Program-made: the position numbers and the translations under genes
Shown here: positions 1-64,000 of the stretch, in pieces
Layout: the number at the start of each line of letters is the position of its first letter
Numbering within the stretch: the stretch's first letter is position 1
Assembly: GCA_001801025.1 (NCBI GenBank)
Contig: MGWO01000007.1
Location: 1,116,001-1,180,000, forward strand
Reading direction: 5' to 3'
Length of the DNA stretch: 64,000 nt
Source of the DNA: Gallionellales bacterium GWA2_54_124
GTDB lineage: Bacteria; Pseudomonadota; Gammaproteobacteria; Burkholderiales; Gallionellaceae
Notes under the pieces: generated by a model
Seen by the model: the letters and a program-made list of their open reading frames with translations, nothing else
Databases searched by the model: none
Told to the model about the DNA's origin: nothing

Positions 1-762
1 ATCATCGCCGGGGCAAAAAAATTCTCGGCGGCGGATGCCTACAACGGCATCTACCAGCTGCAAGCCTTACGCCGTGAAGCCGATAAGGTCTGGGAGGGCA
101 TCGACTGTCTAATCACGCCGACGGCCGGCAGTATTTATCGCATCGAAGAAATGCTGGCTGATCCGATCCGGCTGAACGCGAATCTAGGCTATTACACCAA
201 CTTCATGAATCTGCTCGATTGCGCCGCTGTTGCGGTACCGGCAGGCTTTCAGGATGACGGACTGCCGTTCGGCATCACGCTGGCAGCACCTGCGCATCAG
301 GATATTCCTTTGCTGCATCTGGCCGGGCGATTGATGGGCGGCGTAGCGGTGACTCAGGAGCTTTCCGCCGGACGCGTTCGTATTGCCGTCTGCGGCGCTC
401 ATATGGAAGGACTGCCGCTCAATCATCAGTTGACTTGTCGCGGCGCACATCGAGTCGAACGTACCCAAAGCTCGGCTGATTACAAGCTGTACGCGTTGCC
501 TGGCGGCCCGCCGCATCGGCCCGGGATGGTGCGAGTTGCGCCCGATGAACAAGGCTGCGCGATTGAGGTTGAAGTCTGGGAAATAGCGGCAACGGAATTG
601 GGTTCTTTCGTTGCGGGCATACCTGCGCCGCTGGGTATCGGCACGCTCACGCTGGCTGACGGAGAACAGGTTCAGGGTTTCGTCTGCGAGCAATACGCAG
701 TCAAGGACGCGCTGGATATTAGCCGATTCGGCGGTTGGCGCGCTTATCAAGGCAGCTTATAA
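1..762 (+). CDS. atzF: Allophanate hydrolase, C-terminal part (5' truncated by window)
   Basis: Frame 1 is open from base 1 (IIAGAKKFSAADAYNGIYQLQALRREADKVWEGIDCLITPTAGS). Amidase-type region followed by the AtzF C-terminal domain (YALPGGPPHRPGMVRV...FVAGIPAPLGIGTLTLADG). Confidence 0.85.
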   Translation: MIAGAKKFSAADAYNGIYQLQALRREADKVWEGIDCLITPTAGSIYRIEEMLADPIRLNANLGYYTNFMNLLDCAAVAVPAGFQDDGLPFGITLAAPAHQDIPLLHLAGRLMGGVAVTQELSAGRVRIAVCGAHMEGLPLNHQLTCRGAHRVERTQSSADYKLYALPGGPPHRPGMVRVAPDEQGCAIEVEVWEIAATELGSFVAGIPAPLGIGTLTLADGEQVQGFVCEQYAVKDALDISRFGGWRAYQGSL

Positions 763-1614
763 ATGGAACTAAAACTCTTCAAAACGCTGTGGGGACGGAC
801 GGGTTCAATCGTATCGGCAGCAGATCAAGCTGTCGGTGCGGGCTTTGCCGGACTGGAAGGCGGCGCGGATGGAACACAGGCGTATCGCGATGAATTGTTG
901 CATGCCTTGCAGAGCCGGCAACTGGAATACATACAGGAAATCGTCACAGCAGGCGGTTATGTGCCGCGTCGTGAGGCCACTGTAGAGGAGCATGTCGCCG
1001 ATGTCGCACGCCAGTTGCAGCTGGGACAAATGCTCGAACCCCGTTCAGTCACCATTATCGGGGGATATGACGCCTGGTCGCAGGAGCAAAGCGTGCGTTT
1101 CTTTGCTGAAGCGCAGGAAATCGCGGCACGCATGAACATTCCCTGCAGTTTTGAGACGCACCGCAGTCGTTCGCTGTTCAATCCCTGGACCACGCTGGCA
1201 ATCTTGCAGCGTCTGCCTGAGCTGCGCCTCACCTGCGATTTCAGCCACTGGGTGGTGGTGATGGAGCGGCAACTGGATCAGGACTGGGAGGTCGTGCTCG
1301 ACGTGGCCCGGCATGCGTATCATATTCATGCGCGTGTCGGTTACGACCAAGGGCCGCAAGTGCCGCATCCCGCCGCCCCCGAATATGCAACCGCACTGGC
1401 ATCCCACCAGCACTGCTGGGAAGCAATCTGGACGATACAGCAGGAATCGGGATATTCAGTCACCACGATGACGCCCGAGTTCGGGCCCGATAGTTATCTG
1501 CATACCCTGCCGTTCACGCAGCAAGCGGTCGCCGATTTATGGGAGATTAATTCATGGATGGGCCAGACCGAAACAACTCACTTTCAGGATTGGAGGCTGA
1601 GCTTGAATAAATGA
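763..1614 (+). CDS. Sugar phosphate isomerase/epimerase-like TIM-barrel protein
   Basis: ORF of 283 aa directly after atzF; motifs SFETHRSRSLFNPWTT and LTCDFSHWVVV typical of xylose-isomerase-like TIM barrels. Confidence 0.65.
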   Translation: MELKLFKTLWGRTGSIVSAADQAVGAGFAGLEGGADGTQAYRDELLHALQSRQLEYIQEIVTAGGYVPRREATVEEHVADVARQLQLGQMLEPRSVTIIGGYDAWSQEQSVRFFAEAQEIAARMNIPCSFETHRSRSLFNPWTTLAILQRLPELRLTCDFSHWVVVMERQLDQDWEVVLDVARHAYHIHARVGYDQGPQVPHPAAPEYATALASHQHCWEAIWTIQQESGYSVTTMTPEFGPDSYLHTLPFTQQAVADLWEINSWMGQTETTHFQDWRLSLNK

Positions 1615-1704
1615 TCGCCAGCAAAATCAGCCGATTTCATTAGGTTTTAACGTAGGGTAGTTCGATTCACCATCATTTTCATCAACCAAGTAAGGAGTCG
1701 CAAA

Positions 1705-2682
1705 ATGCAAATCAAAAAATTTATCGTATCAGCCGCGTTACTGTCGGCTTCAGTTTCAGCCTTCGCCGTCACACCGGTCAAACTGGGTCTGACGACCTGG
1801 ATTGGATACGCCCCGTTCTACGTAGCCGAGGGCCGCGACCTGTATAAAAAATACGACCTGAAAGTGACGCTGCAAACCTTTGCTGATCCTGCCATGTTGC
1901 CTTCGGCAATGGCCAGCAAAGCCGTCGATGGTGCATTGATGACCTATGATCAGGTGATCGGTGCGGTCGCTCAAGGGCAAGATTTTAAGGTCGTGATGCC
2001 GATCGATTATTCCAACGGCGGGGATGCGGTACTTGCGGGAAAAGGCATTAGCAAAATCAGCGATTTAAAAGGCAAAAAGGTTGCTTATGCACCGCTGTCG
2101 CCTTCAGATTTTCTGATCTCGTACGCCCTTAAGAGTAACGGTATGACCGACAAGGACATCAGTCCTGTCAACATGACGCCTGAGGCGATTCCTTCTGCGA
2201 TGGCCTCCGGTGCGGTTCAGGTGGGGGTGACTTATGAGCCTAACGTGTCGCAAATACTGGCGATGGAGGGCGGCAAAAAATTCCATGTGATCTATTCGTC
2301 CAAAGAAGCACCCGGTCTGATCGCTGACGTACTGGTGTTCGATGGGGCGCATATCCAGAAGAATGGCCGTGAAATTACCAGCCTGATCAGGGCTTATCTG
2401 GATGGTCTGGCCTACATGCAGGCAAAGCCTGCAGAGTCGGCAGCCATTATCGGCAAGGCCATCGGGGTGTCAGGCAAGGAAGTGCTAGAGCAACTCAAAG
2501 GGGTTTACAACATTCCGTTCAGTGAAATGCAAAAACCGTTCGCGCAGGGCCGTGACACCAAGTCATATTTTGTCAGCGGAGACGTCATCAATACCCTCCT
2601 GCTGAAGAGCGGTCAGATCAAGAAAACCGTGGCAATCCCCGCCACCCTTGATGATCGCTTTGTCAAATCCTTGGCGAAATAA
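1705..2682 (+). CDS. ABC transporter substrate-binding protein (NMT1/SsuA/TauA-like)
   Basis: Sec signal peptide (MQIKKFIVSAALLSASVSAFA), then VKLGLTTWIGYAPFYVAEGRDLYKKYDL, typical of SsuA/TauA/ThiY-type SBPs. Confidence 0.8.
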   Translation: MQIKKFIVSAALLSASVSAFAVTPVKLGLTTWIGYAPFYVAEGRDLYKKYDLKVTLQTFADPAMLPSAMASKAVDGALMTYDQVIGAVAQGQDFKVVMPIDYSNGGDAVLAGKGISKISDLKGKKVAYAPLSPSDFLISYALKSNGMTDKDISPVNMTPEAIPSAMASGAVQVGVTYEPNVSQILAMEGGKKFHVIYSSKEAPGLIADVLVFDGAHIQKNGREITSLIRAYLDGLAYMQAKPAESAAIIGKAIGVSGKEVLEQLKGVYNIPFSEMQKPFAQGRDTKSYFVSGDVINTLLLKSGQIKKTVAIPATLDDRFVKSLAK

Positions 2683-2700
2683 ACCATTTTCAGCCTGCTA

Positions 2701-2738
2701 AACCGTCATTCCTGCACCTGCAGGAATGACGGTTTTTT
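2701..2738 (+). terminator. Rho-independent terminator downstream of the SBP gene
   Basis: Perfect 16-bp inverted repeat AACCGTCATTCCTGCA-CC-TGCAGGAATGACGGTT followed by T's, 18 nt after the SBP stop. Confidence 0.85.
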
Positions 2739-2758
2739 CTGATATTGAACGCACGGAG

Positions 2759-3676
2759 ATGTCTCCTTATTTTATGGCAATTCGTACAATTTTCCTCCGG
2801 CCTGAAAAGGGTAGGGCTATCCCGGCATTGCTCGCAGGTTCGGTGATCTGGGGGCTGTTCTGGTGGCCGCTCAAAGCATTCGATGCGGCGGGTATTCATA
2901 GCGGATTTGTGCAGGTCTTCGCGTACAGTCTGTCGGCACTGGTGCTGTTGCCATTCGTATGGCGTCGTCTGTCGGTCTGGCGCAATCAGTCCGGTTTGCT
3001 GCTGCTCATCGCCCTGTTGGGGGGCTGGGCCAATGCCTCTTTTGCCACCTCGCTGGCAGAAGGCAGTGTGGTTCGGGTGATGTTGCTGTTCTATCTGGCA
3101 CCAGTCTGGACCATCATCGCCGCGCGAATTTTCCTCGACGAAGCTTTTACCCGGCTGCGCTTATTCGCATTAATGCTGGCGCTCGCGGGATTATTCGCGA
3201 CACTCGGCGGCCCGGCGGTATTCGCCGCACCACTATCTGCCATTGACCTGCTGGCACTTTCGTCTGGCCTTGCCTTCGCGCTCAACAACGTTGCCATTCG
3301 CGCAGGACACGGCTTGCCCGAATTGATCAGAGCTTTAGCTGTATTCGCCGGGTGTGCCGTTATTTCGCTAGGTTTTATGTTTTGTAACCCGCAACCGTTT
3401 CCGGCACTTAATGCCTTGCACGTTTGGGGCTTGGTCGCCATTGGGTTGCTTTGGATACTACCCGGCACACTCGCCACGTTTTATGGTGTCGCTCGCTTGG
3501 ATGCAGGCCGTGCCGCCATCCTGCTGCTGACGGAACTGGTTGTAGGCGTGTTCTCTGCCATGCTGATAGGCGCTGAACATTTGTCTTTACAGGAAGCCAT
3601 TGGGGGCGCGCTTATCTTGTCGGCCGCCGTACTCGAAGCGCGCAGCGAATCAAAAGCTGAGGAGAAATACGCATGA
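2759..3676 (+). CDS. DMT/EamA family transporter
   Basis: Multi-TM protein with two EamA-like repeats. The supplied start at 2726 lies inside the terminator stem, so 2759 or 2774 is more plausible. Confidence 0.8.
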   Translation: MSPYFMAIRTIFLRPEKGRAIPALLAGSVIWGLFWWPLKAFDAAGIHSGFVQVFAYSLSALVLLPFVWRRLSVWRNQSGLLLLIALLGGWANASFATSLAEGSVVRVMLLFYLAPVWTIIAARIFLDEAFTRLRLFALMLALAGLFATLGGPAVFAAPLSAIDLLALSSGLAFALNNVAIRAGHGLPELIRALAVFAGCAVISLGFMFCNPQPFPALNALHVWGLVAIGLLWILPGTLATFYGVARLDAGRAAILLLTELVVGVFSAMLIGAEHLSLQEAIGGALILSAAVLEARSESKAEEKYA

Positions 3677-4455
3677 ATCTGGTATTGCGTCTCTGGCCGT
3701 TGCTGACCGCCACACACAGTTACGATAAATCGCTTTCAACCCGCAACCGTGGTCAAGGACAGCTCATTCAGGCACCGATACTTGCCTATCTGATCGAGAC
3801 TAGCAACGGACGCATCCTGTTTGATGTCGGCTGCGATTATACCAAGATTGCCGACCCGGCTCAGCGCGCACAGTATTACGACCCGGAAAATTTTGCGTTC
3901 GGCGCGCCCGAGATGCAGGAGCCGCAGCGCTTGCCGCGTCACCTTGCCAAATTGGGGCTGACACCGGCCGATGTGGATGTGGTATTTCTGAGTCATCTGC
4001 ATTTCGATCATGCGGGTGGACTATGTGATGTATGCGGCAAGGAAGTCCACGTACAACACGACGAGCTGGAAGCTGCTCGAACGGGGAATGATGCAGCTTA
4101 TTTCCCAGCCGATTTTTCGGGTGATTATCCGTGGAAAGTAAAGCGTGGCGAATACGATCTGGTGCCGGGGGTACGAGCCATCTCAACGCCCGGACACACG
4201 GCGGGTCACATGTCATTGTGGGTAGAGCTACCCAAAGGTTCACCCATATTGCTTTGTGGTGATGCAGCTGATCTTGCCGAGAATCTGCAGCAGGAGATTG
4301 CGCCCGGTTTATGCTGGCAAGACCGTGACGATTTGGCCCTGAGCAGTATCCGAAAACTAAAGCGTCTTGCTAGCGAAGAGCAGGCTCAACTTTGGCCCAA
4401 CCACGACATGGAATTCTTTCGCTCGTTAAAACAATTCCCAGATTGGCACGAATAA
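3673..4455 (+). CDS. MBL-fold metallohydrolase, AHL-lactonase (AttM/AiiB)-like
   Basis: HxHxDH motif in SHLHFDHAGG, then STPGHTAGHMSL and LLCGDAADL; overlaps the upstream stop by 4 nt. Confidence 0.75.
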   Translation: MNLVLRLWPLLTATHSYDKSLSTRNRGQGQLIQAPILAYLIETSNGRILFDVGCDYTKIADPAQRAQYYDPENFAFGAPEMQEPQRLPRHLAKLGLTPADVDVVFLSHLHFDHAGGLCDVCGKEVHVQHDELEAARTGNDAAYFPADFSGDYPWKVKRGEYDLVPGVRAISTPGHTAGHMSLWVELPKGSPILLCGDAADLAENLQQEIAPGLCWQDRDDLALSSIRKLKRLASEEQAQLWPNHDMEFFRSLKQFPDWHE

Positions 4456-4569
4456 ACCAACTAAATTCAACAAGGCTCGATAAAACATGAGCTAGGTTTA
4501 CATTTTTCAAAATTGACAAGTTGTTGTGAGCGCCACTGACAATATTGCTCTGAAAGGATAAGGAAGATT

Positions 4570-5208
4570 ATGTACATCCCAAAACAATTCGAAGAAACAG
4601 ACGTTGAGGTTTTACACGAGCTGATTCGGATAAAACCGCTGGCAACACTGGTTACACTCAATGCTGGTGGTATCGAAGCCAACCCTATTCCGCTGATATT
4701 GTCGGCGGAAACTAAGCCTTATGGAACGCTAAGCGGGCATGTGGCGAGATCCAATCCGCTCTGGCAGGATCATCCTGCTGATGCTGACGTGCTGGTAATT
4801 TTTCACGGCTCTGAAAGCTATATCACGCCTTCGTGGTACGCCTCCAAGGCGGAATCCGGCAAAGTGGTGCCTACTTGGAACTATGTGAGTGTTCAGGCTA
4901 AGGGCAGATTGCGCGTCACTCATGAGCCGGACTGGATCCTGTCCCAGCTGGAGTCTCTTACGGCACATAACGAAGCTGGCTTTGAACATCCGTGGACTGT
5001 GGCGGATGCACCACACGAATTCACCCGTAAACTGCTGGATGTGATTGTGGGGATTGAGATAGAGATCACAGAGCTTAAAGGTAAGTGGAAAGTCAGCCAG
5101 AATCGATCGGATCAGGATCGTGCATCCGTCGTCGGCGGGCTGACCAGCACAGGCCAGCCTGAAATGGCCGCGCTCGTTAAGCGCTGCGCGAAAGACGGTG
5201 CAATATGA
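4570..5208 (+). CDS. paiB: FMN-binding negative transcriptional regulator, PaiB family
   Basis: MYIPKQFEE...SYITPSWYASK...VPTWNYVSVQAKG is the PaiB signature. Confidence 0.8.
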   Translation: MYIPKQFEETDVEVLHELIRIKPLATLVTLNAGGIEANPIPLILSAETKPYGTLSGHVARSNPLWQDHPADADVLVIFHGSESYITPSWYASKAESGKVVPTWNYVSVQAKGRLRVTHEPDWILSQLESLTAHNEAGFEHPWTVADAPHEFTRKLLDVIVGIEIEITELKGKWKVSQNRSDQDRASVVGGLTSTGQPEMAALVKRCAKDGAI

Positions 5209-5974
5209 AAATCAGACAATTTCAAGTGGATGCGTTCGCGGAGCGGGTTTTTGAGGGCAACCCGGCAGCGGTGTGTCCGCTCAATCACTGGCTTGAGGAC
5301 AATTTGTTGCAATCCATCGCTGAGGAAAATAATCTGTCTGAAACAGCATTTTTCGTCCCCTCTGAAAAAGTCTACGAATTGCGATGGTTTATACCCGTTA
5401 CGGAAGTTGATCTGTGTGCTCATGCAACGCTTGCAGCATATTTGAAGAGCTTGGTTACACCAGGCAGCGCATCACCTTTGAGACACGCAGCGGTGATTTG
5501 TTCGTACAAAGGGATGGCATTCGCCTGAAGATGGATTTTCCTGCGTGCCCAGCCGTTCCGTGCGAAATATCGGAGTTACTAACCAAGGGGCTGGGGCGAC
5601 GTCCTTTTGAAGTTCTGGCCGCAGACGACTACATGGCGGTATTCGAAAGTGAAGATATTGTGCGAGCCATCAGACCGGATCAGGCTTTACTGGCTCAGCT
5701 TGATTTACGCGGTGTCATCATTACGGCTCCCGGCGTTGAGGTGGATTTTGTCAGCAGGTTCTTTGCACCGAAGTTTGGCATACCGGAAGACCCTGTAACC
5801 GGTTCTGCTCACTGTGCGCTGACGCCGTACTGGGCGACAAAACTTGGGAAAAACCGTTTGATAGCACGACAAATTTCCAAGCGCGGAGGGCGCCTAAGCT
5901 GTGAGATAAATGATGGGCGAGTGATTCTGTCTGGAGGTGCAATTACTTTTATGAGTGCGAATATTACAGTTTGA
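5205..5974 (+). pseudogene. PhzF-family isomerase, frameshifted
   Basis: N-terminal ORF 5205-5528 (MKIRQFQVDAFAERVFEGNPAAVCPL...VDLCAHATLAA) continues in another frame as 5414-5974 (IFEELGYTRQRITFETRSGDL...PEDPVTGSAHCAL). The shift lies near 5438-5446. Confidence 0.8.
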
Positions 5975-6174
5975 GATTGTTGCGATTGAAATTGTTCAAG
6001 CGTAAGTCTTTAGTGTTTTTCTTGCTGCAGAAAAAACATTGGTTGGCTAAATTTTGAACCGATAAATAATCTTCACTGACTGGTTTGAGGCGGTGTATTA
6101 TCCAAACCGTCCATCAGGAACGTGCCATTAGCAGCCGTTAGTGGCCTCCTAAATTTCTTGTAATATCTTAAAAA

Positions 6175-8121
6175 ATGGCTAGCAATTACCTAGAACGTAG
6201 TACCCAACTACGCCCAATTCTGGCACTACTGCCTCCTATGCTGGCATTTGCGGTGCAATGGGAATTCTGGTTCATATTTCAGCCGTTAGTGTGGTTTTTG
6301 TTTTATCCCGCCGTATTTTTCAGTGCTTTGATCGGAGGTTTCATTCCCGGAATAATCGCTACTGTTTTTTCAGCTCTGATTGTATGGTGGTTCTTTATCC
6401 CGCCGCAGTTTTCCTTCAGTTTAAATTCACCCATGGAGTTCGTATCGATCATCATGTTTTGTGTCATGGGGGGGCTGTTTAGCATCACGCTGGGTCGCCT
6501 AAAAACTGTTATTCAGTTGGCTGCTGAGACAAATAATAAATTACGTCTGAGCGAGAAGCATTACCGTTTGTTGGTAGATGGCGTCAAGGATGTCGCTAAT
6601 ATCATGCTGGATGCAAGCGGACGCGTGATTAGCTGGAACGAGGCGGCCCAACGACTCAAGGGTTATACCTCAGAAGAAATCATAGGACAGCATTTTTCAA
6701 TTTTCTATCCGTCCGATCAGGATGTATTTGAAAAGACGGAAGCTGAACTTGTTGCGGCACAGGAACAAGGGTGTATCGAAGATGAAGGTTGGCGATTGCG
6801 CAGAGATGGCTCCCGGTTCTTGGCACATGTAATGATTACGCCTCTGTACGGTGATCAGGGTGAGTTACTGGGGTTCTCCAAGATTTCACACGACATCACT
6901 GAGCGAAAAAATGCTGAAGAAGCCTTGCGCCAACTGAGTGAGCGGCTCTCGCTCGCCACCCGAGCCGGCGGGGTCGGTATCTGGGATTATGATGTGGTGC
7001 ATAACACCCTGAGTTGGGATGATCAGATGTTCGTACTGTACGGCGTCAGCCGTGAGCAGTTTAGCGGCGCTTATGAGGCTTGGCGGTCAGGACTTTTTCC
7101 TGACGATGCTGCACGCGGAGATTTGGAAATCCAGATGGCGCTGAGCGGAGAGAAAGATTTTAATACTGAATTTCGTGTGCTGAAACCTGATGGGACAATC
7201 CGCCATATCCGTGCAATGGGCAACGTACAGCGCGACGGGCAAGGCCAGCCCCAGCGTATGGTCGGCACGAACTGGGATATCACCGAACAGGTACAAAGCC
7301 GAACGGCACTACTCGACGCCAAACAAAAAGCGGAAGAGGCACTCATGTTGCAGCGTAGGCTGCAGGATGAACTGGTTCAGTCTGAAAAATTAGCTGCCTT
7401 GGGTGAACTAGTGGCTGGCGTTGCGCATGAAATTAATACGCCGGTTGGAATTACACTCAGTGCTGCGACCCATTTAAGTTCAGAAACAAAGAAGACCGAC
7501 GCGCTCTATCAGGCAGGAGAACTCACTGAAGAAGGACTCGCTGAATATTTTTCCACTGCACAGCAGGCAAGTCAGTTGATCACAATCAATAGCCGGCGCG
7601 CGGCTGATCTGATACACAGCTTTAAACAGATTGCCGTTGATCAGGCTGGCGGCGAGATGCGAAATTTCGATCTAGCAGACTATCTGAATGAGATTTTGCT
7701 GTCTGTGGGGCCTAAGCTCAGGAAACGCAATGTGGCGGTAAAAACAGACTGCCCGGCAGGAATTTTGCTGCATGGACTACCAGGGGTCTTGGCGCAAGTG
7801 CTAACTAACCTGATCATGAATTCGCTGCTGCACGGCTACAATGAAGATCAGCACGGTCAAATTGAGATTGCCGTACACGATACAGGTGACCATATCGAAC
7901 TTGTCTATCACGACGACGGGAAAGGGATTCCCCTCGAGTTTCACCACAAGATATTCGATCCGTTTTTTACGACCGCACGCGGCAAGGGGGGCAGCGGGAT
8001 GGGATTGCATATTGTCTATAATATCGTCACTCAGATGCTTCATGGCAGTATAGAAATGCAAAGTTCGCCGGGGAAAGGCTGCACTTTTATCCTGCATTTT
8101 CCACGCATACTGGCCGACTAA
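6175..8121 (+). CDS. Membrane PAS sensor histidine kinase (DUF4118-like TM domain)
   Basis: N-terminal TM helices, two PAS/PAC regions (FSKISHDITERK), H-box LGELVAGVAHEINTPVG, HATPase GKGGSGMGLHIVYNIV. Confidence 0.85.
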   Translation: MASNYLERSTQLRPILALLPPMLAFAVQWEFWFIFQPLVWFLFYPAVFFSALIGGFIPGIIATVFSALIVWWFFIPPQFSFSLNSPMEFVSIIMFCVMGGLFSITLGRLKTVIQLAAETNNKLRLSEKHYRLLVDGVKDVANIMLDASGRVISWNEAAQRLKGYTSEEIIGQHFSIFYPSDQDVFEKTEAELVAAQEQGCIEDEGWRLRRDGSRFLAHVMITPLYGDQGELLGFSKISHDITERKNAEEALRQLSERLSLATRAGGVGIWDYDVVHNTLSWDDQMFVLYGVSREQFSGAYEAWRSGLFPDDAARGDLEIQMALSGEKDFNTEFRVLKPDGTIRHIRAMGNVQRDGQGQPQRMVGTNWDITEQVQSRTALLDAKQKAEEALMLQRRLQDELVQSEKLAALGELVAGVAHEINTPVGITLSAATHLSSETKKTDALYQAGELTEEGLAEYFSTAQQASQLITINSRRAADLIHSFKQIAVDQAGGEMRNFDLADYLNEILLSVGPKLRKRNVAVKTDCPAGILLHGLPGVLAQVLTNLIMNSLLHGYNEDQHGQIEIAVHDTGDHIELVYHDDGKGIPLEFHHKIFDPFFTTARGKGGSGMGLHIVYNIVTQMLHGSIEMQSSPGKGCTFILHFPRILAD

Positions 8122-8136
8122 ATAAGGAATAACCTC

Positions 8137-9603
8137 ATGACCGATGTAACAAATCCACTGCGACTCAAACCATCCAAACCTGTTGAACCCGCCAGGCGGT
8201 GCAAGGACTGGCGCATCCTGATTGTAGATGATGATGAGGAAGTTCACGCAGTGACGCGCATGATACTGGGTAAGGTTATTTACAAGGATCGCGGCATTAC
8301 GATGCTGTCCGCCTATTCCGCGAAAGAGGCAAGTCAGATACTGGCGAGAGAGTCTGGAATTGCAGCTATTTTGCTTGATGTGGTCATGGAGAGTGATGAC
8401 GCCGGTCTGCAAATGGTCAAGGTAATACGTGAGGATCTGGGCAATCTGGCTGTGCGTATCATTTTACGTACCGGGCAGCCAGGCCAGGCCCCGGAAGAGC
8501 GTGTCATTATTGACTACGATATCAATGACTACAAGGCAAAAAGTGAACTGACTGCGCAAAAGCTTTTTACTACGGTGATTGCTGCACTGCGTTCATACGA
8601 GACCATTCTTTCACTGGAAAAAAACAAAAATGGGCTGACTAAAATCCTTGATAGCACCAGTACGCTATTTCAAGTGAGCTCTATACAAAACTTTGCCTCG
8701 GGCGTGCTCACCCAGTTAGCGGGTTTTCTGGATTGTCAGCCTAATGGGGTTATTTGTGCCCAGTTGGAACAGGACCTATCTGTCGCTAATAATCGTGAAT
8801 GTACCGGTATCCAGATACTCGGGGCAGCAGGGGAATACAGTGATTGCATGACCTGTCCGATGGATGGTGCCTGCAAGCATAGTGAGATGGTGCAGCTGAT
8901 ACGTCAGGCGCTGTCTGATAAGAAAACACAGATGACGGATGACTACACGGTTCTGTATCTTGAAACAGAGTCTGCTCAGGGAAGCGCGGCGCTGCTGCAC
9001 GGGACTTTAGGTGACACCGATGAACATGACCGGAAATTGCTGGAAGTGTTTTCATCCAAAATATCCATCGCGCTGGCCAATGCGCTCAACTACCAAAAGC
9101 GCACCAGTGCTGAAGCGGCGGCCACAACTGATTTTCTCACCGGACTTAACAACCGCAGGCAATTGCTACGCATCGGTGTTCCATTGGTATCCAGTGCCTA
9201 TCGTATGAATACACAGCTCGCTGTAGCCGTGATAGACATCGATCATTTTAAACGCATCAACGATACTTGGGGGCACGACGCCGGAGATGAAGTATTGCGG
9301 ATAGTTGGCGCTTTGTTGCATGAGCGTTTCCGCAGCAGCGATATTGTCGCCCGCTATGGCGGTGAAGAATTTTGTGTGATTGCATCCAATCTCTCGCCCA
9401 TCTCGGCCTTTGATTTGTTTGATGACTTTCGCAAAACACTTGAAAAAATGATCATTGAAATTGGCGATACCAAAGTTTATGTGTCTGTCAGCATCGGCAT
9501 TACCACGAAAGTGACGGACCATGTGGACACCATGATTTCTGCGGCTGATCATCTTCTATATCAGGCGAAACACGAAGGCCGCAACCGGGTGTTAATAGAC
9601 TGA
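8137..9603 (+). CDS. Response regulator: REC-DUF3369-GGDEF diguanylate cyclase
   Basis: REC (ILIVDDDEEVH...ILLDVVMESDDAG), DUF3369-like middle, GGDEF domain with RYGGEEFCVIA. Follows the kinase by 15 nt. Confidence 0.88.
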   Translation: MTDVTNPLRLKPSKPVEPARRCKDWRILIVDDDEEVHAVTRMILGKVIYKDRGITMLSAYSAKEASQILARESGIAAILLDVVMESDDAGLQMVKVIREDLGNLAVRIILRTGQPGQAPEERVIIDYDINDYKAKSELTAQKLFTTVIAALRSYETILSLEKNKNGLTKILDSTSTLFQVSSIQNFASGVLTQLAGFLDCQPNGVICAQLEQDLSVANNRECTGIQILGAAGEYSDCMTCPMDGACKHSEMVQLIRQALSDKKTQMTDDYTVLYLETESAQGSAALLHGTLGDTDEHDRKLLEVFSSKISIALANALNYQKRTSAEAAATTDFLTGLNNRRQLLRIGVPLVSSAYRMNTQLAVAVIDIDHFKRINDTWGHDAGDEVLRIVGALLHERFRSSDIVARYGGEEFCVIASNLSPISAFDLFDDFRKTLEKMIIEIGDTKVYVSVSIGITTKVTDHVDTMISAADHLLYQAKHEGRNRVLID

Positions 9604-9821
9604 CGTGTGACAAGGTAGCGATGTACTGGGAAAAATTGGTGTACGTCATTTGGTGCAGTTTGTGTGTCGGAAATTGACTAAACGTAATGAGTCGTTTGTA
9701 GTATTTATCCCGCTGAACTTGCTAGGCAGCTGAAGTTTGTCAAGGACCGCTTAGTTTTGATTGCCCGCATTCGCGAATGACTGGCTCGGCGCAGGCAAAA
9801 TATTGAGCGGTGAAAACTCCT

Positions 9822-10079
9822 CTAATGCCTGCTTATCAAAGCCGTGCATCGGCTGCCAAAATCTGTGGGAATCAGGAATACGCTTGTACCTAGCTCCGGT
9901 ACGTCAATTTCCCAATCCCATCTCAAATGGCAAACCTCCTGCTCACGTGTACCTGTATTAACCTTAAACAAAACCATTCTGGCAAAATGATCAGGAAGTT
10001 CTTGCATGAATACAGTTTGCTTTTCCCAAGAAATTGGATAAGGTTTACGCGCATCGTGAGTTGGAGGCATAGATATCAA
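9822..10079 (-). pseudogene. Tyrosine recombinase/integrase fragment
   Basis: ELPDHFARMVLFKVNTGTREQEVCHLRWDWEIDVPELGTSVFLIP matches an integrase core; N- and C-terminal parts are missing. Confidence 0.7.
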
Positions 10080-10660
10080 TGGTGGGGTCGCACCCCGAGT
10101 TAATTTAAGCTATCCCAACGCCTGCGAGCCATTGTGGGCAGCTGCGAAAACCTACCAAAATCCCTTATTCGGCAAGAATCTTATCAGGAAATTCGCCGGT
10201 TGTTTCGTTGCAGGTAGAGTGGCAGCGGACGTGGGTTCAATTGCGCGATCGGGAATTGGTCATCTTGACCAGCCAACGCGTCTGCATGCGCATTGGCGTT
10301 CGCAGGCTCGCAGCATGCTGCTCGAATGCTCCTAGATGAGTGGTTTCAGCGAAGCTCGTACTAGACACCCCGTCCGCTACCGTGCTGGTTTAAGTGTCCG
10401 CGTTCGATCAGTGTACGGAAATGTTGCTGAGCGTATTGCGGCTCGCACCGGTCAGTTTGATTGCCTCACAACGTTTAATATTCTTGTGTTGATATCTCAC
10501 TTCACCACAAATACATGATCCACTGTGTAAACTCATCGCTCGTTATTTCACGCTGGAGGGCGGTCGCCTTAATGGTGCGCCGCCATCCGCTTCTGTGATT
10601 AAAGAAATCCCTATATCAAATAAGCCAGCAAAAATCCTACTGACCAGCCACAGCTAATGT

Positions 10661-13600
10661 TCATTGTTGGCGCTTCACTTTGAACCATGCCGCATAGAGC
10701 GCGGGTACAAATCCGAGCGTGAGGATCGTAGCTACAATCAGCCCACCCATAATCGAGATCGCCATTGGGCCCCAGAAGATGCTGTGTGTCAGGGGAATCA
10801 TGGCAAGAACAGCCGCAGCAGCCGTCAGGACGACCGGGCGAGTTCGGCGCACCGTTGCATCCACGATAGCTTGCCAAGGATGACTGCCGGAACTGATGTC
10901 CCGCTCGATCTGGTCGACGAGGATGACTGAATTGCGCATGATCATGCCACTTAATGCGATTACGCCCAGCAGTGCCACGAAGCCGAACGGCGCATGGAAG
11001 ATCAGTAACGCCGGTACCACACCGATCAAGCCCAAGGGGGCGGTCATGAAGACCATGAACATTCTGGAGAAACTTTGTAGCTGCATCATCAGGAACGCCA
11101 GCATGACCAGTAACATCCCCGGGAATATCGCCAATAATGCCAGGTTTGACTTGTCCGATTCTTCGATGGCTCCGCCCTTTTCGATCCGGTATCCGCTGGG
11201 CAAGCTGTCGAGCACTGGCTGTAGCGATGGCCAAATCTTTTCGGTGGCATAGGGCCCCTGAACACCGTCAGCCAAGTCACTGCGCACCGTAATCGCCATG
11301 TTGCGGTTCCACCGCCACAGCACGGGTTCCTCAAAGGTCGGTTCGATGCGTGCGACCTGCGAAAGCGGAATCACGGCACCGGTACGTGAAAACAATACAA
11401 TGTCGCCAAGGTTCTCCAGTTTTTTTCTTTCGCTGGCATCGGCACGCACCACGACATCGATCAGATCTTCGCCGCGGCGGATTTGCGTCACGGGCGCACC
11501 GGAGAGGACTGTCTGTAAGGTTTGCGCGACATCGGCTGACGATAAACCCAGCAGACGAACCTTGTCCTGATCCACGTGAACGCTTAGGGTACGGACGCGC
11601 TCGTTCCAGTTCAGTTGCGTATCACGCACCAAGGCGCTTTCCCGCACGATGTCTCGCACCCGGTAGGCGATGCCGCGCACGGTATCGGGGTCGGGGCCGA
11701 TGACGCGAAATTGGACAGGGAATCCAACCGGTGGGCCGAACTCCATGCGCAACACCCGACCGCGTACTAACGGCTGCGCCTCATCCTTGGCGAAATAGTC
11801 GAGCAGACGGGCGCGCAAGGCCTCCCGCCCCTTGGCTCCGGAGGTCATGATGACGAACTGGGCATAACCGGGATTGGGTAGTTCCGCCTCCAGGGACAAG
11901 TAGAAACGCGGAGCCCCGGCACCCGTATAGACTGTGAAACTCTTGGCATCCGGATCTTTTGCCAGCACCTTCTCAAATAGCTTGACCTGCTCTTCGGTCG
12001 CCGCAAAAGAAGCTCCCTCCTTCATACGTAGTTCGACCATCAGTTCAAGACGATCAGAACTGCTGCTGCACCAGCGTCATCCCCAGACCGGCAAGAACGA
12101 AGAAGATGCCAGTTGCAGCCAACACCTTCCAGCGCTGGCCGACACACCAGTCAACCCACTTACGCAGCCGGTGATAGATCGGCTTGTCATAGGGGTCGGC
12201 ATGCGAGCCGCCCGCCATGGTGGACGGCAGCAGTTTCATTCCGAGATAGGGGGTGAAGATGACCGCGACGAACCAGGACGCTACCAGTGCTATGCCCACG
12301 ACCCAAAATATTCCGCCCGCGTATTCGCCGGCGGTGGACTTGGCAAAACCCACGGGCATGAACCCCGCTACAGTGACCATGGTACCCGTCAGCATTGGGA
12401 AGGCGGTCGAGGTATAGGCAAAAGTCGCCGCTTTGGCCCGATCCCATCCTTCCTCCAGTTTCAGCACCATCATCTCTACGGCAATGATCGCATCGTCAAC
12501 GAGTAGACCGAGTGCGATGATGAGCGAGCCGAGTGAAATACGGTCCAGATTCCATCCGGCCAGATACATGACAACCAGAACGATGCCCAGCACCAGCGGC
12601 ACCGAGGCCGCAACCACTACCCCCGCCTGCCGCCCCAAGGACAGAAAAGACACCGCCAGCACAATGGCAAGCGCTTCCAGAAACGACCTTTCAAACTCCC
12701 AGACCGATTCCTCGACCACCTTCGGTTGATCTTCATACTTTTCTACTGAAATGCTCGAGGGCAGGTTCGCCTGAATCGCAGCCATCCGTTCGTCAACCGC
12801 TTTGCCGACCTTGAGGATATTCGCATTCGGCGTCATGGTGGTAGCGATTACCAGCACCGGATGACCGTTGTGGCGGACAGTGTATGCGGGCGGATCCTCG
12901 TAACCGGCGCGGACTGTCGCAATATCGGACAACCTGACCAGCCGTCCGCCTGCCTCGATACTGACCTTAGCAACATCCGCTGCGCTGTGCAGCGCTCCAT
13001 CGACACGGGCAAACACATGGTCGGAACGGGTGTCCACCGAACCCGATGGACTCATCAGGTTTTGCCGTACCAGGGAGTCAATTACTTCCTGCGGGGACAT
13101 GCCTAACGCGCCAAGGTGCTTGCCGGATAGCTCAACAAAGACTTTTTCGGGCTGTTTGCCCAGAATGTCTACCTTGCTCAGGGTGGGTACGCTCTGCAGG
13201 TCTCGCTTGATTTTTTCCGCATATTCAAGGAGCTCTGCCATTGACAATCCATCGCCCTGAATCGCATAAAGCGACATGTAGAGGTCGTTGTACTCGTCGT
13301 TGAAATAAGGGCCGCGCACACCAGCAGGAAACTCCTGCTGGATATCGCCGATTTTCTTGCGCGCCTGGTACCAGGCATCGGTGAGTTGTTGCTGGGGCAG
13401 GCCGCCCTTCATACGCAATGAGACAGCACCATAGCCTTGGCGGGAGAACGTCTTCACGTAGTCTAAACCGTTAAGCTCACGCAGCCTGCTCTCAATTTTG
13501 TTCATCACCTGATCCTGAACTTCCTGCGCCGTCGCGCCGGGCCAGATGACGACCGCAGTCATCAGCGGAACATTGAAGTTTGGATCCTCCAGACGGCCGA

Positions 13601-13706
13601 GTTTCATGTATGAACCCCCCCCAGCTATCAGTGTAGTCAGGATCATAAATAACACTAGGGCCTGATGCTTGACGGCCCAGGCGGAGAGGTTAAATCCCGT
13701 CTTCAC
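10661..13706 (-). pseudogene. RND efflux transporter inner-membrane pump, split by an out-of-frame deletion
   Basis: ORF 12054-13706 (550 aa, ends GMTLVQQQF*) and ORF 10661-12040 (459 aa, begins MVELRMKEGASFAATEEQV) together give one AcrB-like protein. The usual QQQFFPSSDRPEL-like junction reads TTC-T-GATCGTCTTGAACTG. Confidence 0.85.
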
Positions 13707-14887
13707 AGTTGAGTCCCCGCTGTGCTTTTCATAGCCGTATGTGCGGCTGATGTACTCAGATTCATTCCGCTGCCACTACGCTCAACGGGAACGATGTCAA
13801 TGCCGGGAACCAGTTTTTGAATGCCAGCCGATACCACCTTCGCGCCATCTGCTAACCTCCGCACTTGCACTGCCTCGTTCGTATAGCGGAGAACTTCAAC
13901 AGGTTTTGCGATGAGCTTGCGCCCTGAGTTGTCCACTTGCCAGATCATGGTGTGGCCGTCGGTTTTCCAGACGGCTGTTGCCGGTAGAACGGCTGTTAGT
14001 TCACCCTCCTTTTTGGATAGATGCAGGTTAGCCGTCATACCGAGATGCAGTGCCTGTTGAATAGCGGGCGACTTGTCTGCGATGCTGAATCGTACCCGAT
14101 ACGTTCTGGTCTGAGCGGCAGCAGCGGGCGAAATTTCTCTCAATTTCAGTGCAAGGCTAAGCGCTTGTGTATCTAAAAAAGTGGCCGAGGCAGTCAAGGT
14201 ATTTACGCTACCCGCCATTTCCTCGGGCAGATCGGCAACCACCTCCAGTTCGGACAGGTTGGCAATCGTCACGACCGGTTGTCCTTCGGCGACAATCTGG
14301 CCAGTCTCGAATTTTAGCGAGGTAATCACGCCATTAAATTCCGCGACGAGGGTTGTGTATTTGCTCCGGTTACGTGCCAAATCAAGTTGTCGTGCGGCCT
14401 GTGCCTGTCTTGCTGCCGCAGCGTCCGCACGGGCTTTCTGCCGCTCATGGTCGGCTACGGAAACCGAATGATCTTCGAGCAGGCGCCGGAAACGTGCTTC
14501 GTCTGATGCCGCCTGTTCAGCATCAACCCGGGCGGCTTGCAGCTGGGCTTCTGCTGCTTGCAGCCCCAGCTCGTAATCGGCGGGATCAAGGCGGGCGAGC
14601 GCTTGTCCGGCAACGACGTTTTGCCCGACTTCAACCATTCTGGCTGCTACCTTGCCGCCAGTCCTGAAGCCCTGAGCGGATTCATGCCGTGCGCTCACGA
14701 TGCCGGTGAATGTACGCTCAGCAGAGTTGTACACGTTGTGAACGGTACTCACCAGAACCGGGTGAGGCTTAGATTGCGGTAGCGCTTTTTCTCCGCAAGC
14801 TGCAAGACTCGCTGCTATGACGAGGGAAATGGCCGTATGTCCTGCCATCCGGCGAGAGAGGTTTAGCTGCTTTAATGTCGAGATCAT
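13703..14887 (-). CDS. RND efflux periplasmic adaptor (MFP) subunit
   Basis: Lipoprotein-type N-terminus (SLAACGEK), HlyD/AcrA-like domains (VEVGQNVVAGQALARLDPADYELGLQAAEAQL). Confidence 0.88.
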   Translation of the reverse strand: MISTLKQLNLSRRMAGHTAISLVIAASLAACGEKALPQSKPHPVLVSTVHNVYNSAERTFTGIVSARHESAQGFRTGGKVAARMVEVGQNVVAGQALARLDPADYELGLQAAEAQLQAARVDAEQAASDEARFRRLLEDHSVSVADHERQKARADAAAARQAQAARQLDLARNRSKYTTLVAEFNGVITSLKFETGQIVAEGQPVVTIANLSELEVVADLPEEMAGSVNTLTASATFLDTQALSLALKLREISPAAAAQTRTYRVRFSIADKSPAIQQALHLGMTANLHLSKKEGELTAVLPATAVWKTDGHTMIWQVDNSGRKLIAKPVEVLRYTNEAVQVRRLADGAKVVSAGIQKLVPGIDIVPVERSGSGMNLSTSAAHTAMKSTAGTQL

Positions 14888-16383
14888 TGCTTAACTCCTG
14901 AAGAAGAATTGGTCGCGATTGGCGTATTGGCAGGCGGGGGCAGCGCCTGCCAGCCTCCGCCTAGTGCTTTGTAGAGCTGGACGTAGCCGACTGCGCGCTG
15001 GGCATTACTCTCAGTTAGCGACAGTTCAGTGGCCAATAATGCCCGCTGTACATCAAGTAATTGCAGGAGATCGATCTGGCCTTCCCGGAACAATGACCTT
15101 GCATGTTCGAGCGCTTTTTTATTTTCCTTTGCGGCGGCAGTTTGAGACTCAACCCGCTGTTGCTCGCCAGTCAACACGGCAAGACTGTTCTCGACATCCT
15201 CAACCGCATTCAGAATAGTTTGTTCGTAGGACAGCAAAACTTGCTGTTCTCGTGCGCTCTGCGCCTCGATTCCCGCTTTAATGCGTCCGGCATTGAGAAT
15301 AGGCAGTACGAAAGTCCCTGCCACATTGGAGTAGCGCGATGCCGACAGGCTCAACGTATCGTTGAGCGTCAGGGCCTGTTGTCCGAAAAGCGCACTTAAA
15401 AATAGCTTGGGGAAACGGTTTGCTTTCGCCTCAACCAAACGGGATGATTCGGCGGACAGGCGTTGCTCTGCGGCAAGGATGTCCGGTCGGCGTCGCAGCA
15501 AGTCTGCGGGCTGCCCGCTGAATGGCGCTTGTGTGGAAATCCAGCGAAATTCATCTTCACCATGAAGCTCAGGAACCAGAGTCGAGGCGCTTGACCCGGT
15601 CAGAACGGCAATGCGACTTTCCGTGACAGCCATCAGTGTGCGCAATTGCGGCAGTGAAGCTTCCAGACTCATGGTTTCGCCTGCAGCTTTGGCGACATCG
15701 AAGCCGCTCGCCATCCCCTCACGATTGCGACTGCGCGTCAGGCGCTCTGTGTCGCGTTGCGTTTGCAGCAAAGCTTCAAGAATATTCAGCCGCTGCCGGG
15801 CTCCGTGCCAAATATAGTATTGCCGTGCGACCTCGCTCGCAACAATCAATTGTGCACCTGCTATGCCAAGCTTTGCCGCTGCCGCATCTTTTTCCGCCGC
15901 ATTTGCTGCCGCTCTGGCGCCGCCGAATAGATCTATTTCCCAGGCGACATCCACGCCGACACGCGTGGCCCTGGTATCCGGCATCGATTGTTTTACCATC
16001 GCGGGCAGGCCGGTTCGGTTTTCGGATTGAGCTGCTATCAAATTCACGCTCGGGAACAACCGCGATTCGGTCGCCCCTGCGCCGGCACGGGCCTGTCTTG
16101 CGCGCTCTACAGCGATCCGGATGTCGTGGTTCGCCACGGCAGCTCTTTCTACAAGGCGCGCCAGTTGTTTATCTCCGAATTGTTGCCACCACCTTTGATC
16201 GATAGCCGGCCCGGAATTTGGAAACTTATCTCCATGGAGATAGCTAGGGCTAAGCGAAATATTCGGTTTTTTTACATCCGGATTGGTCGCGCACCCGTAC
16301 AACGCCAGACCAAGACTTAGGAGTAGGGGAAGGGCATTTGAACGAATGCCATAATCTCTTGCCTTGTCGAAATCGATTTTCAT
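14884..16383 (-). CDS. RND efflux outer-membrane lipoprotein (NodT family)
   Basis: Lipobox-like LALYGCAT; WWQQFGDKQLARLVERA...LFPSVNLIAAQ...RRRPDILAAEQRL, characteristic of TolC/NodT OMFs. Confidence 0.88.
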   Translation of the reverse strand: MKIDFDKARDYGIRSNALPLLLSLGLALYGCATNPDVKKPNISLSPSYLHGDKFPNSGPAIDQRWWQQFGDKQLARLVERAAVANHDIRIAVERARQARAGAGATESRLFPSVNLIAAQSENRTGLPAMVKQSMPDTRATRVGVDVAWEIDLFGGARAAANAAEKDAAAAKLGIAGAQLIVASEVARQYYIWHGARQRLNILEALLQTQRDTERLTRSRNREGMASGFDVAKAAGETMSLEASLPQLRTLMAVTESRIAVLTGSSASTLVPELHGEDEFRWISTQAPFSGQPADLLRRRPDILAAEQRLSAESSRLVEAKANRFPKLFLSALFGQQALTLNDTLSLSASRYSNVAGTFVLPILNAGRIKAGIEAQSAREQQVLLSYEQTILNAVEDVENSLAVLTGEQQRVESQTAAAKENKKALEHARSLFREGQIDLLQLLDVQRALLATELSLTESNAQRAVGYVQLYKALGGGWQALPPPANTPIATNSSSGVKQ

Positions 16384-16590
16384 ATTTGACGTATTTCCAT
16401 GTCGTTACACTCTGAATTTATTGCTCATCAACAAATAAGTTAAGGAATCTGCTTACTCAGGGAGCAATTATCAAAATTGCGATAAAAATGATGGGCCATG
16501 CCGTAATAAATGCGCTTGCCCATGAATGTATGAAATCCGAAAAGGATACCGTGTGCGGATAAACACGCCGGATACGATAAATGCTGTACT

Positions 16591-16652
16591 GCATGACATT
16601 AAAAATGCCAACAGAATCCAACGGATACGGAATGGCATTTTTCATGTCATGC
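16591..16652. repeat. Long near-perfect inverted repeat (20-bp arms, 19/20 match)
   Basis: GCATGACATTAAAAATGCCA (16591-16610) versus TGGCATTTTTCATGTCATGC (16633-16652), with an inner ATCC-AAC-GGAT stem. Confidence 0.85.
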
Positions 16653-16663
16653 CGCTGTATTCG

Positions 16664-17522
16664 TTATTGATCGGGAGTCCGAGCATCACCATGACAGCGC
16701 ATCTTCTTCGCGGGCTGTGTATGAGTTTTGAGGCCAAACGACTTTCTGAGGCTTTGGTCCACGGGTCCTGCAGGCATAAAACGGCGCAACTTGCTCAAAA
16801 GCGAAGCCTGCCCCTTCGGGGTATGGCGCATGCGCCAGCAGCCGAGCGCCGCGCTGACGATCGTGTCAGCGACGCCATCCGGTTCGGGAGCGTCAACAAC
16901 GTTCTTGGCAACTATGCTTGTTACGAGGTTGCGCTCGGAGTCATATGCGGCGATTTGGTTGCTTGCCTGAGGCGAATTAGTGTCGAGGCGTGTCTTGGTG
17001 AATGCGGGTTCGACGAGCGACACACGGATTCCAAACTGGCGTACTTCATGATCCAGCGTCTCGGACATTCCCTCTACGGCATGCTTGGTGGCTGAATAGA
17101 GTCCCATGTAGGGGGCGGGATGAACTTATATTGACGATTCTGCCCGAGCGTTGCGCGCGCATGTGCGGGAGTACTGCCTGGCAAGTTCGCAGGATGCCGA
17201 ACACATTGGTCTCGAACATCCATTTAGCCTCATCAATCGATGTTTCCTCAGCCGAGCCAACCATACCCACGCCCGCATTGTTGACGAGTACGTCGATGCG
17301 TTTGGTCTGCTCAATGACAGATTGGATTCCGCGTTGTACCGACCTCTCATCGCTTACATCCATCTCGACGAATTGCACACCAGGCAATGGAGATACTGTG
17401 GAAATAGTGCGCACCGTACCGAATACCTGGCATCCTCGCTTGGCAAATGCCGCTGCTGTTTTACGACCAATGCCAGAAGATACTCCGGTAACAACCACAA
17501 CTGTGGATCTCGACATAAACAC
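16664..17522 (-). pseudogene. SDR-family oxidoreductase, frameshifted
   Basis: N-terminal ORF 17046-17522 (VVVVTGVSSGIGRKTA...NNAGVGMVG...GRIVNISS) continues in another frame as 16664-17107 (MGLYSATKHAVEGMSETLDHEVRQFGIRV). A few codons are missing between ISS and PYMGLYSATKH. Confidence 0.8.
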
Positions 17523-17530
17523 CTCTCTCT

Positions 17531-17594
17531 AAGTGACTTTAAAAATGCAAGTCACAAGATACACAAGTGACTTGTAAAATGCAAGCTACTTGTG
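17531..17594. promoter_or_regulatory. Tandem dyad operators between the SDR gene and the HxlR regulator
   Basis: GTGACTT-N9-AAGTCAC at 17533-17555 and CACAAGTGACTTG-N7-CAAGCTACTTGTG (two mismatches) at 17562-17594; both contain AAGTGACTT(g)TAAAA.TGCAAG. Confidence 0.7.
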
Positions 17595-17607
17595 TAAAGT
17601 TTGCTTC

Positions 17608-17994
17608 ATGAAAAAATCATCCACCGAAATTTCCATTCCAGACGATCACCGTTCAGCTTGCCCGGTTGCATGTGTGCTGGATATTGTGGGAGATAAATGG
17701 ACGTTGATCGTGGTGCGCGATCTTTTTTTGGGTAAACACCGCTTCGGAGAATTCCAGGCCTCTCCTGAGGCGATGCCGACCAATATCCTGGCCGGGCGCC
17801 TAAAACGACTGGAGGCGGCAGGACTTATCAAGAAAGAGTTCTATCAGGACAATCCGCCAAGAGCGGAATACTTCCTTACCAGTCAGGGTGCAGCCTTAGG
17901 ACCGATATTGATTGCCATGCGGGAATGGGCAGAGCGCTACATTCCCGGTGTAGTCTTAGTGGCAAATATCCCGTCACCAGAAATCAGGGATTAG
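17608..17994 (+). CDS. HxlR-family winged-helix transcriptional regulator
   Basis: CPVACVLDIVGDKWTLIVVRDLFLGKHRFGEFQ...ILAGRLKRLEAAGLI. Start set at 17608 because 17590 falls inside the operator. Confidence 0.85.
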   Translation: MKKSSTEISIPDDHRSACPVACVLDIVGDKWTLIVVRDLFLGKHRFGEFQASPEAMPTNILAGRLKRLEAAGLIKKEFYQDNPPRAEYFLTSQGAALGPILIAMREWAERYIPGVVLVANIPSPEIRD

Positions 17995-18117
17995 TTGGGT
18001 TGTGAGTACCCGCCTAAATTGTCGGCGCCGTACAATTCACGCGTCTAGGTATTGCTCAAGCTCTGCTTTGCAGCCATAAAGCTGCACGTCGCCAGCTCAT
18101 TTTCCATGAGCAGGTGA

Positions 18118-18471
18118 GTCTCGGGAACGGCACCTCACGCCACTTCGGGATGAGTGTCTGCTGTACTAAATATAGCGGATATTCAAGGAATGATGATTAA
18201 ATTGGCCGAACAGTTTTCAGCCACTACCCCGCGAGCTGGCTGCGGATGATTCTTATAGATCGAAAATGTTTGGTAAATCACGACCACCGTAAACTATGCG
18301 TCAATCCTGATGACCTCTCCCATGAGACGGAAGAGAATGGCATAGTTTCCAACGGTTGCCATTCGTGCTTCCTCGCCAATGTTGGGACGAAGCTGATAGA
18401 TGAGTGGGTTGCGCTGGATGTCGAAGAATTTCGCACGAATGTCCTGAATGAATGTAACTGCTCGACGTGGA
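18118..18471 (+). repeat. ~354-bp dispersed repeat copy 1, containing a truncated/frameshifted parE toxin relic (antisense)
   Basis: Near-identical to 59067-59420; the antisense reads RRAVTFIQDIRAKFFDIQRNPLIYQLRPNIGEEARMATVGNYAILFRLMGEVIRI and lacks the toxin N-terminus. Confidence 0.85.
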
Positions 18472-18947
18472 AAGCATAAAGGACGTATTGCTATCCAATT
18501 TTTCAAATTCACAGTCTCACATAGCAACTATATTATTTTCCTCAACTCTACTGATCTTATCTATTTGATTTTTAATAAAAAATTAACTATATGTCAAAGA
18601 AAAATTACTCAGAACGAGACTCGGCTAGTGGTCTATAAATCCGCCATGTCGGCTACGCAGCACTATCTGAATAATACGCTGAATATGTTTGAGTTGATCA
18701 AATATGAATTTGAAGAGGACGGATCGGTTTCAAAAGATACATTCCAGCTTTTACAGCGTGAGCTTGCAAAAACACAAAACCATGTTGCTGAGCTTGCTAA
18801 CCTAGACAACCCAACTCCTGAGAATATCAATGCAAAAGTTAAGCAATCTTTATATGCCCAGTAACTCCAACATTGCCAGACTTTTATAAATCCGCCAAGT
18901 CTAATACTCAAATTCGATATTCAACTTGGCGTAATTATTTTTAAAAA

Positions 18948-19985
18948 TTAATGTGCTAGTGGCAATTCTGGCAACGTCAAAGGCATATGCTTAGAAGTCA
19001 GTGCTTCCATGAACGCAACGATGTCCGACATCTCCTGCTCACTCAAGTTGAGCGGTTTGATATTGGGAGACAGGTCTGTTTTAACTTCCCCGCCCTTATT
19101 ATAGTGCGCAACAACTTCTTTTAGTGTTTTGGCCGATCCGTCATGAAAATACGGTGCAGTCAAAGCAACATCACGCAATGTTGGTGTCTTGAAAGCGCCC
19201 TTTAAAGCGGTAACCTTCCTTTGTGTATAGCGACCAAGATCGGGATTTTCTACACCATAAGATGCGAGCCCCAAATTATGGAAACCGTTATCGGTAAAAT
19301 TGGCGCCTTGATGACAAGCAGAACAATTTCCCTTCTTGGGATCGGTAAACAATCGGAAGCCAGTGACTTGTTGCTTTGTCATCGCATTCTTGTCACCTTT
19401 TACCCAGCGATCGAATGGTGAATTATTACTAATGACGCTACGCTCGAAAGTCGCGATCGCTTTAGCCAACGTCGCTTTATCAATTGGCTCCCCTGGATAT
19501 GCCTTTGCAAAATCAGCCTTATAACCTTCACTAGTATTTAAAAACGCCATCATGGCTGAGAAATTAGCAGCCATTTCATGTTCGCTTTCCAGTGGCCCAG
19601 TTGCCTGGTCTTCAAGATCTTTTTTACGACCATCCCACATTTGCAACCCATTAAATGCTGTATTGGTAACTGTAGGTGATGCACGACCTAACACCTCGCT
19701 TTTAAATCCTTTTGCAGTAGGCAATCCATCCGACCAACCATAAACCGGATTGTGACAGGTCGCGCAGGACATGTTGCCATCGCCAGATAAACGTGTATCA
19801 AAGAACAGCTTTTTCCCAAGTTCAATACGGGCAGCATTCGGCTTATTATCCGCCGGATAGGGGGCTGTGACAGGTAGCAACCATGACTTATCTTGCTTAG
19901 TTGGTGTCATTACATAATCAGTCGCGAAAGCTGATTGCAGCACAAGTGTAGAAATTAAGGTTGAAACAATAAAACGACTTTTCAT
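18948..19985 (-). CDS. Di-heme cytochrome c peroxidase / MauG-like protein
   Basis: Signal peptide; two CxxCH motifs (CATCH, CSACH); LGKKLFFDTRLSGDGNMSCATCHNP and TLRDVALTAPYFHDGSAKTL. Confidence 0.88.
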   Translation of the reverse strand: MKSRFIVSTLISTLVLQSAFATDYVMTPTKQDKSWLLPVTAPYPADNKPNAARIELGKKLFFDTRLSGDGNMSCATCHNPVYGWSDGLPTAKGFKSEVLGRASPTVTNTAFNGLQMWDGRKKDLEDQATGPLESEHEMAANFSAMMAFLNTSEGYKADFAKAYPGEPIDKATLAKAIATFERSVISNNSPFDRWVKGDKNAMTKQQVTGFRLFTDPKKGNCSACHQGANFTDNGFHNLGLASYGVENPDLGRYTQRKVTALKGAFKTPTLRDVALTAPYFHDGSAKTLKEVVAHYNKGGEVKTDLSPNIKPLNLSEQEMSDIVAFMEALTSKHMPLTLPELPLAH

Positions 19986-20009
19986 CAGGCACCCCTTTTC
20001 GATTAAAAA

Positions 20010-20390
20010 CTATGGCTTTTCAACAAGAGTATCGATGTAATGCACCACATCGGTAATTTGCTCATCTGTCAACTCTTCACCCCACGGTGGCATAAATTCT
20101 GAACGCCCCATCTCCTTGCCTCCTCTGCGAACAATCATTTCCTTATAACTGGTTGGATAGGTACTCTTACGCAAATTAGCAGGCTTCGGGTTGTACATCT
20201 TGGCAGCACGTCCCATCCCGTCTGCATTGGGTCCATGACATAGCTGACAATAATTGTGGAACACCAGATCACCTCGATAAATCGATGCTTCCGGCGTATC
20301 CCTGCGAGGATAATCGTCCAGCGATTTCGCCTGCACGGACACACAACAAATCACATACAGCAGCGCGCCAACTATATTTTGCAACCGCAT
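20010..20390 (-). CDS. Small mono-heme c-type cytochrome
   Basis: Signal peptide, CQLCHG heme motif, EELTDEQITDVVHYIDTL C-terminus. Confidence 0.85.
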   Translation of the reverse strand: MRLQNIVGALLYVICCVSVQAKSLDDYPRRDTPEASIYRGDLVFHNYCQLCHGPNADGMGRAAKMYNPKPANLRKSTYPTSYKEMIVRRGGKEMGRSEFMPPWGEELTDEQITDVVHYIDTLVEKP

Positions 20391-20402
20391 AGCAACTTCT
20401 CC

Positions 20403-20795
20403 CTATTTTTCGGCATCTGCTGGCGCAATAGTGCGCAAAAAATTGACAACATCGTGGATCTGTTCTTCGGTCAATTCATCTTGCCAAGAGGGCATATCAG
20501 GCGAGCGGCCCCATCCGCCGCCCCCTTTACGGATTATCATTTCCTTGTATATGTCAGGCACCATGCTTTTACGCAAATTGGCCGGCCGTGGATTGTGAAG
20601 CTTCGCCGCGCGTCCGTTTCCTTCTCCGGTAATACCATGACAAAGCGTGCAATAGCTTGAAAAAACAATTTCACCACGAATTACCGATGCCTGAAACGTA
20701 TTTTTAATAGGTACAGATTCATCGCTTGTTGCGACAGTTTGATGACAAAAAAACAATGTGAGCGCGGTGATTGCACTGCGCCTCACAAAATTCAT
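20403..20795 (-). CDS. Small mono-heme c-type cytochrome (tandem paralog)
   Basis: CTLCHG heme motif; shares RAAK..NP.PANLRKS and YKEMI.R.GG with the neighbouring cytochrome. Confidence 0.85.
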   Translation of the reverse strand: MNFVRRSAITALTLFFCHQTVATSDESVPIKNTFQASVIRGEIVFSSYCTLCHGITGEGNGRAAKLHNPRPANLRKSMVPDIYKEMIIRKGGGGWGRSPDMPSWQDELTEEQIHDVVNFLRTIAPADAEK

Positions 20796-21103
20796 TTGTT
20801 TACCTCTACATTGAGTTTCATCTCAGGGTGAATCGCACATTCCACTTCAACCTTGCCAGCCTGTGTGAAGGTAACCTTCTTAGATTGCCCTTGAGGATAT
20901 GATCCTAAATCAAATGTCTGCGCATCTGAAAGTGAGAACACATTGTGGTTAAATGGATCGGAATTTTTAAATTCAATCACATCGCCAACTTTAAGCTTTA
21001 ACTCTTTTTTGGTAAATTTTTTATCCTTTTGCTCAATCAGATATTCAGCTGAAAAAGCGGTGGAACTTAGCAAGGTTAGTGTAAGCATAGCAAGTAATTT
21101 CAT
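20792..21103 (-). CDS. Cupredoxin (plastocyanin/amicyanin-like) copper protein
   Basis: Signal peptide; FNHNVF histidine and CAIHPEM (C-x2-H-x2-M) type-1 copper ligands. Confidence 0.82.
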   Translation of the reverse strand: MKLLAMLTLTLLSSTAFSAEYLIEQKDKKFTKKELKLKVGDVIEFKNSDPFNHNVFSLSDAQTFDLGSYPQGQSKKVTFTQAGKVEVECAIHPEMKLNVEVNK

Positions 21104-21130
21104 TGTGTTTCTCCTTTATAATTGAAAAAC

Positions 21131-22768
21131 TTATTTACGAAGCTTAAATTTGGACATCATGAACTCTAATTCTTCTGCGGTATGCCTCAGTTCAATTGAA
21201 TTTTCATCCAATCTAGATGACTGAGCACCAGACTGAGAAGCCATTTTTCCGAGCGATAAAACACTGTGTTGAATATTCTCAACGGAATGCCTTTGATCAG
21301 TCATCAACACCTCAATCGATTTCATCACGCTTTGCATATTGACCGCCGCATGACTAGCCTGCGTCACGGAGTCCGCAATATCTTTTAAACGCTGGCCATT
21401 TTCGCCCGCACCGACAGTAGAGTCCTCTAGCGCCTGGACGGTAAGATCTGCATCACTACGAATGTTCAGTGCGATTACATGAATTTCCTTAGTGGCTTTG
21501 GCTGTCATCTCCGCTAGTTTACGTACTTCATCCGCGACAACTGCAAAACCTCGTCCCTGCTCACCCGCTCGAGCGGCTTCAATTGCGGCATTAAGTGCAA
21601 GTAAATTAGTTTGATCAGCAATACCCTGTATGACTTTACTGATTTTAGAAATATCATCAACTGAATGCACCAAAGCCTGAGCCACTTTTAGCGTGCTGCC
21701 CATTTTTATTTGGTATTCGCCAAAGTGCTGCACCATTTGCCCCATTCCAGCCAAATTATTTTCTACTGCTTCGACCGTATTCTGTGCACTTGCAATGGCA
21801 TTATGCAGATAATCAGATGTCTGAGAAGTCGCCGTCAACACTTCGGAAGAGGCATGCTCAAATCCAGAAACAGCCATCTGAAGATGACTTTCAATATCGC
21901 GTGACTGTAGCGCCGACTCATGGATGGACTGAGCATGACATGTGACTTCACTGGAACGTGAGTGTATAGAAGCCACTGTTGCATTGAGACTTTCCAATGT
22001 CAACTTTAGCGCATAAAGGGTTTTTCCTACCTCATCTTTACCATAATCTCCTACCACTTCGCTCAAATCACCTTGCGCCATTTGCTCTATGGCATTTTCC
22101 ATTCGATTGAGCGGTCTGGTTAATAGATTTTTAAGCACTACTGCAAGAAGTGATAACAAAAATGCAGCCGCCAAAACAACACCTACCAACGTGTAAATCA
22201 TATTGTCGCCGCGCACGTTATTTTCTTCGGCCAGACGCTCAAGCTCCTTCTCTTCCTCATCCAAAATGGCTGTGGAAAGTTCGTTTATCTGAGCAAGGGT
22301 ATTGCCAATTTCTTTTAATTTGAGCATAGCCTCGCTGTCATCATTCTTTTTTGCAGCACGAATGACATCCATACGCAAGGGCTTGATTTGTTCGTTAAGT
22401 TTGACTAGCTCAGCAACCTTGGAATTTCCAGCCAAACTGGTCGTCAAATTTTGCAGACTTTCATCCAATAATGAAGCAGATTTGATGGCGTCAATTGCTG
22501 ATGATCTGATGTCGTCTGGTTCGCTTGACGAAATCAGTCGATACATCGCTTTGTCCATAGAGAGTGTAGAGGCGCGGGCCATGACCGATGAATTCAATCC
22601 TTGCTTGGCACGCGCTATACCAATCTGAAAAGAATCAGACAGGTGTTGAATTCCCATTCCGCCGACAAGACCTACAATAATCATGCCAATGCCAAAAAGC
22701 CCCATCAGCCAATAAATCTTTTTTGACCAGCTGATATTACCAATTGCCTGCTCGATCCTGGACGCCAT
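21131..22768 (-). CDS. Methyl-accepting chemotaxis protein (4HB sensor, HAMP)
   Basis: TM-4HB-TM-HAMP, then [43 protein letters not shown]. Confidence 0.9.
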
Positions 22769-22956
22769 GGGCTCTCCAATAAATTGGTTTTAATATTTAC
22801 AATACTTGACTATAACACACAGGATTATTCTTACAAATTTTCTTATCTTTGTAAATAAAATTTCAACTTTTACTAATCAGCCACGTGGCTAATACAAAGG
22901 TATGCGCTTCGGATTAAAAAGAACCATCCCCTAAACCAATTAAAATATGATCAAAA

Positions 22957-25057
22957 TCAATTTGATAGAGTAAATCTTGACACGATTGACTCCAAGTCAC
23001 TGGCAGATACACCAAGACTCCCAGCATGGGCATGGAGCTGAACAGACTGCTTCTTATTACCCTCACTAATCATCGAAAGTTCATCAATATTTTCACTGAT
23101 GCTTTTAACAGCCGCCTCCTGAGAATGCATGGCGATATCAATTTCAGCCATGGTTCGCCCCATACTTTCAGCTTGTACCAATGCATATCCTATCCCCTGT
23201 GCAACATCGCGCAACCGATTTGCGTTTTCTCTCGCATCACTGACCGATTGTTCAAGTGATCCGACAGTGCTACTGACGTTACCTCCAATATCGACCGCAA
23301 TCGCTGCTATTTCAGAGTTGGCAACTTGCGTTTGCGCTGCCAGACGACTAATTTCCTGTGCGATATCAGCAAAACTATGCGACCTGATACCATCACATAT
23401 ATTGACACCTTCTGGGGGAAATTGGCTTGGATACAGTCCTTGTCTGGTCGCTGTCTGGCGATTGTCAATAATGGAGGCGAGTTCTTGAACAGAGATGAGC
23501 ACGTCCTTCATCGCCTGTGAAGCATCTGAGGCGAGTTGATGTCCGTTATCAATAAGCGATACGGTATCATTTACAAGCAAACGTATTTCTTTTGCAGACT
23601 CAGCGACACCCTGTGCTAAAGTGCGAACCTCGCTTGCAACAACACTAAAGCCTTTACCATACTCGCCTGCACGCGCTGCCTCTACAGCGGCATTAAGTGC
23701 AAGTATATTAGTTTGAAAAGCGATGCTGTTTATGACGCCAATAATTTCCCCTACCTTTTTTGAGCTCGCAGCAATTGTTCCTATATTATCGACTACTTTT
23801 TCGACAATATTACCGCCACGATCCACCGTTTCACTGGCATTTTTGGCTAGAAACACACCGCGTTTGGCCTGACTTGACGCATTGATAGCCAGTTGCTCAG
23901 TTTGCTTGGCAACATCTGAAATTGAACGCGTAACGTCAGTAATTGAAGCAACAGAATTTAGCAAGCTGCGCGAACTGCTCATGGTATCTTCCATCCCATT
24001 GCGATAGCTCTCGAACTGTTCAACCATGAGTTCCATTGAAGTCAAATTAGAGTGAGCATCTTGAATGGTAGCTTCGCTGCTTTGAATTGCGATGGATATA
24101 TTTTCAACGGTTTGTAATGTTGCAGCGAGCACCACTTGCGAACGTTCGCGAACTCCATTCATCGCGGCATCCATTAACTTGCCATCTAAAGTAACGGCGT
24201 TCGCAATCAGATCTATGTCTCGCGCGTGTGTAGAAATAAGATTAGAGCCGTCTCGAATCTGCACGACCATATTGTTCAAGCTATTGACTGTGCGTCCACA
24301 TGAGGAAAGCATATTGCCAATTTCGTCACTACTTTTCCCATCAATAGCAAAATTCAGTTTCCCATCAGCCATATCGGCCATCGCAATTTCCATGCGGCGC
24401 AAAGGGGTCAATAGTAACTGACGCAACAAAAAAGACAGGAAAGATACTATAAAAATGGCAGCAAGTACGGTTTCAGATAGTAATTTGATACGTGCATTAC
24501 CACGTTCAGCATTGTCTGCTGCTAACTTTGCCAAAAATTTCTGCTCAGTCTGAAGCGTCTTGCTTGATAATTCGTCAATTCTTTGAATCGCATCGCCAAT
24601 ATCCTTTAATTTGGCCAATGCATTTTGATGCATCATTGTTTTTGGCTGATAGAAGCACTTGCATTCTAGGCTGTTTGATCTGCTGATTAAGCCCAACCAA
24701 TTCCTTTACATCAGCGCTATCTGGTAAAGCCAGAGAAAGTTTTTGCAACGCCTCATCAAGCAATGATGCCTGTTTAATTGCAGAGATAGCTGCCGCGCGA
24801 ATATCAGCACTTTCGCTTGCTAAAATTAAACGATAAAGTGCTTGGTCCATCGCCATTGTGGATATGCGAGCCGCGGTAGCAGAGTCTAATCGTGTACGAG
24901 TTACTTCAACGCCTGTTTGAAAACTTGACGATAGATTACTGATTGTTCTTGCACCGACAGCTCCCACAGCCACTATACCAGCACTAAAAACCACAACCAA
25001 TATTATGATTTTTGTGCCCCACGAGAGATCAAAGAATAATTTTTTCACAGTCCACAC
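22957..25057 (-). pseudogene. Second methyl-accepting chemotaxis protein, split by a frameshift
   Basis: ORF 24575-25057 (TM + 4HB start) and ORF 22957-24696 (HAMP + signalling domain [29 protein letters not shown]). The shift is near 24620-24632, where DASK continues as ALAKLKDIG in another frame. Confidence 0.8.
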
Positions 25058-25664
25058 CTAACACTAACATAATCACATTTATATCGTAAAATACTATAAT
25101 TCTTGTTGCAACTTGATTTTTATTTCAAATAACGGCACAACACAAAGACTTAAAACGCAATATATTCAATATGTTAAATAAATTCATCTATTAAAATCCT
25201 GAGGTATAAGTAAACTGTCGCCGAAAAAATATGATATTTTTCCAACACACGCTAACAGCAACTCAGATAAAATCAAGGAATATACTAATAAACCAGTTCA
25301 ACTCCTCTCAACCCTACCTCGTCACCGAATTTACTCGATGACACAATCCCATCCAGTGCAGTTCAGCTCGCCAAATGGAGCTGTGGTTAAATTTCAGGGT
25401 AAGCAGCGATTATGGCAAGTCTAGCAAAAAAATAGGCACCTGATTAAAGGTGCCCAAAGGAGGAAAGAACATATCAAGGAGGTCTTGATCGTATCGGTTA
25501 AGCATTATGCGCGATCAGTATTACAAAAATATTACATCGCCGCCGTTTCGATGAACAACCCCATTACCAATTACATTGCAGTATTTTCGGTGTTTATGAC
25601 AATCTCCGTCCATATTAAAGGAAAGAAATTGTCATCTTTTTACACGAGAATTGCAGCCGTAGTG

Positions 25665-25949
25665 TTAATAACCCGTTTTTTTGAAGAACACTAAATTGAG
25701 GGCGTGCATCCGATGGTGAAAATCAGCCGTGGTGATATGCCCAAGTTGAAGCAGGGATAGCAGGATGCCGAAGGCGGTGTTCTGATAGCCAGACAGCATG
25801 GCTGCTTCATCCTTTTTGTCACTAAATTCAAACTGGTCATCGTAATCATTAATGGCTTCCACAAGGTCGTCAAAATCTTCAAGCAGATGCTCGATCCGTT
25901 TGTCGTCGTACTTGAACTGCCTCATCAACTTGTTGATTGAATTACTCAT
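25665..25949 (-). CDS. Hypothetical protein
   Basis: 94-aa ORF, good composition, RBS-like AGGAG upstream on the minus strand. Confidence 0.5.
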   Translation of the reverse strand: MSNSINKLMRQFKYDDKRIEHLLEDFDDLVEAINDYDDQFEFSDKKDEAAMLSGYQNTAFGILLSLLQLGHITTADFHHRMHALNLVFFKKTGY

Positions 25950-26205
25950 AATTTACTTCTCCTGATTTTATAAATTTAATACTGAAATATTTGTTTGCGG
26001 TTTTAACATCAGGAATCGATCTGATTGCCGATCTGATAGGGGGAGGGCATCCAAAATGGCCTGCTATGAACCCTAGTCATCTCGCCGGTACGAGCAACGC
26101 GGTATTAAATCCGCAGTGCCAGGGAGCATGCTCATGCCGAAAAGTAGAATGGCTTTCAGCATTGCAGGCTCCCTGATGACTCGCCCGTCCGGAGCGCTAC
26201 GCCTG

Positions 26206-27882
26206 TTATGCTGCCTCACGGATCGTTTGTGTAAGCCACGCGCCTGTGTGCTTCAGGTGAGTAGACTCATCTGATTGCCCGACACGCATCTCTTTCAATG
26301 CCTGCTGCAATTGAGCCTCCATCTCATGACCGGTTACCACTTCCGGCAACTTTCTGATTAAGTCGCGACCGAGTTTTGTCGAACGGAGGGTGCGCGCCTG
26401 CGTTGATGGCAGGCCCTCATGGTCTGTTTGCGGAGTGACATCAATCAGCTTTTCGTTGATCAGGTTGGTAATGGCCGCGACACGAGTGGATTCTGTACCG
26501 ATCCATTTTTTAGCCATCATCCGCAGCAGTGAAGACTCGGTAAAATACTTTGGCTTCCCGTAATTTTCGCGCGTCAGACGAACCGTGACCGGAAACTCAT
26601 CGCCCGTTTTGTAGATGGCCAGTTTTTTCTGGTTGGCCAGAATGTTTTGATTTTTCAGCAGATCACGATCGGGTGAGTCATATGAAATGGTTTCCCACCT
26701 TTCATTTGAAGAGAAATATTCTCCACCGATCTCAATTGTTTGAGTGCGATCCATAAGGATAAGATGGTTTTTTTGATACAGCTCATTCAATCGAATCAAC
26801 TCAAAGATGCGCGTGGCTTCCTCTGTCATGCCAGCGGGTAAATCATCCCTCATGGCGACGATAGCGTGATGTACGGCAAAGTCATCAGACGATGTGCCCG
26901 GCAGCTGCGTCGAGTTGGTACGGGGATAGCTGATCGTGCCGGACTCATAAAGCTTTTGAATCGCTTTATAACCTTCATCCAGTGGGATGCCGATGTCTGC
27001 TGCATCTGCCAGCAACGCAGTGAGTGTGTAGGGGAGGGGCCTCGTTGGCTCAAAGGGGACTCCCATCTCATCGGTGTAGTAGCAACTTTCATCCTTTCGA
27101 TAAATGCCGCCTTGCGCGCCTGCGAGTCTCTTGAAATCCACGATATGGTCACACGGCTGATCACCTTGTATTAATTCGAGCAGGATGTCACCCAGCATCA
27201 CATAGGCCGTCTCATATCCGTCTTGTATAACATTTTCAGCTTGCTGGTCATTGGTGACGATTTCATTGAGCAAGCGTGTTTTAACGCGACCGATATTGGC
27301 TTTAGATTTGAGGAGGACGGAGAATGCACGGCTTAAATTCATGCCAAACAGCCAGTCCATTTCATGGCGCACACGTCCAGCTTGGTAATAATGATCGGTC
27401 TCTGACAGCGGACGCAAGTTTTGCAAGGATTTTTTAAGTGACTCTGTTTCCAGCGCAGACATCCACAGTCGCAAAACTTCTCCAGAATAATTTTGGGCCT
27501 GTAATATCTGACGACCGATGACTTCGCCTTCCTCATCAGGATCGGTGGCGAGAACAACCAAATCGGCCTGGCTCAGGTATTTTCCGATATTGTCGAAATG
27601 ACCACGATGTTCATCCTTGACTTGCCATACCCAAGTTTTTGGCAGGATAGGCAGGTTTTCCAGGCACCATGGGCCAGCACCGATATACGTCTCTGGCTTC
27701 GCCAAGTTCAGCATATGTCCATACGCATGTCCGATGACGACCCCTTCTCCGAAATGCATCTGATCACGACCTTTTTCAGCGCCAAGTACCTTGGCCAGCG
27801 TACGCGCTTGTGATGGTTTTTCGCACAAATAGAAAGTGTTACGTGCGGATGGGTTTGTTGTGATTTTTACTGCTTGTTTCAT
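26206..27882 (-). CDS. Type IA DNA topoisomerase (TopB/topoisomerase III-like, mobile-element type)
   Basis: TOPRIM (FYLCEKPSQARTLAKVLG, ATDPDEEGEVIGRQIL), active-site region TISYPRTNSTQLP, GRVKTRLLNEIV. Confidence 0.85.
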   Translation of the reverse strand: MKQAVKITTNPSARNTFYLCEKPSQARTLAKVLGAEKGRDQMHFGEGVVIGHAYGHMLNLAKPETYIGAGPWCLENLPILPKTWVWQVKDEHRGHFDNIGKYLSQADLVVLATDPDEEGEVIGRQILQAQNYSGEVLRLWMSALETESLKKSLQNLRPLSETDHYYQAGRVRHEMDWLFGMNLSRAFSVLLKSKANIGRVKTRLLNEIVTNDQQAENVIQDGYETAYVMLGDILLELIQGDQPCDHIVDFKRLAGAQGGIYRKDESCYYTDEMGVPFEPTRPLPYTLTALLADAADIGIPLDEGYKAIQKLYESGTISYPRTNSTQLPGTSSDDFAVHHAIVAMRDDLPAGMTEEATRIFELIRLNELYQKNHLILMDRTQTIEIGGEYFSSNERWETISYDSPDRDLLKNQNILANQKKLAIYKTGDEFPVTVRLTRENYGKPKYFTESSLLRMMAKKWIGTESTRVAAITNLINEKLIDVTPQTDHEGLPSTQARTLRSTKLGRDLIRKLPEVVTGHEMEAQLQQALKEMRVGQSDESTHLKHTGAWLTQTIREAA

Positions 27883-28046
27883 TTTTGAAGCTCCTTTATG
27901 TGTAGGAGTTCATTCTGCCTAAGTCGAATATTTTCCAAAGCACTATTTTTATGCAAAGAAAATTACGAGATTTTGGTGAAAATTATAAGGTTATTTTGGC
28001 TACGTACTGCTGTGGCGAGAAGTATCGAAAATCGTTAATCCGGATC

Positions 28047-28190
28047 GATTGCGGAGAATTAAAATTTGAATCTCGAATTTTGTTCAACAGAGAGTGATTG
28101 AGCGATACTGCTGCGCAAAGGGTTTCTTGCTAAAATTCAAGAGTGATGTGGCAGAGAGCGGTACTTTAAAATTTTGCACAGAAGTTTTTT
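28047..28190 (+). repeat. Degenerate dispersed repeat, copy A
   Basis: Blockwise similarity to 60004-60125: GGAGAATT, ATTTGAA, AGAGAGTGATT, GCGCAAA(A)GG, AAGAG.GAT.T.GCAGAGA, GGTACTT, AAGTTTTT. Confidence 0.55.
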
Positions 28191-28540
28191 GAGGCGCAGT
28201 GCTGTCTGGTTAAGACCTATATGATGGCTGGTGCTTCGGGATGAATTCATCTGTGCAGATTGATGAGCGCTCTGCAATCTCATGCGTATTTGAATGTGTG
28301 CATACATTCCGGTTTTCAGTGATTGGTGAATCGTTACTGACTCAGTACAAGCCCTGTGAATGGAGGAAGGGGAATATAGGCAGTCGGTAAAAGGGCTACA
28401 AACCGGAAAGTTCGATACCACCAGTAAAAAGGCTACTTTGAATGAAAACTGTTATTATCAGACAACCTCTTAATTTTGCGGATGGAAGGTGATAATCCTT
28501 CTGATGTACGTTAGGGAATTCAACATGTTAGGAATCTTTA

Positions 28541-28741
28541 ATGGCAGATAATACAAAACGTAACCCTTTGGCGGCGGATACTGAACCTACGGATGATGAG
28601 TTAGGTGATGTGATGCGTGAGGCGCGTGATTTAGCGATGCTGCGAAAAGGGCAATCGGATAGCTGGATGCGCAGCATGCTTGTGCAAGCAGTTGCGGATG
28701 CTCGTGCCAGAGACACGGTTGTTGTGCATGATGCAGCCTGA
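28541..28741 (+). CDS. Small protein upstream of zeta-like kinase (candidate antitoxin)
   Basis: 66 aa; its stop overlaps the start of the downstream P-loop ORF. Confidence 0.55.
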   Translation: MADNTKRNPLAADTEPTDDELGDVMREARDLAMLRKGQSDSWMRSMLVQAVADARARDTVVVHDAA

Positions 28742-29324
28742 ACAGCCTCGATTATTACTTGTCGCGGGGCCCAATGGGGCTGGCAAAACAACAGTGACCG
28801 AGCGCGGTCTGGCGCATGAATGGTTTTCCGGTTGCGAGTATATAAACCCAGATTTCATCGCTCGTGATCAGTTTGGCGACTGGAACTCTCAGTCTGCTGT
28901 AATACAGGCGGCTAATTTTGCCAGCGAACTGCGTGAAAACTGTCTTGCCTCCCAGCGTACGGGCGGCAAAATATTGATGTCTGATGGTCAAGGTTTAGGC
29001 GTGGATGGATTGACTAAATTCATTGCGGTTTTTGATAAATCTGAAACGCTTGTGGCCGTCATTATGACCATGCCAAAGAATGTAAATTCGACATATTCAA
29101 AACTGTCTGAAAAATACAAACCGGTCAGTAAGAATGTTGATGAGTTTATGGGTTTTGGCACCGCCAAGCTTGAAAAAGGTGACTCTTTCATCGTATTAGA
29201 AGCGCCTCACCTCTCTTTTGCAATGGATGTGGTGTATGCAACCAAAGAATTTATGGCAACGTCTGAGCGTAACACGGCTGAAACTCGGGCCAAGAATGAG
29301 CAAGAGCAGAAAGATAAGCTGTAA
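28728..29324 (+). CDS. Chimeric ORF: zeta-toxin-like P-loop kinase N-terminus fused to an unrelated C-terminal half
   Basis: LLLVAGPNGAGKTTVTERGL...YINPDFIARDQFG...ASELRENCLASQRT is zeta-like. From ~GGKILMSDGQGLGVDGLTKF onward it no longer resembles zeta kinases. Confidence 0.6.
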   Translation: MMQPEQPRLLLVAGPNGAGKTTVTERGLAHEWFSGCEYINPDFIARDQFGDWNSQSAVIQAANFASELRENCLASQRTGGKILMSDGQGLGVDGLTKFIAVFDKSETLVAVIMTMPKNVNSTYSKLSEKYKPVSKNVDEFMGFGTAKLEKGDSFIVLEAPHLSFAMDVVYATKEFMATSERNTAETRAKNEQEQKDKL

Positions 29325-29338
29325 TTGGCGGCGATGCG

Positions 29339-29710
29339 ATGAAATACACATTCCAGAAGATCTTCATTGTTGTTTTTTGTTCGGTGTTCGTGATGATCGG
29401 TACACCTTCACTGATTAATGCAATTCAAGGCGGTGGGAATTTGTTCGGTCTAGTTTGGGGCGGCATGTTTGTATTTATTCCACTCAGTATTGCGATTTAT
29501 TGGTTAAGGCAACTATCCAGATTCCAGAAGATGACGTACGTGTGGTACAAAACCGTTTATACCGACAATGTGCAGGGTAATAAGGTCTCATGTTTCGTGT
29601 GCGGCAATGACAGCATCCACGTTCGGGCACTGATGAACAAAACTTTTCACCGTGAACATTTTTGTACTCAATGCGGCAAAACGCTTTATTACTCGCCTGA
29701 GCAAGGCTGA
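29339..29710 (+). CDS. Membrane protein with C-terminal zinc-ribbon-like CxxC pairs
   Basis: Two TM segments, then CFVCGNDSIHVRALMNKTFHREHFCTQCGK. Confidence 0.5.
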   Translation: MKYTFQKIFIVVFCSVFVMIGTPSLINAIQGGGNLFGLVWGGMFVFIPLSIAIYWLRQLSRFQKMTYVWYKTVYTDNVQGNKVSCFVCGNDSIHVRALMNKTFHREHFCTQCGKTLYYSPEQG

Positions 29711-29861
29711 TTAATTACGTAAGAACCGTGAATCCCTTCCGTGAGCGTTAGTACTGTCTCTGTGCTGAGGCAGTACTATGGCGGAGGTCTCTGGTGTAGC
29801 GTTGTCATGACTACCACCTAGTAAGCGCAATGTTACTCGGCGACTTATAAACCTACACTAC

Positions 29862-30140
29862 AGCAGGCGGGAATCTCTGACAAAACATGAGGTTCAGCCT
29901 ATTTCCACTGTCGGAGACGTTGGGCAGCGATGGGCATCGCGATGCGACGTTGATCATCTTGACCTATCGTCATGGTCTGCGAGTCAGCGAACTGGTTAGT
30001 CTGCGCTGGGATCAGGTCGACCTGCGGCAGGGTTTGATGCACATTAATCGATTGAAACAGGGCAATCCCAGTGTGCATCCGATACGCAGCCCAGAATTGC
30101 GCGCGTTGTGCTGACTGCAGCGTGACTATGGGGGAGGTTT
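29862..30140 (+). pseudogene. XerD/FimB-like tyrosine recombinase relic
   Basis: GHRDATLIILTYRHGLRVSELVSLRWDQVDLRQGLMHINRLKQGNPSVHPIRSPELRAL then stop; an upstream piece (RESLTKHEVQ) is in another frame. Confidence 0.75.
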
Positions 30141-30213
30141 TGGCACGAATCCACCACTACGAGCCTGTCGCTGCGTGATTCGATTCAATTAACGGTCGCC
30201 GAAGGGGATTAGC

Positions 30214-30456
30214 ATGGATGTATTGTTGGATGTCGTTAAGGTTAAGACCAGTCTAGATTACAGGCTGTATCTTGAGTTTGAGAACGGAGAAAATCGCATT
30301 TTTGACATGTCCCCATACTTGGAGAAAAAGCCTTTTGTTCCTTTGAAAGTGTTGTCGCTGTTCGCTATGGCCTCCATAGATTATGGAACCGTGGTATGGC
30401 CTGGGAATATTGATGTGGCCCCCGAAACGCTTTATCCTCGCTCTGTTCCGGTATAA
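30214..30456 (+). CDS. DUF2442-like small protein
   Basis: YLEFENGENRIFDMSPYLEK...VVWPGNIDVAPETLY is the DUF2442 pattern. Confidence 0.75.
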   Translation: MDVLLDVVKVKTSLDYRLYLEFENGENRIFDMSPYLEKKPFVPLKVLSLFAMASIDYGTVVWPGNIDVAPETLYPRSVPV

Positions 30457-30913
30457 AATTCTGTTGCCCTCCAGAGACTCTTTGAAACCGGTGGTTTTTA
30501 TTTTGTGGTTGGTTCTATGGACGTAAATATTTTGAATCTGTCAGGATTTTAAGCAGACCAGCACCGAGTCCTGAGGATGTAATATGTCCGATGAGTGTAG
30601 GGATGTTTCGGAAATGGTACGTCAAACTTGATTGAGGTGAATTTCAGCTATTTATCCGATACCAGATAGTCATATGACATGCACAAGGGCTTTTTGAACA
30701 GCTGCAAGGTGCCTTTTGCCTACCCTCAGGATATTGAATCTGAACGACTGCAACAGACCTTCAATTAAGGGGATGAGTGACTCGTGATCGGCAAAAACGG
30801 GCAGAGGTGCGGCCTCGAACACAATTGACCATGAGTGAACGTTCAGTATCGTGTTGAGCAAGTGCTACAATTCTTAGAGAATTTTCTATCGTATAAATCT
30901 ACAAGGCAGTCCA

Positions 30914-31933
30914 ATGTTGATAATTAAGTTAACAGTCCGTAGTTTTTTGTTCTGTCTGCTCTTGTTGAGTAGTTTGAGTCGTGCTGAAACGATTAACTTA
31001 GCTGTCCCCGGACCGGGTTCGCTGGTTTATTTGCCCGTTCAGTTAGCTGTCGCAGTTGAAGCTGATAAAGCAGAAGGTTTAGACCTGAAACTACGATTTT
31101 TCTCCGGAGGCCCTTTGGCCTTGCGTGACCTGAGCGAACACAACAGTGATTTTACGGTGGCAGGGCTTCCTGCAATTGCCTCTGCGCGAGCCGACAAAAT
31201 GCCGGTTCTGGCTATCGGTCAGTTGAGTCAGGCTGCAATGGTGTCGTTGATATTGCGCAAAGATTTAAAAGGTAAAGTACACAACATCGCACAACTGAAA
31301 GGGCGGCGGATTGGCGTGAATACCAGTACACGAACCGCACGTTCCACCTCTCAGATGCTGGCAGAGTATTTGTTGAATAACGCGGGGCTTAATGCAGATG
31401 ATGTGCAGATTATTCCTGCTGGTCAAACGCGTGAAGCGCAGCGTTCTGCGCTGATCGGTGAAACGGTTGATGCGGTTATGGGTGACGAACCATTTGCAAC
31501 TGAACTTGCCTCCAAGAACGAAGCCTCTATTTTGCTTGATTTATACAATCCGCAACGCAGTCGTGAATTGTTGGGAGGACCTTTTGTGCATGCCGCACTG
31601 GCTACGCGTGAGGATGTCTTTAAAGAGCACCGTTTAGTCGCAGTTAAAGTGCAGCATATGTTCGACAAAACACTGCAATGGATGAATAGCCATTCTGCAC
31701 AGGAGATCTTGGACAAACTGGCTAATCAACCCGGTTTCGACCCACAGCGGAATCAAATTTTGTTATCGGTGATGCAGCGTAATCCTAAAATGTACCCTGT
31801 TCAGTGTGCGTGGGACCCGAAAGCCATACTTACAACGGAAAGGTTTTTTCATGGCATGGCTGCGGATCAAGCAGAAAGCAGTCTGCACTTCAGCGAGTTT
31901 GTACGAAATGCATCACCCGAGGTTCGTCCGTGA
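30914..31933 (+). CDS. ABC-type substrate-binding protein (NMT1/SsuA-like), orphan
   Basis: Signal peptide; INLAVPGPGSLVYLPVQLAVAVEADKAEGLDLKLRFFSGGPLALRDL. Confidence 0.75.
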   Translation: MLIIKLTVRSFLFCLLLLSSLSRAETINLAVPGPGSLVYLPVQLAVAVEADKAEGLDLKLRFFSGGPLALRDLSEHNSDFTVAGLPAIASARADKMPVLAIGQLSQAAMVSLILRKDLKGKVHNIAQLKGRRIGVNTSTRTARSTSQMLAEYLLNNAGLNADDVQIIPAGQTREAQRSALIGETVDAVMGDEPFATELASKNEASILLDLYNPQRSRELLGGPFVHAALATREDVFKEHRLVAVKVQHMFDKTLQWMNSHSAQEILDKLANQPGFDPQRNQILLSVMQRNPKMYPVQCAWDPKAILTTERFFHGMAADQAESSLHFSEFVRNASPEVRP

Positions 31934-34656
31934 ATATTTCTCACTTCAACGTGAGGCAGCATAGTTTACGCAAGGTTTTTGCTAGGCGACTGCTGCTGTT
32001 ATTGGTCGCTTTTTCATCGCTCTCCACACTGATCATCGCGTTAAGTTATGAAGCGCGCTTGAATCGTCAGAATGCAGATGAACTGAGCGCGTTGTTGAAT
32101 CACATCGCGCCTCGACTGAAAAATCAGGAGAAACTCTGGCAGGATGACGCTGAGCAGGTCTTAGCTGTTCTTGAGTGGTCGGGGCTGATTGGCTTGAAGG
32201 AACCTATTCGAACCGCCAGACTTAACTCGTTGTTTACTGTGCAATCGGAACATATGCAATTTGAAGGTGTATCGATCACCGAAAAAAATACCGGTAGATT
32301 GATTTATGATTATTGGGGAAACGCTGAGAAGCCCACCGTAAAAAAGTCAGCAGGGGAAGGTCAATCTCTCTGGTTGGACGAAGAGCATAAGGTTTTATAC
32401 CAGCTGATCAGAAAACCCATGCATTCAATGAGTGGGGAACTGGAGGTCGATTTTTTTAAAGCATGGGACAGTGCCACCCTAAAACGATTGAGCTTCCCCG
32501 GTGCTGAGACCTTTCTTGCCCTTGGGACCTATCCTTTACTGAGCTCGTCTGGCAGTCTGGCGCTCGAATCGGCCCAGCCCAAATCTGGCAGTTACTCGAG
32601 TTATAAAATCAACGGTGTGCTATTTCAGGAAAATAGCGCATTGCTGGAAAATATACTTATTTCCGATGGAAAAAAAATTCCGCTGAGACTGGTGGTGCGT
32701 ACTCCCATCAAGCGAGCATTTCCATCGGGCTCTTTGATAGCGATTTCATTGGGCGTCACACTGTTGTTTGGCGGGATAGTTTTCCTTTTTTTTGGACGCT
32801 GGCTATCAAAAATTGGTGTCAGGCTGGACTTGGTCACTCAAGCCACCGTGGGTTTTCACGCAGGCTTAGCCAAGGGCGCACTTGACGAGCAGTTGGGCTT
32901 GCTAAAAACAGCTGATTCCAATAATCACGACGAGGTCAGCGTCATCGCTCAGGAGTTGTCTGAATTGATGGTGATCTCAAGGAAACGTGATGAAGAACAG
33001 CGTGCTTACCTTGATACACTGGATATGTTGCAAGATGCCGTGATTGAATTTTCTCCCGATGGACGTTTGTTGCATGCCACCGATGCTTGGAAAGTCCTGA
33101 CCGGCAAGGATGATATTTCTCAATGTGGCATTGCCAATTGCGTTCATCCTGAGGACAGCGCGGATGTGCTGGAACAAATTAGCGCGTTGGTTCACAAACA
33201 GAAACAACAGATTTGCATACGGTTTCGTATTCGCGGACCTGGCTCACCCGACGGACACGTTTGGGTTGAAGCGCGATTTTCGCCGGTCAACGAGAACGAT
33301 AAAGTGCTTGCAATCCGTGGTGTGGTGCGCGATATCACCAATTCCTATGTTCAGGAACGACAAATCAGCCATATGGCGTTGCACGATGCATTAACTGACT
33401 TGCCTAATCGGGTACTCATGGAAGATCGTCTGGCAATGGCAATAACGCGTGCTGAACGGAGTAATCAACGCGTTGCATTAGGATTCATTGATCTTGACCA
33501 TTTTAAACAGGTGAATGATACCTTTGGTCATACAATGGGAGATCTGCTGCTCGTAGAAGTGACTAAAAAGTTACAAGCGGCTTTACGCAGTTCAGACACG
33601 CTTTCCCGTTGGGGTGGCGATGAATTTGTTGTGCTGTGTCCCGATCTAAATTCCCTGCAAGATGCGAGTGATATTACAAGCAAACTGTCTGTGCTTAACC
33701 TGGAAAACATTAAGATCGGGGATGCTGAATTTCCGTTTTCATTTAGTGCGGGTTTTGCGGTCTATCCAGATGATGCGGATAACAGCGAAAAGTTACAGTC
33801 GCAAGCTGATCGGGCCATGTTCTATGCAAAAGCACAAGGCCGTAACAACATCCAGTTTTTTAACGCAATTGCAGCCAAAGAGCCTGGTAGACAATCGTTT
33901 TACATTCAGAGTAAGCTTGCTGCCGCCATCAATAATGGTGAAATTCAAGCTTGGATGCAACCGTTGGTATCGAGCGAAAGCGGTAAGGCCATTGGGGCCG
34001 AAGTATTGGCGAGGTGGCATGACCAAGAGCATGGGTGGGTTCCTCCCTCTACCTTTATTCCCATGGCCGAAAGCATGGGTATTATTGATAAGTTGGGGCA
34101 GTCTGTATGGATGCAGGCGTTAGATTCATTTCATTTGCTGCCGGAAGGTCATCGTTTATCGGTCAATTTATCAAAGAGACAGTTATTTTCTTCCTCAATT
34201 GTTCAGCAGTTTTGCGATGATCTTGCGGCTGCCGGCGTGTTGCCTGCGCAAGTTATGCTGGAAGTTACCGAAGGAATTGCACTGTCTGATGTCGACTATG
34301 CGCGTGAGCGTATTGCGGAACTTGATGACAGAGGTTTTGGTATCGCAGTCGACGACTTTGGCGTGGGTTATTCATCACTATCGCAATTGCATGAAATTCC
34401 TGTTGATGAACTTAAACTGGATATTTCGTTTGTCCGGCGTATTCACGAACCCAAGGGGTTGGCGATGGCAACCGCAATTGTTTCGATCGCGAAATCCCTC
34501 GATCTTGAATGTGTAGCGGAAGGGGTCGAAGATACGAAAACCGCTGAGTTGCTCAAGCAGATGGGCGTTGAAACGTTGCAGGGATATTATTTTTCTAAAG
34601 CGATGCCAATTAGTGAGTATATAAACTGGCTATCAAAGCAAAACGCTGAACTTTGA
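31930..34656 (+). CDS. Membrane sensor with PAS, GGDEF and EAL domains
   Basis: GTG start overlapping the SBP stop (GTGA). RWGGDEFVVL; EAL signature EVLARW, DDFGVGYSSL, AEGVED. The supplied start at 31804 overlaps the SBP gene and is unlikely. Confidence 0.88.
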   Translation: MNISHFNVRQHSLRKVFARRLLLLLVAFSSLSTLIIALSYEARLNRQNADELSALLNHIAPRLKNQEKLWQDDAEQVLAVLEWSGLIGLKEPIRTARLNSLFTVQSEHMQFEGVSITEKNTGRLIYDYWGNAEKPTVKKSAGEGQSLWLDEEHKVLYQLIRKPMHSMSGELEVDFFKAWDSATLKRLSFPGAETFLALGTYPLLSSSGSLALESAQPKSGSYSSYKINGVLFQENSALLENILISDGKKIPLRLVVRTPIKRAFPSGSLIAISLGVTLLFGGIVFLFFGRWLSKIGVRLDLVTQATVGFHAGLAKGALDEQLGLLKTADSNNHDEVSVIAQELSELMVISRKRDEEQRAYLDTLDMLQDAVIEFSPDGRLLHATDAWKVLTGKDDISQCGIANCVHPEDSADVLEQISALVHKQKQQICIRFRIRGPGSPDGHVWVEARFSPVNENDKVLAIRGVVRDITNSYVQERQISHMALHDALTDLPNRVLMEDRLAMAITRAERSNQRVALGFIDLDHFKQVNDTFGHTMGDLLLVEVTKKLQAALRSSDTLSRWGGDEFVVLCPDLNSLQDASDITSKLSVLNLENIKIGDAEFPFSFSAGFAVYPDDADNSEKLQSQADRAMFYAKAQGRNNIQFFNAIAAKEPGRQSFYIQSKLAAAINNGEIQAWMQPLVSSESGKAIGAEVLARWHDQEHGWVPPSTFIPMAESMGIIDKLGQSVWMQALDSFHLLPEGHRLSVNLSKRQLFSSSIVQQFCDDLAAAGVLPAQVMLEVTEGIALSDVDYARERIAELDDRGFGIAVDDFGVGYSSLSQLHEIPVDELKLDISFVRRIHEPKGLAMATAIVSIAKSLDLECVAEGVEDTKTAELLKQMGVETLQGYYFSKAMPISEYINWLSKQNAEL

Positions 34657-35793
34657 ATTGTTCATTACGGTGGGCTTCCGAGGTATTATATATTCGGAAA
34701 GTTCCGATATGTATCGGTAGTGCACATTCTTAATTTCAAGTAGCGGACGCTCCAGCAAGCTGATTAAAGCGATTTTTCAGAAAACCGCCTGCCGTCCGGT
34801 TTGGCCGATAAGAGTTAAGCATTCCCTTAAATTGAAGGTCTGCTGTCCATGGTAAAGCTGTCAGTCCGATGCCATAGCTTGGTGGTCGGGTCTGTCTTGG
34901 GAACGGCACGTCAAGCCTCAACATGATGAGTATTCCGCTATGAATTTCATTGCGGAAATTCGCAGCACGATTAAACTGCGAACATAGTCATCCGCTAGGT
35001 GCCATCATCAGAGGGGCAACTGTCAAAATTGATCAACTGCTTGTTGATGGGTAGTGGTCGTTGAATTGTGTGGCACCGTACTCACTGCAAGGTGGATAAA
35101 GCTGTCAAAATCCGTGTACAAATATCGCGCATCACGTTGCACGCCAGTTCGTTGCTTTGCGTTCAGAAATCTGCCAGCCGACAATTTTGAGGCTAAAAAT
35201 ATCCATGAACAAATATCCGGTAAAGATAGATGCCTGTCACCAGCGCCGCTAGTTAGATGATGCACAAACTGAACAGCTGATTCGGGCGGTAGCGCAGCGC
35301 GCGGTTTGTGACGGCATTGCGCTGGGTGCTTGGCAGCCCGATGCCTGAGTAGATTCTTGGCTATCATAATGCGATAGAGCGTTTATTCTGATGCAATATA
35401 TTCGCCGAGCTCCGCCAGTATTGGCGGGATTTTAGACGGCGGAAGAGTGCCAAACTCAACCGAATTGACCGCCATCAAAACTTTTTGACGTCCCATTGTT
35501 GCACCCAAACCTCAACGTAAATTTTTTGAGGCGACAACTAGTGTGGAACTGGGTGACAACAATCGAAAAGTCATAAATCCATTCCGCCAATTAACCTCCT
35601 ATAAGGACACAAGACACCCGCTCCTATTATCAAATGAAAAAAGACGTCAGCTATTTATAAGTGATATTAGCAATAAGTACAGTCAATTTTTATTGCCCAA
35701 CGATGGTGCATAAAGTTGGCTGAAGTGAATTTTATGGTGCGAATTTCGTATGGCTTCAGTCATATTGCTATGTTTATATACGTTTAAAATGTT

Positions 35794-35809
35794 TGGCGCG
35801 ATTATTGCT
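35794..35809 (+). promoter_or_regulatory. Candidate sigma-54 promoter upstream of cobA-ybiB-nasT
   Basis: TGGCGCG-ATTA-TTGCT, one mismatch to TGGCACG-N4-TTGCW, with correct GG-N10-GC spacing. Confidence 0.65.
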
Positions 35810-35933
35810 TGTAGTGTTGTAGGCAAAGCGCAGGGCTAAAATTAAATGCTCCATTTTATTTTAGATCTTTTTACTTATTCGCCAGCTATAACGTCGTCAC
35901 AACAATTTTATTGGTCAGTGCCCATTGGGGAAA

Positions 35934-36701
35934 ATGTTTAAAAATAATAGATTAGGTAAGGTTTATCTTATTGGTGCTGGGCCAGGTGCAGCAGATTTAA
36001 TCACGCTGCGCGGTGCTCGTTTGTTGGCTAGCGCCGATGTGGTGCTATATGACGCACTGGTGCAAGCGGAATTATTGGCAATGGCGAACCCTGCTGCGCA
36101 GCTAATTTCGGTCGGGAAGCGCTGTTCGCAACTTTCCACCGACCAGCGTTTTATCAATCGTGCGCTGGTTGAAGCGGCAAAAAATAATGGTGTTGTGGTG
36201 CGCCTTAAAGGTGGTGATCCGATGATTTTCGGGCGTGCGCAGGAAGAAATTGATGCGCTGCATGACATTGGAATTGAATTTGAAATCGTTCCCGGCATTA
36301 CATCTGCATTGGCTGTGGCAGCTGAATTGGGCGTGTCGCTGACGCGGCGTGGACTGAGTCGTAATGTGGTGTTTGTCACGCCACGAGTCGGTGAAGCAGA
36401 ATCCGCCAGCGACTGGGTGCAGAGCGTGTTAGCAGCGGATACGGCCGTGTTGTATATGGCGTCAGGTCAAGCGGCTGAAATCTCCGAATCCCTTATGAAA
36501 CGTGGCTTTTCGGGTAGTACTCCAGCCGCGATTGTCAGCAATGTATCGTTACCTAGCATGCAAAAAATTCATACCACGCTGGCCGATTTAGTCGGCGCCG
36601 CTAAACAAGTTGGTGCGCCTGCGCTCATCATGCTGGGCGAGGTTTTGCATCAACAGTCTGAAATACAACTGTCTGAACGGTTACGGCAGGCGACTGCTTA
36701 A
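35934..36701 (+). CDS. cobA: Uroporphyrinogen-III C-methyltransferase
   Basis: VYLIGAGPGAADLITLRGARLLASADVVLYDALV...VVRLKGGDPMIFGRAQEE. Confidence 0.92.
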   Translation: MFKNNRLGKVYLIGAGPGAADLITLRGARLLASADVVLYDALVQAELLAMANPAAQLISVGKRCSQLSTDQRFINRALVEAAKNNGVVVRLKGGDPMIFGRAQEEIDALHDIGIEFEIVPGITSALAVAAELGVSLTRRGLSRNVVFVTPRVGEAESASDWVQSVLAADTAVLYMASGQAAEISESLMKRGFSGSTPAAIVSNVSLPSMQKIHTTLADLVGAAKQVGAPALIMLGEVLHQQSEIQLSERLRQATA

Positions 36702-36715
36702 AGAGAGCGATACAC

Positions 36716-37639
36716 ATGGATGCAACTGGATTTATTCGCGATATAGGTCGTGGCGCTAAAGGGGCGCGTGATCTTGCGCGTGCCGATGCTGAAAACCTGT
36801 TCGGCGCGATGCTGGATGGCGAAATCGATGAGCTGCAACTTGGTGCTTTGTTGATCGGGTTGCGCATCAAGGGCGAATCGAATGATGAGCTTTTGGGCTT
36901 CAAGGACGCGTTAGATGCTCGCACACCGCAGTTTTTTCTGCATGATGGACAGCCTAATCTTGTCGTTATACCCAGCTATAACGGCGCACGCCGCCAGCCG
37001 AATTTTGTTCCTTTGCTGGCAATGCAACTGGCACAGTCAGGAATACCAGTGCTGATACATGGGCGATATGATTTTGAAACAAGGGTGGATCCTTCAGGAA
37101 TGATGTCTGTACTTGGTATTTCAAAAGCTGGCAGTCTTGCGCAGGCCAATGAGTTACTGGCGGAACAAAATATCGCATTTGTCGAACTGGCTACACTTGC
37201 ACCGGGACTGGACCGATTGCTGGCCTTGCGCGCACGTCTTGGATTGCGTAACAGCGCGCATTCGCTAGTTAAATTGCTTGATCCAGCGCGAGGACGCAGC
37301 GTACGAATAGTGGCTGTCACCCATCCTGAATATTTGGAAAAAATGCATAAGTTCTTGCTGGCTGATGGTGGACGCGCTTTGCTGTTGCGCGGCACTGAAG
37401 GTGAGGCTTATGCCAATCCTAGGCGACGTCCGCAGTTGGAGGTCTTCGTTAATGGGTGCGCAGAGATTGCTTTTCCATCTGCCGAGGGAGGAGCTCCTCC
37501 TTTGGCGGGCATACCGGATACGCCTGATAATTTGGCAACGGCTATATTAATACGCGATATGCTGGAGGGACGTAAAGCGATTCCGCAGCCGATTTTAGAT
37601 CAACTCGACGCCATCAACCAACTGTGCCATTGCAACTGA
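36716..37639 (+). CDS. ybiB: TrpD2/YbiB-like protein (anthranilate phosphoribosyltransferase fold)
   Basis: LFGAMLDGEIDELQLGALLIGLRIKGES...VVIPSYNGARRQPNFVPLLAMQLAQSGIPVLIHG. Confidence 0.8.
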   Translation: MDATGFIRDIGRGAKGARDLARADAENLFGAMLDGEIDELQLGALLIGLRIKGESNDELLGFKDALDARTPQFFLHDGQPNLVVIPSYNGARRQPNFVPLLAMQLAQSGIPVLIHGRYDFETRVDPSGMMSVLGISKAGSLAQANELLAEQNIAFVELATLAPGLDRLLALRARLGLRNSAHSLVKLLDPARGRSVRIVAVTHPEYLEKMHKFLLADGGRALLLRGTEGEAYANPRRRPQLEVFVNGCAEIAFPSAEGGAPPLAGIPDTPDNLATAILIRDMLEGRKAIPQPILDQLDAINQLCHCN

Positions 37640-37668
37640 TTGTATTTATTTAAAATGCAGAGGTTAAA

Positions 37669-38244
37669 TTGAAGCGAATATTGATAATTGATGATGTGCA
37701 GGATCGTGCCGCATGGCTTAAAGCCAGTCTGGAGCTGGCTGAATATGATGTGGTCGGTGTACTGGACTGGGAGCAGGTCGACGAGAGGACGATACAGGCG
37801 GCGTTTGCCGACGTGATTATCGTCGATGCCAATGCGCCGGGGCGCGACACACTTGAACAAATCAGCCTGATGTCCACCACGCTGGAAAAACCGGTGGTTG
37901 TGCTGGGCGGCCAAACAGATCAGCCCAGTATTCAGGCCGCGATGCGCGCTGGCGTCAGTGCGTATGTGTCTCATGCGATACAGGGTGAAGATTTGAGCGG
38001 GATTATTCAGGTGGCGGCGGCCCGTTTTGCTGAGCACAAACGTCTGCGCGATGAATTGAAGGAGGCCAGAAGTCAGTTGGTTGAGCGGAAATTGGTGGAT
38101 AAGGCCAAGGGGATTTTGATGGCGGATAACGCGTATAGCGAAGTGGAGGCCTACAAAAAAATGCGCAATTTGGCAATGAACAAGGGAAAACGCCTCGCCG
38201 AAGTTGCCGAGGCGATTATTCTGGCCAAGGAACTAAATTCCTAG
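37669..38244 (+). CDS. nasT: ANTAR-domain response regulator/antiterminator
   Basis: REC-like N-terminus (ILIIDDVQDRAAWLKASLE), C-terminal ANTAR (LVERKLVDKAKGILMADNAYSEVEAYKKMRNLAMNKGKRLAEVAEAII); TTG start. Confidence 0.88.
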   Translation: MKRILIIDDVQDRAAWLKASLELAEYDVVGVLDWEQVDERTIQAAFADVIIVDANAPGRDTLEQISLMSTTLEKPVVVLGGQTDQPSIQAAMRAGVSAYVSHAIQGEDLSGIIQVAAARFAEHKRLRDELKEARSQLVERKLVDKAKGILMADNAYSEVEAYKKMRNLAMNKGKRLAEVAEAIILAKELNS

Positions 38245-38410
38245 TGTGCATGGCTTCGTGATGCATGCCTCGTATAAAAGCAAAACACGCATGATTGTGA
38301 TGCGGCCATTGCACAGAATGACTCTTATTGGTGCATCGACTTAAAATAACCTCACCGCTTATTAATACATAACTACTTGAATAAAAACAACTAATAATTT
38401 ATTTTAAATC

Positions 38411-38426
38411 TGGCACGAGTATTGCT
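38411..38426 (+). promoter_or_regulatory. Candidate sigma-54 promoter upstream of the nrtA leader
   Basis: TGGCACG-AGTA-TTGCT: exact match to the -24/-12 consensus with GG-N10-GC spacing. Confidence 0.8.
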
Positions 38427-38443
38427 TAATATTAAGCATCAAC

Positions 38444-38489
38444 AAACCAACGGCGGTTTGGCGAATTGCACTACCGGACAAAGGCGTCC
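38444..38489 (+). promoter_or_regulatory. Dual-hexaloop ANTAR RNA target (P1, P2) in the nrtA leader
   Basis: P1: AAACC-[AACGGC]-GGTTT (38444-38459). P2: GGAC-[AAAGGC]-GTCC (38476-38489). Both loops are six nt with A at position 1 and G at position 4. Confidence 0.8.
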
Positions 38490-38526
38490 CACTGCGTTTA
38501 TACGCGGTCGGACGCCTTTTGCTTTT
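38480..38526 (+). terminator. Intrinsic terminator in the nrtA leader, mutually exclusive with ANTAR hairpin P2
   Basis: AAAGGCGTCC (38480-38489) pairs perfectly with GGACGCCTTT (38510-38519), plus a 7-bp upper stem, then TTTTGCTTTTT. Its 5' arm is the loop and 3' strand of P2. Confidence 0.88.
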
Positions 38527-38550
38527 TACGAAATGATAAGGAGAGTTGAA

Positions 38551-39846
38551 ATGGAAGATTCAAAACTGATCAGCACCGACAAATTTGTGGCACCTAGCGT
38601 GCCGGAACAAAACAACCGGAGGGACTTTATGAAGCAGGCGGGCGCGGTTTTAGGCATGGCCGGAATTATGTCGATGGTGCCGATGGGTACGCGGGCAGCG
38701 GCCTGGGCGGCGGGGTCGGATGCACCTGAGCTGAAAGAAGTCAAGGTGGGCTTTATTCCTCTGACCGATTGCGCTTCGCTAGTGATTGCGTCGGTGATGA
38801 AGTTCGACGAGAAATACGGCATCAAGATCGTGTTGTCTAAGGAAGCTTCTTGGGCAGGGGTGCGCGACAAACTGACTAACGGCGAACTGCATGCGGCTCA
38901 CGTTTTGTACGGCCTAGTCTATGGTGTGCAATTGGGAATAGGCGGTCAGAAGAGAGATATGTCGGTGCTGATGACCCTGAACAACAATGGTCAGGCGATC
39001 ACGCTTTCAAACCAACTCAGGGAGAAAGGTGCGACGACCGGCGAATCGCTTAAAAAACTTGTCGATGCGGACAAGCGCGACTACACCTTTGCACAGACCT
39101 TCCCGACCGGCACGCATGCTATGTGGTTGAACTACTGGCTGGCAAGTTACGGGATAAATCCGCTTGCTGATGTCAAGAATATTACCGTACCGCCACCGCA
39201 GATGGTCGCGAATATGCGTATCGGCAATATGGATGGATATTGCGTTGGAGAGCCATGGGGTAATCGTGCTATCGCAGACAAGATTGGTTTCACCGCTGTG
39301 ACTACGCAGGACATGTGGAAGGACCATCCGGAAAAAGTACTGGGTTGCACGGCTGAATTTAGCCAGAAATATCCGAACACCGCTCGTGCGCTGATTATGG
39401 CCGTACTGGAAGCGTCGAAATATATCGACATCATGGCTAATCGCCGCAAGGTGTCGGAGATTATCGCTGACAAGTCCTATGTGAACTGTCCAGTTGAGGT
39501 GATTGATCAGCGCATGGAAGGTAAATACGAAGATGGTTTAGGTAAGAAATGGAATGACCCGAATTGCATGAAGTTCTATAACGACGGCGCGGTGAATTTC
39601 CCGTATCTGTCAGACGGCATGTGGTTCATGACACAGCAAAGACGCTGGGGTTTACTGAAAGACGATCCGGATTATCTGGCGGTCGCTAAGAAGATCAATC
39701 AGATCGACCTGTACAAACAGGCCGCATCGCAGGTGAAAGTTCCGGTGCCAAAGGATGTGATGCGCAGCTCCAAGCTGTTTGACGGCACGGTGTGGGATGG
39801 GCGTGATCCGAAGAAATATGCCGCCTCATTCAAGATCAAGGCGTAA
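38551..39846 (+). CDS. nrtA: Nitrate (or cyanate)-type ABC transporter substrate-binding protein with Tat signal
   Basis: RRDFMKQAGAVLGMAG Tat motif; TFPTGTHAMWLNYWLASYGI...MDGYCVGEPWGNRAI. Supplied start 38422 lies in the leader; true ATG is 38551 after GGAG. Confidence 0.88.
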   Translation: MEDSKLISTDKFVAPSVPEQNNRRDFMKQAGAVLGMAGIMSMVPMGTRAAAWAAGSDAPELKEVKVGFIPLTDCASLVIASVMKFDEKYGIKIVLSKEASWAGVRDKLTNGELHAAHVLYGLVYGVQLGIGGQKRDMSVLMTLNNNGQAITLSNQLREKGATTGESLKKLVDADKRDYTFAQTFPTGTHAMWLNYWLASYGINPLADVKNITVPPPQMVANMRIGNMDGYCVGEPWGNRAIADKIGFTAVTTQDMWKDHPEKVLGCTAEFSQKYPNTARALIMAVLEASKYIDIMANRRKVSEIIADKSYVNCPVEVIDQRMEGKYEDGLGKKWNDPNCMKFYNDGAVNFPYLSDGMWFMTQQRRWGLLKDDPDYLAVAKKINQIDLYKQAASQVKVPVPKDVMRSSKLFDGTVWDGRDPKKYAASFKIKA

Positions 39847-39879
39847 TCCGAAACAATTCAGACGAAAGTGAGAGCCTCG

Positions 39880-40335
39880 ATGGAAAAGTTAGACAGGCAA
39901 ACGGTACGCGACATGTTGTTGCAGGCCAAGGAAAACAAGTCACTCACCTGGCCGAAACTGGCCGGAGAAATTGAGCGCAGCCCGGTATACACAGCCATGT
40001 TGGTTTACGGATACGGGCAAGCAACAGAGCATGAGGCGGATGCATTGCTGATGACGTTGGATCTGCCACTGGGACTCAAGCCTATCTTGACGAAAATCCC
40101 TCATCGGCAACCGGCGCAACCTTGGCCACCTACCGACCCGTTTATTTATCGATTTTACGAGGCAATCATGTTGTATGGGCCGGTATACAAGGATGTGGCG
40201 AATGAAATGTTCGGTGACGGCATTATGAGTGCAATCGATATGTCGGTGGATATTCAGAAGATTGAAGAGCCTGCAGGTGTGCCACGCATGGTAGTCACAC
40301 TTAATGGCAAATGGTTGCAGTACAAGAAGTTTTAA
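39880..40335 (+). CDS. cynS: Cyanate hydratase (cyanase)
   Basis: PTDPFIYRFYEAIMLYGPVYKDVANEMFGDGIMSAIDMSVDIQKIEEPAG...TLNGKWL retains the cyanase R/E/S catalytic signature. Confidence 0.9.
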   Translation: MEKLDRQTVRDMLLQAKENKSLTWPKLAGEIERSPVYTAMLVYGYGQATEHEADALLMTLDLPLGLKPILTKIPHRQPAQPWPPTDPFIYRFYEAIMLYGPVYKDVANEMFGDGIMSAIDMSVDIQKIEEPAGVPRMVVTLNGKWLQYKKF

Positions 40336-40368
40336 GTCAACCGCAAATAATAGAAAAGAAGGTATGTA

Positions 40369-41139
40369 ATGAATATCAGACGTTATTTTGGTGAAAATTT
40401 ATTTCCTCCGATCATCGGCATCGGACTGTTCATCGTTGTCTGGATGATATTGGCTCAAAGTAGCGAAGCGCTGCCTGGCCCGATTAAGACATGGGATTCG
40501 GCTGTCGTCTTGTTCAGTGATCCGTTTTACAACCACGGACCAAATGATCAGGGTATCGGCTGGAATATTCTCAATTCATTGGGGCGGGTCGGTGTTGGTT
40601 TTGGACTGGCTGCGTTGATTGGAATTCCCCTTGGTTTTATCGTTGGCCGGGTGGAATTCATCGACAAGATGACCTCGCCCATCATCAGCATGTTACGGCC
40701 GGTATCGCCACTGGCGTGGTTGCCGATTGGACTCTTGGTTTTCAAAGCGGCGAATCCGGCGGCAATTTGGGTAATTTTTATTTCCAGTATTTGGCCGATG
40801 ATTATCAACACCGCGATGGGTGTGCGTCAGTTGCCTCAAGATTATCTCAACGTGGCACGGGTGTTGAATCTATCTGAATGGAAGATTTTTACCAAGATTT
40901 TGTTTCCGGCCACACTACCCTACATGTTAACGGGTATCCGTTTGGCAATCGGCACGGCATGGCTAGTAATCGTCGCGGCAGAAATGCTGACCGGTGGTGT
41001 CGGTATCGGTTTCTGGGTGTGGGATGAGTGGAATAACTTGAATGTCGAACATATCATCATCGCAATTTTTGTGGTGGGTATCGTCGGGCTGCTGCTGGAA
41101 ATGCTGCTAGTCAGGCTGGCAAAACGATTCAGCTACTAA
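40369..41139 (+). CDS. nrtB: ABC transporter permease, nitrate/cyanate type
   Basis: Multi-TM BPD permease; RPVSPLAWLPIGLLVFKAANPAAIWVIFISSIWPMIINTAMGV. Confidence 0.88.
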   Translation: MNIRRYFGENLFPPIIGIGLFIVVWMILAQSSEALPGPIKTWDSAVVLFSDPFYNHGPNDQGIGWNILNSLGRVGVGFGLAALIGIPLGFIVGRVEFIDKMTSPIISMLRPVSPLAWLPIGLLVFKAANPAAIWVIFISSIWPMIINTAMGVRQLPQDYLNVARVLNLSEWKIFTKILFPATLPYMLTGIRLAIGTAWLVIVAAEMLTGGVGIGFWVWDEWNNLNVEHIIIAIFVVGIVGLLLEMLLVRLAKRFSY

Positions 41140-41148
41140 GGAATCAAC

Positions 41149-41940
41149 ATGAAAAAATATGTACAAGTTGAGAACGTGCAGATGTCTTTTGAGACCCGTA
41201 ATGGTGCGTTCGTTGCACTCAAAGATGTCAATCTGAATATCGCGCGAGGGGAATTCGTTACCTTGATTGGGCACTCTGGTTGCGGAAAATCTACGCTGCT
41301 GAATCTTATTGCTGGTTTGCTGATGCCAACAGACGGAGTGCTGTTGTGTGCTGATCGTGAGATTGCCGGTCCCGGCCCTGATCGTGGGGTTGTTTTTCAA
41401 AATCATTCACTGTTGCCTTGGTTGACGTGTTTTGAAAACGTCTATCTCGCGGTTGAGCGTGTGTTTGGTGAGACTGAAGGAAGAGCTGAATTAAATCGCC
41501 GGACCCACGAGGCATTAGGCTTGGTTCATCTGACGCACGCTGAGCAAAAATTACCAAATGAGATTTCAGGTGGAATGAAACAGCGAGTTGGAATTGCTCG
41601 TGCTTTGGCAATGCAACCCAAGGTGTTGCTGATGGATGAACCATTTGGAGCTCTGGATGCGCTGACTCGTGCACATTTACAGGATGAGCTAATGAAAATC
41701 GTTGAAAAGACAAACAGTACCGTGATTATGGTGACACATGACGTGGACGAGGCTGTTTTGTTGTCGGATCGTATTGTCATGATGACAAATGGCCCCGCAG
41801 CAATGATTGGTGAAATATTGGAAGTTGATTTACCTCGTCCTCGTAATAGGTTGGCTTTGGCGAGTGATGCGGGATATCACAGAATACGGGGGGCTGTACT
41901 GGAATTTCTGTACCAAAAACATGTGAAGGAAGCTGCTTAG
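41149..41940 (+). CDS. nrtC: ABC transporter ATP-binding protein, nitrate/cyanate type
   Basis: Walker A GHSGCGKST, signature SGGMKQRVGIARAL, Walker B VLLMDEPFGALD. Confidence 0.88.
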   Translation: MKKYVQVENVQMSFETRNGAFVALKDVNLNIARGEFVTLIGHSGCGKSTLLNLIAGLLMPTDGVLLCADREIAGPGPDRGVVFQNHSLLPWLTCFENVYLAVERVFGETEGRAELNRRTHEALGLVHLTHAEQKLPNEISGGMKQRVGIARALAMQPKVLLMDEPFGALDALTRAHLQDELMKIVEKTNSTVIMVTHDVDEAVLLSDRIVMMTNGPAAMIGEILEVDLPRPRNRLALASDAGYHRIRGAVLEFLYQKHVKEAA

Positions 41941-41944
41941 TCGG

Positions 41945-42253
41945 ATGAAAAACATATTTGATCAACTTTTCACCGCATCGCTTACACGTAACCATGAAAT
42001 TTCAATCATATATTTAGGTAGAAGCAGTGATTTTTTGATGATGACTTCGGAACGTATGGTTATTCCAGACAAAAATTTCACACTGAAACAGGTGCTGACC
42101 CGGTTACGAAAACGTGGCGGAAGATGGGGCTGTGAACTTGATGATAGTCATGTGATTTGCACCGTCGATGGAGTCTCTGTGGCGTTATCTGACAACATTC
42201 TTGTGGGTAGTAAGCTAAAAATAGGTTCGCGTAAATCTGTCTTTGAGCCGTGA
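41945..42253 (+). CDS. MoaD/ThiS-like small protein lacking a C-terminal diglycine
   Basis: FTLKQVLTRLRKRGGRWGCELDDSHVICTVDGVSVALSDNILVGSKLKIG resembles the MoaD beta-grasp pattern but ends RKSVFEP. Confidence 0.55.
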   Translation: MKNIFDQLFTASLTRNHEISIIYLGRSSDFLMMTSERMVIPDKNFTLKQVLTRLRKRGGRWGCELDDSHVICTVDGVSVALSDNILVGSKLKIGSRKSVFEP

Positions 42254-42413
42254 AATTGAAAACGACGGATGGTCTATGTGAAGCCGCATAGTAATGCCAG
42301 AAATTACGGCTGTAATGGATAGTAGATGTGATTTGAGAGCTATTTTAACAATCTATTAAGTAGCCCAACCTGCTCTATTCCGGCAGTGCTACATTAATTA
42401 TGAGAGGTTGGAT

Positions 42414-44873
42414 ATGGAAGAAAATAAAAAACGATTAGTGGTGATCGGCAATGGTATGGCCGGAATCCGTACGATAGAAGAATTGCTTAAGATAGCGCCA
42501 GATGACTATGAGATTACGATATTCGGCGCGGAGCCACAGCCCAATTACAATCGCATCCTACTCTCACCGGTACTCTCCGGTGAAATGAAGTTTCAGGATA
42601 CGGTGTTGAATGATTGGGGTTGGTATCAAGAGCACAATATCACATTGCATATGGGTAAATTGGTTACAAAAATTGACCGCCAGTGTTGCGTTGTCGAAAC
42701 TGAAGATGGGCTGGTTGTGCCTTACGACCGGCTGTTGATCGCGACCGGATCGAATCCGATTATGCTGCCGATACCTGGGATGAGTCTACCGGGTGTGCTG
42801 GCCTATCGCAGTATCGACGACGTGGAAAAAATGCTGGTTGCTGCCAGAAACAGTAAGCGTGCTGTGGTGATCGGTGGTGGTTTGCTGGGGCTAGAGGCCG
42901 CTAATGGATTAGCGCTACAGGGCATGGAAGTTTCAGTAGTGCATCTGTGTGACTGGCCTATGGAACGCCAGCTCGACAAGGTAGGGGGCGGATTGCTCAA
43001 AGAGGCGCTGGAAAAGCGTGGCCTTAAATTTTATCTATCGCGTCAAAGTGAGGCAGTGCTGGGTGAAGATAAGGTCACCGGTTTGCGATTCAAAGATGGA
43101 GATCAAATCGAAGCTGATCTGTTAATCATGGCAGCAGGCATACGGCCTAATATTGCGCTTGCCAAAATGGCTGGGATTAATTGTGAACGCGGTATTGTGG
43201 TCAGCGACAATATGCAGACTGATGATCCTAATATATATTCTGTAGGGGAATGTGTGCAGCATCGAGGTCAGACTTATGGCTTGGTAGCGCCACTTTTTGA
43301 GCAGGCAAAGGTCGCTGCGAATCACTTGGCTGGTCTTGATGAGATGTGCTACCAAGGCTCTGCCGTTTCTACAAAATTAAAAGTAACCGGTATCGACCTG
43401 TTTTCGGCAGGCGACTTTAATCCTGCTGATGGTGACGAAGAATTACTGCTTCAAGACTCCAGTCGTGGCGTGTATAAAAAACTAGTGGTGCGCAGCAATA
43501 AGCTACGTGGAGCCGTAATGTACGGAGATACTGTAGATGGTTCATGGTATTTTCAGCTAATGCGCGATGGCATAGACATTTCTGAAATGCGTGAGCATAT
43601 TTTGTTTGGTCAGGCTCACATTGGCGAGGCAGGTCACGGCGGTGTATCCAGTGTAGCCAATATGGCCGACAGCGCAGAGGTCTGTGGTTGTAACGGTGTC
43701 TGCAAGGGGACGATCGTCAATGCGATTGTCGATAAGAAATTGTTTACGATCGAAGAGGTGCGCGCCCACACTAAGGCTTCCGCCTCATGCGGTTCGTGCA
43801 CGGGCTTGGTGGAGTCAATTCTGGCTAACACTTTGGGCGGCGACTATTCCGCAAAATCAAGTAAAAAGCCGATTTGTGCCTGTACCGAATCCTCGCATCA
43901 GGATGTCCCCAAGGCAATCCGTGAACTGCGCGTTAAAACCATGCCGGAATTGATGCGCGCGCTGGAATGGAAGACAGTGGACGGCTGCCACGTCTGCCGC
44001 CCAGCACTAAATTATTATTTGCTGACCGCTTGGCCTGGTGAATATCAGGATGATTCCCATTCGCGTTTTATCAACGAACGGGTTCATGCCAATATCCAGA
44101 AGGACGGCACCTATTCGGTGGTGCCGCGTATCTGGGGCGGCGTCACGACCCCGTCCGAGTTGCGTTCCATTGCTGACATCGCCGATAAATATCAAGTGCC
44201 GAGTGTGAAGATTACTGGCGGTCAGCGCATCGACCTTTTGGGGGTGACCCGCGAAAACCTGCCGAAGATGTGGGGTGATTTGGTTGCGGCGGGATTTGTC
44301 TCAGGGCACGCCTACGGTAAATCGCTGCGCACCGTGAAAACCTGTGTGGGCTCGGAATGGTGTCGTTTCGGTACGCAGGACTCCACGGGGCTTGGCATCA
44401 AGGTCGAAAAAATGACCTGGGGTTCATGGACACCGCACAAGTTTAAAATTGCCGTATCTGGTTGCCCGCGCAATTGCGCCGAGGCGACCATCAAGGATTT
44501 TGGCGTGGTGTGTGTGGATTCAGGCTATGAAATCCACATCGGCGGCAATGGCGGCATCAAAGTGCGCGTCACCGATTTCCTGTGTAAGGTCGCAACGGAA
44601 GCTGAGGTGATGGAATACTGCGGCGCGTTCATGCAACTGTATCGCGAAGAGGCGCATTACTTGGATCGTACCGCACCCTGGATAGAACGCGTCGGACTAG
44701 CTTACGTGAAGCAGCGTGTTGTGGACGATGCAGCAGGGCGTGCCGAATTGCATGCGCGCTTTCTTGAATCTCAACGCTATTCACAGGATGATCCCTGGAA
44801 AGCACGCGCGGAGGGGATGGATGCATATGAGTACACACCATTGGCCAACATTGAACAAGGAGCAATGCAATGA
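42414..44873 (+). CDS. nirB: Nitrite reductase (NADH) large subunit
   Basis: FAD/NAD N-terminus (RLVVIGNGMAGIRTIEELL), BFD-like CxC/CxxC region, siroheme/4Fe4S motif TCVGSEWCRFG...CPRNCAEA. Confidence 0.92.
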   Translation: MEENKKRLVVIGNGMAGIRTIEELLKIAPDDYEITIFGAEPQPNYNRILLSPVLSGEMKFQDTVLNDWGWYQEHNITLHMGKLVTKIDRQCCVVETEDGLVVPYDRLLIATGSNPIMLPIPGMSLPGVLAYRSIDDVEKMLVAARNSKRAVVIGGGLLGLEAANGLALQGMEVSVVHLCDWPMERQLDKVGGGLLKEALEKRGLKFYLSRQSEAVLGEDKVTGLRFKDGDQIEADLLIMAAGIRPNIALAKMAGINCERGIVVSDNMQTDDPNIYSVGECVQHRGQTYGLVAPLFEQAKVAANHLAGLDEMCYQGSAVSTKLKVTGIDLFSAGDFNPADGDEELLLQDSSRGVYKKLVVRSNKLRGAVMYGDTVDGSWYFQLMRDGIDISEMREHILFGQAHIGEAGHGGVSSVANMADSAEVCGCNGVCKGTIVNAIVDKKLFTIEEVRAHTKASASCGSCTGLVESILANTLGGDYSAKSSKKPICACTESSHQDVPKAIRELRVKTMPELMRALEWKTVDGCHVCRPALNYYLLTAWPGEYQDDSHSRFINERVHANIQKDGTYSVVPRIWGGVTTPSELRSIADIADKYQVPSVKITGGQRIDLLGVTRENLPKMWGDLVAAGFVSGHAYGKSLRTVKTCVGSEWCRFGTQDSTGLGIKVEKMTWGSWTPHKFKIAVSGCPRNCAEATIKDFGVVCVDSGYEIHIGGNGGIKVRVTDFLCKVATEAEVMEYCGAFMQLYREEAHYLDRTAPWIERVGLAYVKQRVVDDAAGRAELHARFLESQRYSQDDPWKARAEGMDAYEYTPLANIEQGAMQ

Positions 44874-45196
44874 ACTGGATACAGGTAGGTAATTTGGATG
44901 ATATTCCGCGTCAAGGTTCACGGACCATCAATACGTCAACAGGGGAGATTGCGCTATTTCGCAGTGTGGATGATCAGGTATTCGCACTGAACAACCGTTG
45001 TCCACATAAGAACGGGCCACTTTCGCAGGGTATCGTGCATGGCACACGCGTTACCTGTCCGCTGCACAGCTGGGTAATTGATCTGGAATCTGGTGAAGCT
45101 ATTGCACCTGATTCTGGCTGCGCGCACCGTTATGAAGTGCGAGTGGCTCACGGTGTGGTGCTTATTAATTTAGAGGCTGGGGTATGCAAAATATAA
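44870..45196 (+). CDS. nirD: Nitrite reductase (NADH) small subunit, Rieske type
   Basis: CPHKNGPLSQGIVHGTRVTCPLHSWVIDLESGEA. Confidence 0.92.
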   Translation: MNWIQVGNLDDIPRQGSRTINTSTGEIALFRSVDDQVFALNNRCPHKNGPLSQGIVHGTRVTCPLHSWVIDLESGEAIAPDSGCAHRYEVRVAHGVVLINLEAGVCKI

Positions 45197-47829
45197 ATAC
45201 GTCTGTGTTCAGCACGTGTCCATATTGCGGTGTCGGTTGCGGTGTTGCCGTTAGTGCGGGGATGAAAGCTACTACCTTGGCTGGGGATAAATTCCATCCA
45301 GCGAATTTCGGGCGCTTGTGTTCCAAGGGTACGGCGTTGGCCGAGACGCTCGGTGAGGAGGGGCGATTGCGCCATCCCGTTGTGAATGGGCAACGGGCGT
45401 CTTGGGATGACGCGCTGGGCTGTGTTGCGGAGGGATTCGGGCGGATCATCGCCGAGCATGGGCCGGATGCGGTAGCCTTTTACGTCTCCGGGCAGTTGCT
45501 GACAGAGGACTATTACGTTGCCAACAAGCTGATGAAGGGCTTTATTGGCAGCGCGAATATCGATACTAATTCGAGGCTGTGCATGTCTACAGCAGTGGCG
45601 GCCCACAAACGCGCCTTCGGTGCAGATGCGGTACCGGTCTGTTACGAAGATATTGAACTGGCCGATTTGGTGGTGATTGTTGGTTCCAACTATGCATGGG
45701 CACATCCGGTGCTCTACCAGCGCCTTGTCGCAGCAAAAAAAGCGCGTCGGGAAATGCGTGTGGTGGTGATCGATCCGCGTCGTACTGCGACTTGCGACAT
45801 TGCCGATTTGCATCTGGGCATCGAACCTGGCACTGATGCCTATATGTTTAATGGGCTGCTGCATCATCTGCGCCGCGAAGATGCGCTTGATCTGAGCTTT
45901 ATTGAGGAGCATGTGGACGGGTTTTCCGCCGCCTTCGATGCCGCACGGGATTCCATTCCGAAAATAGCGCAATTTTGCGGCGTTGACGAGTCAAAAATTG
46001 CCGAGTTTTTTAATCTGTTCGCCAAAACCTGCCGTACCGTGACGATTTTTTCGCAAGGTATCAATCAATCCTCCAGCGGTGTGGACAAGGCAAATGCAAT
46101 CATCAATGTACACCTAGCTACAGGGCGGATCGGGAAACCCGGCATGGGGCCGTTTTCGGTGACAGGCCAGCCGAATGCGATGGGCGGGCGCGAAGTGGGC
46201 GGGCTGGCGAATCAACTAGCGGCACATCTGGACTTCGCTGATGTGGCAAGTATCGACTTGGTTGCACGTTTCTGGAATGCGCCTGACATCGCGCAAAAAC
46301 CGGGTCTCAAGGCGATAGAGATGTTTGATGCAATTGCAGATGGAAAAATCAAAGCGGTGTGGATCATGGGTACCAATCCTGTGGTCAGTTTGCCCGATGC
46401 GGATAAGGTGCGTGCAGCTCTGCTGGGTTGCGACTTCGTAGTGATATCCGATTGCGTCGAACACACCGACACCACGGCCTGTGGCGATATCCTGCTGCCG
46501 GCCCGTGGCTGGGGTGAAAAGGACGGCACGGTAACCAATTCAGAGCGGTGTATCTCGCGTCAGCGGGCATTTCAGTCATCCGTCGGTGAAGCAATGCCGG
46601 ACTGGTGGATCGTCACTCAGGTTGCGCAGCGCATGGGCCATAAAAAGGCATTTTCCTACACCCATCCTGCGCAGATTTTTCGTGAACATGCGCGCCTGTC
46701 GGGTTTTGAAAATGAGGGGGGGCGTGCGTTCGATATCAGCGCTTGGTCAGAGCTGGGAGAAGAAGAGTACGATGCGCTGAGGCCGAAGCAATGGCCGGTT
46801 AATCGCGCGGCACCCGATGGTACTTTTCGGCTGTTTGGTGACGGGAAATTTTATACACCAAACGGTCGTGCGCGCATGATCGCGGTTACTCCGCGATTAC
46901 CAGCTATCGCTACAAATGATGAATTTCCGCTGGTGCTCAATACCGGCCGGATACGCGACCAGTGGCACACTATGACCCGTACCGGGAAAGTGCCGCGCCT
47001 GAATGCACATTCAGTCGAGCCATATGTGCAAATTCATGCAGACAACGCACATCAACTCGTTAATGGTGCACTCGCGCGATTGATCAGCCGGCAAGGCGAG
47101 ATGTTAGCACGGGTACAGGTCAGTGCAGACCAGCGTCCAGGTTCGGTATTTGTGCCGATGCACTGGAGTGAAACTTTTGCAATTTCGTCTAGAGTGGATG
47201 CGCTGGTAGCACCTATCACTGATCCAATTTCCGGTCAGCCGGAATCAAAACATACACCAATACGTATTGAGGCGTATCAGCCACACTGGCAGGGATTTAT
47301 TTTGAGTCGCAACCGTCTTGCATTGCCGGATGCCAGTTATTGTGCCTGTACAAAAGGTGAAGGTTACTGGCGACATGAGATCGCCGGCGAAAGTATGCCG
47401 GATAACTGGAGTAGCTGGGTAAAAACGGCGCTGGCAGCACAAGCCTCTGCTGTCTGGAGCGAGTATCAAGATACTGGAATGGGGCGATATCGCGCAGCTT
47501 GTCTAGTGGATGGTTTCTTGGAGGCAGTGTTTTTTATTGCCAAGGATCATGCGCTGCCCGAGCGCGAGTGGCTTGCCAGCCTGTTTGATAAGCCTGAAAT
47601 TAAGCATGATGAGTTGGCTGGGTTACTGGCTGCACGTCCGCCCAAAGGATCAGCCTCCGACAGCGGACGTGTCGTGTGCGCCTGTTATGGCGTGGGAGAA
47701 AAATCCATCCTCAATGCCATTAAAACCCATGGATTGAAGAGTGTGGACGCCATCGGACAATGTCTGAAAGCCGGAACCAATTGCGGATCATGTGTGCCGG
47801 AGCTAAGGCGTTTACTAGAAAAATATTAG
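45184..47829 (+). CDS. nasA: Assimilatory nitrate reductase, molybdopterin type, with C-terminal BFD-like [2Fe-2S] domain
   Basis: CPYCGVGCGVAV 4Fe4S site, molybdopterin oxidoreductase motifs, C-terminal VCACYGVGEKSIL...GTNCGSCVPELRRLL. Confidence 0.92.
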   Translation: MQNINTSVFSTCPYCGVGCGVAVSAGMKATTLAGDKFHPANFGRLCSKGTALAETLGEEGRLRHPVVNGQRASWDDALGCVAEGFGRIIAEHGPDAVAFYVSGQLLTEDYYVANKLMKGFIGSANIDTNSRLCMSTAVAAHKRAFGADAVPVCYEDIELADLVVIVGSNYAWAHPVLYQRLVAAKKARREMRVVVIDPRRTATCDIADLHLGIEPGTDAYMFNGLLHHLRREDALDLSFIEEHVDGFSAAFDAARDSIPKIAQFCGVDESKIAEFFNLFAKTCRTVTIFSQGINQSSSGVDKANAIINVHLATGRIGKPGMGPFSVTGQPNAMGGREVGGLANQLAAHLDFADVASIDLVARFWNAPDIAQKPGLKAIEMFDAIADGKIKAVWIMGTNPVVSLPDADKVRAALLGCDFVVISDCVEHTDTTACGDILLPARGWGEKDGTVTNSERCISRQRAFQSSVGEAMPDWWIVTQVAQRMGHKKAFSYTHPAQIFREHARLSGFENEGGRAFDISAWSELGEEEYDALRPKQWPVNRAAPDGTFRLFGDGKFYTPNGRARMIAVTPRLPAIATNDEFPLVLNTGRIRDQWHTMTRTGKVPRLNAHSVEPYVQIHADNAHQLVNGALARLISRQGEMLARVQVSADQRPGSVFVPMHWSETFAISSRVDALVAPITDPISGQPESKHTPIRIEAYQPHWQGFILSRNRLALPDASYCACTKGEGYWRHEIAGESMPDNWSSWVKTALAAQASAVWSEYQDTGMGRYRAACLVDGFLEAVFFIAKDHALPEREWLASLFDKPEIKHDELAGLLAARPPKGSASDSGRVVCACYGVGEKSILNAIKTHGLKSVDAIGQCLKAGTNCGSCVPELRRLLEKY

Positions 47830-47942
47830 CTATGAGAATTACTTGATGTTCGTGGACAAGGGGTGGCGCTAGTATTAAGATGCATAATTAATGTATCTTT
47901 GATGATGTTTCAGTATCCTTAAAATTAAGAAGGAGAATACGA

Positions 47943-50678
47943 ATGCCTATCACCCGTCGCGATTTTCTCAAGCAAAGCGCTATTGTCTCTTCAGTCGCTG
48001 CTACAGTAGGAGTTTCAATCAATGAAGTTGCCAGTGCAGCGACTTTGAACGTTGAAGCGGGCTGGCGATGGGATCGGGGGGTGTGCCGATTCTGCGGCGT
48101 GGGGTGCGGTATTCAAATAGCTACCGAAAAGGGCAAGATCGTCGCTACCAAAGCCGATATCAATTCGCCGGTTAATCGCGGGCTTAACTGCATCAAGGGT
48201 TATTTCAACGGTAAGATTATCTACGGAAAGGACCGACTTACTCAACCGCTGCTGCGCATGAAAGACGGCAAGTTCGACAAACAGGGTGAATTCGTTGCCG
48301 TCTCCTGGGAGCGCGCCTTCGACGAGATGGAGAAACAATTCAAACGTCATTACAAGGAGCTGGGCCCGACCGGAATTGGCTTCTTCGCCTCTGGTCAGCA
48401 TACTGTGCAAGAGGGCTACGCCGCCGTAAAACTGATGAAGGCCGGATTTCGCAGTAATAACATCGACCCCAACGCGCGACATTGCATGGCCTCTGCCGTA
48501 GCAGGATTTATGCAGACTTTCGGTATTGATGAGCCATCTGGGAACTATGACGACATCGAACATACTGACACGATGGTTTTATGGGGGGCGAACATGGCGG
48601 AAATGCATCCGGTTCTATGGACGCGAATTACAGACCGCAGGATGAACACGCCCGAAGTACGCGTGGTTAATCTGACCACGGTGAGCAATATGTCATCCGG
48701 TATTTCCGATCTGGAAATTATCTTCAAACCGAGTACTGATCTTGCCATCATGAACTATCTGGCGCGCGAGATTGTGACCCGCAATGCGGTTAATTGGGAC
48801 TTTGTTAATAAACACTGCGCTTTTGCAACCGGACCTACCGATATCGGTTACGGTATGCGCGGTTCGGATAAATTCGATTATGCGCCGGAGAAGGGCACTA
48901 ACGGCCGCGAACTGACCATGATGCTGGACGCTCAGGAAGCGATTGCGCAGGGCAAGCAAGCCGGTGCGACGGTGGAGCAGAAGAACCGCAATACGGCTGA
49001 CAAGCACTGGCTGATCAGTTTCGACGATTTCAAAAAAGGCGTAGAACCCTACACGATTGATTTTGTTGCAGAACTGGCAAAAGGTGACGTGGACGAGTCA
49101 CTGGATGACTTTAAGGCCAAGCTAAAAATGCTGGCTGATCTGTATATTGAGAAAAATCGTAAAGTGGTCAGCTTCTGGACCATGGGATTTAATCAACACC
49201 AGCGCGGTACCTGGGTTAATGAACAAGCTTATATGGTGCATCTGCTGCTCGGCAAACAGGCAACACCCGGCAATGGCGCATTTTCCCTGACCGGTCAGCC
49301 ATCAGCCTGCGGCACTGCACGCGAAGTCGGTACCTTCTCGCATCGTCTGCCGGCCGACATGGTGGTGAACAATCCAGATCACCGCGCAGCCTCTGAAAAA
49401 ATCTGGCAGCTGCCTGCAAAAACGCTCAATCCTAAACCTGGCAGCCATATCACCAAGCTGCTGCGCGACCTTGAAGATGGTCAGGTGAAATTTGCATGGG
49501 TACAGGTTTGCAACCCGTTCCAGGGCAGCGCCAACGCTAATCACTGGATTAAGGCCGCACGCGAGATGGATAATTTTATTGTGGTGTCCGATGGCTATCC
49601 GGGTATCTCGACCAAGGTCGCCGATCTTATACTGCCGGCCGCTATGATTTTCGAAAAATGGGGGGCTTACGGCAACGCCGAGCGTCGCACTCAGATGTGG
49701 CGCGAACAGGTTCCGCCACCGGGAGAGGCGCGTGCCGATATTTGGCAGATTATGGAGTTTTCTAAGCGCTTCAAGTTAAAAGAAGTCTGGGGGGAGCAGA
49801 AGATACCGGGGCTTAAGGCTGCAGGTTTTGCTGATGGCGTATTGCCAGATGTATTAACCGGTTCCGGACTCTCGCCTGAAGCGACGCTGTACGATGCACT
49901 GTTTGCTACCGCGGACAATAAAAAATTCAGCTGGCCGGATGCGGTTGGCAAGACCCACGATAATCATGTATCACGCCTGTTGGGGGATCACTGGTTCCCT
50001 GAAAAGGCTTTGTTTGAGGAGTATGCCAGTTTCGGTCGAGGTCATGCGCATGACCTGGCCGAATTCGATGTGTACTTCAGGGACGATGTGCGCGGGCTGA
50101 AATGGCCGGTGGTCAATGGTAAAGAGACACATTGGCGCTTCAACGAAGAATATGACCCTTATGTCAAAAAAGGCAGCGGTTTTGATTTTTACGGCAAGGC
50201 GTTCAAAAAACTGCCTTCAGGAAATTTGGATGGCGTGACCAATGCGGCGGATACCGACATCAGCGGTAAAGCCAAAATCTTTTTCCGACCTTATGCTGCG
50301 CCCGTTGAGGTGCCGGATCACGACTATGACATGTGGTTGTCCACTGGACGCGTGCTGGAGCACTGGCATTCGGGAACGATGACGAGGCGAGTGCGCGAGT
50401 TGCACTGGGCTGTGCCTGCGGCACTGATTTTTATGCATCCGGATGATGCTCGTGCCCGTGGGCTTAAGCAGGCAAGCATCGCCTGGATCGAGTCACGCCG
50501 TGGCAAGGTCAAAGCCACCGTCGAGACAGCTGGACGTAATCGTCCGCCTAAGGGGACGGTGTTTGTGCCTTGGTTTGACGAGGGGGTGTTTATTAACAAG
50601 GTGACGCTGGATGCGACCTGCCCGATTTCTAAGCAGACCGATTTTAAAAAATGCGCGGTCAAAATCTATAAGGCTTAA
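47943..50678 (+). CDS. napA: Periplasmic nitrate reductase catalytic subunit
   Basis: Tat signal [24 protein letters not shown]-terminus [17 protein letters not shown] is NapA-specific. Confidence 0.92.
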
Positions 50679-50694
50679 GCCTAAGGGAGATGAA

Positions 50695-51177
50695 ATGATG
50701 ATTAAAAAATACCTTGTTAGCGCACTTTTTATCGCACTCTCGGCGGGTTCTGCTTATGCGACGGCACCGATCAAGACGGAAGAAATGGGACTTTCCAAGA
50801 CCAGCGTTTTTGATGTGCCGACGCCCCGTGTTTATCACTATAGCGATGCGGCACCCGGTGCAAACAAATTGCTGCCACGCGCTTATCTGGGGGCCCCGCC
50901 TCAGGTGCCGCATGCGGTCAGCGATTTTTTGCCCATTACACGTGAAAATAATCTGTGTGTTGCCTGTCATGCTCAGCCTGATCTATGGGGTAAAAAATTG
51001 GAAGCGGGTATGCCTGTGCCAATTCCAGCTACGCATTACACCGACAGGCGCAATGCTCCGGACAAAGTGACTGATCATCTGATTAACGGTCGCTACAACT
51101 GTAACCAGTGCCACGTACCGCAGACCGATGCGCCGGCGCTGGTTGAAAATACGTTTTCTAATAAAAAGAAACGCTAA
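50695..51177 (+). CDS. napB: Periplasmic nitrate reductase di-heme cytochrome subunit
   Basis: Signal peptide; CVACH and CNQCH; NapB pattern PRAYLGAPPQVPH. The supplied start 50611 overlaps napA; ATG 50695 preferred. Confidence 0.9.
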   Translation: MMIKKYLVSALFIALSAGSAYATAPIKTEEMGLSKTSVFDVPTPRVYHYSDAAPGANKLLPRAYLGAPPQVPHAVSDFLPITRENNLCVACHAQPDLWGKKLEAGMPVPIPATHYTDRRNAPDKVTDHLINGRYNCNQCHVPQTDAPALVENTFSNKKKR

Positions 51178-51227
51178 CTTAAGAAACAGGCCGGTGGATA
51201 AGCAATCTGCCGGCACTCGTGACCTAA

Positions 51228-52334
51228 ATGCCTGACGTTATTCCGATACAATACATTAATAGTTCACCCGTATCTTCAGGTGAGTCGGTTCAGCGCAGTC
51301 TGATGCATGGGGTCGTGCTGAATGACGCCTTGCACCGCCCGATGCAGGATCTGCGTATCTCCGTTACGGACCGCTGCAATTTGCGTTGCACTTATTGCAT
51401 GCCGCGCGAAATTTTCGATCAGAACCATGTTTTTCTGCCTCGCAGTGAACTGCTGACGCTGGAAGAAATTGTCCGCGTCGCAGGCTCTTTTGTTCGTCTG
51501 GGCGTACGTAAAATCCGTCTGACGGGGGGTGAGCCGCTGATGAGACGCGGGATCGAACAGTTGGTCGAAAAGCTGTCCGCCTTGCGCACCAACACGGGAG
51601 ACAGAGTCGATATTGCCATGACCAGCAACGGCGTGTTGCTCGAAGCGCGCGCGCAAACACTCAAAAATGCAGGCCTGTCGCGCATCACCGTCAGTCTGGA
51701 TGCGTTAGATGACGCGATCTTTCAACGCATGACCGACTCACACTCGTCGGTCGGTTCGGTTCTTGCGGGGATTGTGGCAGCGCAGCATGCAGGGTTGCTG
51801 GTTAAGATCAATATGGTGGTCAAACGAGGTGTGAATGACGGTGAAATCATGCGTATGGCAGAGTATTTTCGCAACACCGGCATTGTGCTGCGCTTTGTCG
51901 AATATATGGATGTCGGCAGCACCAACGGTTGGGCGATAGATGAGGTCGTGCCGGCACGGGAGATCGTCGAAACGATCTCTGCCCGATATCCCTTGGTTTT
52001 ATTGGATGCCAGTTGCACGGGCGAAGTTGCCAGTCGTTGGGCTTATACCGATGGCGCAGGCGAGATTGGTCAAATCGCGTCGGTCACGCATGTTTTTTGC
52101 CATGACTGTACGCGCATCCGGCTCTCAACCGACGGAAAACTGTACACCTGTTTGTTTGCAGAACAGTCGAAGGCCGATCTCAGAGCCCTGCTTCGCTCGG
52201 GTCATAGCGATGAAGATATCGCTCATGCAATTGAAAATTGCTGGCAAAATCGCACTGACCGCTATTCAGAAATTCGCAACGAAGTTGCCGGATTGCCGCT
52301 CAACAAAATCGAAATGTCGTATATTGGCGGGTAA
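51228..52334 (+). CDS. moaA: GTP 3',8-cyclase (radical SAM)
   Basis: CNLRCTYC; C-terminal CHDCTRIRLSTDGKLYTC; ends IGG. Confidence 0.93.
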   Translation: MPDVIPIQYINSSPVSSGESVQRSLMHGVVLNDALHRPMQDLRISVTDRCNLRCTYCMPREIFDQNHVFLPRSELLTLEEIVRVAGSFVRLGVRKIRLTGGEPLMRRGIEQLVEKLSALRTNTGDRVDIAMTSNGVLLEARAQTLKNAGLSRITVSLDALDDAIFQRMTDSHSSVGSVLAGIVAAQHAGLLVKINMVVKRGVNDGEIMRMAEYFRNTGIVLRFVEYMDVGSTNGWAIDEVVPAREIVETISARYPLVLLDASCTGEVASRWAYTDGAGEIGQIASVTHVFCHDCTRIRLSTDGKLYTCLFAEQSKADLRALLRSGHSDEDIAHAIENCWQNRTDRYSEIRNEVAGLPLNKIEMSYIGG

Positions 52335-52357
52335 GCCACACTTATGGATGCACTAGC

Positions 52358-52855
52358 ATGAATGAATTAACACATTTTTCTGAGTCTGGACGCGCGCGCA
52401 TGGTCGATGTGTCCGCTAAACCAGAGTCCCAACGTATGGCGGTGGCCAGCGGCGTGCTGCGTATGCAGGAGGCGACCTTGCTGCGTATCCGCGAAGGACG
52501 CATGAACAAGGGTAACGTGTTGGCGGTGGCCGATGTTGCGGCTGTGATGGCGGCAAAACGCACGCCGGATATTATTCCGATGTGTCATTCGATTATGCTT
52601 TCCGGTGTAGTGGTCGAATTTTGCGACATCACGGAACCTGATGACAGCGGCTGTACTGGCATCAAGGTGATGGTCATGGTTAGTTGCGCGGGGCAGACCG
52701 GGGTTGAGATGGAAGCGCTGACTGCGGCGAACGTTGCACTCCTGACTATCTACGATATGTGCAAGGCAATTGATCGCGGCATGCGTATCGAATACGTGCA
52801 ACTGGAAGAAAAGCGTGGCGGCAAGAGTGGACTCTGGCGGAGGGAAAACCAATGA
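52358..52855 (+). CDS. moaC: Cyclic pyranopterin monophosphate synthase
   Basis: MVDVSAKPESQRMAVASG...IIPMCHSIMLSG...MCKAIDRGM. Confidence 0.93.
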   Translation: MNELTHFSESGRARMVDVSAKPESQRMAVASGVLRMQEATLLRIREGRMNKGNVLAVADVAAVMAAKRTPDIIPMCHSIMLSGVVVEFCDITEPDDSGCTGIKVMVMVSCAGQTGVEMEALTAANVALLTIYDMCKAIDRGMRIEYVQLEEKRGGKSGLWRRENQ

Positions 52856-53091
52856 TAAATGTTTTGTTTTTTGGCCCGGTCGTCGAGCGATTGGGGATGA
52901 GAGACTGTCAAATCCCCTGCGTTGAGGGCATGACATTGCAGTGCTTGCACGATCAGTTAGCAGCGATATACCCTCACGCCTTTGAAATCGTCTGTTTTTG
53001 CGCGGTTAACGGCTGGCAAGTTCGCGACCTTTCGGTCGAGCTTGTCGACGGAAGCGAAGTGACTTTCATGGCCAAGTTTTCCGGGGGATAG
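52852..53091 (+). CDS. moaD: Molybdopterin synthase sulfur carrier subunit
   Basis: 80-aa beta-grasp-like protein ending in FSGG; overlaps moaC (ATGA). Confidence 0.9.
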   Translation: MINVLFFGPVVERLGMRDCQIPCVEGMTLQCLHDQLAAIYPHAFEIVCFCAVNGWQVRDLSVELVDGSEVTFMAKFSGG

Positions 53092-53517
53092 ATGAAGGAC
53101 GCGGTCAGAATTCAGCAGGATGACTTTTCTCAGGATGAGGAAATTAAGGCGCTCAAGGCCTGCTCACTACGCATGGGGGGCATCGCCACATTTGTCGGTT
53201 GCGCACGGGATTTTTCGGCGGGGCGTACTGTGTCGCAAATTAGCTTCGACGCCTATGGCAGTATGGCGCTGTCGGAGATGAATCAGCTGCGACTGGATGC
53301 CATCGAAAAATACAGTTTGCTGGATGCGCGCATCGTGCACCGCCTCTGTACGGTCACGGCGGGTGAAAATATCGTGTTCATAGCGGCTGGGGCCGAACAC
53401 CGGGTTGCCGCTTTGGACGCTTGTCGCTGGATGATAGACGAGCTGAAAGTGCGCGTGCCGATCTGGAAAAAGGAAGTCACGCCAGAGGGGGACGCATGGC
53501 TTACCTCACATCCATGA
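53092..53517 (+). CDS. moaE: Molybdopterin synthase catalytic subunit
   Basis: FVGCARDFSAGRTV...AGAEHRVAALDACRWMIDELKVRVPIWKKE. Confidence 0.92.
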   Translation: MKDAVRIQQDDFSQDEEIKALKACSLRMGGIATFVGCARDFSAGRTVSQISFDAYGSMALSEMNQLRLDAIEKYSLLDARIVHRLCTVTAGENIVFIAAGAEHRVAALDACRWMIDELKVRVPIWKKEVTPEGDAWLTSHP

Positions 53518-53999
53518 AAGTCATCTCCATCGTAGGACATTCCGGTTCCGGAAAAACGACGCTGGTCGAAAAGTTGGTGCGACATTTTAGCCTCCAAGGG
53601 TTGAACATCGCGACGATCAAACACGCACATCACAAGGTGGAGCTCGACACGCCGGGTAAGGACAGTCACCGGTACAAGGCCGCAGGTGCGTCGATGAGCA
53701 TGCTGCTCACGCGAGATGCGTTACAGTTGGTGGCGGATGCGACGAGCGAACGGGAGCCTGAACAGCTGGCCCGTCGCTTCATGAGCGATGCGGATTTGGT
53801 GCTGGCCGAAGGTTTTTCCCATGCGCCGGGTGTCAAGATCGAGGTGATGCGTCGCGCCTGCGGCAAACTGCCGCGCTGCACCCTTGAAGACGGATTGATC
53901 GCAATGGTCACTGATATGGATGAAATTTATCCCGAACTACCACATTTCGGTCTGGAAGATATCACCGGTATCTGTCAATTTATAGTTGAACGCAGATGA
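53514..53999 (+). CDS. mobB: Molybdopterin-guanine dinucleotide biosynthesis protein B
   Basis: MKVISIVGHSGSGKTTLVEKLV...IKHAHHKVELDTPGKDSHRYKAAGA; ATG 53514 overlaps the moaE stop. Confidence 0.9.
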   Translation: MKVISIVGHSGSGKTTLVEKLVRHFSLQGLNIATIKHAHHKVELDTPGKDSHRYKAAGASMSMLLTRDALQLVADATSEREPEQLARRFMSDADLVLAEGFSHAPGVKIEVMRRACGKLPRCTLEDGLIAMVTDMDEIYPELPHFGLEDITGICQFIVERR

Positions 54000-54589
54000 T
54001 TTTGGACTGTACGGCATTGATATTGGCAGGGGGCGAGTCTCGCCGCATGGGGCAGGACAAGGCACGCTTACGGCTGGGTGAGCAAACGTTGTTGCAGCGC
54101 GTCACTGCGATCGTGCAGCCGTTATTTTTTAAGGTCATTGTCAGCACGCGTGAACGCCGCGCCGATTGTGATTTACCACAAGTTTTTGATGCGCCTATGT
54201 ATGCGGGACCATTAGCTGGGCTGGCGGCCGGCCTCGAATGTATCAAAACACCCTGGATGTTTGCGGTGGCCTGCGACATGCCATTTATTACGCCCCGGTT
54301 GATCGAAAATATAGCGTCGCGTCGGGATAATTTCGATGCGGTTGTGCCCGTTTTTCAGGGGTGTCCACAACCGCTGGCGGGATTTTATGCAACGCGAATT
54401 GAGTATGAGTTACGCGATGTGCTGCAGGGCGGCGGTAAAGGGAGTTTGCGCGAACTGCTAGCCAGATTGCATGTATGTTATGTGGATGAGGCTGAAATAC
54501 CAGAGGCGGATCACGCTGCATTTTTCGATCTGGATACGCCGGAAGAGATGAAATTAGCAATGAAGAAAGTAAATCAATGGAACACCTGA
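53996..54589 (+). CDS. mobA: Molybdenum cofactor guanylyltransferase
   Basis: LILAGGESRRMGQDKARLRLG; overlaps mobB (ATGA). Confidence 0.9.
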   Translation: MILDCTALILAGGESRRMGQDKARLRLGEQTLLQRVTAIVQPLFFKVIVSTRERRADCDLPQVFDAPMYAGPLAGLAAGLECIKTPWMFAVACDMPFITPRLIENIASRRDNFDAVVPVFQGCPQPLAGFYATRIEYELRDVLQGGGKGSLRELLARLHVCYVDEAEIPEADHAAFFDLDTPEEMKLAMKKVNQWNT

Positions 54590-55815
54590 AAATCAGCTGC
54601 GCACAGCGCGTCATTTTTGAATGTATCACGCTTCAGGATTCGGAATCGGTTGATTTGGCCATGTCGCTGGGACGTGTGTTGAGCGAAAACATCTTCGCTA
54701 ATCGCGATTTGCCACCCTACGATGTGTCGGCGATGGATGGCTTCGCGGTGCGTAGTGCTGATCTGTTCAACCTGCCGGCGACGCTTGTGATTATCGAAGA
54801 TATCAAGGCGGGCGACATGTCGACGCTAACCGTCGGACGCGGTCAGTGTGCGAGGATTATGACGGGTGCACCGATGCCGCGGGGTGCGGATGCCGTCATC
54901 CGCGTGGAAGATACGCGGGAAATTTCGCATGACACAGTGCAAATCACAATAGCGGTAAAAGCATGTCACGACGTCAGACCTCAGGGCGAAAATATGCGTG
55001 AGGGTGATGTTGTGTTAACTAAAGGCACTGAAATCACACCGGGTGTAATCGGCGTGCTGGCAACGGTGAAGGCCGCGAAATTTTCTGTATACCGGCGTCC
55101 GCGCGTCGCGATTCTGTCCACCGGCAATGAACTCGAGGCAATTGGCGACCCCGTCAATCCTAATAAAATCCCCGATTCAAATACCTATGCGCTAATGGCG
55201 CAGGTGCAAGCACTGGGCATCACACCTGCTATGCTCGGAATCGCCCGGGATGATCCGGCTGAACTTGAACAGTTTTTGAAAATTGGGTTGGAGTACGATG
55301 TGTTGCTGGTCTCGGGCGGCACCTCGGTCGGCGTGCACGACTATGTGCGCCCTACGATCGAAGGACTGGGCGTTGAAATGAAATTCTGGCGTGTGGCGAT
55401 AAAGCCGGGGCATCCGCTGGCATTTGGCAAGACCGACAAAACGTTCGTCTTTGGGCTGCCGGGCAATCCCGTGTCCAGCATGGTGTGCTTCGAAGAGTTT
55501 GTCGCACCCGCGCTGCGCCGTATGATGGGTAATACAAAACAGTACCGCCGTACGGTGACCGCGCGTCTGGCGCATGCGGTCAAGATGCGTCCTGGTCGCA
55601 CCGAATTCGTTCGAGTACAACTCTCAGCCGATGATGCAGGTTACATCGCCAGTTCTACCGGTACGCAGAGTAGCGGTGTGCTGCTGTCAATGGCGCGGGC
55701 GGATGGGTTGCTTGTCTTGCCATCAGCATGTAGCGGGTTTGAGGCGGGTGCGCAGGTCACCGTTCAATTGCTCGATGGCACCGTGTTTCAGGAATGCCCG
55801 GGATTTAAGGAGTAA
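54577..55815 (+). CDS. moeA: Molybdopterin molybdenumtransferase
   Basis: LPPYDVSAMDGFAVRS...SGGTSVGVHDYV...FGLPGNPVSS. Confidence 0.93.
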   Translation: MEHLKISCAQRVIFECITLQDSESVDLAMSLGRVLSENIFANRDLPPYDVSAMDGFAVRSADLFNLPATLVIIEDIKAGDMSTLTVGRGQCARIMTGAPMPRGADAVIRVEDTREISHDTVQITIAVKACHDVRPQGENMREGDVVLTKGTEITPGVIGVLATVKAAKFSVYRRPRVAILSTGNELEAIGDPVNPNKIPDSNTYALMAQVQALGITPAMLGIARDDPAELEQFLKIGLEYDVLLVSGGTSVGVHDYVRPTIEGLGVEMKFWRVAIKPGHPLAFGKTDKTFVFGLPGNPVSSMVCFEEFVAPALRRMMGNTKQYRRTVTARLAHAVKMRPGRTEFVRVQLSADDAGYIASSTGTQSSGVLLSMARADGLLVLPSACSGFEAGAQVTVQLLDGTVFQECPGFKE

Positions 55816-55817
55816 AG

Positions 55818-56360
55818 ATGAGTGTTGCGCGTATCGGTATTTTGACTATTTCGGACCGTGCCAGTCGCGGTGAATATGAAGACCTCGGCGGGCCTGCCAT
55901 GCGCGCCTGGTTTGAGCGAGTATTGACCAGTCCTTGGGAGGCTGTGGCCAGAGTCATTCCGGATGAGCAGCCTCTGATAGAGGCTGCGCTAATTGAATTA
56001 TGCGATCAGGAAAACTGCTGTTTGGTGGTCACAACAGGCGGCACGGGCCCGGCGTTGCGTGATGTGACACCTGAGGCTACCGAGGCCGTATGCGGCAAGA
56101 TGATGCCGGGGTTTGGCGAGTTGATGCGTACGGCTTCTCTAAAGTTTGTGCCGACCGCGATTTTGTCACGCCAGACGGCAGGCATACGCGGCCGCAGTCT
56201 GATCGTAAACCTACCCGGTAAACCCTCGGCGATCGGCGATTGTTTGAATGCGGTGTTTCCGGCTATCCCTTATTGCATCGATTTGATCGAAGGCGCCTAT
56301 CTGGAATCCGATCCTGGGCAATGTAACGTATTTCGTCCTGCTCATGCCAAAAAGCCTTAG
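55818..56360 (+). CDS. mog: Molybdopterin adenylyltransferase (MogA/MoaB family)
   Basis: IGILTISDRASRGEYEDLGGPAM...LVVTTGGTGPALRDVTPEAT...NLPGKPSAI. Confidence 0.9.
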   Translation: MSVARIGILTISDRASRGEYEDLGGPAMRAWFERVLTSPWEAVARVIPDEQPLIEAALIELCDQENCCLVVTTGGTGPALRDVTPEATEAVCGKMMPGFGELMRTASLKFVPTAILSRQTAGIRGRSLIVNLPGKPSAIGDCLNAVFPAIPYCIDLIEGAYLESDPGQCNVFRPAHAKKP

Positions 56361-56372
56361 CGTGTTTCATCA

Positions 56373-57110
56373 ATGAGTTTGCAAGAAGGTATCTTTGCGC
56401 TGCTCATTCTGGTCGCCGCGTTGCTATACTCTTCAGTAGGACATGGCGGAGCCTCAGGGTATCTGGCAGTCATGGCACTGATGGGGGTCGCTCCGGTAGA
56501 AATGAGGCCGGTCGCATTGTCGCTAAATATTTTGGTTGCCATGATAGCCACATTTAAATATTACCGTGCAGGCGCCTTTTCCTGGCGTTTGTTCTGGCCG
56601 CTCGCTATAGCTTCTATTCCTTGCGCATATATAGGCGGCACATTGACGCTGTCCGGGCATCTGTATAAGCCTGTCTTGGGTGTTGTGCTGATTTATTCTG
56701 CCTGGCATATTTTTAGGACGCTGCGCGAACCGGAGCTGCCTGTGGTTGAGCGTCCCGCGTTGTGGGTGTTGCTGTCAGCGGGCAGCGTTCTGGGATTTCT
56801 TTCCGGTTTGACCGGGGTGGGCGGGGGGATTTTTTTAAGTCCGCTCATCTTGTATTATCGCTGGGCGAAGGTAAAAACCGTATCCGGAATCGCCGCAGCT
56901 TTCATTTTCGTTAATTCGATCGCAGCTTTGACGGGGGTGGCAAAACTGGCGCCCACTCTGCCCTCAGCGCTGCCTTACTGGGCTGTCGCTGCGGTCATGG
57001 GTGGGTTGATTGGTGCTGAATATGGCAGTAAACGTCTGGGCAACCCGGTTATTAAAAAGTTGTTGTCGCTTGTGCTGCTCATTGCTGGGATGAAAATGAT
57101 AGCAGTCTGA
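56373..57110 (+). CDS. TSUP/TauE-SafE family membrane permease
   Basis: LLYSSVGHGGASGYLAVMAL...GFLSGLTGVGGGIFLSPLIL. Confidence 0.88.
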   Translation: MSLQEGIFALLILVAALLYSSVGHGGASGYLAVMALMGVAPVEMRPVALSLNILVAMIATFKYYRAGAFSWRLFWPLAIASIPCAYIGGTLTLSGHLYKPVLGVVLIYSAWHIFRTLREPELPVVERPALWVLLSAGSVLGFLSGLTGVGGGIFLSPLILYYRWAKVKTVSGIAAAFIFVNSIAALTGVAKLAPTLPSALPYWAVAAVMGGLIGAEYGSKRLGNPVIKKLLSLVLLIAGMKMIAV

Positions 57111-57433
57111 AATGAGCGGTATTTTGTGGGCCGTTTGTTTTGGCATATTGAAGTCGCAAGCGACGGCCGGCTTGTTGGGCTGATTTTAATGGAATGAAAT
57201 AACAAAACTGAACAAAAGTATTCGATCACTTATGACGGTCTGCTTGGGCCGATCAAGAAGTACTCACACCCTTGAATGGAAGGTCTGTTGCTCAGCAGAA
57301 GGAGAAACTGGCAGCATGAACCCCGCCCCTTGGAAGATGAAATATCGGTGGAACCTCAACTTATTTCAGGTGCTTTTATTCGTGCACCCAATAAAATTCC
57401 CTTTATTTTATTTATTGAAGCTACAATAACCCC

Positions 57434-57730
57434 ATAAGCACACGCTATACATGGAAAGAGACTAAGCGCAAAGCGAATATCGTTAAGCACGGCCTTGATT
57501 TCATAGATGCAGATTTAGTGCTTGAAAGCCAATACAAATACGAAATTGATAGTCCGAGAGGACAGCAAATGCGTAAGCAGGTTTTTTCGTATGTGTTTGA
57601 TGAGTTGACTGTGCTGACATTGGTTTATCAGCCTAGTGAAATACCTCACATCATCAGCTTTCGACACGCCCACAAAGATGAACGGGAGATATATTATGAC
57701 TGGCTCGAAAATGACTACAATGACACTTGA
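57434..57730 (+). CDS. brnT: BrnT-family toxin (start codon uncertain: ATA?)
   Basis: Frame reads (I)STRYTWKETKRKANIVKHGLDFIDADLVLES...RHAHKDEREIYYDWLEND; no ATG/GTG/TTG before the BrnT N-terminus. Confidence 0.75.
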   Translation: MSTRYTWKETKRKANIVKHGLDFIDADLVLESQYKYEIDSPRGQQMRKQVFSYVFDELTVLTLVYQPSEIPHIISFRHAHKDEREIYYDWLENDYNDT

Positions 57731-58037
57731 AGACATGCGTACAGCACGTGAAAGCAGGAAAAGTCAGAGTGATTGGGATCGTGTTCACCGTATGGTGAGC
57801 CATGGCATTGAACCGGCAGAGGATGAAGATTCCCCTAATGCTGCTGCGCTTATGCGTGCTGATCTTGAAAAACGTCGCATTGGTCGTCCTGTTGGTCAAG
57901 ACAACAAGGTTCAGGTTTCAATCCGCTATCACCGCGAGGTTCTTGATTATTTCAAATCTAAAGGCGCAGGCTGGCAGGCGCAAATGGACAAGGTGTTGCT
58001 CGATTGGGTGAAGACGCATTCAGCCAATAAAACCTGA
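57696..58037 (+). CDS. brnA: BrnA-family antitoxin
   Basis: Overlaps BrnT; C-terminus KVQVSIRYHREVLDYFKSKGAGWQAQMDKVLLDWV is BrnA-like. Confidence 0.82.
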   Translation: MTGSKMTTMTLEDMRTARESRKSQSDWDRVHRMVSHGIEPAEDEDSPNAAALMRADLEKRRIGRPVGQDNKVQVSIRYHREVLDYFKSKGAGWQAQMDKVLLDWVKTHSANKT

Positions 58038-58749
58038 ATTCATAGGGCGGCATTCGCCGCCCTAATCACTGCACCCCTGAGCAGCGGGCCATACAAAATC
58101 AGCAGCTGCACTTTTCCGCGTTTTTAATATCTGTGCCATTTTTGCTTTTCTGTCAGGGTCCGCAACCGCACCAGAACTGTTCCACACATCAACATTTGTT
58201 CGCTGTATGCGAGCCTCTTTTTCTGCCTTTTTATCTTTTAACTCATGATGTTTTTGTAGGACAAGACCAGGCAGCGTTTTTTTTGCCTTTAAAATTGCTT
58301 CGCTAAGCTCAGCCGGGGGGATGGTACTTGCCAAATTCGCAGCAGCATCGCGGTCAGCAAGTTATCCCGTGACTGATTGAAAACTGTTTTTTTATTTCTG
58401 GGATCTTTGCTGCTTCTGCTTCCTCTTGCTCAACCTTACCCCCTTGCAAACCCTTAGTGTTGGATTCTCCGGATGTTGTTTTCCCGTCTTTCGGTATCGG
58501 TGTTTATATCAATCTTAAGTGGACTTTCTTTTGCCCACTCCTCAGGGTTTACTAAAATAAGTTTTTTCCCGGCGAGTTGCCCTGTTTGTTTATTTCTCTC
58601 GACTTCATAATAAATGGCACCTATGGGATGACAGTTGTGGGTTAACAGCCTCACGGGCTACACCTTCCACGTGGGTGATAAAAGCACTGGATGGAAAGGC
58701 TTCGCCTTTCTAAAAAAAAGTCAAAGGCAGGTCAGCATCAGCAGTTGTT

Positions 58750-58851
58750 GCAGGAGATCAAAGCGATACCAAGCAGCATGGCAGTTTCAACGGATGGACG
58801 TTATCTGGCGATGAGCGGCGACAAGAAAATTATCGTTTGGCAATTAAAGTA
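58750..58851 (+). pseudogene. C-terminal remnant of a WD40-repeat gene
   Basis: Frame reads AIPSSMAVSTDGRYLAMSGDKKIIVWQLK*, one terminal WD40 blade. Confidence 0.5.
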
Positions 58852-59066
58852 AGCGACTAGCTAAAGCTTATTTATTTTATTCAATGCAGGGAGGTACTAA
58901 TGGCAACGATTCAAGAATTGGCTGCAATGAGCGCTCAAGTTTACAACTAAAATGCAACGGAAGATAGGTTTGTATCAAGCAGGGTGGCATGGCTTTATGC
59001 TTTGTCGTGTCGCAACCAGATTGCGATGATTTTATTTTTCCCTTGACTACCGGTCGACTAATGGGT

Positions 59067-59420
59067 GTCTCGGGAGCGGCACGTCACGCCACTTCGGGAT
59101 GAGTATCTGCTGTACTACATATAGCTGATATTCAAGGAATGATGATTAAATTGGCCGAACAGCTTTCAGCCACTAATCGCGAGCTGGCTGCAGATGATTT
59201 TTATAGATCGAAAATGTTTGGTAAATCACGACCACCGTAAACTATGCGTTCAATCCTGATGACCTCTCCCATGAGACGGAAGAGAATGGCATAGTTTCCA
59301 ACGGTTGCCATTCGTGCTTCCTCGCCAATGTCGGGACGAAGCTGATAGATTAGCGGGTTACGCTGGATGTCGAAAAATTTCGCACGAATGTCCTGAATGA
59401 ATGTAACGGCTCGACGTGGA
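59067..59420 (+). repeat. ~354-bp dispersed repeat copy 2 (contains most of the parE gene, antisense)
   Basis: Near-identical to 18118-18471 in the same orientation. Confidence 0.85.
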
Positions 59421-59494
59421 TTATCCTGGGCAATATAGTATGAGATGTTATCCAGATCACCTTCAACATAGCGTGATAGTTCCAGTTTCATCAT
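59201..59494 (-). CDS. parE: ParE/RelE-family toxin
   Basis: MMKLELSRYVEGDLDNISYYIAQDNPRRAVTFIQDIRAKF...RIERIVYGGRDLPNIF. Confidence 0.85.
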   Translation of the reverse strand: MMKLELSRYVEGDLDNISYYIAQDNPRRAVTFIQDIRAKFFDIQRNPLIYQLRPDIGEEARMATVGNYAILFRLMGEVIRIERIVYGGRDLPNIFDL

Positions 59495-59778
59495 TTTTCG
59501 ATACTTGTACTCTCGGCGATAGCCTGATACTTGCATTCAAGGCGATCTAGCACGTCGTGCGGAGAAATGCCTGGAGTTTTATCATTTACGGCCTCTTGCC
59601 AGACACGACGCAATTCGGTAACGCCTTGCTGGCGCAAGTTGCGTTTGTATGTCCAGTCGCGTAGCGCATCACGAATGACTTCGCTGCTTGATGCATATTC
59701 GCCGGTAGCAACGGCACCACGGACGATATGAACCATTTCAGGTGGCAAGGCAATACTGATTTTTTCGGCGGTAGCCAT
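59491..59778 (-). CDS. parD: ParD-family (RHH) antitoxin
   Basis: MATAEKISIALPPEMVHIVRGAVATGEYASSSEVIRDALRDWTYKR; stop overlaps the toxin start. Confidence 0.85.
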   Translation of the reverse strand: MATAEKISIALPPEMVHIVRGAVATGEYASSSEVIRDALRDWTYKRNLRQQGVTELRRVWQEAVNDKTPGISPHDVLDRLECKYQAIAESTSIEK

Positions 59779-60003
59779 TGGTGTTCCTTTGAGCTTATGG
59801 TAGGAATAATTCATACCATAATAGCAAATCTGAAGAAGGTGACAATAGAAAACGTTACAAAGAATTTAGCTCATGTCACTAATCACTTGCCGGACTTTTT
59901 CCGGATTTGGTTATGCATTTGCAACTTGAATTTTTGAGATAGGCTGCGGCCTGCTGCATTTCGCGTTGTAACGGGGAAAACTATTGGAATGCATACGTAG
60001 TTT

Positions 60004-60125
60004 CCGGAGAATTTTTATTTGAAAAGTCACTTTTTAGTCAAGAGAGAGTGATTTAGACTTATTGCGCGCAAAAGGATTTGTTGATGAAAAACAAGAGAGA
60101 TATAGCAGAGACAGGTACTTGAAAA
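60004..60125 (+). repeat. Degenerate dispersed repeat, copy B
   Basis: Blockwise match to 28047-28190. Confidence 0.55.
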
Positions 60126-61160
60126 TTTGACACCTCAAGTTTTTCCATGATTTAATGCGTACACTTTCGCTTATGTGTGGGGTGCGACTGGCCAACGGTA
60201 AATTGGCTGCGACGGCGTACTGTTGCCTTGTTTATTCAAGATAAGTGTATGAATATCGACGTTTCACATTGGTTAGTCACCAATTTCTATGTAGCTTCAC
60301 GCTACAAATCCGTCCTAAATTCCTACGGGATTTATGGATATCATAACTAAAGTTAGTAGCGGACAACGTCCAGCGAACCCTTGATCTGCCTTTGTCTAGG
60401 CAGGACATTCAATCTGTAATAAATCAAAAGAAAGTAAAGCAATAAGTACCCTCGATGCGGGCGCACTACATCCAGAACCTACATGCACGAAGCCCAATGG
60501 GCTTTTTAGCAGTTGGGTTGGTGGCGTGTTGGTCAGCGCTGTATTGCTGTTCGTCGTTCTGCCTGATCTATGGTCAGGACAAACAGACGTAGAGTGGGAA
60601 ATTTGTATTGAAATCTGGAGGATGAAGTTACATGGATGTTCATGAAGACTATGTAGTTGCTGTATTGCAGTTGTTTCATGCTTCACGTTTCATAGCTTCA
60701 CATGCACCCCTCTTTCGTTAGCGAAAGATTGTGCTCAAATACCTGCGAAGTTAGCCGAGCTAATAAGTATGCGGATTTGGGATAGGGGAAAAAAGGGGGT
60801 CGTGTTTTTATGCGATTGCGTCTAGTGGTGGTAGCTAGATGCACCAAGAGTGACCCGGCGTGTGTGGTAAAGGTTGTTGAATTAACCCTTTGGGAAGGCC
60901 GTTCGAAACGGCATGAAGGTTTGGTGACATTGTCACGTTGTTCAGTTTTGGCAGAAATGCGAACTGAGCCGCCCTTTCCTGAGTAACTTACGTAAAACCG
61001 TGGCGGAAGCCAAAAAAGAACTCTCAGAGATGACTGTAATTTCATCCCGTGGCGACAGGTTATTGCTGCTGATTAGACTGATCGGCAAAAGCTTTTGCAA
61101 TACTGATTTGATGCTGAAATTTTGATTAGGTTATTGATTATTGAGAGGTGAGGTGAATAG

Positions 61161-61280
61161 ATGAATGAGGAAAAGCTGTCCGCCGAGAATGTGGGGATTG
61201 CCGATTACCTGATTCGCCTCACCCATAATCAGCGAAACTGGGGATTCTGCCTGTATCTGCGCAACGTAAATGCTAAGCAC
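61161..61280 (+). mobile_element. IS3-family transposase (orfB) remnant
   Basis: IADYLIRLTHNQRNWGFCLYLRNVNA resembles the IS3 orfB string ...LTHNQRNWGFGLCFLYLRNV...; truncated on both sides. Confidence 0.65.
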
Positions 61281-61384
61281 ACCACTATTCTCCCCCCGAA
61301 TTTTTCTCCCATTTCGGCAACTCTCTTGGTTATTCCCAATTTAATTGCTTGTCATTTGGTAGCTTATAAGCTACATTTATTTCC

Positions 61385-61708
61385 ATGATTGAAATTTTCC
61401 GATACAAAACTGAGGATGGTAAAGAGCCTTTAACCGAATGGCTTCAGTCGCTGCGCGACAAGCAGGCGCAAGCCAAGTTTCGAATGCGGCTTAAACGTCT
61501 GGAGTTGGGGAATTTCGGTGACTGCGACCCCGTTGGTGAAGGCGTACAGGAATTACGGGAACATCTTGGTGCGGGTTATCGTGTTTACTTTGGTCGTCAT
61601 GGTCAGACGGTTGTTATTTTGCTGTGTGGAGGATCCAAGAAAACACAGCCAGCCGACATCAAGACTGCCAAGCTGTATTGGGAAGATTGGAAACGGAGGC
61701 AAGTATGA
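61385..61708 (+). CDS. RelE/HigB-like addiction-module killer protein
   Basis: MIEIFRYKTEDGKEPLTEWLQSLRDKQAQAKFRMRLKRLELGNFGDC...YRVYFGRHGQTVVILLCGGSKKTQ. Confidence 0.88.
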   Translation: MIEIFRYKTEDGKEPLTEWLQSLRDKQAQAKFRMRLKRLELGNFGDCDPVGEGVQELREHLGAGYRVYFGRHGQTVVILLCGGSKKTQPADIKTAKLYWEDWKRRQV

Positions 61709-62037
61709 ACAAAAAAATTAACGCGGCGGTATCACACCATGAGCGCGAAATTGCAGAGTTGCGTGCAGATCGTGAACTGGCTGTCGAATACATGAAAGCC
61801 GCCATGGAGTCGCTCGATAATCCTGATGATCGCGCAGCCGGACTGCTTGCGCTACGCACGGTTGCCGAAGCTTATGGCGGGCTGGGCGCGGTTGCTGCTG
61901 AAGCGGGCATCAGCCGGGAGACGCTTTATCGCACACTGTCAGCTAAAGGTAATCCGACCTTGAAAACATTACTGGCGGTATTGAAGGCCGTTGGTATGAA
62001 GCTTTCAGTTGAATCGGAGCATCCTGCCACGGCATAA
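61705..62037 (+). CDS. HTH addiction-module antidote protein
   Basis: AAEAGISRETLYRTLSAKGNPTLKTLLAVLKAVGMKLSV; ATGA overlap with the toxin. Confidence 0.88.
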   Translation: MNKKINAAVSHHEREIAELRADRELAVEYMKAAMESLDNPDDRAAGLLALRTVAEAYGGLGAVAAEAGISRETLYRTLSAKGNPTLKTLLAVLKAVGMKLSVESEHPATA

Positions 62038-62127
62038 GTAATCCACCATTTTTACGGCGGCGTAATTCAGCGCATACCAACCGTAAAGCGGTGATAATTG
62101 TTTTTCTTACAACACAAGGAGAACGAT

Positions 62128-62616
62128 ATGAACACCGACACTTCCATCAAACCCCACCGCGTGCAGTGGAACAAAGGTAAGCAGGTTGGTCAGAAGATGT
62201 CGCCGAAGCTGAAGATGATATGGGCAATTCGCATCCGGCTTCAGTTGGCGCATCAGGTTCGGGAGCTTGCTCTATTCAATCTGGCCATTGACAGTAAATT
62301 GCGCGGCTGTGATTTGGTTTAGTTGCAAGTGCGTGACATTTCACAAGGAGGGAAGGTGTTACAGCGCGCTATCGTCATGCAGCGTAAAACGCATCGGCCT
62401 GTGTAGTTTAAAATATCCGAACAAACACGCGATGCGGTCACCGCATGGATTGCCCAGGCGCAGCTTAAATCAGAACAGTTTTTGTTCCCAAGCCGCATAT
62501 ATGACTCGCCACACATTTCGACTCGGCAATATGCCAAAATTGTTGAGCAGTAGGTGACTTCCATCGGCCTCGACCGCAATTCCTATCCGTCAGGAGATGT
62601 TGATCGCCTCAATTGA
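62128..62616 (+). pseudogene. Tyrosine integrase with three in-frame TAG stops
   Basis: RGCDLV*LQVRDISQGGKVLQRAIVMQRKTHRPV*FKISEQTRDAVTAWIAQAQLKSEQFLFPSRIYDSPHISTRQYAKIVEQ*VTSIGLDRNSY, otherwise continuous. Confidence 0.85.
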
Positions 62617-62878
62617 ATTGGTTGATTTGTTACCGTTAGGACGTACTTGATTTGATTTAAGCAGCTGGTTTGATGGGCTGTAATTCGTCGATGTGGCGCA
62701 TAGCTAAGACGGATATTTTTTCAGTGTATCTTTGAGTCAGTCGGCTGATTTGATGTCTAATATCGATTGGCGACTTGAGTATTTAACTGGGCTTTATTAA
62801 CCTTGCTTCTTGGATTTATTAGACAATTACTATATAATAAATCGTTATAAAACAATGCTTTAGGTCTGTTTTAATTTT

Positions 62879-62926
62879 GGATTGTGATTCCTGTTGTCGT
62901 GGGTTCGAGCCCCATCAGCCACCCCA
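62879..62926 (+). tRNA. 3' fragment of tRNA-His (anticodon loop to CCA), probable att half-site
   Basis: GGATTGTGATTCCTGTTGTCGTGGGTTCGAGCCCCATCAGCCACCCCA: GTG anticodon, T-arm and acceptor 3' strand. No D-arm or 5' acceptor strand upstream. Confidence 0.8.
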
Positions 62927-62933
62927 AATTAAG

Positions 62934-62970
62934 AAGCACTTAGAGTCAATGCTCTAGGTGCTTTTTTTTG
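62934..62970 (+). terminator. Intrinsic terminator following the tRNA-His 3' end
   Basis: AGCACTTAGAG-TCAATG-CTCTAGGTGCT followed by TTTTTTT. Confidence 0.85.
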
Positions 62971-63041
62971 TCCTAGATGAGTGTGATATTCAAAAATTTA
63001 CTGTTTGAGCGCTGATACGCATATTCAGTCCGTAAAACTCC

Positions 63042-63368
63042 CTACGCCTGCCAGACCCCAAGTCCGGCGCTACGCAAATCAATTCCAATTTCGATTTCTG
63101 TGTCACACGCTTCCCCGTATCCCATCGGATTGAACCCTTCGTAAAGATCCGGTAGCAACCGCAGGCCATATTGCTTCACGTACCTATTTGATTGAATGCC
63201 AGCCTTGTGCTTGTCAAAACGGACATCTGGATCCAGGCCTGTCATACCGACATAGACACAGAGTTTTCCTGTGACGTAACCGGGATTACATTTATTGAAT
63301 TTGGCCTCAAAGAGTACGTCTTTTGACAACTCTATGACGTAAACGTGGTAGTGATTTCGGCGAGCCAT
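63042..63368 (-). CDS. Hypothetical protein with GIY-YIG-like pattern
   Basis: YHVYVIELSKDV...CVYVGMTGLDPDVRFDKHKAG. Confidence 0.5.
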   Translation of the reverse strand: MARRNHYHVYVIELSKDVLFEAKFNKCNPGYVTGKLCVYVGMTGLDPDVRFDKHKAGIQSNRYVKQYGLRLLPDLYEGFNPMGYGEACDTEIEIGIDLRSAGLGVWQA

Positions 63369-63631
63369 AGTGCATTAAATTAAGGAATATTATCCGGGAC
63401 AGTTTACATCAGCAGGATCAGTTGCAATACGAACGCCTTCATTTTCTGCTTCTTCTTGCCCGTGCTTGTAGGTCAAAGTTGTTAAAAAAGGACCGTTCAG
63501 GCGTTTGCGCGAGTCTGTTTCCGGCAGTCATGACGTGCTGGTGGTTTTGCGGGTGGTGGCAGGAATCCCGACATGATGCCGGCAATCAACACAGGGCTGC
63601 CTGAGCGCTAATCTGGGTTAAAATCGCGCCC

Positions 63632-64000
63632 ATGAAAAAAGTACATCTGGTTATTACCGATTTATGCCTGCCTAAAGAGTTTGCCGCCGAAGTGTGTGCG
63701 GGATTGCGACTGCCCGCACTGGAAAAGTTGCTGGCGCGCGGGGTCGCCACGGGTCAACCGCGCGCGGATGACTTTTCGCTGGACAGGTGTGTTTGCAGCT
63801 TGTTTTCGGTGTCCTCGGGAATCGCATCGGTTTCGGCTGCATTTGACGGCCTGCCGGAAGGCGTCTGGTTGCGGTCGGACCCAGTGCATGTACGACTGCA
63901 GCGCGAGCAGGTGGTGTTGCTGCCCGATGTCGCTGTCAGCACCGATGAGGCGATGCAGTTTTGCAACAGTCTAAACGCGCATTTTGCCGGGCAGGGCGTG
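63632..64000 (+). CDS. RpfE/UCP015283-like protein, N-terminal part (runs off window)
   Basis: Open from ATG 63632 to the window end: MKKVHLVITDLCLPKEFAAEVCAGLRLPALEKLLARG. Confidence 0.55.
   Translation, partial: MKKVHLVITDLCLPKEFAAEVCAGLRLPALEKLLARGVATGQPRADDFSLDRCVCSLFSVSSGIASVSAAFDGLPEGVWLRSDPVHVRLQREQVVLLPDVAVSTDEAMQFCNSLNAHFAGQGV

Follow-up and report, generated by a model that had tools for sequence, protein, structure and literature searches.

What controls the nitrate-assimilation operon in the window (the whole 64-kb stretch of DNA that we analyzed), and which protein of this Gallionellaceae bacterium could tell the operon that nitrate is present? The source genome is 2.9 Mb long and 99.99% complete, and the gene order at the locus is cobA, ybiB, nasT, the candidate switch, nrtA, cynS, nrtB, nrtC, orf102, nirB, nirD and nasA, with nasT, the operon genes and the leader features described below all on the + strand. 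Sequence features and comparison with relatives make it very probable that the segment between nasT and nrtA is a two-input switch, in which a sigma-54 promoter and NasT-dependent antitermination jointly govern a nitrate/nitrite/cyanate assimilation operon.

The product of nasT (37669–38244) has a degenerate receiver domain and an ANTAR RNA-binding domain (Pfam PF03861, 63 bits, and PF00072, 41 bits), the REC-plus-ANTAR architecture of NasS–NasT systems, and its closest named relatives are from Gallionellaceae (Gallionella, Sideroxydans). The operon begins with nrtA (38551–39846), which encodes the nitrate-binding protein of an ABC transporter (PF13379, 342 bits) with a Tat signal (RRDFMK), and continues with the cyanase gene cynS (39880–40335; TIGR00673, 170 bits against a cut-off of 113), the nitrate permease gene nrtB (40369–41139; TIGR01183, 258 bits) and the ATPase gene nrtC/D (41149–41940; TIGR01184, 336 bits). 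There follow orf102 (41945–42253), which encodes a small protein without any family match that is conserved in Gallionellaceae operons, nirB for the nitrite reductase large subunit (42408–44873), a nirD-like small-subunit gene assigned by position and homologues (44870–45196) and a gene for a nasA/nasC-type assimilatory nitrate reductase (45184–47829). The position of orf102 between nrtC and nirB is kept across Gallionellaceae. A cyanase gene between nrtA and nrtB was seen among the fetched loci only here, at L161 and partly at L051; the idea that nrtA encodes a cyanate-binding CynA was set aside, as relatives with 84–88% identity have no adjacent cynS.

Promoter, hairpins and terminator upstream of nrtA

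The likely start of nrtA is the ATG at 38551, which is preceded by AAGGAGAG. The original prediction held that standard annotation would hide the leader by starting the ORF at 38422; the TTG there is merely the earliest start codon in an extended open frame, and with the likely start at 38551 a good gene caller would keep the leader intergenic.

The predicted sigma-54 promoter, TGGCACG-AGTA-TTGCT, is present at 38411–38426 (TGGCACGAGTATTGCT), where it conforms to TGGCAC-N5-TTGCW with the GG–GC spacing and is the sole exact consensus match in the 64 kb. Allowing one mismatch gave three matches in the window versus 1.7 expected, so that the promoter call draws its strength from conservation and not from the single match: measured from the first G of the −24 GG, A1, the first loop base of the upstream leader hairpin (P1), lies 34–48 nt away in 51 of 52 relatives, with 23 of these at 37 nt. 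This near-fixed distance would place the beginning of P1 ~7 nt inside the predicted transcript, which is expected to start near 38437. At 38318–38334, ~93 bp before the −24 GG, is an NtrC-like site of which one half is good (TGACTCTTATTGGTGCA); it agrees with the consensus at 10 of 14 positions, which is weak for this site alone. A 17-bp NtrC-like palindrome with at least 10 of the 14 positions occurs upstream in 38 of 51 relatives, compared with 6% of shuffles, mostly 60–130 bp before the −24 box. RpoN is encoded in the genome, as is NtrC (687 bits versus a cut-off of 559).

Downstream of the promoter are two hairpins, each with a hexaloop that has A at position 1 and G at position 4. P1, which had been proposed with a 5-bp stem, lies at 38443–38460 with the expected loop and a stem that is in fact 6 bp long, CAAACC[AACGGC]GGTTTG. 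P2 is exactly as proposed, a 4-bp hairpin GGAC[AAAGGC]GTCC at 38476–38489. The intrinsic terminator (38480–38523) overlaps P2 in the manner anticipated: the loop and 3′ strand of P2 constitute its 5′ arm (38480–38489, AAAGGCGTCC), which pairs at 10 of 10 positions with the 3′ arm (38510–38519, GGACGCCTTT) ahead of a T-rich tail. The window contains a single instance of the P2-plus-terminator pattern, versus 0.00 expected, and the fold of the leader is 4.6 sd below that of dinucleotide shuffles. When the leader was folded stepwise from 38437, P1 and P2 had formed by 38490, and P2, the putative antiterminator and the first to fold, held until ~38512, after which the terminator displaced it; the energies of the two states were −26.7 kcal/mol for P1 plus P2 and −38.0 kcal/mol for the terminator. 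The persistence of P2 until ~38512 implies a short time for NasT to act, as has been proposed for EutV and eut. The leader thus combines the elements of an ANTAR antiterminator, namely dual A1/G4 hexaloops, a P2 and a terminator that are mutually exclusive, and a cognate ANTAR protein encoded in the genome.

Conservation of the element and the narK and P11 families

The order (400 genomes) and the family (151 genomes) were searched for the Rfam narK RNA, and the matches yielded 52 distinct loci that were oriented for comparison. A terminator overlapping P2 was found in 52 of 52, versus 10% in mononucleotide shuffles. Absence of covariation in the leaders of relatives had been named in advance as grounds for refuting the switch; covariation turned out to be strong in P1 and, in P2, to be found mainly at the outer pair. 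Pairs 2–6 of P1 showed 13, 18, 20, 15 and 7 both-side changes among the 52 loci, with 90–100% of cells paired as against the 52–85% expected for independent columns, although many of the loci compared are close relatives and the cells are not independent events. In P2, the outer pair had 12 both-side changes and the inner pairs, on which the loop rule and the terminator each impose constraints, were near-invariant; the third loop base and its terminator partner changed together in seven loci. All pairs were counted in hairpin register, and a MAFFT alignment of the leaders, with its variable spacers and a mis-set row (L045), was set aside.

An independent test did not start from the RNA: we fetched 80 named loci through NasT protein similarity and found the two-loop-plus-terminator element at 46 of them, versus 1 of 80 in shuffled DNA, and the element together with a sigma-54 box at 33, versus none in shuffles. 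A switch at all 80 loci was rejected; by the rule used the element is absent from 34, of which some end near nasT and others are nasT–nasS units whose target possibly lies elsewhere.

The RNA also tracks the protein. An ANTAR protein is encoded in 47 of 47 narK-positive genomes, compared with 191 of 400 overall (hypergeometric p 2.8e-17), and four same-genus genomes without the RNA (G251, G281, G339, G366) are missing the ANTAR protein too. In the genome studied here NasT is the single ANTAR protein by profile match, and its gene, as the original prediction had it, lies just before the switch. NasT residues K141, R166 and M170, kept in eight of eight aligned sequences, correspond in an alignment by eye to K143, R168 and M172 of EutV, which have been reported at the RNA-binding site (PMC8934654). 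At L076, L081, L086, L096, L147, L150, L152 and L153 a NIT-ANTAR (NasR-like) gene, so assigned from similarity and NasR architecture, takes the place of NasT beside the same RNA; the first four of these loci point to a sensor that was swapped while the RNA was kept.

The loci vary in other respects. Six (L010, L012, L016, L018, L088, L089) have three A1/G4 hexaloop hairpins, and L200 looks alike; at L010, L012 and L018 the first of these hairpins has a 3′ arm on which the Rfam narK match sets its 'promoter'. The spacing from A1 to A1 of the two hairpins ranges from 20 to 50 nt in relatives. Three nitrate clusters (L092, L096, L098) carry two switches a few kb apart, before separate gene groups. 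Large proteins that by eye resemble PP2C-type phosphatase–protein kinase fusions are encoded on the − strand at L060 (2008–4284) and L098 (10187–11875), where they sit in nitrate clusters with narK or nasS close by.

Two Rfam models match the leader; neither these matches nor the absence of NasS had figured in the original prediction. The narK RNA (RF03032) matches 38412–38490 with 45.9 bits, above its gathering score of 43.2, and the match starts exactly at the −24 GG of the sigma-54 promoter; this model draws P1 alone as paired and ends before the terminator. 'Pseudomonas sRNA P11' (RF00625) matches full length at 38399–38516 (E 3.6e-7), and this model does include the terminator; its 38.9 bits fall short of the gathering score of 70, which leaves the leader outside P11 by threshold, with an architecture that is alike. 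Both models take in the −24/−12 region, which is promoter DNA, and their conserved 5′ ends appear to be promoter DNA and not RNA. A class-wide search with P11 returned 12 matches, of which 11 have a sigma-54 box and a P2 hairpin; these 11 precede nirB or nrtA, and upstream of most of them lies a gene for NasT or a NIT-ANTAR protein. The P11-type loci L145–L155 have the layout of sigma-54 promoter plus ANTAR attenuator. The comparison suggests that narK and P11 may be one promoter-plus-attenuator element, a unification that would predict their controllers as well as the presence of promoter DNA in each 'RNA'. Our literature search found no paper equating narK RNA or P11 with a NasT/ANTAR leader, which proves little; such a link may already be in print.

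Studies of C. elegans attribute inherited avoidance to the P. aeruginosa RNA P11, an effect whose dependence on growth conditions is disputed (PMC12080996, PMC11942167). In that literature P11 is handled as an sRNA and named a regulator of the nitrogen assimilation operon (PMC12080996). Should P11 be a terminated leader, RpoN/NtrC and NasT would be expected to make its level follow nitrogen limitation and nitrate, and the dependence on growth conditions would be easier to explain.

Two proposed inputs, rival readings and the missing NasS

The mechanism we favor would run as follows. Under nitrogen shortage active NtrC would cause the sigma-54 promoter at 38411 to fire, with transcription starting near 38437, and the first ~55 nt of the RNA would form P1 and then P2. 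Free NasT on P2 would block the terminator and allow read-through into nrtA-cynS-nrtBC-nirBD-nasA; without NasT, the terminator, using the loop and 3′ strand of P2, would displace P2, and a short leader RNA would be released. NasT antitermination of a sigma-54-driven operon, the core of the original prediction, is thus supported by the covariation in P1, the terminators in 52 of 52 relatives, the promoter spacing and the sole ANTAR protein. From these features we infer binding by NasT, control by NtrC and nitrate as the second signal. Several points count against the switch: P2 has just 4 bp, the NtrC site here is weak alone, the Paracoccus-type partner NasS is missing, 34 of the 80 NasT loci gave no element, and many of the loci behind the covariation counts are close relatives.

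A sigma-70 promoter could instead drive transcription, with the sigma-54 box incidental, and a sigma-70-like site does occur at 38318–38347; that site is weak and within chance numbers, whereas the sigma-54 box is exact, keeps its 34–48-nt distance from A1 of P1 in 51 of 52 relatives and in those relatives has NtrC-like sites enriched upstream, which together leave the sigma-70 reading with hardly any credibility. We give little more credence to the proposal that the leader chiefly yields a terminated small RNA with a role in trans. The full-length match to the P11 model and the treatment of P11 as an sRNA in C. elegans work (PMC12080996) speak for it, but a nitrate gene in sense orientation directly follows the element, which contains covarying hairpins of the type bound by ANTAR proteins. 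The position and covariation of the element fit control in cis, with side roles for the terminated leader still possible.

How the cis switch would be informed of nitrate is a separate matter. In Paracoccus a cytoplasmic, signal-less NasS binds NasT and releases it on nitrate (PMC3795266); such a NasS was not found in searches of our 99.99% complete genome, where the Tat-signalled NrtA is the sole close NasS/NrtA homologue. Two further NMT1_2 proteins were rejected as NasS: their scores are weak (77 and 65 bits), their N termini carry membrane or signal sequences, and they resemble binding proteins of other kinds. By our tally, 15 of 39 switch-bearing genomes likewise encode NasT rather than NasR and, at E ≤ 1e-20, just one homologue, which is Tat-signalled. 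One explanation is that NasT is ungated: constitutively active without NasS, it would leave the operon answering to NtrC and sigma-54 alone, with the attenuator either a relic or a gauge of how much NasT is present. The gap in a genome this complete agrees with that account, as does the receiver of NasT, in which, read by eye, the conserved lysine is missing and Gly occupies the usual Thr/Ser site, so that control through phosphorylation by a kinase is unlikely. Both loops and the terminator are nevertheless intact in NasS-less relatives, unlike a relic, and at least 15 NasS-less genomes retain NasT and the switch; we regard an ungated NasT as possible but rather doubtful.

We also advance, tentatively and with the odds against it, the idea that NrtA doubles as the sensor of NasT in NasS-less genomes, and that a signal-less NrtA becomes NasS when NarK replaces NrtBC. 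Among the named loci, exported homologues accompany nrtB in 34 of 37 cases, the remaining three being near contig or locus ends, and signal-less homologues occur without nrtB in 25 of 26 (exported versus signal-less, Fisher p 3e-13). A tree of 102 homologues, computed by a quick method with no bootstrap after the signal region had been excluded, shows six changes of the exported/cytoplasmic label, of which strongly supported branches require at least five; in it, signal-less proteins are nested within Gallionellaceae NrtA. Besides nrtA of the window, the loci noted in connection with this switching are L060, L062, L080, L092, L098, L170, L171, L173 and L174. At L098 (13535–14848) the Tat signal is recognizable but ruined (GRQELAKESGADSDAAG versus SRREFMKQTGAILGAAG in L091), and narK occupies the place of nrtBC. 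The simplest reading of the tree and of L098 is that NrtA could serve NasT even before its signal is lost: Tat substrates are expected to be folded already when they leave the cytoplasm, so that un-exported NrtA could form a pool that binds NasT and gives it up in the presence of nitrate. If true, a single protein would serve both sensing and transport, and its gene would be the first in the operon that it controls. The missing NasS and the repeated conversion between NrtA and NasS make the origin of the nitrate sensor directly testable.

Relation to known systems

The combination of a sigma-54 promoter with NasT-type antitermination has reportedly been published for Azotobacter and P. aeruginosa. 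Antitermination by NasT at the A. vinelandii nasA leader was reportedly described by Wang (2012; cited in PMC12316311), and sigma-54 plus antitermination of P. aeruginosa nirBD is said to have been described by Romeo (2012). Antitermination by NasT and NasR at nitrate leaders is established, and in Paracoccus both the leader hairpins and the binding of NasT to the leader are known (PMC3795266). Mechanism and family are therefore known, and the switch is a further member; what is new is mainly the proposed unification of narK with P11 and the NasS gap, rather than the switch itself.

Like the NasT/nasA systems of Azotobacter vinelandii, Paracoccus denitrificans and Pseudomonas, the locus pairs a REC-ANTAR NasT with a nitrate-assimilation operon; unlike them, it is missing NasS, has a Tat-exported nrtA product as its first gene and carries cynS inside the operon. 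NasR at nasF of Klebsiella is likewise an ANTAR protein acting on an antiterminator in a nitrate-operon leader (PMC3795266), but NasR bears its own nitrate-sensing NIT domain. The embedding of P2 in the terminator and the conservation of hexaloop positions 1 and 4 recall EutV and eutP of Enterococcus (PMC8934654), and the 'very compact' design that had been remarked on is the standard one for ANTAR systems (PMC8934654). EutV and eutP differ in their ethanolamine signal, in the phosphorylation of EutV and in a hairpin spacing that is strict, in contrast to the range among narK relatives. The two Rfam families are alike in layout: narK RNA shares the order of promoter, P1 and P2, and P11 of Pseudomonas shares the sigma-54 box, P2 and the terminator, the difference being that P11 is described as an sRNA.
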